Shown here: positions 1 to 34,511 of the stretch, one piece after another | Layout of the letters: every line of letters starts with the position of its first letter | How positions within the stretch are numbered: position 1 is the stretch's first letter | DNA from: Kineococcus rubinsiae | GTDB taxonomy: Bacteria; Actinomycetota; Actinomycetes; Actinomycetales; Kineococcaceae | NCBI RefSeq assembly: GCF_011839805.1 | Contig: NZ_VWPY01000044.1 | Coordinates: 1-34,511 of the forward strand | Direction: 5' to 3' | Length of the DNA stretch: 34,511 bases | Made by a program: the position numbers and the translations under genes | Notes under the pieces: model-generated | Database searches by the model: none | What the model was told of the DNA's origin: nothing | The model's input: the letters and a program-made list of their open reading frames with translations, nothing else

Positions 1-20
1 CCTCGGCCTCGGCCTCCCGC

Positions 21-746
21 GTGGCCGAGCTCGCGGCCCGGCGCGCGGTCCGCCGCAGCTGGCGGCCGGGCCCGCGCACGGTCGCCGGCGCCGCGGCGCT
101 CGTGCTGCTCGCCGTGGTCGCGGGGTGGGTGCTGCTCGGCTCGCCGTGGCTGCGGGTCACCGACGTGCGCATCACCGGCACCGAGCGCACGGACGTCGGC
201 GCGGTCCAGGCGATCGTCGACGGCGAGCGGGGGAGCGCGCTGGCGGGCGTGGACGTCTCCGGCCTCGCCGACGAGGTCTCCGCCCTGCCGCTCGTCGCGT
301 CGACGGACGTGGTCCGCTCCTGGCCCTCGACGCTGCTCGTCCGCGTGCACGAGCGGGAGGCGGTCGCGGCCGTCCCCGTCACCTCCGGCGGCGTGGACCT
401 CGTCGACGACCGGGGGACCGTCCTCGTGCACGCCGGGACGGCCCCGCCCGGGGTGCCGCTCGTGAGCGTCGACGTCGACGCCGCGGGCCCCGACGCCCTG
501 CTCGCCGCGCTCGCCGTCAACGGTGCGCTGCCGACCGAGCTGCGCGCGCGGGTGACCGCCATCTCCGCGACGTCGCCCGAGGCCGTGCGGCTGCAGCTCA
601 CCGACGGCCCCGAGGTCGTCTGGGGCGGCGTCGACCGGCCGCAGCGCAAGGCCGAGGTGCTCGAGCGGCTGCTGTCCGACCCCGAGGTCGCGCAGGCGCA
701 GCGCGTGGACGTCTCGGCCCCCGACGCGGCGGCCGTCGCCTCCTGA
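21..746 (+). CDS. ftsQ: Cell division protein FtsQ (POTRA domain), start uncertain
   Basis: FtsQ/DivIB is a bitopic membrane protein of the divisome that links the FtsB-FtsL complex to septal wall synthesis. The 241-residue reading has a basic N-terminus, one membrane segment at about residues 20-40, then an external POTRA-like domain (about 45-115, beginning LRVTDVRITG) and the FtsQ beta domain. It lies directly upstream of ftsZ, as in other actinobacteria. The frame is open to the left edge of the window, so the GTG at 21 is only the first visible start; the true start may lie upstream and add cytoplasmic residues. The identity rests on topology, the POTRA pattern and the position before ftsZ. 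Confidence 0.9.
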   Translation: MAELAARRAVRRSWRPGPRTVAGAAALVLLAVVAGWVLLGSPWLRVTDVRITGTERTDVGAVQAIVDGERGSALAGVDVSGLADEVSALPLVASTDVVRSWPSTLLVRVHEREAVAAVPVTSGGVDLVDDRGTVLVHAGTAPPGVPLVSVDVDAAGPDALLAALAVNGALPTELRARVTAISATSPEAVRLQLTDGPEVVWGGVDRPQRKAEVLERLLSDPEVAQAQRVDVSAPDAAAVAS

Positions 747-889
747 CGTCGCGCTGCCGTCTCACCCGGACGGCGGTCGGTTCCGGGCCCCGGATGTGCC
801 CTGGGCCACTCCCGGGGCGGTTCTCGTTCCCGCAGCACGGCTTTTCGGGCCTCCGGCCACCATCCGAGCGCGACACGCCGCGCCGTCAG

Positions 890-965
890 TTGCACCGCAC
901 CCGTGCGGCTCCCTACCGTCACCACGACAGGAAATGACATAACGTTAACCCTCTACCTGAGGGTG
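890..965 (+). promoter_or_regulatory. ftsZ upstream promoter/regulatory region with inverted repeat
   Basis: The 286-base gap between ftsQ and ftsZ holds no gene. A candidate promoter is TTGCAC (890-895), an 18-base spacer and TACCGT (914-919). Downstream, an AT-richer patch reads ACATAACGTTAACC (937-950) and runs into a perfect 6-base inverted repeat, ACCCTC (948-953) and GAGGGT (959-964), with a 5-base loop. From memory, actinobacterial ftsZ genes often carry a similar TAACCCT...AGGGTT element. The promoter boxes are inference; the repeat is seen directly. Confidence 0.5.
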
Positions 966-1032
966 AGCGTCTGCGGGTGAGGCTCCGGCCGGAGCCCGCA
1001 AGCATCGGCGAAAGAGGCGAGAGGCACTCGAC

Positions 1033-2418
1033 GTGGCAGCTCCGCAGAACTACCTAGCGGTCATCAAGGTCGTCGGCGTCGGCGGCGGCGGGGTGAACGC
1101 GGTCAACCGGATGATCGAGGTCGGCCTCAAGGGCGTCGAGTTCATCGCCGTCAACACCGACGCGCAGGCGCTGCTCATGAGCGACGCCGACGTCAAGCTC
1201 GACGTCGGCCGCGAGCTCACGCGCGGCCTCGGCGCCGGCGCGGACCCCGAGGTCGGCCGCAAGGCCGCCGAGGACCACGCCGAGGAGATCGAGGAGGTGC
1301 TCAAGGGCGCCGACATGGTCTTCGTCACCGCCGGCGAGGGCGGCGGCACCGGCACCGGTGGTGCGCCCGTCGTCGCGCGCATCGCCCGCTCCCTGGGCGC
1401 CCTGACCATCGGCGTCGTGACGCGCCCCTTCACCTTCGAGGGCCGCCGTCGCGCGAACTCGGCGGAGTCGGGCATCAGCGAGCTGCGCGACGAGGTCGAC
1501 ACCCTCATCGTCATCCCGAACGACCGGCTGCTGTCCATCAGCGACAAGCAGGTCAGCATCCTCGACGCGTTCCGCTCCGCGGACCAGGTCCTGCTGTCCG
1601 GCGTCCAGGGCATCACCGACCTCATCACCACCCCGGGGCTCATCAACCTCGACTTCGCCGACGTGAAGTCGGTCATGCAGGGCGCCGGCAGCGCCCTCAT
1701 GGGCATCGGCTCCGCCCGCGGCGACGACCGCGCGGTGCAGGCCGCCGAGAGCGCCATCAGCTCCCCGCTGCTCGAGGCGAGCATCGACGGCGCCCACGGC
1801 GTGCTGCTGTCGATCCAGGGCGGCTCCGACCTCGGTCTGTACGAGATCAACGAGGCCGCGCGCCTGGTCCAGGAGGCCGCGCACCCCGAGGCCAACATCA
1901 TCTTCGGCGCCGTCATCGACGACGCCCTGGGCGACGAGGTCCGCGTCACCGTCATCGCCGCGGGCTTCGACTCCGGCACCCCGGTGCGTCGCCGCGACGA
2001 GCGGGCGGTGGGCCAGGTCTCCGGCCGCGCCTCCGGCAGCGCGGTCCCGCCGACGCGCCAGGCGCGCCCCGAGCCGTACTTCGCGCCGTCGGTGCCCCAG
2101 GCCCCGCAGCCGCAGCAGCCGCCGGTCCAGCAGCAGCCGGCCCAGCAGCAGCCGCAGTACGCGCCGGCGCAGCAGCAGTACGCCCCGTCGCAGCAGTACG
2201 CGCCGTCCGCCGCCCCGCAGCAGGCGGCGCAGCAGCAGGCTCCGCAGCAGCAGGCCCCGCAGCAGCCCGTGGCGCCGGCGCCGCACGTGGTCCCGGGTGA
2301 GGACCCGGTCCAGGTGCCGCGCGTCATCGAGCTTCCGCAGGACAACGTCGGCGCCCGCCGCACCCCCCGGGCGAAGCCCGAGGAGGACGACCTGGACGTC
2401 CCGGACTTCCTGAAGTAG
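1033..2418 (+). CDS. ftsZ: Cell division protein FtsZ with long Q/P-rich linker
   Basis: FtsZ is the tubulin-like GTPase that forms the cytokinetic ring. The 461-residue product has the N-terminal GTP-binding core ([12 protein letters not shown] near residue 14), the tubulin signature GGGTGTG (about 103-109) and the T7 catalytic loop NLDFADVK (205-212). The core ends near residue 320. It is followed by a low-complexity linker of roughly 110 residues rich in Q, P and A, and a conserved C-terminal peptide ending DLDVPDFLK that binds partners such as SepF. The GTG start is chosen because [15 protein letters not shown] is a typical actinobacterial N-terminus and a purine-rich stretch (AGAGGC) lies just upstream. 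The linker is longer and more glutamine-rich than in many relatives. Confidence 0.98.
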
Positions 2419-2452
2419 TCCGCACCCCTGCGACGAACGGGATCCCCTCAGC

Positions 2453-3175
2453 GTGCTGAGCACCGTCCCCCTCCTGGACGCCGCCCTCCCGGGCGGCGTC
2501 CAGGCTGGTTTCACCACCCGTGCCGGTGGGCGCGGGAGCGCGCCCTACGACGGCCTCAACCTCGGTGACCACGTCGGCGACGACCCGGCCGCCGTCGCCG
2601 TCCACCGCGAGGCGCTGCGCGCCGCCGTCGGAGCCGACGCCCTCGTCGTGGCGCGCCAGGTGCACGGCGCCGACGTCGTGCGCGTGACGGGCGTGCCCGC
2701 CGAGGTGCCCGTCGCCGACGCGCTCGTCACGGACGTCCCCGGGCTCGCGCTCGCCGTCCTCGTCGCCGACTGCGTCCCCGTCCTCCTGGCCGACGCCCGC
2801 GCCGGCCTGGTCGCCGTCGCCCACGCCGGGCGCCCGGGCCTCGTGGCCGGGGTCGTGCCCGCCGTCGTGGCCGCGCTGCGCGACCTCGGCGCCCGCGACC
2901 TCACCGCAGCCCTCGGTCCCTCGATCTGCGGCGCCTGCTACGAGGTGCCGCCGGCGATGGCCGACGACGTCGCGGCCCGCGTCCCCGCGGCGCGCTCCAC
3001 CACGTCGTGGGGCACGAGCGCCGTCGACGTCCCCGCCGGGGTCCTCGCCCAGCTCACCGAGGCCGGCGTCCCCGCGGCGCGCGTCAGCCGCTGCACGGCC
3101 GAGCGCGACGACCTCTTCTCCTACCGCCGCGAGGGCCGCACGGGCCGCAGCGCCGGTGTCGTCGTGCTCCGGTGA
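2453..3175 (+). CDS. pgeF: PgeF/YfiH (DUF152) multicopper-oxidase-fold protein
   Basis: This family (YlmD, YfiH, LACC1) was annotated as polyphenol oxidase or laccase. Members are now linked to purine nucleoside phosphorylase/deaminase activity and, in E. coli, to correction of peptidoglycan stem-peptide errors. The 240 residues show the metal-site signatures: H71 in RQVHGAD, C107 in VADCVP and H124 in VAHAGRPG, plus LGPSICGACYEV. The usual HAGWRG reads HAGRPG here. The GTG start lies 34 bases after ftsZ, and the stop overlaps the next start in GTGA, so it is probably cotranscribed and translationally coupled with yggS. The ftsZ-ylmD-ylmE order matches many Gram-positive division clusters. 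Confidence 0.92.
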   Translation: MLSTVPLLDAALPGGVQAGFTTRAGGRGSAPYDGLNLGDHVGDDPAAVAVHREALRAAVGADALVVARQVHGADVVRVTGVPAEVPVADALVTDVPGLALAVLVADCVPVLLADARAGLVAVAHAGRPGLVAGVVPAVVAALRDLGARDLTAALGPSICGACYEVPPAMADDVAARVPAARSTTSWGTSAVDVPAGVLAQLTEAGVPAARVSRCTAERDDLFSYRREGRTGRSAGVVVLR

Positions 3176-3933
3176 GCGGCGCCCCCGTCGACCCGGCCCC
3201 CACCGACCCGGCCCCCGGCGACCGGTCCGCGCAGCTGGGCCCGGCCCTCCAGGCCGTCCGCGAGCGCGTGACCGCCGCGGCCGCGGAGGCCGGTCGCGAC
3301 CCCGGCGAGCTGACGCTCGTCGCCGTGACCAAGTTCTTCCCCGCTGCCGACGTCCGGGCGCTGGCGCGTCTCGGCGTGGGCGACGTGGGGGAGAGCCGCG
3401 ACCAGGAGGCCGCCGCCAAGGCCGCGGAGGTGGCGCAGGACGGCGTCGCCCTGCGCTGGCACTTCATCGGCCAGGTGCAGTCGAACAAGGCGCGCTCGGT
3501 GGCCGCCTACTGCGACGTCGTGCACAGCGTCGACCGCGCGAAGGTGGCGACCGCGCTGGACCGCGGCGCGGGTGAGCACGGCCGCCGCGTCGGCTGCTTC
3601 GTCCAGGTCGACCTCGCCCCGGCCCTCGGCGAGGGCGCCGACCCCGCCCGCGGCGGCGTCGCCCCGGACGGGATCGCCGCCGTCGCCGAGGCCGTCGCGG
3701 GCGGCGAGCACCTCGACCTCCTCGGCCTCATGGCCGTGGCCCCGCGCGAGGAGGACCCGGCACGCGCCTTCGCGGTGCTCGCCGACCTGGCCGCGCGGCT
3801 GCGCCGCGACCACCCCGGGGCCGTGCACCTCTCGGCCGGGATGAGCGGCGACCTGGAGCAGGCGGTGGCCGCCGGGGCGACACACCTGCGTGTCGGCGGC
3901 GCGATCCTGGGTCCGCGACCCGCCCCGCGGTAA
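3172..3933 (+). CDS. yggS: YggS/YlmE pyridoxal-5'-phosphate homeostasis protein
   Basis: YggS (YBL036C/PLPBP family) is a single-domain TIM-barrel protein that binds PLP and maintains vitamin B6 balance; it has no firmly established catalytic activity. The 253-residue product has the PLP-binding lysine at K54 (VTKFFP), the HFIGQVQSNKAR motif, and a C-terminal phosphate-binding region reading SAGMSGDLEQAV...HLRVGGAILG. The GTG at 3172 overlaps the pgeF stop in the sequence GTGA, the expected coupled start. A longer reading in this frame begins at 3007 but would lie inside pgeF and add about 55 arginine-rich residues absent from the family, so it is rejected. The first ~15 residues are a D/P/T-rich extension. 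Confidence 0.95.
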   Translation: MSGAPVDPAPTDPAPGDRSAQLGPALQAVRERVTAAAAEAGRDPGELTLVAVTKFFPAADVRALARLGVGDVGESRDQEAAAKAAEVAQDGVALRWHFIGQVQSNKARSVAAYCDVVHSVDRAKVATALDRGAGEHGRRVGCFVQVDLAPALGEGADPARGGVAPDGIAAVAEAVAGGEHLDLLGLMAVAPREEDPARAFAVLADLAARLRRDHPGAVHLSAGMSGDLEQAVAAGATHLRVGGAILGPRPAPR

Positions 3934-4017
3934 CGTCCGAGGCGTTCGCCCTGCGGGTGCCGCTGCTTCGGCGCCCGTCTTCCGCACCACCGACCTGACG
4001 ACCTCGAGGAGCCTGCG

Positions 4018-4548
4018 ATGGCCGGCGCGCTGCGCAATGCGATGGTCTACCTCGGCCTGGCCGAGGACGACCGCTACGCCGAGGACGGCAGCGACGAGCA
4101 CGTCCAGCGGGAGACGCCGTCCCGCGTCCGCGTGGAGACGGTGCGCGAGCAGCGCTCCGCGCCCGAACCCGTGGCGGCCCCCGAGCGCCGTCCGGAGACC
4201 ACCGGTCAGGTGACCCCGATCAGGAGGCAGGTGGCCCACGTGGTGCCCCAGGTCAGCAGTTCCGAACTGCACCGGATCACGACGATCCACCCCCGCACCT
4301 ACAACGAGGCCAAGACCATCGGTGAGAGCTTCCGCGAGGGCATCCCGGTGATCATGAACCTCACGGACATGGACGACTCGGACGCCAAGCGCCTGGTCGA
4401 CTTCTCCGCCGGGCTCGTCTTCGGGCTGCACGGGGCCATCGAGCGCGTCACCAACAAGGTCTTCCTCCTATCGCCGCAGAACGTCGAGGTGGCGACCCAG
4501 GAGGAGGAGCGGCCGGTCGAGCAGCGGACCTTCTTCAACCAGTCGTGA
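4018..4548 (+). CDS. sepF: Cell division protein SepF
   Basis: SepF binds the FtsZ C-terminal peptide and the membrane and is the main FtsZ membrane tether in actinobacteria lacking FtsA. The 176 residues begin with a short membrane-targeting helix (MAGALRNAMVYLGL), continue through a charged, disordered stretch (about 20-80), and end in the compact SepF domain (about 84-157; RITTIHPRTYNEAK, GIPVIMNLTDMDD, DFSAGLVFGLHG). GAGGAG just upstream of the ATG is a good ribosome binding site. The 84-base gap after yggS starts with TAACGT, which overlaps the yggS stop and could act as a -10 box. Confidence 0.97.
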   Translation: MAGALRNAMVYLGLAEDDRYAEDGSDEHVQRETPSRVRVETVREQRSAPEPVAAPERRPETTGQVTPIRRQVAHVVPQVSSSELHRITTIHPRTYNEAKTIGESFREGIPVIMNLTDMDDSDAKRLVDFSAGLVFGLHGAIERVTNKVFLLSPQNVEVATQEEERPVEQRTFFNQS

Positions 4549-4550
4549 CG

Positions 4551-4566
4551 GGCCCCCGCGGGGGCC
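4551..4566 (+). terminator. Perfect 16-base palindrome after sepF
   Basis: GGCCCCCG followed directly by CGGGGGCC, three bases after the sepF stop. There is no T tract, which is usual for actinobacterial hairpin terminators. Being a perfect palindrome, the RNA would form a stem with a tight loop. Its role in termination or attenuation before ylmG is inferred. Confidence 0.5.
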
Positions 4567-4617
4567 TCGCCGCGCCGGGTGGTCCCCGCCGGTCCGCGCG
4601 TCAGGCAGGATGAGGCG

Positions 4618-4914
4618 ATGTCGACCCTGTTCTCCCTGCTCGAGCTCCTGGTGCTGCTGTTCTTCCTCTGCCTCATCGGGCGCCTCGTGCTGGACTGGGT
4701 GCAGGCGCTGGCCCGCGAGTGGCGCCCCCGCGGGCCGGTCCTCGTGATCGCCGAGGGGCTCTACACCGTCACCGACCCGCCGCTGAAGGTGCTGCGCAAG
4801 GTCCTGCCGCCGCTGCGCCTCGGCGCCGTACAGCTGGACCTCGCCTTCCTCGTGCTCGCGATCCTCTGCTCGGTGCTGCTGTCGGTCTTCGGCCGGCTCT
4901 CCGCCGGGGCCTGA
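4618..4914 (+). CDS. YggT/YlmG family membrane protein
   Basis: The 98-residue product is a small membrane protein with two hydrophobic hairpin segments (about 5-25 and 75-95), separated by the conserved loop YTVTDPPLKVLRKVLPPLRLGAVQLDL. That P-x-L-x3-R-x2-P-P pattern is diagnostic for YggT. The family sits beside sepF and divIVA in Gram-positive division clusters and has been linked to osmotic tolerance and, in plastids, nucleoid or thylakoid organisation; its biochemical role is not known. The ATG at 4618 is preferred over an in-frame start at 4579 because it gives the normal family N-terminus and has AGGCAGGA upstream. Confidence 0.92.
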   Translation: MSTLFSLLELLVLLFFLCLIGRLVLDWVQALAREWRPRGPVLVIAEGLYTVTDPPLKVLRKVLPPLRLGAVQLDLAFLVLAILCSVLLSVFGRLSAGA

Positions 4915-4962
4915 GCCGCACACCCCCCTCCGTGCCGGCCCCGCCGGCGCAGTGCCCGTCCC

Positions 4963-4984
4963 GCCCGCGAACCCCGTCGCGGGC
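4963..4984 (+). terminator. Hairpin terminator after ylmG
   Basis: GCCCGCGA (4963-4970), 6-base loop, TCGCGGGC (4977-4984): a perfect 8-base stem about 50 bases after the ylmG stop. It separates the ftsZ-ylmG group from divIVA. A -10-like TACGGT at 5025-5030 just downstream could start divIVA transcription, although no convincing -35 box is visible. Confidence 0.55.
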
Positions 4985-5080
4985 ACCCGTCCCGGCTGCT
5001 CCGCCGGCGCCAGGACCCCTCCGCTACGGTGGCTCCGGGTGCCGACCGGAGGGGCCGGCCAGCAGCAGAGGTGACCGAGG

Positions 5081-5716
5081 ATGCCGCTCACTCCCGAAGA
5101 CGTCGTCAGCAAGCGCTTCAACCCCACGCGGGTGCGCGAGGGGTACGCCCAGGACGAGGTCGACGACTTCCTCGACGAGGTGGTCGCCGAGCTGCGCCGC
5201 CTGACGTCCGAGAACGACGATCTCCGCGCCGAGCTCGCGCAGGCCCAGCACCGCGTGGGGGAGCTCACCCGCGCCGCCTCGGCCGCCGACTCCGCCGCCC
5301 CGGTGGACTTCGCCAAGGCCGAGCCGGTCGCCGCGCCGGAGCCCGAGCCCGTCGCCGCGCCGGAGCCGGTCGCGGCGCCCGCCGCGGCCGAGAGCCCCGC
5401 CGACCAGGCCGCCGGCGTGATCGCCCTGGCGCAGCGCCTGCACGACGAGTACGTCCGCGACGGCGAGGCCCAGCGCGAGAGCCTCGTGGCCGGGGCCCAG
5501 GCCGAGGCCGCCCGCCTCGTCGCCGAGGCCGAGCAGCGCCGCGACGTGACGCTCGGCGAGCTGGACACGCGACGCCTGCAGCTGGAGGAGACGATCCGCG
5601 GGCTGCGCGGGCGCGAGGTCGACTACCGCGAGCAGCTCGAGCGCTTCATCGCCGCCCAGCTCGACCAGCTGAAGAGCACCGAGCGCATCGTCCCCGACGA
5701 CGTGGCCGCCGTCTGA
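5081..5716 (+). CDS. divIVA: DivIVA / Wag31 polar growth protein
   Basis: DivIVA (Wag31/Ag84) is a coiled-coil scaffold that recognises negatively curved membrane at poles and septa and directs apical wall synthesis in actinobacteria. The 211 residues start with the DivIVA membrane-binding domain (MPLTPEDVVSKRFNPTRVREGYAQDEVDDFLDEV is represented by TPEDVVSKRF and GYAQDEVDDFLDEV, about 3-36), followed by a first coiled coil (37-65), a repetitive VAAPEPE-type linker (about 80-107), and a second coiled coil (110-195). The ATG is preceded by GAGG. Position after sepF-ylmG is canonical. It is shorter than many polar-growth homologues, mainly because of a compact linker. Confidence 0.96.
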   Translation: MPLTPEDVVSKRFNPTRVREGYAQDEVDDFLDEVVAELRRLTSENDDLRAELAQAQHRVGELTRAASAADSAAPVDFAKAEPVAAPEPEPVAAPEPVAAPAAAESPADQAAGVIALAQRLHDEYVRDGEAQRESLVAGAQAEAARLVAEAEQRRDVTLGELDTRRLQLEETIRGLRGREVDYREQLERFIAAQLDQLKSTERIVPDDVAAV

Positions 5717-5750
5717 CCCGACGCTCCCTCGCCGGCCCCGGCCGGTCCCG

Positions 5751-5781
5751 AACGCCGTCGCCCCTCCGGGGCGGCGGCGTT
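5751..5781 (+). terminator. Strong hairpin terminator after divIVA
   Basis: AACGCCGTCGCCCC (5751-5764) pairs with GGGGCGGCGGCGTT (5768-5781) in a 14-base stem with one G-U wobble and a 3-base loop, 34 bases after the divIVA stop. There is no T run, but the stem is among the strongest in the window and marks the end of the division cluster. Confidence 0.75.
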
Positions 5782-5831
5782 CTGCGTGGTGGCTGCGCCC
5801 GACCTCCGTGTGGGTGACTTGGCGTTTCCGC

Positions 5832-5861
5832 TTGCTCACAGTGCGTGAGATTGCCTACGGT
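5832..5861 (+). promoter_or_regulatory. Candidate promoter with embedded palindrome, upstream of the TraR/DksA gene
   Basis: TTGCTC (5832-5837), 18-base spacer, TACGGT (5856-5861), 44 bases before the ATG at 5906. The spacer contains the inverted repeat CTCAC-AGTGC-GTGAG (5835-5849), overlapping the -35 box, a typical place for an operator. Boxes are inferred by eye; the palindrome is seen directly. Confidence 0.55.
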
Positions 5862-5905
5862 GACGTGCACGCGGTGCTGGGCCGCGAACCGAGGGGGGCT
5901 CGCTC

Positions 5906-6427
5906 ATGGTGCACGGGGTGTCGGTGGAGGTGGCGTCGGTGGATCCGGCGGTGGTCGCGACCGCGGAGGTGCCGGAGGCGGAGGCGCGGGCGAGGCCCGC
6001 GCGCACCGGCCGGGCGCACCGCGCGGCGGCCGTCGCCGCGCTGCCGGTCAAGGCGTCGGAGGACGCGTGGACGCCGGAGGAGCTGGCCGAGGTCCGCGTC
6101 GAGCTGGAGGCCGAGGTGGCGCGCCTGGGGGGTGAGCTCCTCGCGGCCACCACCGCGTTCTCCTCGCTCGTCGCCAACGGGGGGGAGGGCGCCGGTGACG
6201 ACCAGGTCGACCACGGTGCCGCGACGCTCGGGCGCGAGCAGGAGATGACCATCGCGAACAACGCGCGCGACCTGCTGGAGCAGACGCAGCGCGCCCTGGT
6301 CCGCATGACGTCGGGGGCCTACGGCACGTGCGAGGCGTGCGCGGGCCCGGTGGGCAAGGCCCGGCTGCAGGCCTTCCCGCGGGTCACCCAGTGCGTGGCC
6401 TGCAAGTCGCGGGGCGAGCGGCGCTGA
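5906..6427 (+). CDS. TraR/DksA-type C4 zinc-finger protein
   Basis: The 173-residue product ends in a DksA-like zinc finger with C142-x2-C145 (CEAC) and C163-x2-C166 (CVAC), the pattern of the TraR/DksA family that binds the RNA polymerase secondary channel. Before it lies a helical region (about 55-140, TPEELAEVRVELEAEVARL and ATLGREQEMTIANNARDLLEQ) that should form the coiled-coil arm. The first 50 residues are alanine-rich and probably disordered. Homologues sit between divIVA and lspA in other actinobacteria. Whether it acts with ppGpp, as E. coli DksA does, cannot be told from the sequence. GGGGGG lies upstream of the ATG at a reasonable distance. Confidence 0.9.
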   Translation: MVHGVSVEVASVDPAVVATAEVPEAEARARPARTGRAHRAAAVAALPVKASEDAWTPEELAEVRVELEAEVARLGGELLAATTAFSSLVANGGEGAGDDQVDHGAATLGREQEMTIANNARDLLEQTQRALVRMTSGAYGTCEACAGPVGKARLQAFPRVTQCVACKSRGERR

Positions 6428-6447
6428 CGCCCTCCCCGCGTCCGGTC

Positions 6448-6489
6448 GGCGGACCGCCGCGGTGCCGGCGGCACCGCGGCCGGTCCGCC
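6448..6489 (+). terminator. Long hairpin terminator after the TraR/DksA gene
   Basis: GGCGGACC-G-CCGCGGTGCC (6448-6466) pairs with GGCACCGCGG-C-C-GGTCCGCC (6470-6489) around a 3-base loop, with a single bulged base (6481). The stem is about 19 base pairs. It begins 21 bases after the stop codon and should end transcription before lspA. Confidence 0.75.
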
Positions 6490-6507
6490 GCCGCCCGGGT
6501 GGCGGGC

Positions 6508-6552
6508 GGGCCCAGGCGGTCGGGGCCCAGGCGGTCGGGGCGCAGGCTGTCG
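6508..6552 (+). repeat. Three tandem 15-base repeats upstream of lspA
   Basis: GGGCCCAGGCGGTCG occurs at 6508-6522 and again, identically, at 6523-6537. A third copy with two changes (GGGCGCAGGCTGTCG) follows at 6538-6552. The array ends 35 bases before the lspA start, between the terminator hairpin and the coding region. Copy number could vary by slippage. Function unknown. Confidence 0.9.
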
Positions 6553-6587
6553 GGCCGGGGCGCCCCGCGTGGGAGACTCGGGCCGCC

Positions 6588-7217
6588 ATGGACGACGCTG
6601 CCTCGAACGACCTGACCGCCTCCGACCCGCCCGCGTCACCACCGCCGGCGGGTGCGGCCTCCCCGTCCGCCCGTCGCCGCACGGGCCTGCTCCTCGGCGT
6701 CGCGCTCGTCGCCTACGCCCTGGACCAGGTGACGAAGGTCCTCGCCGTGGCCCGGCTCGAGCCCGGCGTCCAGCAGCCGTTCGTGGGGGAGCTGCTGCAG
6801 TTCCACCTCATCCGCAACCCCGGCGCCGCGTTCAGCCTGGGCACCGGCTCGACCGTCGTCTTCACGGTCGTGCAGAGCGCCGTCGTCGTCGCCGTCCTCG
6901 TGGTGGCGCGCCGCGTGCGCACGCCCGCCTGGGCCGTGGCCCTCGGCCTGCTGCTGGCGGGTGCCGCCGGCAACGTCACCGACCGGTACCTGCGGGCCCC
7001 GGCCGTCGGCCGCGGTCACGTCGTGGACTTCCTCGAGCTCCCGCACTGGCCGATCTTCAACCTGGCCGACTCCAGCGTCGTGGCCGCCGCCGTGCTCATC
7101 GCGGTCCTCGGCTTCCGCGGCACGGGCCTGGACGGCCGCCGCCAGCAGCGCCCCGAGCGCACCGACCGCCCCGCCCGCGGGCGTCGCACCGACCGCACGG
7201 AGGCCACGGATGCCTGA
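6588..7217 (+). CDS. lspA: Lipoprotein signal peptidase (signal peptidase II)
   Basis: LspA is the membrane aspartyl protease that removes signal peptides from diacylglyceryl-modified prolipoproteins. The 209-residue product has four hydrophobic segments and both catalytic motifs: D132 in GNVTDRYL and D161 in FNLADSSV. The family motif DQVTK (about 46-50) and the RNPGAAFS segment (about 80-88) are also present. Substrates in this window include the lipoprotein hydrolase at 20699-21841 and possibly the sortase at 26787-27470. A longer in-frame reading from 6462 would translate the tandem repeat, so the ATG at 6588 is preferred. The end overlaps rluD by 8 bases, indicating a coupled pair. The C-terminal tail is rich in R, T and D. 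Confidence 0.95.
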
Positions 7218-8133
7218 GACCCGCAGCCTCCCCGTCCCCGACGGCCTCGAGGGCGAGCGCGTCGACGCGGCCCTGGCGCGGCTGCTGGGGCTCTCCCGCA
7301 CCCGCACGGCCGAGCTCGCCGCGGCCGGCCTCGTGGTCATCGACGGCGTCACGGTGGGCAAGTCCGACCGCGTGCGCGGCGGGGCGTGGCTCGAGGTCGA
7401 GCTGCCCGACCCGCCGGCCGCGGCCGTCGCGGTGGCCGAGGTCATCGACGGCCTCGTGATCGTGCACGACGACGACGACATCGTCGTGGTGGACAAGCCC
7501 GTCGGCGTGGCCGCGCACCCGAGCCCCGGCTGGACCGGCCCCACCGTCGTCGGCGGCCTGCTGGGCGCGGGCTACACGATCGCGACGTCGGGGGCGGCCG
7601 AGCGGCAGGGGATCGTGCACCGCCTCGACGTTGGCACGTCGGGCCTGATGGTCGTGGCCAAGAGCGAGCACGCCTACTCCGTGCTCAAGCGCGCCTTCAA
7701 GGAGCGCACCGTCGAGAAGGTCTACCACGCGCTCGTCCAGGGGCACCCGGACCCGCTGCGCGGCACCATCGACGCCCCGATCGGCCGGCACCCCGGCGGC
7801 GCGTACAAGTTCGCCGTGACGGCCGAGGGCAAGCCCAGCGTCACCCACTACGAGGTGCTCGAGGCGTTCCGCGCCGCGGCGCTGGCCGAGGTGCACCTGG
7901 AGACCGGGCGCACCCACCAGATCCGCGTGCACTTCTCGGCGCTGCGCCACCCCTGCGTGGGGGACCTGACCTACGGCGCCGACCCGACGCTCGCAGCCCG
8001 GCTGGGGCTCACGCGGCAGTGGCTGCACGCCAAGCGGCTGGGCTTCGAGCACCCCGGCACGGGGCTGCCGGTGCAGTTCACCTCCAGCTACCCGGAGGAC
8101 CTGTCGACGGCGCTGGCCCGGCTCGCCGACTGA
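7210..8133 (+). CDS. rluD: RluA-family 23S rRNA pseudouridine synthase, RluD type
   Basis: RluD converts uridines in the helix-69 loop of 23S rRNA (1911/1915/1917 in E. coli) to pseudouridine. The 307 residues comprise an S4 RNA-binding domain (about 12-65) and the catalytic domain with the RluA signature [17 protein letters not shown]140 is the catalytic aspartate. The C-terminal half carries [23 protein letters not shown], also typical. The ATG overlaps the end of lspA, as in many bacteria where the two are adjacent. Precise uridine targets are assigned by analogy only. Confidence 0.93.
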
Positions 8134-8136
8134 CCA

Positions 8137-8166
8137 CCCCGGCCCCGTCCGCACCCGCGGCCGGGG
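8137..8166 (+). terminator. Candidate hairpin after rluD
   Basis: CCCCGGCC (8137-8144) and GGCCGGGG (8159-8166) form a perfect 8-base stem with a 14-base loop, beginning 4 bases after the rluD stop. A -10-like TACGAT lies downstream at 8203-8208 and may belong to dnaE. Confidence 0.45.
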
Positions 8167-8256
8167 CCCCGTGTCGGCGTCGGCCGTGTCGGCCGCGCCG
8201 CCTACGATGACGCCTCAGCCCCACGCCCGTCCCGCCCGCTCCAGGAGGCGCCTCGC

Positions 8257-11200
8257 ATGGCATCCGCGGACTCGTTCGTCCACCTGCACGTCCACACTGA
8301 GTACTCGATGCTCGACGGGGCCGCGAAGGTGGACGACCTCTTCCGCGAGTCTGCCGCGATGGGCATGCCGGCCGTGGCCACGACCGACCACGGCTTCGTC
8401 TTCGGCGCCTACGACTTCTGGAAGACGGCCAAGAAGCACGGGGTCAAGCCGATCATCGGCGTCGAGGCCTACCTCACGCCGGGCACGGCGCGGGCCGACC
8501 GCACGCGCGTGAAGTGGGGCGACCAGTCCAGCCGCCCGGGTGACGACGTCTCGGGCGCCGGCGCCTACACCCACATGACGATGCTCGCCTCGACGACGGC
8601 GGGCATGCACAACCTCTTCAAGATGAGCTCGCTGGCGAGCCTGGAGGGCTTCCTCTACAAGCCCCGCATGGACCGCGAGCTGCTCTCGCAGTACTCCGAG
8701 GGCCTCATCGCCACGACCGGCTGCGCGTCGGGGGAGATCCAGACGAAGCTGCGCCTCGGCCAGTACGACGCGGCCCGCCAGGCCGCCTCGGACTACCGGG
8801 ACATCTTCGGCCGGGACAACTTCTTCTGCGAGATCATGGACCACGGCATCGACGTGGAGAAGCGGTCGATGGACGACCTGCTGAAGCTCGCGAAGGACCT
8901 CGAGCTGCCGCTGGTCGCCACCAACGACCTGCACTACACGAAGGCCGAGGACGCCAAGGCCCACGCGGCGCTGCTGTGCGTGCAGTCCGGCTCGACGCTC
9001 GCGGACCCCAAGCGCTTCAAGTTCGACGCCGACGAGTTCTACCTGAAGAGCCCCGCGGAGATGCGCCACCTGTGGCGCGACCACCCCGAGGCGTGCGACA
9101 ACACGCTGCTCATCGCCGAGCGCTGCGACGTCTCCTTCACCGAGTCCACCGGTGCGTTCATGCCGCGCTTCCCCTGCCCCGAGGGGGAGGACGAGGAGAG
9201 CTTCTTCATCAAGGAGGTGTGGCGCGGCCTCGCGCTGCGCTACCCCGCGGGCATCCCCGACGACGTGCGCAAGCAGGCCGACTACGAGATCGAGGTCATC
9301 GTCTCGAAGGGCTACGCGGGCTACTTCCTCGTCGTCGCCGACTTCATCCAGTGGTCGAAGAACAACGGCATCCGCGTCGGCCCCGGCCGCGGTTCGGGCG
9401 CCGGCTCGATGGCCGCGTACGCCATGAAGATCACCGACCTGGACCCGCTGCGCCACGGGCTGTTCTTCGAGCGCTTCCTCAACCCCGAGCGCATGTCGAT
9501 GCCCGACTTCGACATCGACTTCGACGAGCGCCGCCGCGGCGAGGTCATCCAGTACGTCGTGCAGAAGTACGGCACCGACCGCGTCGCGCAGATCGTCACC
9601 TACGGCACCATCAAGGCCAAGCAGGCAGTGAAGGACTCCTCGCGGGTCCTGGGCTTCCCCTTCTCGATGGGGGAGCGGATCACCAAGACGATGCCCGCGG
9701 CCGTCATGGGCAAGGACATCCCGCTCTCGGGCATCTTCGACCCGAGCCACAAGCGGTACTCCGAGGCGCAGGAGTTCCGCGACCTCTACAAGAGCGACCC
9801 CGAGGTCGTCCGCGTCGTCGACACCGCCCGCGGCCTCGAGGGGCTGAAGCGGCAGTGGGGCGTGCACGCGGCCGGCGTCATCATGTCCAGCGAGCCGCTG
9901 ATCGACCACATCCCGATCATGAAGCGGGAGGCCGACGGCGCGATCATCACGCAGTTCGACTACCCGACGTGCGAGACGCTCGGCATGGTCAAGATGGACT
10001 TCCTCGGCCTGCGCAACCTCACGATCCTCGACGACGCCCTCGCCAACGTCCTGCTCAACGGCAAGGACCCGGTCGACCTCGAGGGGCTCGAGCTGGACGA
10101 CCCGGCCACCTACGAGCTGCTCGGCAAGGGCGAGACGCTCGGCGTCTTCCAGTTCGACGGCGGGCCCATGCGCTCGCTGCTGCGCCTCATGCGCCCCGAC
10201 AACTTCGAGGACATCTCCGCCGTCGGCGCGCTGTACCGCCCGGGCCCCATGGGCGCCGGGTCGCACACGGCCTACGCGCTGCGCAAGAACGGCCAGGAGG
10301 CCATCACCCCGATCCACCCCGAGCTCGAGGAACCGCTCGCGGAGATCCTCTCGACGACCTACGGCCTGATCGTGTACCAGGAGCAGGTCATGTCGATCGC
10401 GCAGAAGGTCGCCGGGTACACCCTCGGTGCCGCCGACCTGCTGCGGCGCGCGATGGGCAAGAAGAAGCGCGAGGTCCTCGACGCCGAGTACGTCGGCTTC
10501 GAGGCCGGGATGGTCGCCAACGGGTTCTCCGCCGCGGCCGTGAAGGCGCTGTGGGACGTCCTCGTGCCGTTCTCCGACTACGCGTTCAACAAGGCCCACT
10601 CGGCCGCCTACGGCCTGGTGTCGTACTGGACGGCCTACCTCAAGGCCAACTACCCCGCGGAGTACATGGCCGCGGTCCTCACCAGCGTGCGCGACGACAA
10701 GGACAAGTCGGCGCTGTACCTCAACGAGTGCCGCCGCATGGGCATCAAGGTGCTGCCGCCGGACGTCAACGACTCCTCGGCGAACTTCACCGCCGTCGGC
10801 ACCGACATCCGCTTCGGTCTCACCGCGATCCGCAACGTCGGCGCGAACGTCGTCGACGGGATCGTCGCGGCGCGGGAGTCCGCCGGCCGCTACGAGTCGT
10901 TCACCGACTTCCTCACCAAGGTCCCGGCCGTCGTCTGCAACAAGCGGACCATCGAGTCCCTCATCAAGGCCGGCGCCTACGACTCCCTCGGGCACCGGCG
11001 CCGGGCGCTCGTGGCCAAGCACGAGGACGCCGTGGACGCGGTCGTCGACGTCAAGCGCAACGAGGCCATCGGCCAGTTCGACCTGTTCGCCGGCCTCGGC
11101 GGCGGGGACGACGACGGCGGTCTCGGCAGCGGCTTCACGGTCGAGATCCCGGACATCCCGGAGTGGGACAAGACGGAGCTGCTCGCCCACGAGCGCCAGA

Positions 11201-11805
11201 TGCTGGGCCTCTACGTCTCCGACCACCCGCTGTTCGGGCTCGAGCGGCTGCTGTCCAACGCCTCCGACTGCGCGATCGCGTCGCTCACCGCCGACGACTC
11301 CCGCGGCGACGGCGCCCCGATCACGATCGCCGGCATGATCACCGGCCTGCAGCGCAAGCTGACCAAGCAGGGCAACGCCTGGGCGATCGCGACCGTGGAG
11401 GACCTCGAGGGCGCCATCGAGTGCCTGTTCTTCCCGCAGACCTACATGAGCGTCGCGCCGCTGCTGGCCGAGGACCTCGTCGTCATCGTCAAGGGCCGGC
11501 TCAACCGCCGCGACGACGTCCCGACGATCTACGCCTCCGAGCTGATCGTCCCGGACGTCTCCTCCAGCGAGGGCCTGCCCGTCACCATCGTCATGCCGGT
11601 CTCGCGCTGCATCCCCGCCGAGGTGCAAAAGCTCAAGGACGTCCTGACCACCCACCCGGGCAGCACCGAGGTGCGCCTGCGCCTGGTCAAGCCCGGCAAG
11701 GGCCAGGGCACCCTCATGCGGCTGGACGACTCGCTGCGCGTGACGCCCAACCCGGCGCTGTTCGGCGACCTCAAGGCGCTGCTCGGCCCGACGTGCCTCG
11801 TCTGA
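8257..11805 (+). CDS. dnaE: DNA polymerase III subunit alpha (DnaE1)
   Basis: The replicative DNA polymerase catalytic subunit, 1182 residues. It starts with a PHP domain (about 5-280; FVHLHVHTEYSMLDG and ATTDHGF), which in actinobacterial DnaE1 usually serves as the 3'-5' proofreading exonuclease. The palm carries PDFDIDFDE with catalytic D417 and D419. Further C-terminal are the fingers (RQWGVHAAGVIMS), the helix-hairpin-helix region (about 840-900), and an OB fold (ITIAGMITGLQRK, about 1025-1110). AGGAGG at 8243-8248 fixes the ATG with an 8-base spacing. The full C-terminal domain and normal length indicate an intact DnaE1 rather than the mutagenic DnaE2. Confidence 0.98.
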   Translation: MASADSFVHLHVHTEYSMLDGAAKVDDLFRESAAMGMPAVATTDHGFVFGAYDFWKTAKKHGVKPIIGVEAYLTPGTARADRTRVKWGDQSSRPGDDVSGAGAYTHMTMLASTTAGMHNLFKMSSLASLEGFLYKPRMDRELLSQYSEGLIATTGCASGEIQTKLRLGQYDAARQAASDYRDIFGRDNFFCEIMDHGIDVEKRSMDDLLKLAKDLELPLVATNDLHYTKAEDAKAHAALLCVQSGSTLADPKRFKFDADEFYLKSPAEMRHLWRDHPEACDNTLLIAERCDVSFTESTGAFMPRFPCPEGEDEESFFIKEVWRGLALRYPAGIPDDVRKQADYEIEVIVSKGYAGYFLVVADFIQWSKNNGIRVGPGRGSGAGSMAAYAMKITDLDPLRHGLFFERFLNPERMSMPDFDIDFDERRRGEVIQYVVQKYGTDRVAQIVTYGTIKAKQAVKDSSRVLGFPFSMGERITKTMPAAVMGKDIPLSGIFDPSHKRYSEAQEFRDLYKSDPEVVRVVDTARGLEGLKRQWGVHAAGVIMSSEPLIDHIPIMKREADGAIITQFDYPTCETLGMVKMDFLGLRNLTILDDALANVLLNGKDPVDLEGLELDDPATYELLGKGETLGVFQFDGGPMRSLLRLMRPDNFEDISAVGALYRPGPMGAGSHTAYALRKNGQEAITPIHPELEEPLAEILSTTYGLIVYQEQVMSIAQKVAGYTLGAADLLRRAMGKKKREVLDAEYVGFEAGMVANGFSAAAVKALWDVLVPFSDYAFNKAHSAAYGLVSYWTAYLKANYPAEYMAAVLTSVRDDKDKSALYLNECRRMGIKVLPPDVNDSSANFTAVGTDIRFGLTAIRNVGANVVDGIVAARESAGRYESFTDFLTKVPAVVCNKRTIESLIKAGAYDSLGHRRRALVAKHEDAVDAVVDVKRNEAIGQFDLFAGLGGGDDDGGLGSGFTVEIPDIPEWDKTELLAHERQMLGLYVSDHPLFGLERLLSNASDCAIASLTADDSRGDGAPITIAGMITGLQRKLTKQGNAWAIATVEDLEGAIECLFFPQTYMSVAPLLAEDLVVIVKGRLNRRDDVPTIYASELIVPDVSSSEGLPVTIVMPVSRCIPAEVQKLKDVLTTHPGSTEVRLRLVKPGKGQGTLMRLDDSLRVTPNPALFGDLKALLGPTCLV

Positions 11806-12314
11806 GGAGGGCTCCCCGCCCCGCCTCCCGGCTGCCCCAGCTCCTGCTGCTGGGGCAGGCGGTCGTGGGGATGCTCCTCGGCGTCGTGTGGTGGGCCCTC
11901 ACCCGCCGGCCCGGCGCCTGGCTGGTGGGGGAGCCCGTCGTCACTACCGACCTCACCTCCTACGTCGCCCGCGACGGCACCTTCGCCGTCCTCGGGCTCG
12001 TGCTGGGGGTCGTCGCGGGCGTGGTCGTCCTGCGCCACGGCCGCGAGCGGCCGCTGCTCCTGCTCACGGCGGCGCTCTGCGGCGCGCTCGCCGGCTCGCT
12101 GCTGGCCGCGGGCACTGGTGCGGCTCTGCCGCCCGGCGACCCCACCGACCCGCGCCACGTCTCCGTCACCGCATGGGGCGTCCTGCTGCTGTGGCCGTTC
12201 GGGCTCTCGGGGGTCGTGCTGCTGGCGACGCTGTCCACGGCGGTGGGCGACTGGGTCCGCGCACCCCGCTCGCGCGCCGACGACGAGGACCCGGTCCCCG
12301 AGTCCCGCGCCTGA
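11793..12314 (+). CDS. Small membrane protein, DUF2567-like
   Basis: A 173-residue integral membrane protein of unknown function. Four hydrophobic segments are visible at about 16-36, 64-84, 88-110 and 129-153, with a short polar C-terminal tail. The pattern GVVWWALTRRP near the first segment and an extracytoplasmic DGTFAVLGL stretch before the second resemble actinobacterial DUF2567 proteins, often found near dnaE; this is from memory and not confirmed. The GTG at 11793 lies inside dnaE and overlaps it by 13 bases, indicating cotranscription. The start is the first in frame that gives a short basic N-terminus before the first membrane segment. Confidence 0.7.
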   Translation: MPRLRRAPRPASRLPQLLLLGQAVVGMLLGVVWWALTRRPGAWLVGEPVVTTDLTSYVARDGTFAVLGLVLGVVAGVVVLRHGRERPLLLLTAALCGALAGSLLAAGTGAALPPGDPTDPRHVSVTAWGVLLLWPFGLSGVVLLATLSTAVGDWVRAPRSRADDEDPVPESRA

Positions 12315-12344
12315 CGTCCGGTACGGCGACTCGCCTGCGGTGCA

Positions 12345-12370
12345 GTCACTCTCAGTGCGAGTGAAGTGAC
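12345..12370 (+). promoter_or_regulatory. Nested inverted repeats upstream of the polysaccharide operon
   Basis: The 227-base gap before the polysaccharide operon (12315-12541) has no gene. Within it TCACTC (12346-12351) and GAGTGA (12359-12364) form an inverted repeat with a 7-base spacer, nested in a wider pair GTCACT (12345-12350) and AGTGAC (12365-12370). An AT-rich CAAAATAG follows at 12372-12379 and could be part of a promoter, but no clear -35 is present. Probably an operator or activator site; the regulator is unknown. Confidence 0.5.
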
Positions 12371-12541
12371 GCAAAATAGTCGCCGTCGCGGGCAGACCCG
12401 ACGCCTCGCGCACCCATCCGGGGGACGTCCGGCGCCGAACAGCTCGTGGTCCGACGCCGGGCCCGTCCGCGCTCCGGTGTCGCTCTCGACCTGCTGCACC
12501 CGCGAGGACGCGGTCCGGAGCCCCCCAACACGAGGAGATCG

Positions 12542-15500
12542 ATGTCCCCGGGTGTCAGCACGTCCACGGACCCGGCCCCCGCGCCCGCCCTCGACCCGTC
12601 GGGCCCCAGCGGGCTGCAGCGGATCCTGCGGATCAGCTCTTCGCTCGTCGGCACCCAGGCGGCGACGAGCGTGCTGGGCCTGCTGTTCTGGACGATCGCC
12701 TCCCGCGGCTTCACCACCCGGCAGTTCGGCGTCGCGAACGCCGCCGTGTCGGCCATGGGCCTCATCGGGGCCCTCGGCACCCTCGGGCTCGGCACCCTGC
12801 TCATCGCCCAGCTGCCCCGCACCCACCAGGCGCTGCGCCGCGTCACGGTGCGGACCGCGCTCGCGGTCGCCGCGGTCGCGGCCACGCTGCTCGCGGTCGT
12901 GGTGCCCTTCGTCGCCATCCACCTGCTGGGCATCGGCAACCTGGCCGAGATCGCCGGCTCACCCGCGCACGCGACCCTCTTCGCCGTGGGGACCGGCCTC
13001 GCGGCCGTCGTCCTCGTCCTGGACCAGGCCGTGCTCGTGCTGGGCTCGGGCCGCCTGCAGCTGGAGCGCAACGTCGTGGCGAGCGCGACCAAGGTCGCGG
13101 CGCTGCTGGCCCTGGCCGCCGTGGGCGCCACCGACGGCATGGCGATCTTCGCGGCCTGGGCCGTGGGCACCGTCGTGTCGCTGCCCCTCGTCGCGCACCG
13201 CACCCGCGGCGGCCGCGCGCTGCAGTCCTCCCGCCGGCTCGTCGACCTGTCCGCCCTGCAGGGGCTCGGGCGCCGCGCGCTGAGCCACCACGCGCTGAAC
13301 ACGACGCTGCAGAGCCCGCTCATGCTCCTGCCGGTCCTCGTCACGGCGACGATCTCGTCCAGCGCGAACGCCCCCTTCGGGGCGGCGCTGCAGCTCACGG
13401 GCTTCGTCTTCGCCCTGCCCTACGCCCTCTCCATCGGCCTCTTCGCCGCGGCGGAGGGCGATCCGCGCGAGGTGCTGCGCCGCATGCGCGTCACCGTCCC
13501 GCTGGGGCTGGGCGTGAGCCTGGCCGCCGACCTCGCCCTGCTGCCGCTCGCGCCCCACGTGCTGCGCATCTTCGGTGCCGAGTACGCCGCCGACGGCGCC
13601 GACGTGCTGCGCATCCTCGTGCTGGCCGGTCTCCCGTTCGTCGTGAAGGACCACTTCGTGGCCCTGCGGCGCGTGCAGGGGCGCACCAGCGAGGCCACCC
13701 TCGTCCTCGTCGTCTTCACGGTCGCCGAGCTGGCCGGCGCCCTCGTCGGGGCCTCCCTCGGAGGCGTCGTCGGGCTGAGCGTCGGCTGGGTCGGCGTCCT
13801 CTTCCTCGAGGCCCTGGTCCTGGCGGTGCCCCTCGTGCGCGCCCACCGCCGCTTCCGGGACGGCGAGCCGGCTCCGACTGGGCGCCGGGCGGGCCCGGTC
13901 CCCGTGGACGGACCGCTCTGGAAGGACGACGTGGACGCTGCACGCCCCACCGACGGGAGCGTGCCCGCCGCCCGGGCCCGCCTCGACCCGCCGCCAGCCT
14001 CGAGGCTGCTGTGGGACGACGACGCGACACCGCCGGGTCCCGGCCGCGCCGCCGCGCCCACCGGCGAGAGGGCCGCGGACCGCGACCCCGCCCGGGTGGT
14101 CGCCGCGGAACCCGCACCGCGCCGTCGCCGCGTGCCCCTGACGGGCCCGGCGCTGCTCACCATGGCCCTGGGTCTGCTGTCGATGGCCTTCGCCGTGGAC
14201 CGCGCGCGCACCACGGGCGACGACGGCGGGGCCACGCAGGTGCTGTGGGAGCTCGGGCTCGTCCTCGTCGTCGCCCCGGCGGCGCTCGTCGTGGCCTGGC
14301 CGCGCGTGCCCGCGGCAGCCCGGACGACGGTGGCCGTGGCCGCCGTCGTGGCGCTTCAGCTGAGCCGGACCGTGCTGTACCCGACCCGGTTCATGTTCCA
14401 CGACGAGCTGCTGCACGCGAACCTGCTGCGGATCATCGGCGACACCGGACGCCTGTTCGGCGAGAACCCCCTGCTCCCGATCACCTCCTACTACCCGGGG
14501 CTGGAGGTCGTGACCGACGGGGTCCGCGACCTCACGGGCCTCGGCGCCCACACGAGCTCGGTCCTGGTCCTGCTCGCCGCGCGACTCGTCCTGGGCCTCG
14601 GGATCGTCGTGGTCGTCGCCCGGATCACCCGCTCCGCGCGGGCCGGCGCGATCGCCGTCGTGGTCTACGCCTGCAACCCCCAGATGCTGTTCTTCAACTC
14701 GCAGTTCTCCTACCAGACGCTCGCGCTGCCGCTGGCCGTGCTGACCGTCGCGGTGTTCCTCACGCGCGAGCGGGGCAGGCGCCGCGGGCTCGTGCTGCCC
14801 GTGCTCGCGATGGCCGCGGTCGTGGTCACCCACCACGTCACGGCGGCCCTGCTCGTCGCCGCCTTCGTCGGCTGGTTCGTGCTGGAGCTCGTGCTGCGCC
14901 GCCGCCGCGAGGACGAGGCCGGGGCCCTCGCGGTCGTCGCCGGCGCGGGGGTGGTCGTGTTCGCCGCGATGCTGGCCAACCCCGGCAACACCCTGGCCAG
15001 CTACCTCGGCTCGATCGTCACGAGCTCGTCGTCGGACCTGTCGTCGCTGGTCGAGGGCCGCCAGACCAAGGCCCTGTTCGCGAACACCGCCGGCGTCGGC
15101 CCGGCCCCGTGGGAGCAGGTGCTGCTCATCGGCGCGCTGCTCGTCACCGTGGCCGCGCTGCTGCCCTCGCTCTGGGCCGCGCGCGCGTGGTTCCGGGCCC
15201 GCCACACGCCGGCCGCCCTGCTCGTCCTCGTCGCCGTGCTGTACCCCGTCATCCCCGGCGGGCACGTCGCGCGGGCCACGGCCGAGGTCGGCGACCGCGC
15301 CGCGGGGTTCGTCTTCCTGGGGGTCGCCTTCGTCGTGGCCTGGTGGTTCGCGCGCCACGCCCCGACCCGCCGCCGGGCCGGGATCTTCGGCGCCGCAGCG
15401 ACCTTCACGTTCCTCGGAGGCGTCGTGCTCGGTTCCGGGACCGTCGCGGCGCAGCTGCCCGGGCCGTTCCTCGTCTCCGCCGACGCGCGCAGCGTCGACG

Positions 15501-15913
15501 CCGACAACCTCGCGGCGGCCGACTGGATGGCCACCGCCCTGCCCGCGGACAGCCGCGTGTACGCCGACCGCGTGACCGGCCTGCTGGCCGCCGCCGACGG
15601 CGGGCAGTTCACCGTCCGCCACATCTCCACCGGCATCGACGCCTCCCGCCTGGTCCTCAGCCCGGACTTCGGCGAGGAGGACGTGCGTCTCGTCCGCGAG
15701 GCGGGGATCCGCTACGTGGTCGTCGACCGGCGCGACGCCTTCGGGCTGCCCAACCAGGGCGTGTACATCGAGAGCGGCGAGTTCGGCTCCGACGGGCGCA
15801 CCACGCCCGTCCCGGCCGCCGCGCTGCAGAAGTTCGACGACGTGAAGGGTGTGGACCGCATCTACGACAACGGGTCGATCGCCGTGTACGACGTCTCGGG
15901 GCTGGACCGGTGA
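12542..15913 (+). CDS. Wzx-like flippase fused to GT-C-like membrane glycosyltransferase
   Basis: An 1123-residue membrane protein with two large hydrophobic halves. Residues about 20-430 look like a Wzx/MVF-type polysaccharide flippase (RILRISSSLVGTQAATS, RGFTTRQFGVANAAV, FGAEYAADGADVLRILVLAGLPF), with about 12 membrane segments. A polar, proline/arginine-rich linker follows (about 430-530). Residues about 530-975 form a second multi-pass region whose first external loop carries FMFHDELLH (D620/E621), the acidic motif expected of GT-C glycosyltransferases; an external globular domain (about 975-1123) ends the protein. By position it would move lipid-linked repeat units across the membrane and then transfer or polymerise them. 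GAGGAG precedes the ATG. The reading is continuous, with no sign of a frameshift. Which sugar or acceptor is used cannot be said. Confidence 0.8.
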   Translation: MSPGVSTSTDPAPAPALDPSGPSGLQRILRISSSLVGTQAATSVLGLLFWTIASRGFTTRQFGVANAAVSAMGLIGALGTLGLGTLLIAQLPRTHQALRRVTVRTALAVAAVAATLLAVVVPFVAIHLLGIGNLAEIAGSPAHATLFAVGTGLAAVVLVLDQAVLVLGSGRLQLERNVVASATKVAALLALAAVGATDGMAIFAAWAVGTVVSLPLVAHRTRGGRALQSSRRLVDLSALQGLGRRALSHHALNTTLQSPLMLLPVLVTATISSSANAPFGAALQLTGFVFALPYALSIGLFAAAEGDPREVLRRMRVTVPLGLGVSLAADLALLPLAPHVLRIFGAEYAADGADVLRILVLAGLPFVVKDHFVALRRVQGRTSEATLVLVVFTVAELAGALVGASLGGVVGLSVGWVGVLFLEALVLAVPLVRAHRRFRDGEPAPTGRRAGPVPVDGPLWKDDVDAARPTDGSVPAARARLDPPPASRLLWDDDATPPGPGRAAAPTGERAADRDPARVVAAEPAPRRRRVPLTGPALLTMALGLLSMAFAVDRARTTGDDGGATQVLWELGLVLVVAPAALVVAWPRVPAAARTTVAVAAVVALQLSRTVLYPTRFMFHDELLHANLLRIIGDTGRLFGENPLLPITSYYPGLEVVTDGVRDLTGLGAHTSSVLVLLAARLVLGLGIVVVVARITRSARAGAIAVVVYACNPQMLFFNSQFSYQTLALPLAVLTVAVFLTRERGRRRGLVLPVLAMAAVVVTHHVTAALLVAAFVGWFVLELVLRRRREDEAGALAVVAGAGVVVFAAMLANPGNTLASYLGSIVTSSSSDLSSLVEGRQTKALFANTAGVGPAPWEQVLLIGALLVTVAALLPSLWAARAWFRARHTPAALLVLVAVLYPVIPGGHVARATAEVGDRAAGFVFLGVAFVVAWWFARHAPTRRRAGIFGAAATFTFLGGVVLGSGTVAAQLPGPFLVSADARSVDADNLAAADWMATALPADSRVYADRVTGLLAAADGGQFTVRHISTGIDASRLVLSPDFGEEDVRLVREAGIRYVVVDRRDAFGLPNQGVYIESGEFGSDGRTTPVPAAALQKFDDVKGVDRIYDNGSIAVYDVSGLDR

Positions 15914-16692
15914 GCGCGCCCGTGACGTCCCCGCCCGCGGTGGACGAGGCGCCCGCGGACGCCGTGGGCCCCGGCGGGGCGGTCGTGGCCGCGGTCCTCG
16001 TCGTCCTCGCCGCCACGGCGGTCGTCGGCGACCTCCCGGTCGGCGTGCGCGCGCCGCTGACCCTCCTCGCGGTCGCCGCGACCGCGGCCCGGCTGGTCCG
16101 GCACCGCGGACGGGGCGGCCTCGACGCGCTGCTCGTCGGGGTCGGCGGCAGCCTCGTCGCCCTGGCGCTCACGGGGATGGTGCTCGGCCTCAGCCCCGCC
16201 GGGCTGCACCCGGGCACGTGGGCCGTCGCCCTCCAGGTCGTCGCGCTGGTCTGCCTCCTGGTCTCCCTCGTGCGCCCCCCGACCCGCGCCGTACCCGCCG
16301 AGGACGTGGTGGACGCCGTCCCCGGCGACGGGCGCCGGGCGGCGCTGCGGCACGCCCCCTGGGTCCTCGCGGCCGCCGCGGTGACCGTCGTGGCCCTCGT
16401 CGTCGCCGTCCGCAGCACCACCGCCGGTGAGGACACCCCCGTGCAGATGTCGATCGCGTCCCTGGCGGGGACGCAGGCCGTCGTCGTCGTCTCGGCCGAG
16501 GAGGCCACGGGCGCGCTGGAGCTGCGCACCGATCCCGGCGACGGCTCGGCGGTCACCTACCCCGTCCTCAGCGTCCCCGCCGGCGGGTCCGTCTCCACCA
16601 CGGTCGTGGTCCCGACCACGGGCCGCGTCGTGGTCACCGTCAGCAACCCCGGCCAGGTCCGGCCGCTGCGCACCCTCGTGGTGAACCGGTGA
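15910..16692 (+). CDS. Hypothetical membrane protein of polysaccharide locus
   Basis: A 260-residue protein I do not recognise beyond topology. Five hydrophobic segments are visible (about 22-42, 46-61, 71-95, 103-121, 152-170), then an external C-terminal domain of about 90 residues rich in beta-forming residues (QAVVVVSAEEA, TTVVVPTTGRVVVTVS). The overall plan resembles DUF1616-type membrane proteins of polysaccharide loci, but that is a guess. Its GTG overlaps the stop of the flippase fusion and its own stop overlaps the next GTG, both in GTGA, so it is tightly coupled to polymer export and assembly genes. It could be an accessory factor for polymerisation or anchoring. Confidence 0.75.
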   Translation: MSAPVTSPPAVDEAPADAVGPGGAVVAAVLVVLAATAVVGDLPVGVRAPLTLLAVAATAARLVRHRGRGGLDALLVGVGGSLVALALTGMVLGLSPAGLHPGTWAVALQVVALVCLLVSLVRPPTRAVPAEDVVDAVPGDGRRAALRHAPWVLAAAAVTVVALVVAVRSTTAGEDTPVQMSIASLAGTQAVVVVSAEEATGALELRTDPGDGSAVTYPVLSVPAGGSVSTTVVVPTTGRVVVTVSNPGQVRPLRTLVVNR

Positions 16693-17867
16693 CCGCCGCC
16701 GCGCCCGGAGTGAGCACAGGCCCCGTCACGGGCCGGGGCGGGCGCCGTCCCCGCGTCCTGCACGTGGTCCAGCGCTTCTTCCCCGAGATGGGCGGGCTGG
16801 AGACCCACGTCGCCGAGGTCGCGTCGCGGCTCGCGGCCACGGGGGAGTTCGACCTCACCGTCCTGGCCACCGACCGCAGCGGTGCCCTGCCGCGCACCGA
16901 GACTGTCGCGGGGCTCGCGGTGCAGCGCCGCCGCTCGTGGCCGCGCGAGGGCGACCTCTACCTCTCCCCGGCGCTGCCCGCCGTCATCGCGCGCGGGGAC
17001 TGGGACCTCGTCCACGTCCAGGGCGTCAACACCCTCGCCCCGCCGCTGGCCATGCTGGGCGCCGTCGCCTCCCGCACCCCGTTCGTGCTCACCTTCCACA
17101 GCGGGGGGCACTCCTCGGCGACGCGGACGGCGATGCGCGACACCCAGTACCGGGTGCTGGCGCCGCTGCTGCGCCGGGCGCGGCGCCTCATCGCGGTCAG
17201 CCGCTTCGAGCGCTCGGCGTTCGCGGCGCTCACGGGCCTGCCCGAGGACCGCTTCAGCGTCATCCCGAACGGCGGTGCCCTGCCTCCCTCGCCGACGGGG
17301 GAAGCGCCCGTGCCGGGCCGCATCGTCTCCAGCGGCCGGCTGGAGCGCTACAAGGGCCACCACCGCGTGGTCGAGGCCCTGCCGCTGGTCCGCGAGCGGG
17401 TGCCGGGCGCCACGGTCGTCGTGCTCGGCGCCGGGCCCTTCGAGGCCGAGCTGCGCGAGCGCGCCCGGCGGCTCGGCGTCGCGGACGCGGTGGCGATCCG
17501 CTCGCTGCCCCCGGCCGACCGCGCCGCCATGGCGGGGGAGCTCTCCGCCGCGAGCGTCATGGCCGCGATGTCCGACTACGAGGCTCACCCCGTGGGCGTC
17601 ATGGAGGCCGTCACGCTCGGACTGCCCGTCGTGGGCGCCGACGTCGCCGGCATCGGCGACCTCGTCGAGGACGGGCTCGTGCGTGGCGTGCCGCTCGAGA
17701 GCTCGCCGCGGGTCCTCGCCGACGCCCTCGTCGAGGAGCTGCAGGCCGTCGCCGCCCGGGGCGGGGCCCCGCACCGGCCGCGGGCGCTGGACCTGCCGAG
17801 CTGGGAGACCAGCGCGGCGGCGACCGCCGAGGTCTACCGCACGGCGCTGCGGACGGTCCGCCGGTGA
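16689..17867 (+). CDS. GT4-family glycosyltransferase
   Basis: A 392-residue cytoplasmic GT-B glycosyltransferase. The N-terminal Rossmann domain begins VLHVVQRFFPEMGGLETHV, the usual GT4 acceptor-domain pattern. The C-terminal domain holds IVSSGRLERYKGHH, where donor binding starts, and the E-x7-E motif E298/E306 (YEAHPVGVMEA). GT4 enzymes are retaining and usually use nucleotide-sugar donors; the specific sugar is not deducible. The gene overlaps both neighbours by 4 bases (GTGA), so it is probably made together with the flippase fusion and the next GT4 enzyme. Confidence 0.92.
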   Translation: MTAAAPGVSTGPVTGRGGRRPRVLHVVQRFFPEMGGLETHVAEVASRLAATGEFDLTVLATDRSGALPRTETVAGLAVQRRRSWPREGDLYLSPALPAVIARGDWDLVHVQGVNTLAPPLAMLGAVASRTPFVLTFHSGGHSSATRTAMRDTQYRVLAPLLRRARRLIAVSRFERSAFAALTGLPEDRFSVIPNGGALPPSPTGEAPVPGRIVSSGRLERYKGHHRVVEALPLVRERVPGATVVVLGAGPFEAELRERARRLGVADAVAIRSLPPADRAAMAGELSAASVMAAMSDYEAHPVGVMEAVTLGLPVVGADVAGIGDLVEDGLVRGVPLESSPRVLADALVEELQAVAARGGAPHRPRALDLPSWETSAAATAEVYRTALRTVRR

Positions 17868-19024
17868 GCACCGCCCGCGGCTCCTCGCCGTCCGCCGCGC
17901 CCGGCACCACCGGCCGCCCCCTGCGGGTCGTCCACGTCATCACCACGCTGACGACGGGCGGCGCGGAGCGGCAGCTGGAGATGCTGGTGCAGCGCAGCAC
18001 GTCCGAGACCGCGACCGTCGCCCTCTACGAGGCCGGTCCCGTCGGGGACGCCATGGTGACCCGCGGGGACCGCGTGCGGGTCCTCGGCATGGACGGCTGG
18101 CGCAAGCCCCTCGCCGTGCTGCGCCTCGCGCGGCTGCTGCGCGCCTGGGCCCCCGACGTCGTCCACGTGCACCTGCTCGCGGCGCAGCTGTGGGGCATCC
18201 CGGCGGCCCGGCTCGCGGGGGTGCCCGTCGTGGTCTCCAGCGAGCACTCCCTCATGGCCGACACCGTCGAGGGCCGCCCGCACGCCTGGTGGCTGCGCGG
18301 GCTGTACCGGGGGCTGGAGCGCCTCGCGACGCACACCGTCGCGGTGTCCGCGACGACGGCCGAGCGGCTCGAGGGCTGGGGCGTCGCGCCGGCGCGGATC
18401 ACGGTGGTGGACAACGGCGTCGACGTCGAGGCGCTCGCGCCGCGACCGGCGGACCGGGCGGCCGTGCGCGCCGAGCTGTCGGTCGCGGACGGCGACGTGG
18501 CGCTCGCGGTCGTGGGCCGCCTGGACCCCGTCAAGCGGGTCGACGAGGTCCTGCGCGCGTGCGCGCCCCGCCTGCTCGCGGGCGGGCACGTCCTGCTCGT
18601 CGCGGGCGCCGGCGACCTGCTGGGCGAGCTGCAGGCCCTCGCCGCCGACCTCGGCGTCGCCGGGGCCGTGCGCTGGCTCGGCCCGCGCGGTGACGTGCCC
18701 CGGGTGCTCGCGGCGGCCGACGTCGTCGTCAGCGCCTCGCGCGACGAGACGTTCGGCATGGCCGTCGTCGAGGCCGTGGCCGCCGGCCTGCCCGTGGTGT
18801 TCGTGGAGTGCCCCGCCCTGACGGAGCTGCCCACCGTCCCGGAGGGGGCGGTGCCGGCGGCCCCGGGGGCCGAGGGGCTGCGGGCGGGCCTGGCGGAGCT
18901 CGAGCGCCGCGGGCTGCACCGCCGGCCCGTGCCCGCGGAGCTCACCGCCCGCTACGGGGCGGCCGCCGCCGCGGCGTCCGTGGACGCCCTGCACCGCCGG
19001 CTGCTGGCGGCCCGCCGCCCGTGA
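17864..19024 (+). CDS. GT4-family glycosyltransferase
   Basis: A 386-residue GT-B enzyme. The N-terminal domain opens with VVHVITTLTTGGAERQLEMLV, the GGAE pattern common in polysaccharide GT4 enzymes. The donor domain has VVGRLDPVKRVDEVL and the E-x7-E pair E295/E303 (DETFGMAVVEA). A 17-residue S/P/G-rich N-terminal extension precedes the fold. It is the fourth gene of the plus arm, with a GTGA overlap to the previous gene. It should add one sugar to the lipid-linked repeat unit on the cytoplasmic face; donor and linkage are unknown. Confidence 0.92.
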   Translation: MSTARGSSPSAAPGTTGRPLRVVHVITTLTTGGAERQLEMLVQRSTSETATVALYEAGPVGDAMVTRGDRVRVLGMDGWRKPLAVLRLARLLRAWAPDVVHVHLLAAQLWGIPAARLAGVPVVVSSEHSLMADTVEGRPHAWWLRGLYRGLERLATHTVAVSATTAERLEGWGVAPARITVVDNGVDVEALAPRPADRAAVRAELSVADGDVALAVVGRLDPVKRVDEVLRACAPRLLAGGHVLLVAGAGDLLGELQALAADLGVAGAVRWLGPRGDVPRVLAAADVVVSASRDETFGMAVVEAVAAGLPVVFVECPALTELPTVPEGAVPAAPGAEGLRAGLAELERRGLHRRPVPAELTARYGAAAAAASVDALHRRLLAARRP

Positions 19025-19117
19025 GGCGGTCCCCGCCCGACCGGCGGGACCGGCCCGGCCGGGAGGCGGGAGCGGTGGAAGGCTCAAGGGACCGCCCCGG
19101 ACGGTCGAGGGCTACCC

Positions 19118-20623
19118 ATGCCCGTCGCGCGCGCCACCGGAAGGACCCTCCTGCGGGCGGGGCGCCTGCTCACCGCCGCGCTGGTCGCGCTGGTCGTCGC
19201 CGCGGGCCTCACCGCGGGCGCGCCCCGCGCCGAGGCCGCGACCCCGCCGCCCGCGTCGAGCTTCGTGCAGCGCAGCGGCTCCGGCCTCACCCTGGCCGGG
19301 GCCCCGTTCCGCTTCTCGGGCACCAACGTCTACTGGCTGGGCCTGGACGACAACGTCCGCGATGCCGCGGGCGCCCCGACCTACCCGACGAGGTTCCGGG
19401 TCGACGACGCCTTCCGCGCCGCCCAGGCCGCGGGCGGCACCGTCGTGCGCACCTGGGGCGGGCTCGTCGGCTGCGGGCGCTGCATCGAGCCGACGCGGGG
19501 GACGTTCCAGGACAGCGCCTTCGCCTCCCTCGACTACGCCGTCGCGACGGCCGCGCGCTACCGCCAGCGCCTCGTCGTGACCCTCGTGGACAACTGGGAC
19601 TACTACCACGGCAGCAAGAACACGTTCACGGGCTGGCGCGGCCTGGGGGAGTCGGCGTTCTTCTCCGACCCGGGAGTCATCGCCGACTACCAGGCCTACA
19701 TCACCCACGTCGTCGAGCACGTGAACCCCTACACGGGCCTGCGCTACGCCGACGACCCCACCATCATGGGCTGGGAGACCGGCAACGAGATGTGGTGCCA
19801 GACCTGCGCGGGCAACCACTGGGACGGCTCGTGGACGCGGGCGGTCGCCGACCACCTCGACCGCGTCGCCCCGAAGCAGCTCGTGGTCGACGGCCACGGC
19901 ACCGACCCGTCCTGCCGGACGGGGTGCCTGCACGAACCCAGCCTCGACATCGCCTCGGTGGACGTCGTCGACGACCACTTCTACCCGATGCAGCTGGACC
20001 GGGTCCGCTCCTCGGCGGCCACGGCCGCGCGCCACGGCAAGGCCTACCTCGTCGGGGAGTACGCGTGGAACGGGGCGCGGGGCGGGGAACCCCTGGCCAC
20101 GTTCCTGGACGCCGTGCGCACCAGCGGTGCCGCGGGCGCGCTGACCTGGTCGGTGGTGGCGCACCACGACACCGCGGGGTTCGTGGACCACGACGACGGC
20201 TACCAGTACTTCTTCCCGGGCCGCACCGCCGACGAGCGGGCCCGCACGGGCACGCTGCAGGCCTTCGCCCGCGCCGTGGGGGCGCCGGAACCGCCGCGGT
20301 GGGCGATCCCGCCCACGCCGTGCGGAGTCACCGTCACGCGCACCGCGTCGGGCCAGGCCCTCAGCTGGCGCGGTGCGAGCCCCGCCGTGGTCTACGTCGT
20401 GCAGCGCCTGGACCGGACCACGCCCGGGGCGACCTGGCAGACGCTGACGTGGGAGGCGACCGACCAGCGCGTCGCGAACGGGCCCCTGTGGACGGACAGC
20501 TCGGCGGCCGCGCGCTCGATCGGCGTCGCGGCCTACCGCGTCGCCGGGCTGTCCGCGAGCCGCGTGCTCGGGGGTTTCTCCGCGAGCGCGGACACGGGTA
20601 CCCGGACGGCCTGCGCCGCCTGA
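19118..20623 (+). CDS. Secreted GH5-like glycoside hydrolase (mannanase/cellulase type)
   Basis: A 501-residue exported enzyme. Residues 1-40 form a signal peptide with a basic start, a long hydrophobic core and an ARAEAA-type cleavage region. The catalytic (beta/alpha)8 domain has E224 (GWETGNEMW), the likely acid/base, and E314 (VGEYAWNG), the likely nucleophile, placed as in clan GH-A endo-beta-mannanases and cellulases. Paired cysteines in CGRC and in CRTGC could form disulfides. The last ~120 residues look like a beta-rich accessory module. It ends the plus arm, 93 bases after a GT4 gene. Likely role: trimming or releasing the locus polymer, or degrading plant mannan; the first fits the context better. 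Confidence 0.85.
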   Translation: MPVARATGRTLLRAGRLLTAALVALVVAAGLTAGAPRAEAATPPPASSFVQRSGSGLTLAGAPFRFSGTNVYWLGLDDNVRDAAGAPTYPTRFRVDDAFRAAQAAGGTVVRTWGGLVGCGRCIEPTRGTFQDSAFASLDYAVATAARYRQRLVVTLVDNWDYYHGSKNTFTGWRGLGESAFFSDPGVIADYQAYITHVVEHVNPYTGLRYADDPTIMGWETGNEMWCQTCAGNHWDGSWTRAVADHLDRVAPKQLVVDGHGTDPSCRTGCLHEPSLDIASVDVVDDHFYPMQLDRVRSSAATAARHGKAYLVGEYAWNGARGGEPLATFLDAVRTSGAAGALTWSVVAHHDTAGFVDHDDGYQYFFPGRTADERARTGTLQAFARAVGAPEPPRWAIPPTPCGVTVTRTASGQALSWRGASPAVVYVVQRLDRTTPGATWQTLTWEATDQRVANGPLWTDSSAAARSIGVAAYRVAGLSASRVLGGFSASADTGTRTACAA

Positions 20624-20631
20624 GGTCCCGG

Positions 20632-20676
20632 GGCCGCGTCGCGGCCGGTGGTCGCGGGGGGGCTCAACCGGCGACC
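20632..20676. terminator. Hairpins between the converging arms
   Basis: The 75 bases between the two convergent hydrolase genes hold GGCCGC-GTC-GCGGCC (20632-20646), a perfect 6-base stem, and then GGTCGC (20650-20655) paired with GCGACC (20671-20676). Either stem could act in both directions and stop transcription from both arms. Confidence 0.5.
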
Positions 20677-20698
20677 GCGCGAGGGCCGGCGACCGCCC

Positions 20699-21841
20699 TC
20701 ACAGGCCGGCCGCCGCGCGGTGCAGGACACCGAACGCCGGGTCCCCCGTGGAGCGGACGAGGTCGTAGCCGTCGGTGCCGGTCGAGCTGTAGTGCCAGAG
20801 CAGGTAGCCGGCGGCACCGGCCGTCAGGGCCGCGGAGACCTTCGCCTGCAGCAGGTCCGCCCGCCGCTGCCGGCCGGCGGCGTCGGTCGCCGTGATGCCG
20901 GCCTCGCCCACCACCAGGGGTTTGCCGATCTCGCGCGCGATGGCAAAAGAGCACGCGACGGGGGCGGACGTGCTGGTGCACTCCGCGGAACCGGGGTCCG
21001 GAAGGGTCGTGCCGTCGGCACCCGGAAGCGCCTCGGTGTCCGAGCCGTAGCGCGCCCAGTCGTGCACCTCGACGAAGTCCAGACCCTGCTGGTTGTAGAC
21101 CTCGCGGAAGTCGGCCCCGCTGCCGCCGGGTGCGCCGTTGCCCTGCGTCCCCAGCGTCACGAGGTGGTTCGGATCGGCGGCGTGCACGACGGCCGACAGG
21201 TCTCCCGCGAAGCTCACGAGGACCGAGCGTCCCCGGCTGTCGCGCTCGGACGTCTCGGCCTCGTTGACCAGCATCCAGCCGAGGATCGTCGGCTCGTCGC
21301 GGTAGTGCGTGGCGATGGCGCGCGCGTAGTCGCGCAGGGACGACCGGGCGTCGCCGTAGGGGCGGCGGTAGCCCTCGGAGTAGTACCGCCCGCCGTCCGC
21401 CTGGGCGAGGGAGGTCCCCGGCTCGCCCGTGCTGCAGTCGCCCGGGCCGTCCTCGAGCACCGGGAGCAGCCGCACACCGGCGCGCCGTGCCGCCTCGACC
21501 ACGCGGTCGACCGCGCTGAAGTCCCGGCCGGAGTCCGTGTAGGTCTGGTAGGCCCAGAACCGCACGACCGTGACGCCGGCGTCCTCGCGCAGCCACCGGA
21601 ACTGCTCCTCCAGGTCGTCCGCGGGGATCCGCGACGCCGGACGGCAGGAGTAGCGGTCGCTGGCCGCGGCGTCGTAGAGGTTCACCCCGACGAAGCGGAA
21701 GGGGCTGCCGTCCACCACGAGCTGCCGGCCCTCGCGCGTCACGAAGCCGTCCGCCTCGTCCGCGGAGCACGCGACGAGCGTCGTGGCGGTCAGCAGGGCG
21801 GCGACGACCGCGCCGAGCAGGGTCCTCCAGCGGGTGCGCAT
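20699..21841 (-). CDS. Lipoprotein GH5-like glycoside hydrolase
   Basis: A 380-residue predicted lipoprotein: basic start, hydrophobic core and a lipobox-like LVAC at about residues 22-25, then a clan GH-A-like (beta/alpha)8 domain. E194 (MLVNEAE) is the probable acid/base and E313 (VVGEAGI) the probable nucleophile. The opening REGRQLVVDGSPFRFVGVNLY pattern is shared in style with the secreted hydrolase on the other arm (GSGLTLAGAPFRFSGTNVY), so the two are probably distant paralogues. The ATG overlaps the stop of the upstream GT4 gene by one base (TGATG). It should sit on the outer membrane face, anchored by lipid after LspA cleavage, and act on the polymer made here. Substrate is not known. 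Confidence 0.85.
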   Translation of the reverse strand: MRTRWRTLLGAVVAALLTATTLVACSADEADGFVTREGRQLVVDGSPFRFVGVNLYDAAASDRYSCRPASRIPADDLEEQFRWLREDAGVTVVRFWAYQTYTDSGRDFSAVDRVVEAARRAGVRLLPVLEDGPGDCSTGEPGTSLAQADGGRYYSEGYRRPYGDARSSLRDYARAIATHYRDEPTILGWMLVNEAETSERDSRGRSVLVSFAGDLSAVVHAADPNHLVTLGTQGNGAPGGSGADFREVYNQQGLDFVEVHDWARYGSDTEALPGADGTTLPDPGSAECTSTSAPVACSFAIAREIGKPLVVGEAGITATDAAGRQRRADLLQAKVSAALTAGAAGYLLWHYSSTGTDGYDLVRSTGDPAFGVLHRAAAGL

Positions 21842-23025
21842 CACGCGGGGGGCGGCGCGTGCAGCACCGCGGCCATCCGGTCGACGACGGCGCTCCAGCT
21901 GAACTCGGTCGTCGCGCGGCGGGCGGCCGCGTCGGCCATGGCGAGCGCGGCGTCGGGGGAGCGCAGCAGCCGCGCCAGCGCCGCGGCCAGGGCGCCCGGG
22001 TCCCGCGCCGGGACGACGGTCCCCTCGCGGCCGTCGCGCAGCACGTCGGGGATGCCGCACGACGCCGTCGTCACGACGGGCACGCCGTGGGCCATGGCCT
22101 CCAGCAGCACCAGGGGCAGCGGGTCGAAGACCGTCGGCAGCACGAACACGTCGGCGTCCGCGTAGAGCTCGGCGATGCGATCCCGGTCGTGCACGCGCCC
22201 GAGCACCTCGACCCCGGGCTGCGGGGGCACGTCGGGACGGGTGCCGACCAGCCGCAGCCGTGCGCCGGGGAACTCCCGGCGCAGCTCGGCGAAGGCCCGC
22301 AGCAGGTCCGGGCCACCCTTGCGGGCGAAGTCGTTGCCGATGAACAGCAGGGACGGGCCGTCCGCGCACCACCCGGCACGGCGCCGCGCGGTGGAGGAGG
22401 GCAGGAGGCCGCCGTTGATGCCGGCCCCGACGACCGTGACCGCGAAGGGGTCGACGCCGTAGTCCTCGACCAGCGAACGCCGCGTCGCGCGGCTGAAGGC
22501 GAACACGTGCGCGGCCGCGCGGTAGGCCCGCTCCTCCCGCGCGTACCAGCGCCTGAGCGCTCTGCCCCGCAGCGGGTTCCAGGCCGGCCAGTGCTCCGCG
22601 GACTGGCGGTGGGTGCAGTCGACGTACAGGTACGTCGCGGCGTCGGGCACCTCGAACAGGGCGTGCACCTGGAACACCGGGGCGTGCGGGTCGCCCACCC
22701 GGAACCGTTCCCGGGCCGCGCGCACGGTGCGCAGGCGGTACCCCAGGCCGCTCTTGAAGAACTGCTCCGCCCACCGCACGCGCGAGGGGCGGAACGTCGT
22801 CAGCGCCACGGCCGCCCGCTGCCACGCCGTGAGGTCGCACGCGATGCGGCCCGCGACGGGGAACCGGCGCTCGAGCTCCTCGAACAGGTACGGCGTCAGC
22901 GCGTCGCCCCGCGAGGCGAGCAGCAGGCCGGTCGTGGTGCGCCGCCGCGGGACGGCGGTGCCGGGCGCCGGACCCGCGGGGGCCCTCGCGGGACCCGCCG
23001 GCGCGCGGGGGGAGTGCAGGACCAT
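21841..23025 (-). CDS. GT4-like glycosyltransferase
   Basis: A 394-residue GT-B glycosyltransferase. The N-terminal half has DPHAPVFQVHALFEVPD and YLYVDCTHRQSAEHW, a pattern met in actinobacterial surface-polysaccharide enzymes. The donor domain shows LLFIGNDFARKGGPDLLRAF and, in place of E-x7-E, D-x7-E in FDPLPLVLLEAM; that E-to-D change is found in other GT4 enzymes. The first 30 residues are a P/A/R-rich extension of doubtful relevance, so a start further in is possible. The gene lies 11 bases after the upstream GT4 and overlaps the hydrolase start, within one minus-strand operon. Confidence 0.88.
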   Translation of the reverse strand: MVLHSPRAPAGPARAPAGPAPGTAVPRRRTTTGLLLASRGDALTPYLFEELERRFPVAGRIACDLTAWQRAAVALTTFRPSRVRWAEQFFKSGLGYRLRTVRAARERFRVGDPHAPVFQVHALFEVPDAATYLYVDCTHRQSAEHWPAWNPLRGRALRRWYAREERAYRAAAHVFAFSRATRRSLVEDYGVDPFAVTVVGAGINGGLLPSSTARRRAGWCADGPSLLFIGNDFARKGGPDLLRAFAELRREFPGARLRLVGTRPDVPPQPGVEVLGRVHDRDRIAELYADADVFVLPTVFDPLPLVLLEAMAHGVPVVTTASCGIPDVLRDGREGTVVPARDPGALAAALARLLRSPDAALAMADAAARRATTEFSWSAVVDRMAAVLHAPPPA

Positions 23026-23036
23026 GGCGGTTCCCG

Positions 23037-24422
23037 TCAGACGGAGGGGCGGGACAGCGAGGGGTCCTGGTGACCGGCGTCCGCGACAGAGCGGGGGTCC
23101 CGCTGCGGGGAGGCGTCGTTCAGCGCGGTGAGGTCGAGCACCACCGGGGTCCCGGCGGCCCGGGACACCTCGCCGGCCCCGGGGACCCCGAGGCCCGAGA
23201 ACACCCCGAGGTAGGCGTCGACGGAGTTCGACCAGGAGTGCGGGTCGGCGTAGCGGTGGCCCCTCAGCGACAGCAGCTGCCGCAGCGCCACGGCCAGCGC
23301 CGCCGGGTCGGCGGGGGGTACGGCCAGGGCGCCGTCGTACTCCGCGGCCGCTTCGACGAGCCCGCCGACCGACGTCACGACCGTGGGCAGGCCCGCGCTC
23401 ATCGCCATGTGCAGCGGACCGGAGGCCGAGGACCGGCGGTAAGGCAGGACCAGGGCCTCCGCCCGGGCGAAGTGCTCGCGCACCTCGGCGTCGCTGACGT
23501 AGCGGTTCACGACGTCGATGAGGTCGGCGTGGGGGCTGGCGGCGGCGGCGTCCAGGGGGTGCGTCCAGCCCTCCCAGGTCTCCCCGACGATGCTCAGCCG
23601 AAACTGCTCGGCCACCTCGCGGGGCAGCGCGGAGAACGCCTCGACCAGGTCCTCGAGGCCCTTGTAGGGCCGGATCGTGCCGAAGAACAGCAGCCGCATC
23701 GGAGCCATCGCGTCCGGGTCGCCGGGGACGTCCCCGGTCGGCCGGTCACCGGTCGGCCGGTCCTCGGCGGAGGTCCGCCGGTGCGGCAGGAGGACGGTGG
23801 TGGGAACCGCGTCGCCGTCGACGACGTGGTCGTAGGGGCCGTGCGGGATCGTCGTGACCGTCGCGGGGTCGAGGCCGTAGACGTCCTGCAGCGCAGCCGC
23901 GTCGAAGGCGGAGTGCACGACGTGCGCGTCGACGCGGCGCAGCAGGGCCCGCATCGCGAGCCGGACGTAGCGCACCACGCCGGGGACGCGGGCCTCGCCC
24001 GTGTCCTGGACCTCGTGCCACTCCACGACGACCTTCGCGCCGCGGCGCCGCGCGAGGGTCGCGATCAGCAGGTAGGAGTGCAGCACCGCGCCGGTCCACC
24101 ACTGCAGCACGACGACGTCGGGTCGCTGCTCGGCGAGGAACGCCGCGGCCGCGGGGGCCGTGCGCCCCCAGTACCAGTCGACGCCGTCGAGGACCTCGAC
24201 GCCCGGGGCGTACTGCAGGTCGTTCACGACGGTCCCCACGCGCTCGCGCCCCGGATACAGGGCGCGCGGCACGAGGCGGCGCATGAGCAGCGCACTCGTC
24301 GGCGTGACGGCCGCGAACGCGTTCGTCAGGCGGCAGGTGTAGTAGCTGATCCCCGAGGTGAAGCGCCACCCGGAACCCACGACCAGGACGCGGGGAACCC
24401 GCCCTGCTGCCTCCGCCGTCAC
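23037..24422 (-). CDS. GT4-like glycosyltransferase without E-x7-E motif
   Basis: A 461-residue GT-B protein. It opens VPRVLVVGSGWRFTSGISYYT, with the glycine-rich first loop, and has VEWHEVQDTGEARVPG in the acceptor domain and LLFFGTIRPYKGLEDLVEAF at the donor-domain start. The usual E-x7-E stretch reads YRRSSASGPLHMAMSAGLP, which lacks the first glutamate; this variant is known in related GT4 families. A 40-residue insert at about 220-250 contains a tandem DRPTG repeat (about 23737-23766). The GTG start at 24422 overlaps the preceding GT2 stop in GTGA. Polar residues past 430 look unstructured. Donor unknown. Confidence 0.85.
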   Translation of the reverse strand: MTAEAAGRVPRVLVVGSGWRFTSGISYYTCRLTNAFAAVTPTSALLMRRLVPRALYPGRERVGTVVNDLQYAPGVEVLDGVDWYWGRTAPAAAAFLAEQRPDVVVLQWWTGAVLHSYLLIATLARRRGAKVVVEWHEVQDTGEARVPGVVRYVRLAMRALLRRVDAHVVHSAFDAAALQDVYGLDPATVTTIPHGPYDHVVDGDAVPTTVLLPHRRTSAEDRPTGDRPTGDVPGDPDAMAPMRLLFFGTIRPYKGLEDLVEAFSALPREVAEQFRLSIVGETWEGWTHPLDAAAASPHADLIDVVNRYVSDAEVREHFARAEALVLPYRRSSASGPLHMAMSAGLPTVVTSVGGLVEAAAEYDGALAVPPADPAALAVALRQLLSLRGHRYADPHSWSNSVDAYLGVFSGLGVPGAGEVSRAAGTPVVLDLTALNDASPQRDPRSVADAGHQDPSLSRPSV

Positions 24423-25339
24423 GCGCTCTCCCGCGCGTTCTCTCGGGTGCCGGAGTCCAGGCGGAGTTCGAGGGCCCGCAGGTCGATGACCGTGTCCGTC
24501 TCCGGGACCGGCGTCAGGTTCTCGTCGACGGCCGCCTGACGCTGTGCGGCGACCTGCGGGGACGGGGCGTGGGCGACGCTGCGGGCCTCGGCGGCGGGCG
24601 CGGAGGTGTGCGTGCGGCCGTCTCGCCAGCGCTCGCTCAGGATCGTCTTCAGCACGCGCAGGCCGTCGCGGACGGCGTGCAGGTTGCTCTCGCCGTGGAG
24701 GCGCTGGAGCTCCACGCTGGGCACCTCGTGGATCTGCAGGTCCGCCGCGGCCACCCGGCAGTTGATGAGGGTCTCGATCTCGAAGCCGTCGCCCCACTGC
24801 GCCGTGGTCAGCCGCGAGGACGGGATGCTGAGGTGCTGCAGCACGTCTCGCCAGAAGGCGTTGTAGCCGTAGCAGAGGTCGGTGTACCGGGTGCGGAACA
24901 GCAGGTTCGTGACGAGGGTCAGCATCCGGTTGCCGGCGTCGCGGACGAGGGTGATGTCCTCGCTCCCGCCGGCCGCCAGCACGCGGCTGCCCTTGGCGAA
25001 GTCGGCGCCGGCGACCAGCGCGGCCACGAAGTCGCCGATCTCGCGGGGGTCGGCGGAGCCGTCGGCGTCGAACATGACGACGATGTCGCCCGTGGCCGCC
25101 TCGAAACCCACGGCGAGGGCGTTCCCCTTCCCCTTGCGCGTCTGCTGCAGGAAGGTCGCGCTCGGCAGGACCCGCGCCACGACCTCGGCGGTGTCGTCGG
25201 TGGAGTGCCCGTCGACGACGATCACCTCGTGGACGGGTGGCAGCTGCGGCAGGACCACCTCGAGGTTCCTGGCCTCGTTGCGGGCCGGGACGATGATGGT
25301 GACCTTCGGGGTCGTCGCGTCGCGAAGCTGGGTCGTCAT
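24419..25339 (-). CDS. GT2-family glycosyltransferase, DPM1-like
   Basis: A 306-residue GT-A glycosyltransferase. The N-terminal domain (about 10-240) has VTIIVPARNEARNLEVVLP, EVIVVDGHSTDDT and the metal-binding DAD motif in VMFDADGSADP, followed by KGSR, the usual pattern of polyprenyl-phosphate mannose/glucose synthases and related GT2 enzymes. No C-terminal membrane segments are seen; the last ~60 residues are polar. It may make a polyprenyl-phosphate sugar that a GT-C enzyme, possibly the fused C-terminal half at 12542-15913, would use; that link is inference. GGAGG precedes the ATG, the first gene of the minus arm. A longer in-frame reading from 25510 would begin inside the promoter and is rejected. 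Confidence 0.9.
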   Translation of the reverse strand: MTTQLRDATTPKVTIIVPARNEARNLEVVLPQLPPVHEVIVVDGHSTDDTAEVVARVLPSATFLQQTRKGKGNALAVGFEAATGDIVVMFDADGSADPREIGDFVAALVAGADFAKGSRVLAAGGSEDITLVRDAGNRMLTLVTNLLFRTRYTDLCYGYNAFWRDVLQHLSIPSSRLTTAQWGDGFEIETLINCRVAAADLQIHEVPSVELQRLHGESNLHAVRDGLRVLKTILSERWRDGRTHTSAPAAEARSVAHAPSPQVAAQRQAAVDENLTPVPETDTVIDLRALELRLDSGTRENARESA

Positions 25340-25902
25340 GGTGCTGAACCTCCGGCGGATGGGCGGTGATGTCGGGTGCCCGCGTCGTCGAGGGGCGCGC
25401 AGTCGGCGACCGTCGCGGTTCCGGGACGAGGGGCGACCACGGATGCCCTTCGGCGCGGTGCGCCGACCGGATGGGCCGTTCAGGCGACAAAATCGCTGTG
25501 TAGAGGACATGTCACTCGCTGTCGATAAAATGCCGGTCTCGTCGCGGCGACGGCGTCCTCACCTCCGGGCGTGGGACCTGCGCGGTCGGGGTTCCCGAGG
25601 AACTCCGTCCGGGATCCCCACCCGGGCCGGGAGGACGGTGCGTGCGGCGGAGGCGTTGTGGCGCAACCGGTCGGAGTCGAGGCCCGGGTGAGGTCCTGCG
25701 GCCGTCGCGTGGGCCGTCGACACCCCGGCACCGGCGGGGCGAGTGCGCGGGTGCGGGAAGTGGGTCACACTGACGACCGCGCCGCGGTGCGGAGTCGCGA
25801 GTTCGGCACCCGCCGACCCTCCCTCCGGGAACCCACCCGCCGGCCGTCGTCGTCCCCGGTGCCGTGCGGTGCCGCGTGGGCACGCTCGAGGGAGAACCAA
25901 CC
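25340..25902. other. 563-base gene-free region between minus arm and DUF4397 operon
   Basis: No convincing gene is seen on either strand. It holds the divergent control regions of the GT2-led operon (minus) and of the DUF4397-sortase operon (plus). The part at 25490-25530 is the most AT-rich in the neighbourhood (CAAAATCG, GATAAAATG). Arginine- and proline-rich open frames across the region are composition artefacts. Confidence 0.6.
25497..25525 (-). promoter_or_regulatory. Candidate promoter of the minus polysaccharide arm
   Basis: Read on the minus strand: TCGACA (25525-25520), 17-base spacer, TACACA (25502-25497). The -35 box matches TTGACA at five of six bases; the -10 box is weaker. The spacer contains GCGAGTGA (25519-25512), also present upstream of the plus arm. 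The predicted transcript has a leader of about 150 bases before the ATG at 25339. Confidence 0.55.
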
Positions 25903-26790
25903 GTGGAACCGATCTCCGACCCGCGCGGTCTGCGCCGCGCCGGCCGTCCTGCGTCGCTCGCCGCCGCCGTCCTGGCCGCGGTCCTGCTCGTCCTGCTCAC
26001 GGCCACCGGGGCGCGCGCCGCCACCGTGCCCGGTGACGCGTGGGTGCGCGCCGGGCACCTCGTCCCCGGGCTGCAGGCGATGGACGTCACCGCCACGCCC
26101 GCCGGCGGGGGCGCCACCGTCGAGCTGGCCCTCGGGGCCGGGTACGGCGACGTCGCCCCGTACCAGCGCCTCGCGCCGGGCACCTACACGGCCGAGGTGC
26201 GCCCCGCCGGCGCCGCCCGCACGAGCGCGCCCGTGCTCTCGAGCACCTTCACCGCCGACGCCGGCAAGGCGTACACGCTGGCCGGTCTGGGGTCGCTGCA
26301 GGCGCCGCGCCTGGCCACGCTGCAGGACGACCTCACCCCGCCCGCCGCCGGTCAGGTCCGCGTCCGGGTGCTGCCCGCGGCCTCGGCCGCCCCGGCCGTC
26401 ACGGTGACGGCCCGCAACGGGCCGGTGATCGCCGACGGCGCCGCCTTCGGCCAGCCCACGGCCTACGCCTCGGTCCCCGCCGGGCAGTGGGTCCTGGAGA
26501 CCGCCGCCGCCGGGCTGCCCGCGGCCACCGCGACGGTCGACCTCGCGGCCGGCGGCGTCTACACGCTCGTCGTCGTCGACGCCGACGGGGCGCTGGGCGT
26601 CCGCGCGGTCACCGACGCGGCGGGGGCTGCGGCCATGCCGGTCGGCGGCGCGCAGACCGGTGGCGGCGGTACGGCCGCCGCGGCGGCCTCCGCCCCGCGG
26701 CCCGACTCCGTCCCCGTCCTCACCGGCGCCGCCGTGCTGCTCCTCGCGGCCGTCCTGGTGCGGCGACGGGTGCGCGGCCGGACCGCGTGA
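25903..26790 (+). CDS. DUF4397 domain-containing surface protein
   Basis: A 295-residue exported protein. Residues 1-37 form a signal peptide ending ATGARA. The mature part has a DUF4397 domain (AWVRAGHLVPGLQAMDVTA; YQRLAPGTYTAEVRPAG), a beta-sandwich of unknown function common in Firmicutes and actinobacteria, and a second beta-rich stretch (about 135-235). Near the C-terminus is PVGGAQTGGGG (about 247-257), then a hydrophobic segment (about 270-285) and a basic tail RRRVRGR, the plan of a cell-wall sorting signal without LPxTG. The following gene is a class F sortase, so this is the probable substrate. GAGGGAGA upstream supports the GTG at 25903 over one at 25864. Confidence 0.88.
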   Translation: MEPISDPRGLRRAGRPASLAAAVLAAVLLVLLTATGARAATVPGDAWVRAGHLVPGLQAMDVTATPAGGGATVELALGAGYGDVAPYQRLAPGTYTAEVRPAGAARTSAPVLSSTFTADAGKAYTLAGLGSLQAPRLATLQDDLTPPAAGQVRVRVLPAASAAPAVTVTARNGPVIADGAAFGQPTAYASVPAGQWVLETAAAGLPAATATVDLAAGGVYTLVVVDADGALGVRAVTDAAGAAAMPVGGAQTGGGGTAAAAASAPRPDSVPVLTGAAVLLLAAVLVRRRVRGRTA

Positions 26791-27470
26791 GGCTCCCGCG
26801 CGCCGCGGCGCTGACCGCCGCGGCGCTGCTGCTCACGGGGTGCGCGGCCGCGGGCGGGACGGCCTCCGACGGACCGTCGGGGCCCTCCCCCTCCCCGCCC
26901 GCGGCCACCGCCTCGTCGGCGGCCCCGGCGTCACCGGACACCACCCCGGCCGGTGGTGCCTCCGCGCCGGCAGACCCCGGCCCCGGCGGGGGCTCGGTCC
27001 CCGTGCCCGCGGGGGGCCCGCGCCCGGTGGACCCCGCAGCCGTCCCCGTGCGCCTGCAGGTCCCGGCCGCCGGCATCGACGTCCCGCTGATCGACCTGGG
27101 CGTGGCCGCGGACGGCACGCTGCAGGTCCCGGTGGACTACCAGCAGGTCGGTTGGTTCGACGGCGGCCCGCCGCCCGGCGACGTCGGCCCCGCCGTCATC
27201 GCTGGGCACGTGGACTCCCGCAGCGGACCCGCGCCCTTCTTCCGGCTGCGCGACCTCGCGCCCGGCGACGAGGTCACGGTCACGCGGACCGACGGCCGGC
27301 TCGTGGTCCTCCACGTCGACGGCGTGGAGCAGTACGCCAAGGACGCCTTCCCGACCGCGACCGTGTACGGCCCGGTGCCCGGGCCCGCGCTGCGCCTCGT
27401 GACCTGCGGCGGCAGCTTCGACCGCTCGTCGGGGCACTACCGCGACAACGTGGTCGTCTACGCGTCCTGA
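26787..27470 (+). CDS. Class F sortase with lipobox-like N-terminus
   Basis: A 227-residue sortase. The catalytic triad is visible: H141 (IAGHVDS), C207 (LVTCGG) and R219 (HYRDN). It begins QVPAAGIDVPLIDLGVAADG (about 95-115), typical of class F enzymes that attach DUF4397 proteins or pilin-like proteins to the actinobacterial wall. The N-terminus ends in LLLTGC (C19), which fits a lipobox, so the enzyme may be lipid-anchored rather than held by a membrane helix. A P/A/S/G-rich spacer (about 20-85) lets the domain reach the wall. The GTG overlaps the previous stop in GTGA. Confidence 0.92.
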   Translation: MRLPRAAALTAAALLLTGCAAAGGTASDGPSGPSPSPPAATASSAAPASPDTTPAGGASAPADPGPGGGSVPVPAGGPRPVDPAAVPVRLQVPAAGIDVPLIDLGVAADGTLQVPVDYQQVGWFDGGPPPGDVGPAVIAGHVDSRSGPAPFFRLRDLAPGDEVTVTRTDGRLVVLHVDGVEQYAKDAFPTATVYGPVPGPALRLVTCGGSFDRSSGHYRDNVVVYAS

Positions 27471-27492
27471 CCGCACCGCCTCAGCGGTCGTC

Positions 27493-27516
27493 ACCCGGAC
27501 GCCGCGTCGTCCGGGT
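27493..27516. terminator. Hairpin between sortase and acetyltransferase genes
   Basis: ACCCGGACG (27493-27501) and CGTCCGGGT (27508-27516) form a perfect 9-base stem with a 6-base loop, 22 bases after the sortase stop and 86 bases before the end of the convergent acetyltransferase gene. A smaller GACCGC/GCGGTC pair (27469-27474, 27484-27489) lies just upstream. Confidence 0.6.
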
Positions 27517-27602
27517 CGGGTGGTGGTCCTCACGACGAGGCGTCGGCCTCGTCGCTCGCTCCTGCGCGCCCGACGTGTCCCGGCTCTCGCCGGCGTCGGG
27601 GC

Positions 27603-28772
27603 TCAGCCCTGCGTCCCCGCCGCGACCGTTCCTGCCGCGGGGGCGCTGATCCGGCTCGCTGCCCGAGCGAGCAGACCTCGGCCTCGTTCCACGGCCTGTC
27701 GACCTGCCACAGCGGTCATCCCCCACCGCGAGGTCGTCATCTGGAGGGTCAGCAGGTCGACGACGCCGTCCTCGTCCCAGAAGAGCTTGTACGGCTCCGT
27801 CCCCGGCCCGAGGCTGTACTCGAGGCCGTGGTCGAAGGCCCACCTCACCGAGCAGTCGTTCAGCTGGACCCCGGGCGAGAACTTGTCGTACTCGGGATCG
27901 AACGCGGCGATGACCCCCTCCAGCACTCCTCCGCTGAGGATGCAGATGGCCGTCGCCAGGGTCCTCTCGTCGAGGACCAGCCGCATCACCAGGGTCTCCT
28001 GGTTCCCGGTCGTCGTCGCCGACTGGCGCACCAGGAAGTCCTGGTAGGCGCTGGAGTGCAGCCACGACCCGTCCTTCCCCGTGCGCCGGGACCAGGCCCG
28101 CTTGTTCTCCAGGGTCCACTGGACGAGGTCCGCGGCCCGGGGATCGCCGCCACGGACGACCTCGAAGCTCACGGTTCCCCGTGCAGCGAGCCGCCGTCGG
28201 CCCTTCGCGCGCCTGCTGCGGCCGCTGGCGCTCAGCGACTCGTAGTAGGAGTCCCAGTCGCTCGCGCCCCCGAAGTCGACGTGCACGGCGGCGTCCGGCT
28301 CGAGCGCCGTCCGGTAGGTCCTGGCGCCCACCAGCTCTTCCCGGGCAGGGCCGGGGAGGAGCATGGGCAGCGTCACGAGGTCCGCCCCCGACCGCTTCCT
28401 CAGCACGTCCCAGGCGCTGCGGATCCACCTGCGCTGATCGATGCCGTCGTCCGTCATCACCCGGTGGAGTTCCGTGCCGCTCGCGCCGAGCGCCTGGCCC
28501 ACGGTCCACGCAGCCCTGCGGGAGAGGGTCAGGGGCCACGCCGCCACCATGGTGTCGTCCTGCCAGCCGACCAGGCAGAACAACCGGTGCCCCTGCGGTT
28601 CTGCCACGGCGCGCCACGCGTTCAGGCAGTAGTCGAAGCTCTCGGAGGCCCCGGCCCCGCTGCTCCTCGACCACAGGGACTCCCAGTCCGCCTGCAGGGC
28701 CTCGAACCGTCGACCGTCCGTCACGACCTCGATGCGTCGCGGATCGTGGTTCGTGCTGCCTCCCAAGCCCAT
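27603..28772 (-). CDS. BioF2/CelD-like GNAT acetyltransferase (Acetyltransf_6 type)
   Basis: A 389-residue two-lobe GNAT-fold protein resembling the CelD/BcsL and FemAB-like acetyltransferases of exopolysaccharide loci. Recognisable stretches are WESLWSRSSGAGASESFDYC near the start, ESLSASGRSRRAKGRRRLAARG in the middle, a VMRLVLDERTLATAICIL strand and FDPEYDKFSPGVQLN, the last being the usual acyl-donor signature region. It probably acetylates or otherwise acylates a polysaccharide or its precursor. A longer reading from 28826 exists, but the ATG at 28772 sits 7 bases after a -10-like TACCGT. Codon use appears less extreme than in neighbouring genes by eye; not measured. Confidence 0.75.
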   Translation of the reverse strand: MGLGGSTNHDPRRIEVVTDGRRFEALQADWESLWSRSSGAGASESFDYCLNAWRAVAEPQGHRLFCLVGWQDDTMVAAWPLTLSRRAAWTVGQALGASGTELHRVMTDDGIDQRRWIRSAWDVLRKRSGADLVTLPMLLPGPAREELVGARTYRTALEPDAAVHVDFGGASDWDSYYESLSASGRSRRAKGRRRLAARGTVSFEVVRGGDPRAADLVQWTLENKRAWSRRTGKDGSWLHSSAYQDFLVRQSATTTGNQETLVMRLVLDERTLATAICILSGGVLEGVIAAFDPEYDKFSPGVQLNDCSVRWAFDHGLEYSLGPGTEPYKLFWDEDGVVDLLTLQMTTSRWGMTAVAGRQAVERGRGLLARAASRISAPAAGTVAAGTQG

Positions 28773-28779
28773 GCTGACG

Positions 28780-28807
28780 ACGGTAACGGGCCGCCTGCCG
28801 CTGTCGG
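28780..28807 (-). promoter_or_regulatory. Candidate leaderless promoter of the acetyltransferase gene
   Basis: On the minus strand CCGACA (28807-28802), 16-base spacer, TACCGT (28785-28780), with the ATG 7 bases further on. That spacing puts the expected transcription start on the start codon. No Shine-Dalgarno sequence is seen upstream of the ATG. Confidence 0.5.
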
Positions 28808-28846
28808 CCGGGAGAACGCCGAGCATCGCTGGTTCGGCGTAGGGCC

Positions 28847-28870
28847 GATCACCCCCGCTCCGAGGGGATC
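28847..28870 (-). terminator. Weak hairpin downstream of ybaK
   Basis: GATC-A-CCC (28847-28854) can pair with GGGGATC (28864-28870) with one bulged base, in the gap after the ybaK stop on the minus strand. A 7-base stem; role inferred and uncertain. Confidence 0.3.
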
Positions 28871-28918
28871 TCCACCGTTCGCGTCGAGGAACTCCCGGAC
28901 CCTGCTGCGGGACCGGCG

Positions 28919-29428
28919 CTACCGGGCGACCGCGGCGACCACGGCGTCGAGCAGGTGCACCAGGTCGGCGGGGGAGAGCTCCACCTGCAGCCCCCGGCGC
29001 CCGCCGCTGACGAGCACGGTGGGCCAGGCGAGCGCCGAATCGTCGACGACCGTGGGCAGCGCCGTCCGCTGCCCCAGCGGGCTGATGCCGCCCAGCACGT
29101 ACCCGCTGGAGCGCTGCGCCCGGGCCGGGTCGGCCATCGCGGCGCGCTTGCCGCCCACGGCGGCGGCCAGCGCCTTGAGGTCCAGCGAGGTCGCCACCGG
29201 GACCACGGCGACGACGAGGCGGCCGTCGACGTCGGCGAGCAGCGTCTTCAGCACCCGCTCGGGCGTGACGTCGACGCCCGCCTGCTGCAGGGCCCGGACG
29301 GCCTCGTCGCCGAAGCGCGTCTCACCGTCGGTGTGCGCGTACGGGTGCGCGGTGTGGGGGACACCGGCCTCCTGCAGGACGCGCAGGGCCGGCGTGCCCG
29401 CCTCGGCCCCCGCGCGCCGCTTCGCCAC
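28919..29428 (-). CDS. ybaK: YbaK/EbsC-type Cys-tRNA(Pro) deacylase
   Basis: A 169-residue member of the YbaK/INS-like family, which hydrolyses Cys-tRNA(Pro) and other misacylated tRNAs formed by ProRS. Family stretches are seen: [20 protein letters not shown], the conserved lysine region [20 protein letters not shown], and [12 protein letters not shown] near residue 115. The GTG start lies 12 bases after the LON-domain gene, so the two are probably one operon. Function in this organism is assigned by family only. Confidence 0.92.
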
Positions 29429-29440
29429 GCCCGTCCCGCC

Positions 29441-30112
29441 CTAGTTCGGGCTGGGCGCTTCGCCCGGCACGTCGGAGGCGGGGACCGTGCCGAAGGTGGT
29501 GATGAGTCCCAGCTCCTGCTTGAGCAGGTCCAGCTCGGCCTTCAGGCGGCTGCGGGTGTCGGGCGCCTCGAGCAGCCGCTGCCGCTCCACGAGCGGGAGC
29601 ACCGCGGCGGCCGCCACGAGGTAGGACAGCACCGACGGGTCGTCCGGCGCGGTGCTGCCACCGATGTCCAGCTGGTCGCGGTACTCGTCGAAGCGGCGGC
29701 TCACGCCCGCGGCGAGCACCTGGACCTCGGGGTCCTCGTCGTCCTCGTCGCCGTCCTCGCCGAACGGCTCGACGACGCCCGTCAGGTACGGGGTGCCGGC
29801 GCTCGCGTCGATGTCCAGGACGCGGAAGCGCGACGCCCCGACGGTGACGATCTCGAAGCCGCCGTCCTCCAGCTCCGTGACCTCGCGCAGCAGCGCGACG
29901 CAGCCCACGGCGTGCAGCGCGTGGACGTTGCCGTCCCCGACCTCGTGCCCCGCCTTGATGGCGACCACGCCGAAGCCGCGGGGTGCGTCCTCGCCCTGCG
30001 CGACGAGGTCGGCGACGAGGGCGCGGTAGCGCGGTTCGAAGATGTTCAGCGGCAGCACGAGGCCGGGGAACAGCACGCTGCCCAGGGGGAACAGCGGGAG
30101 GCTCTGCGTCAC
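29441..30112 (-). CDS. LON substrate-binding domain protein
   Basis: A 223-residue protein with the N-terminal domain of ATP-dependent Lon (PF02190-type), without AAA or protease domains. It opens [26 protein letters not shown] and has the [10 protein letters not shown] strand, both diagnostic. A negatively charged loop ([12 protein letters not shown]) sits at about residues 125-136. The C-terminal part is helical. Actinobacterial homologues are found near hisD; the biochemical role is unknown. I chose the GTG at 30112 over the one at 30121: it gives the family N-terminus [11 protein letters not shown], and a -10-like TAGGGT ends 7 bases upstream of it. Confidence 0.9.
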
Positions 30113-30119
30113 CCGGCTC

Positions 30120-30180
30120 ACCCTAGGCTCTGGCCGCCGCCCCCCGGAGCACCTCCCGCGACGGCCCGCGTCCTAGGCTC
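30120..30180. promoter_or_regulatory. Divergent leaderless promoter region with CCTAGGCTC repeat
   Basis: The 73-base gap between the LON gene (minus) and the PhzF gene (plus) holds two copies of CCTAGGCTC, at 30122-30130 and 30172-30180, exactly 50 bases apart. On the minus strand TAGGGT (30125-30120) lies 7 bases from the GTG at 30112. On the plus strand TAGGCT (30174-30179) lies 6 bases from the GTG at 30186. Both are spaced as -10 boxes of leaderless transcripts; -35 boxes are not clear. Confidence 0.5.
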
Positions 30181-30185
30181 CCCGC

Positions 30186-31019
30186 GTGGTGCGACTGCGG
30201 ATCATCGACGCCTTCACCGACCGCCCGTTCGCGGGCAACCCCGCGGGCGTGGTGGTGCTCGACGAACCCGCCCCGGAGGCGTGGATGCACGACGTCGCGG
30301 CCGAGCTGAACCTCTCCGAGACGGCGTTCGCGGTGCGCGGGGAGGCCCCCGGCGCCTACGGGCTGCGCTGGTTCACCCCGCTCGTCGAGGTCGACCTCTG
30401 CGGTCACGCGACGCTGGCCACCGCGCACGCGCTGGCCGAGGACGGCGAGAGCGGGCCCTTCACCTTCGCCACCCGCAGCGGGGACCTGCGCGCCGACGTC
30501 GACGCCGACGGGGCCGTGCGCCTCGACTTCCCGGCGCAGCCGACGACCCCGGTGACGGGTCCGCTGGTGGACGTCCTGACCGCGGCGCTCGGCACGCCCG
30601 CCGTCGCCGTGGCCACCGACGGCGTGGACGTCCTCGTCGAGGTGGGCCACGAGGAGATCGTCCGGGCGCTGGTCCCCGACATCGGGGCGCTCGCGGCCGT
30701 CGAGGCGCGCGGTGTCGTCGTCACCGCGGCCACGACGCCGCGGCCCGGCCTCGACGACGCCTCCCTCGGCGCCCCCGACGTCGTGTCGCGCTGGTTCGGC
30801 CCCCGCGTCGGCGTGGCGGAGGACCCGGTCACGGGCAGTGCGCACTGCACGCTCGGCCCGTACTGGGCGCCGCGGCTGGGCCGGACGTCGTTCCTGGCGC
30901 ACCAGGTGTCACCGCGCGGTGGCGTGCTGCGCGTCGAGGTCGTCGGCGACCGCGTGCACCTGCACGGACGGGCCGTGACGGTGGTGGACGGGGAGCTGCG
31001 CGCCCCCCGCACTCCCTAG
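30186..31019 (+). CDS. PhzF-family isomerase/epimerase-like protein
   Basis: A 277-residue member of the PhzF/DapF-like fold. PhzF isomerises DHHA in phenazine synthesis, but most stand-alone members have unknown substrates. E45 in ELNLSETAF occupies the position of the catalytic glutamate of PhzF. Other signatures are [18 protein letters not shown] at the start, [15 protein letters not shown] and [16 protein letters not shown]. No other phenazine gene lies nearby, so a phenazine role is unlikely. The start is GTG with no Shine-Dalgarno sequence; TAGGCT 6 bases upstream suggests a leaderless message. Its TAG stop lies inside the -10-like box of hisD. Confidence 0.9.
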
Positions 31020-31030
31020 ACTCCACCCTC
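31017..31030 (+). promoter_or_regulatory. -10-like box of hisD overlapping the phzF-family stop codon
   Basis: TAGACT (31017-31022) begins with the TAG stop codon of the upstream gene. It ends 8 bases before the GTG start of hisD, a spacing that suggests a leaderless transcript. No clear -35 box is seen 16-18 bases upstream. Confidence 0.45.
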
Positions 31031-32359
31031 GTGACGACACCCCTCCTGCGCCGCATCGACCTGCGGGGACAGACCCTCGACCCGATCGCCCTGCGGGCCG
31101 TCGTGCCCCGCGCCGACGTCGACGTCGCGGCCGCCCTGGCGACCGTCGCCCCGATCTGCGAGGACGTCCGCCGCCGCGGCGTCCCCGCGCTGCTCGAGCT
31201 CACCGAGCGCTTCGACGGCGTCCGCACCACCGACGTCCGGGTCCCCGCGCAGGCGCTCGCGGACGCGCTGGCCGCGCTCGACCCGCACGTGCGGGCCGCG
31301 CTGGAGGAGAGCATCCGCCGCGCGCGGCTCGTGCACGCGGACCAGCGGCGCACCGACACCACGACGCGCCTCGCCCCGGGCGGCACGGTCACCGAGCGCT
31401 GGGTCCCGGTGAGCCGCGTCGGCCTCTACGTGCCGGGCGGGCGCGCGGTCTACCCCTCGAGCGTCGTCATGAACGTCGTGCCCGCGCAGGAGGCCGGTGT
31501 CGTCTCCATCGCCGTCACCAGCCCCGCGCAGAAGGAGTTCGGCGGCCTGCCGCACCCGACCATCCTCGCCGCGTGCGCGCTGCTCGGCGTCGACGAGGTC
31601 TACGCCGTCGGTGGCGCGCAGGCCATCGCGATGTTCGCCTACGGGGCCCGCGGAGCCGACGGCGAGCTCGTCGTCGCCCCCGTCGACGTCGTCACCGGCC
31701 CGGGCAACATCTACGTCGCCTCCGCCAAGCGCTACGTGCAGGGCGTCGTCGGCATCGACTCCGAGGCCGGGCCGACCGAGATCGCCGTCCTCGCCGACGA
31801 CTCCGCCGACCCGGTCCACGTCGCGGCCGACCTCGTCAGCCAGGCCGAGCACGACCCGGTCGCCGCCGCCGTCCTCGTCACGACGTCCGCGGCGCTCGCC
31901 GACGCCGTGGACGAGCAGCTGGCCCTGCGGGTGCCCACGACCAAGCACGCCGAGCGCATCACCCAGGCCCTCGGGGGCCGGCAGTCCGCGATCGTCCTCG
32001 TCGACGACCTCGACGCCGGCCTGGCCGTCGTCGACGCCTACGCCGCGGAGCACCTCGAGGTGCAGACCGTCGACGCCCCCGCCGTCGCGGCCCGGGTCCG
32101 CAACGCGGGTGCGGTGTTCGTGGGTGCGCACTCGCCCGTCTCGCTGGGCGACTACTGCGCCGGCTCCAACCACGTCCTGCCCACGGGCGGCACGGCGACC
32201 CACTCCGCCGGCCTCAGCGTCCAGACGTTCCTGCGCGGCCTGCACGTCGTGACGTACGACGAGGCCGCCCTGCGCGAGGTGGCCCCGCACGTCGTGGCCC
32301 TCGCCGACTCTGAGGACCTGCCCGCGCACGGCGAGGCCGTCTCGGCGAGGTTCGCGTGA
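31031..32359 (+). CDS. hisD: Histidinol dehydrogenase
   Basis: HisD carries out the last two NAD-dependent oxidations of histidine synthesis, L-histidinol to L-histidine, with zinc. The 442-residue product is full length. Signatures include [38 protein letters not shown], the zinc/base region [17 protein letters not shown] and [15 protein letters not shown]. The first residues read [14 protein letters not shown], a usual N-terminus. In many actinobacteria hisC and hisB follow; here a small acidic protein follows with a GTGA overlap and then a secreted deacetylase, so the histidine operon is split or the others lie elsewhere. Probably leaderless from TAGACT upstream. Confidence 0.97.
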
Positions 32360-32943
32360 CCGGCCCCGGCGACGACCGCCCCGACGACGGGCCCGGCGAC
32401 CGACCCGGCGACGGGCCCGGCGACGAGCTGCCCGGCGACGACGTGCTGGGGGAGGGCTTCGACTTCGACGCCGAGTTCGCCAAGGAGTTCGGCCCGAAGG
32501 TGCCGATCCGCTCGGTCCTCGTCGTCCCCGTGGCGGACGCCGCGAAGCTCGCCGAGGTCTGCACGCTCGCCGAGCTCCACGCGTGGGTGGTGCCCGTGCG
32601 CGGCCTGGGGTGCGTCCTGGTCACCCAGGACCCGGCCACGGGCGAGGCCGACGCCGAGCGGCTCTCCGCGGTGCTGCGCGCCGCGGAACTGGTCCTGCTG
32701 ACCGTCGGCGAGGAGTCCATCGAGGGGCAGACCTGGACCGGCGGCAAGCGCGGCGAGGACCCCAAGCCCGGTCTCCTGCTGTCGGTGTGGCCGGACGTCG
32801 TCCAGCAGCTCGTCCTGGGCCGCCTCGACCCGGCGGAGGCCGAGCAGGCCGCCAACGGGGGCGAGGGCAGCCGCATCGGCGCGTTCTGGAAGCTGTTCCG
32901 CGGCAAGGGCGGGGCCGGCGAACCGGGGGAACCCCGCCCCTGA
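32356..32943 (+). CDS. Acidic protein of unknown function coupled to hisD
   Basis: A 195-residue protein I do not recognise with certainty. The first 35 residues are a low-complexity D/G/P stretch made of repeats such as RPGDGPGD and probably disordered. A folded domain follows (about 45-180): [36 protein letters not shown] and a [16 protein letters not shown] stretch, ending in FWKLFRGKG. No signal peptide or membrane segment is visible. The GTG overlaps the hisD stop in GTGA, which argues that it is translated and cotranscribed with hisD. Its role could be linked to histidine synthesis or may be only a genomic neighbour. Confidence 0.75.
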
Positions 32944-32990
32944 CCGCGGCTGCCGCGCGTCACCGCCTGGGCTGAACGGGGCGTTCGGCG

Positions 32991-33004
32991 CACCCGCACG
33001 GGTG
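32991..33004. terminator. Small palindrome downstream of the hisD operon
   Basis: CACCCG-CA-CGGGTG, a perfect 6-base stem with a 2-base loop, 47 bases after the end of the acidic protein gene. A short CGCGG-CTG-CCGCG pair at 32945-32957 lies nearer. Either might terminate the hisD transcript; both are short. Confidence 0.3.
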
Positions 33005-33096
33005 GCGGCGCTGCTCAGCGTGGTGGGAACGGCGCAGAAGGCTCCTAACCTCGGGGGAGCCGATCACCTCGGCGACCCCGAACGCCGGAGGACCCG

Positions 33097-34511
33097 TTGC
33101 CGCTCGTCGTCAGGACCGTCCCGGACCACGCCCGGGAGGGGCTGCGCCGCACGCGCGCCCTCCTGCGGTCCGTCCGGGGTCCGGGACGCCGGCTGCTCGC
33201 CGTCGCGGTCTCGACCGCCGTCCTGCAGGCCCTCGTGGTCACCGGCCCGGCGTCGATCGCCTCGGCGGCGGGCGTCCTCGACGACGCCGCGTGCTCCCCC
33301 CGGTCCTCGATCACCGTCGACGCCCACACCGACGACGACCTGTTCTTCCAGAACCCCGACGTCCTGCGCGCCGTGGCCGTCGCGACGACAGGGGCGAGCT
33401 GCTACCGCGGCGTCTACGTCACGGCCGGCGACGCGGGCCGCGCCACGAGCACCGGGTACTGGCAGGCGCGCGAGCAGGGCGTGCAGGCCGCCTACGCCAC
33501 GATGGCCGGGGTGGCCGACGAGTGGACGGCGACGACGCGCACCTTCGCCGGGAAGCCCGTGGTCGTCGCCACCCTGCGCGACGCCCCGACCGTCTCGCTC
33601 GCGTTCCTGCGCCTCCCGGACGGCAACGTGGACGGGTCGGGCTTCGGCACCACCCGCTACGCCAGCCTGCAGAAGCTCTACACCGGGTCGATCGCCACCA
33701 TCAGCACGGTCGACAGCGGGGCCGGGGCGGGTGCGAGCTACACGCGGGCGCAGCTGTCGGCGACGCTCGGGGCGCTCGTCCTGGCCCAGCGCGCGAGCCA
33801 CGTGCGGACCCTCGACTTCACCGGGACGTTCGGCGACGGGGACCACAGCGACCACCACGCCGTGGGCTACCTCGTGCGCGACGAGGTGCGGGCGGTCGCC
33901 CCGGGCGCCACGCTGGCGGGCTACTCCGGTTACCCGGGCGCCGGTTCCCCGGTCAACGTCCCGACGACGAGCCCGGAGTTCACGGCCAAGGCCGCGGCCT
34001 TCGAGGCCTACGCGCCGTACGACGCCCTCCTCGAGTGCCGCACCGCGCAGGACTGCCTGACCGGGTCGAGGCGCGGCGACGAGGGGGCCTGGCTGCAGCG
34101 GCAGTACACCGTCGCGGGTTCCCAGCAGCCCGACCCGTCGACCGACCCGACCACGCTGCCCCCCACGACGACCCCGACCACGTCGCCGACGTCCCCTCCG
34201 GTGGGTTCGTCGGTGGACCTGGCGCGGTCGGCGTCGGTGGTGGCGTCGAGCGAGAACTCCGGGACGGGTCAGACGGCGGCGAAGGCGGTCGACGGTGTGG
34301 TGGACGGGTACCCGGGGGTGTCCTCGGCGGAGTGGGCGAGTGCGGGTGAGGGTGTGGGTGCGTCGTTGACGTTGTCGTGGCCGGCTGCGGTGTCGTTGTC
34401 GCGCGTGGTGCTGTTCGACCGGCCGAACCTCGATGACCGGGTGACGTCGGGGACGTTGACGTTCTCGGACGGGTCGTCGGTGGCGGTGGGTGCGTTGGGG
34501 GACGACGGGTC
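33097..34511 (+). CDS. Secreted PIG-L-type deacetylase with C-terminal accessory module (runs off window)
   Basis: An open frame of at least 471 codons with no stop before the window end. GGAGG (33087-33091) lies 5 bases before a TTG start; no ATG or GTG fits as well, and a stop codon in frame lies at 33046. A signal or anchor segment spans about residues 32-58. The PIG-L domain (about 70-310) has HTDDD at 77-81 in place of HPDDE and HSDHHAVG at 250-257, the metal-binding motifs of N-acetylglucosamine-type deacetylases. A P/T/D-rich linker follows (about 345-368), then a beta-rich module (VDLARSASVVASSE, AAKAVDGVVDGYP) typical of F5/8-type-C-like carbohydrate-binding domains. It may deacetylate a surface polysaccharide or another N-acetyl sugar; substrate unknown. 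Confidence 0.85.
   Translation, partial: MPLVVRTVPDHAREGLRRTRALLRSVRGPGRRLLAVAVSTAVLQALVVTGPASIASAAGVLDDAACSPRSSITVDAHTDDDLFFQNPDVLRAVAVATTGASCYRGVYVTAGDAGRATSTGYWQAREQGVQAAYATMAGVADEWTATTRTFAGKPVVVATLRDAPTVSLAFLRLPDGNVDGSGFGTTRYASLQKLYTGSIATISTVDSGAGAGASYTRAQLSATLGALVLAQRASHVRTLDFTGTFGDGDHSDHHAVGYLVRDEVRAVAPGATLAGYSGYPGAGSPVNVPTTSPEFTAKAAAFEAYAPYDALLECRTAQDCLTGSRRGDEGAWLQRQYTVAGSQQPDPSTDPTTLPPTTTPTTSPTSPPVGSSVDLARSASVVASSENSGTGQTAAKAVDGVVDGYPGVSSAEWASAGEGVGASLTLSWPAAVSLSRVVLFDRPNLDDRVTSGTLTFSDGSSVAVGALGDDG

Follow-up and report, generated by a model that had tools for sequence, protein, structure and literature searches.

A predicted single-chain flippase and GT-C-like glycosyltransferase in an imp-like polysaccharide locus of Kineococcus rubinsiae

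The handover of a lipid-linked unit from a flippase to an outer transferase or polymerase has usually been studied with two separate proteins. The closest described counterpart of the locus presented here is the imp/gim locus of Actinoplanes missouriensis, for which the part of the published account drawn on here (PMC12691653) lists GT4 glycosyltransferases, a GT2, a Wzx-like ImpC, a five-helix ImpD, an Alg6_Alg8-type ImpE and an adjoining GH5 hydrolase. In the same part, deletion of impG or of the whole cluster is mild and deletions of impA-F are not, the impE mutant, together with the impD mutant, yielding the fewest spores among the single mutants; its authors propose competition with other gene clusters as the cause of the mild phenotype and consider ImpE possibly a Wzy (PMC12691653). 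Two further systems share some of this logic. According to the passages cited of PMC3871713, AglJ initiates the haloarchaeal Agl pathway on a lipid monophosphate, other enzymes extend the glycan, there is a flipping step, and the STT3-type GT-C AglB carries out the transfer. According to those cited of PMC11127046, three-component GT136 glycosylation uses a lipid-phosphate sugar synthase, a flippase and a GT-C.

The window, the whole 34,511-nucleotide stretch of DNA analysed, comes from Kineococcus rubinsiae, a soil actinobacterium. Its locus (Table 1) comprises a GT2, four GT4 enzymes, a five-segment membrane protein, two hydrolase-like genes and a fused flippase-GT-C gene, with three GTGA junctions. 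Compared by composition, these are the same kinds of parts as in imp/gim and resemble impA-G plus gimB; the parts list of an imp-type locus (GT2, GT4s, flippase, five-helix protein, GT-C and GH5) is complete here, with four GT4 enzymes against three in imp/gim (PMC12691653). The two loci differ in that imp/gim encodes ImpC and ImpE separately, the letter order placing impD between the two (PMC12691653), whereas the window has one polypeptide followed by an ImpD-like gene. We read the window protein as ImpC and ImpE fused, on the basis of domain order and not of sequence comparison, and lean slightly towards the proposal that a 12-segment MOP (Wzx-type) flippase, a flexible cytoplasmic linker and an outward-facing GT-C here form one chain that corresponds to ImpC plus ImpE of an imp-type locus for matrix polysaccharide.

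Table 1. Coordinates of the fused gene, its predicted parts and the neighbouring genes in the window.
Feature	Position	Strand	Basis or remark
Shine-Dalgarno-like AGGAG, 4 bases upstream of the ATG at 12542	12533..12537	+	read by eye
Fused flippase-GT-C gene (predicted)	12542..15913	+	1123 aa + stop; coding part 12542-15910
Flippase half (probable), residues 1-436, 12 hydrophobic segments, MOP/Wzx type	12542..13849	+	profiles and hydropathy
Polar linker, residues 437-534, 98 aa	13850..14143	+	predicted cytoplasmic from loop charges
GT-C half (probable), residues 535-1123, 12-13 hydrophobic segments and polar C-terminal domain (~965-1123)	14144..15910	+	profiles, model, Foldseek, hydropathy
HDELLH, residues 620-625, first outer loop of GT-C core	14399..14416	+	alignment
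Five-segment membrane protein, polar C-terminal part, ImpD-like by position and segment number	15910..16692	+	GTG overlaps fused-gene stop
GT4a glycosyltransferase (GT4)	16689..17867	+	GTGA overlap with preceding gene
GT4b glycosyltransferase (GT4)	17864..19024	+	GTGA overlap with preceding gene
GH_a, secreted hydrolase-like	19118..20623	+	26% identity to rhizobial cellulase-family hydrolase
GH_b, GH5-type hydrolase	20699..21841	-	Pfam Cellulase above cut-off; start inferred
GT4c glycosyltransferase (GT4)	21841..23025	-	
GT4d glycosyltransferase (GT4)	23037..24422	-	start uncertain
GT2, resembles AglJ and dolichol-phosphate-mannose synthase	24419..25339	-	start inferred
DUF4397 protein, GVDTG sorting-like C-terminus just below cut-off	25864..26790	+	

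The frame is open from the ATG at 12542 to the TGA at 15911-15913, so that the single frame through a polar linker at about residues 430-530, claimed by the sequence-only reading, is confirmed. The stop-to-stop frame (12380-15913) has a coding-like codon-position GC of 0.77/0.53/0.97, and the gene is single-copy in its own genome. Since the DNA is rich in GC, a long open frame is by itself misleading evidence; an example is L042, where a 1223-aa open frame was considered as an independent second fusion in another class and rejected, as it holds the GT-C half only and its first 600 residues are off-frame. Both halves lie in frame in the window and in seven relatives from separate assemblies (54-83% identity per half), which excludes a chance frame. 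An assembly or sequencing error joining two genes could find support in Kineococcus siccus, whose copy (90-91% protein identity to the window) is interrupted by contig ends inside the linker, but given eight in-frame examples from separate assemblies its probability is negligible. In the trees of both halves the fused rows, K. siccus included, group as a single clade (100/99). Outside the fused set, 11 loci, with Frankia, Rhizobium and Mesorhizobium among them, have two separate genes close together in one stretch. Frankia is the sister of the fused clade (86/90 and 96/93 in the half-trees), and there the gene for the flippase and that for the GT-C share a GTGA overlap. The sequence-only reading foresaw the objection that close relatives might encode two genes and the frame be an assembly error: two-gene relatives do exist, as sister lineages, but the error does not hold, since the fusion is found in eight genomes. 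The Deinococcus locus L012 has a flippase homologue beside a 615-aa protein without a match to the GT-C-half profile or to Pfam at 0.1. PHROGs and NCBIfam profile scans of the fused protein gave no match, and a search of titles and abstract openings, with subscription journals mostly uncovered, found no description of a flippase-GT-C fusion.

Wzx/MOP flippases have 12-14 transmembrane helices. The 12 hydrophobic segments found by hydropathy in residues 35-432 of the window protein fall within this range, and the alignment-average hydropathy roughly agrees with the segments of the window protein in both halves. At E <= 1, Polysacc_synt (PF01943) matches three of the seven members of the flippase-half alignment (best 1.8e-5); the Frankia gene, which is split, and the fragment from K. 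siccus count among the seven. The window's own flippase half stays below the PF01943 cut-off (16.6 of 28.2 bits), which two of the three separate-gene homologues scanned pass (L010, 29.2; L012, 33.5; L011 is below at 19.6). Among solved-structure chains, a profile search with this half reached no flippase except MurJ, at E 0.43. The protein thus has in common with Wzx (MOP, PF01943) the segment number, the profile match in relatives and the loop charge pattern, and differs in its own sub-threshold score and in the added C-terminal GT-C. From the sequence, the first half is probably a Wzx/MOP-type flippase that moves a lipid-bound sugar across the membrane. Residues 433-533 contain no hydrophobic segment. 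Since basic loops, read by hand, alternate along the chain, the linker is placed inside and the HDE loop outside. Across the eight fused frames the linker ranges from 43 to 120 aa, and its sequence is likewise unconstrained.

The second half has 12 hydrophobic segments in residues 534-964 by hydropathy; the structure model cuts one of these in two, and we therefore speak of about 13. In GT-C glycosyltransferases the first outer loop carries the catalytic acid, and an acidic motif there is a defining feature. In the window protein HDELLH lies behind the third hydrophobic segment of this half, and D621, E622, H625, H764, H765 and R919 are identical in 21/21 alignment rows, so that the acidic pair is present in every row. 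DUF6541, which we read as belonging with GT-C and which is not named anywhere in the literature searched, matches five of the seven members of the GT-C-half alignment and PMT_2 three of seven, both at E <= 1; in a second set DUF6541 is found in 3/13 members (best 4e-17), the other 10 being without it at 0.01. For the window's own half all matches are below cut-off (DUF6541 1.7e-5, 23.8 of 29 bits; GT87 6.6e-4; PMT_2 0.01; PTPS_related 0.012), and among solved-structure chains profile searches yielded no relative of GT-C type. With the model of this half, the best 12 of 219 Foldseek rows are GT-C enzymes or complexes containing one (OST, PglB, ArnT, AftA and AftD; probability 0.96-1.00), the chain matched in the complexes presumably being STT3. 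The geometry is weak (TM-scores 0.30-0.45, rmsd 10-16 A, model pLDDT 62.6), and the top E of 2.3e-4 is the sole one of the 219 at E <= 0.001; viral models gave no match at that threshold. The likeness to STT3/PglB/ArnT/AftA-type enzymes lies in the fold match, the outer C-terminal domain and the position of the DE motif, which they too have in their first outer loop; the differences are that no solved chain is reached by sequence and that the window protein is fused to a flippase and has two extra segments before the core. The sequence and the model suggest that the second half is a GT-C-like glycosyltransferase, probably attaching sugar on the outside. Both membrane regions of the sequence-only reading, flippase-like at about residues 20-430 and GT-C-like at about 530-1123 with HDELLH in its first loop and an external domain, are thus recovered, the latter in the polar part at about residues 965-1123. 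The full-length prediction (pLDDT 39) is too low to place the halves relative to each other.

For the locus GT2, the AglJ profile is the best match, and it has the lowest E in 15/15 GT2 members. The AglJ equivalog TIGR04182 matches all of these (best 1.2e-39) and the window GT2 at 112.5 bits (E 2.4e-32), short of its cut-off of 325. This likeness is not exclusive, since eleven NCBIfam families match all 15 members, and among solved chains DPM synthase comes first (1.6e-22). The AglJ-like character hints at a monophosphate-linked carrier, and such a carrier could account for the mild effect of impG deletion. The haloarchaeal system differs in its archaeal dolichol carrier and in serving protein N-glycosylation (PMC3871713), and the window GT2 is far below the AglJ cut-off.

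The likely job of the predicted protein is to flip a polyprenyl-linked oligosaccharide and then polymerise or transfer it outside. A glycan started by the GT2 on polyprenyl phosphate would be extended by the GT4 enzymes; the published phenotypes, mild for impG and the whole cluster but not for impA-F, are those that an initiating role of ImpG would predict (PMC12691653). The first half, judging by family and topology, would flip the lipid-linked oligosaccharide. Fold, motif and the ImpE precedent suggest that the second half would take it as donor on the outside, for polymerisation or for transfer en bloc onto the growing chain, and by analogy with GimA/GimB the hydrolase-like enzymes may later cut the polymer. 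The fusion would keep supply and use of the donor 1:1 and close together, and the flipped unit may be handed directly to the second half. Whether the linker does more than tether is evenly balanced in our view: the fusion may only set stoichiometry and co-localisation, with a passive linker and halves acting like their separate counterparts, which is compatible with the other readings. The unconstrained length and sequence of the linker and the persistence of split versions in other lineages agree with this; nothing directly opposes it, and retention of the fusion throughout the clade fits either case.

Beside this main proposal stand three further readings of what the locus makes and on which carrier. 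A tentative and rather doubtful one is an exopolysaccharide route distinct both from classical Wzx/Wzy and from decoration, with an AglJ-like GT2 acting on polyprenyl monophosphate, extension by GT4 enzymes, and a flippase-STT3-like GT-C that flips and polymerises in one polypeptide. If true, the logic of archaeal N-glycosylation would be applied to a matrix polymer, and the impG deletion would be about as mild as that of the whole cluster because only loss of the initiator traps no lipid carrier. The mild phenotype would fit a dispensable side-chain enzyme too. In an unlikely reading, the GT2 makes a polyprenyl-phosphate-monosaccharide, the flippase half moves this donor, and the GT-C half decorates a polymer from other machinery with side-chain sugars. 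A polyprenyl-phosphate-donor GT-C with a dedicated flippase is a known system (PMC11127046), all three kinds of component are present here by resemblance, the GT2 is DPMS/AglJ-like, and the impG phenotype suits a dispensable donor enzyme (PMC12691653). However, four GT4 enzymes accompany the GT2, none of the proteins scanned could be recognised as a second flippase or polymerase, and the spore loss shared by the impE and impD mutants is more than decoration would predict (PMC12691653). In the papers drawn on, the flippases of such systems are small, with three to four helices. The GT136 system differs in its separate genes, four-helix flippase, pentofuranose donor and single-sugar additions (PMC11127046).

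The absence of any Wzy or O-antigen-ligase family from the Pfam scans, which favours the decorating reading, counts against the least probable of the three, a plain Wzx-Wzy fusion with a Wzy/ligase-type (GT-C_B) polymerase as its second half, acting on diphosphate-linked units whose priming phosphoglycosyltransferase has its gene elsewhere. No O-antigen ligase, SEDS or Wzy fold is found among the best 50 of the 219 Foldseek rows, headed as these are by OST, PglB, ArnT, AftA and AftD. The suggestion of the imp authors for ImpE (PMC12691653) speaks for such a fusion, as does the occurrence of one to five PF02397 phosphoglycosyltransferases in each of the 16 genomes tested. One genome, G093, has PF02397 inside the examined stretch (L034), and that of L008 has it at C1:489500, ~4 kb past the L008 stretch, provided that C1 and the contig of that stretch are the same. 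On the other hand, of the 11 genomes for which coordinates are known (the window's own and ten others), 10 have no PF02397 within the locus stretch.

A natural single-chain version, a two-gene sister in Frankia and a published knock-out series of the counterpart locus make the coupling testable through linkers that are cut, lengthened or exchanged; the fused protein would thereby offer a handle on how flipping and attachment are coupled when polysaccharide coats are built, and a putative AglJ-like initiator would give the impG puzzle an explanation open to test. Kineococcus radiotolerans is described, in the part of PMC2587704 cited here, as forming cubes of cells in a thick extracellular matrix with later zoospore dispersal, and the locus may tie the building and digestion of matrix to zoospore-forming actinomycetes. 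GH_a gave no Pfam or NCBIfam match. A DUF4397 homologue was also observed close to the locus in L002, L003, L005, L031 and L032.

The gene studied here encodes two fused domains, an arrangement conserved within a single clade, and lies inside a known kind of polysaccharide locus. The sequence-only reading had described one uninterrupted polypeptide with a flippase-like and a GT-C-like part, and this architecture was right: the frame is continuous, and eight fused frames are now known in all. The survey of linkage in relatives bore out this conservation and also turned up loci with two separate genes. The frame is preceded by AGGAG, has codon-position GC of the coding type and is single copy in its own genome. 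As a whole, the protein matched PTPS_related alone in Pfam, below threshold, and had no match in PHROGs or NCBIfam. A literature search by title and opening lines found no published flippase-GT-C fusion, and the mechanism of the fused protein is one that we infer.

The first half has twelve hydrophobic segments with alternating basic loops, and in our own reading of the loop charges both its ends would be cytoplasmic. Polysacc_synt (PF01943) was matched by three of the seven alignment members at E <= 1, with the window below the cut-off. Homologues were found in Rhizobium (35% identity), Deinococcus (38%) and Mesorhizobium (31%); the first two pass the PF01943 cut-off and are annotated as oligosaccharide flippases, and the third misses it. 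The Deinococcus locus (L012) has the flippase without the GT-C half. There, the flippase homologue adjoins a hypothetical protein that matched neither any Pfam family at 0.1 nor the profile of the GT-C half.

For the second half, DUF6541 was found in five and PMT_2 in three of the seven alignment members at E <= 1. Thirteen further members (ten split, three fused) were searched at E <= 0.01, where DUF6541 matched three (best 4e-17) and PMT_2 two, the rest having no GT-C family at that threshold. An AlphaFold2 model built from the seven sequences (pLDDT 62.6, pTM 0.63) was compared by Foldseek, and the best twelve rows comprised OST-containing complexes, PglB, AftA, ArnT and AftD (probability 0.96-1.00, E 2.3e-4 to 0.15, TM-scores 0.30-0.45); judging from their length, the matched chains of the OST complexes would be STT3. 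D621, E622, H625, H764, H765 and R919 are invariant in all 21 rows, including Rhizobium and Mesorhizobium, and the DE sits in the first outer loop, the loop that carries the catalytic acid of GT-C enzymes. Elsewhere in the K. rubinsiae genome, a 981-aa open frame (L009) contains a full-length DUF6541 match (E 2.4e-95) and is likely a distant relative of the GT-C half.

A scan of genome contigs yielded seven loci, four of which have both halves in a single frame (Kineosporia mesophila, a Lapillicoccus MAG, a Humibacillus MAG and a Pseudokineococcus). The Kineococcus siccus copy, split over two contigs (L004, L006) and cut inside the linker, was left out of the fused/split call. Frankia has two genes, flippase first, and the TGA that ends the flippase gene overlaps the GTG at which the other begins. 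With a probe of 190 aa of the second half, matches were found in four of six genomes of the genus, own included (that of G002, at a contig start, was left out of the call), and none in two draft genomes of 700 and 1060 contigs. Wider surveys matched 13 of 118 genomes of the class at E <= 0.001 and 4 of 296 of the phylum at E <= 1e-12, own and G071 being common to both. Nine class matches, own included, were below 1e-20, and this set divides into two fused (own, G051) and seven split; the remaining four matches are weaker (7e-6 to 5e-4). The fused frames number eight (window, L002, L003, L005, L008, L030, L038, L039), and both genes lie apart within one stretch at eleven loci (L007, L010, L011, L031-L037, L043), some pairs by several kb (about 5 kb in L031-L033). 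Flippase matches were weaker in L035, L037 and L043 (1e-29 to 1e-32) and weak in L042 (2e-9).

The two half-trees (20 and 19 rows; L042 and L043, found later, are absent and K. siccus is counted as fused) each place all fused rows in a single clade with support 100/99. Frankia is its sister (86/90 and 96/93), and a single change of state is enough in each tree. Fused L030 and split L033, from two genomes of one genus (g45), fall in separate clades in both trees, so that either gene transfer or an old duplication is involved at some point. Across the eight fused frames linker length varies from 43 to 120 aa. Identity to the window's copy is 11-31% for the linker, 60-83% for the first half and 54-75% for the second.

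GTGA overlaps join the fused gene, the five-segment protein, GT4a and GT4b, followed on both strands by two hydrolase-like genes, two further GT4, a GT2 and a DUF4397 gene. The greater part of these genes is found again at relatives' loci, whether fused or split. The five-segment gene was detected by profile at 13 of 18 loci with the GT-C half (not in L010 or L034-L037). The locus-type GT2 is present in the window, at 14 loci of the profile survey and in L042 and L043, and was not found in stretches L008, L035, L038 and L039 or on the K. siccus contigs. On plasmids of Rhizobium and Mesorhizobium, genes of the GT2, GT4, GT-C, flippase and GH5-like kinds occur together. In the Actinoplanes missouriensis imp locus (PMC12691653), ImpA, B and F are GT4, ImpG is GT2, ImpC is Wzx-like and ImpE of Alg6_Alg8 type (11 predicted helices each), ImpD has five helices and no domains, and the GH5 hydrolase GimB is encoded next door; the window set resembles this locus in the kinds of genes it contains.

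The AglJ profile matched all 15 locus GT2 members with the lowest E of all families (best 1.2e-39); ten others, including ArnC, GpgS and PpgS, likewise matched all 15. With 112.5 of 325 bits the window GT2 falls well short of the AglJ equivalog cut-off, and DPM synthase came first among solved-structure chains in a sequence-profile search (1.6e-22). AglJ and its partners are described as assembling an oligosaccharide on one dolichol phosphate, which is then flipped and transferred by AglB (PMC3871713). PF02397 phosphoglycosyltransferases are present in all 16 genomes, and inside the stretch in one (G093, L034) of the 11 with known stretch coordinates (own and ten others, five being left out); one may lie about 4 kb past the stretch in the L008 genome. 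According to PMC12691653, impA-impF mutants release fewer spores, impD and impE fewest, and impG and whole-cluster mutants are close to wild type; a later paper gives slightly fewer for the cluster mutant. If ImpG were the initiator, only its loss, or that of the whole set, would leave no lipid carrier trapped. A dispensable side-chain role for ImpG would also predict a mild mutant. The imp authors call the mild effect a mystery (PMC13390465), and consider competition with other clusters as well as freed NDP-sugars or lipid carrier.

The GT4a and GT4b counterparts share one open frame in L007 and L033, and look fused. In L036 the GT-C frame extends past the C-terminal domain with three extra hydrophobic segments (residues ~934-1004), which may represent an ImpD-like part fused on or mere frame overhang. 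On one Rhizobium plasmid (L013), the annotation has shorter genes where the GT-C and GT4 counterparts would stand, one for a glycosyltransferase (678 bases) and two for hypothetical proteins, as if the counterparts were decaying. The DUF4397 protein of the window has a GVDTG sorting-like C-terminus just under the cut-off (27.6 of 29 bits), and homologues lie near the locus in L002, L003, L005, L031 and L032.

Coordinates of the features discussed
Feature	Sequence	Position	Strand	Length
Fused frame	window	12542-15910	+	1123 aa
Five-segment protein gene	window	15910-16692	+	
GT4a	window	16689-17867		
GT4b	window	17864-19024		
DUF4397 protein	window	25864-26790		
DUF6541 match (L009)	own genome, C29	44429-46420		
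Hypothetical protein beside flippase	L012	7108-8955		615 aa
Shorter genes in GT-C/GT4 place	L013	3973-6732		
Extended GT-C frame	L036	8253-11432	-	
GT4a-GT4b frame	L007	11525-15004		1160 aa
GT4a-GT4b frame	L033	14197-16572		792 aa
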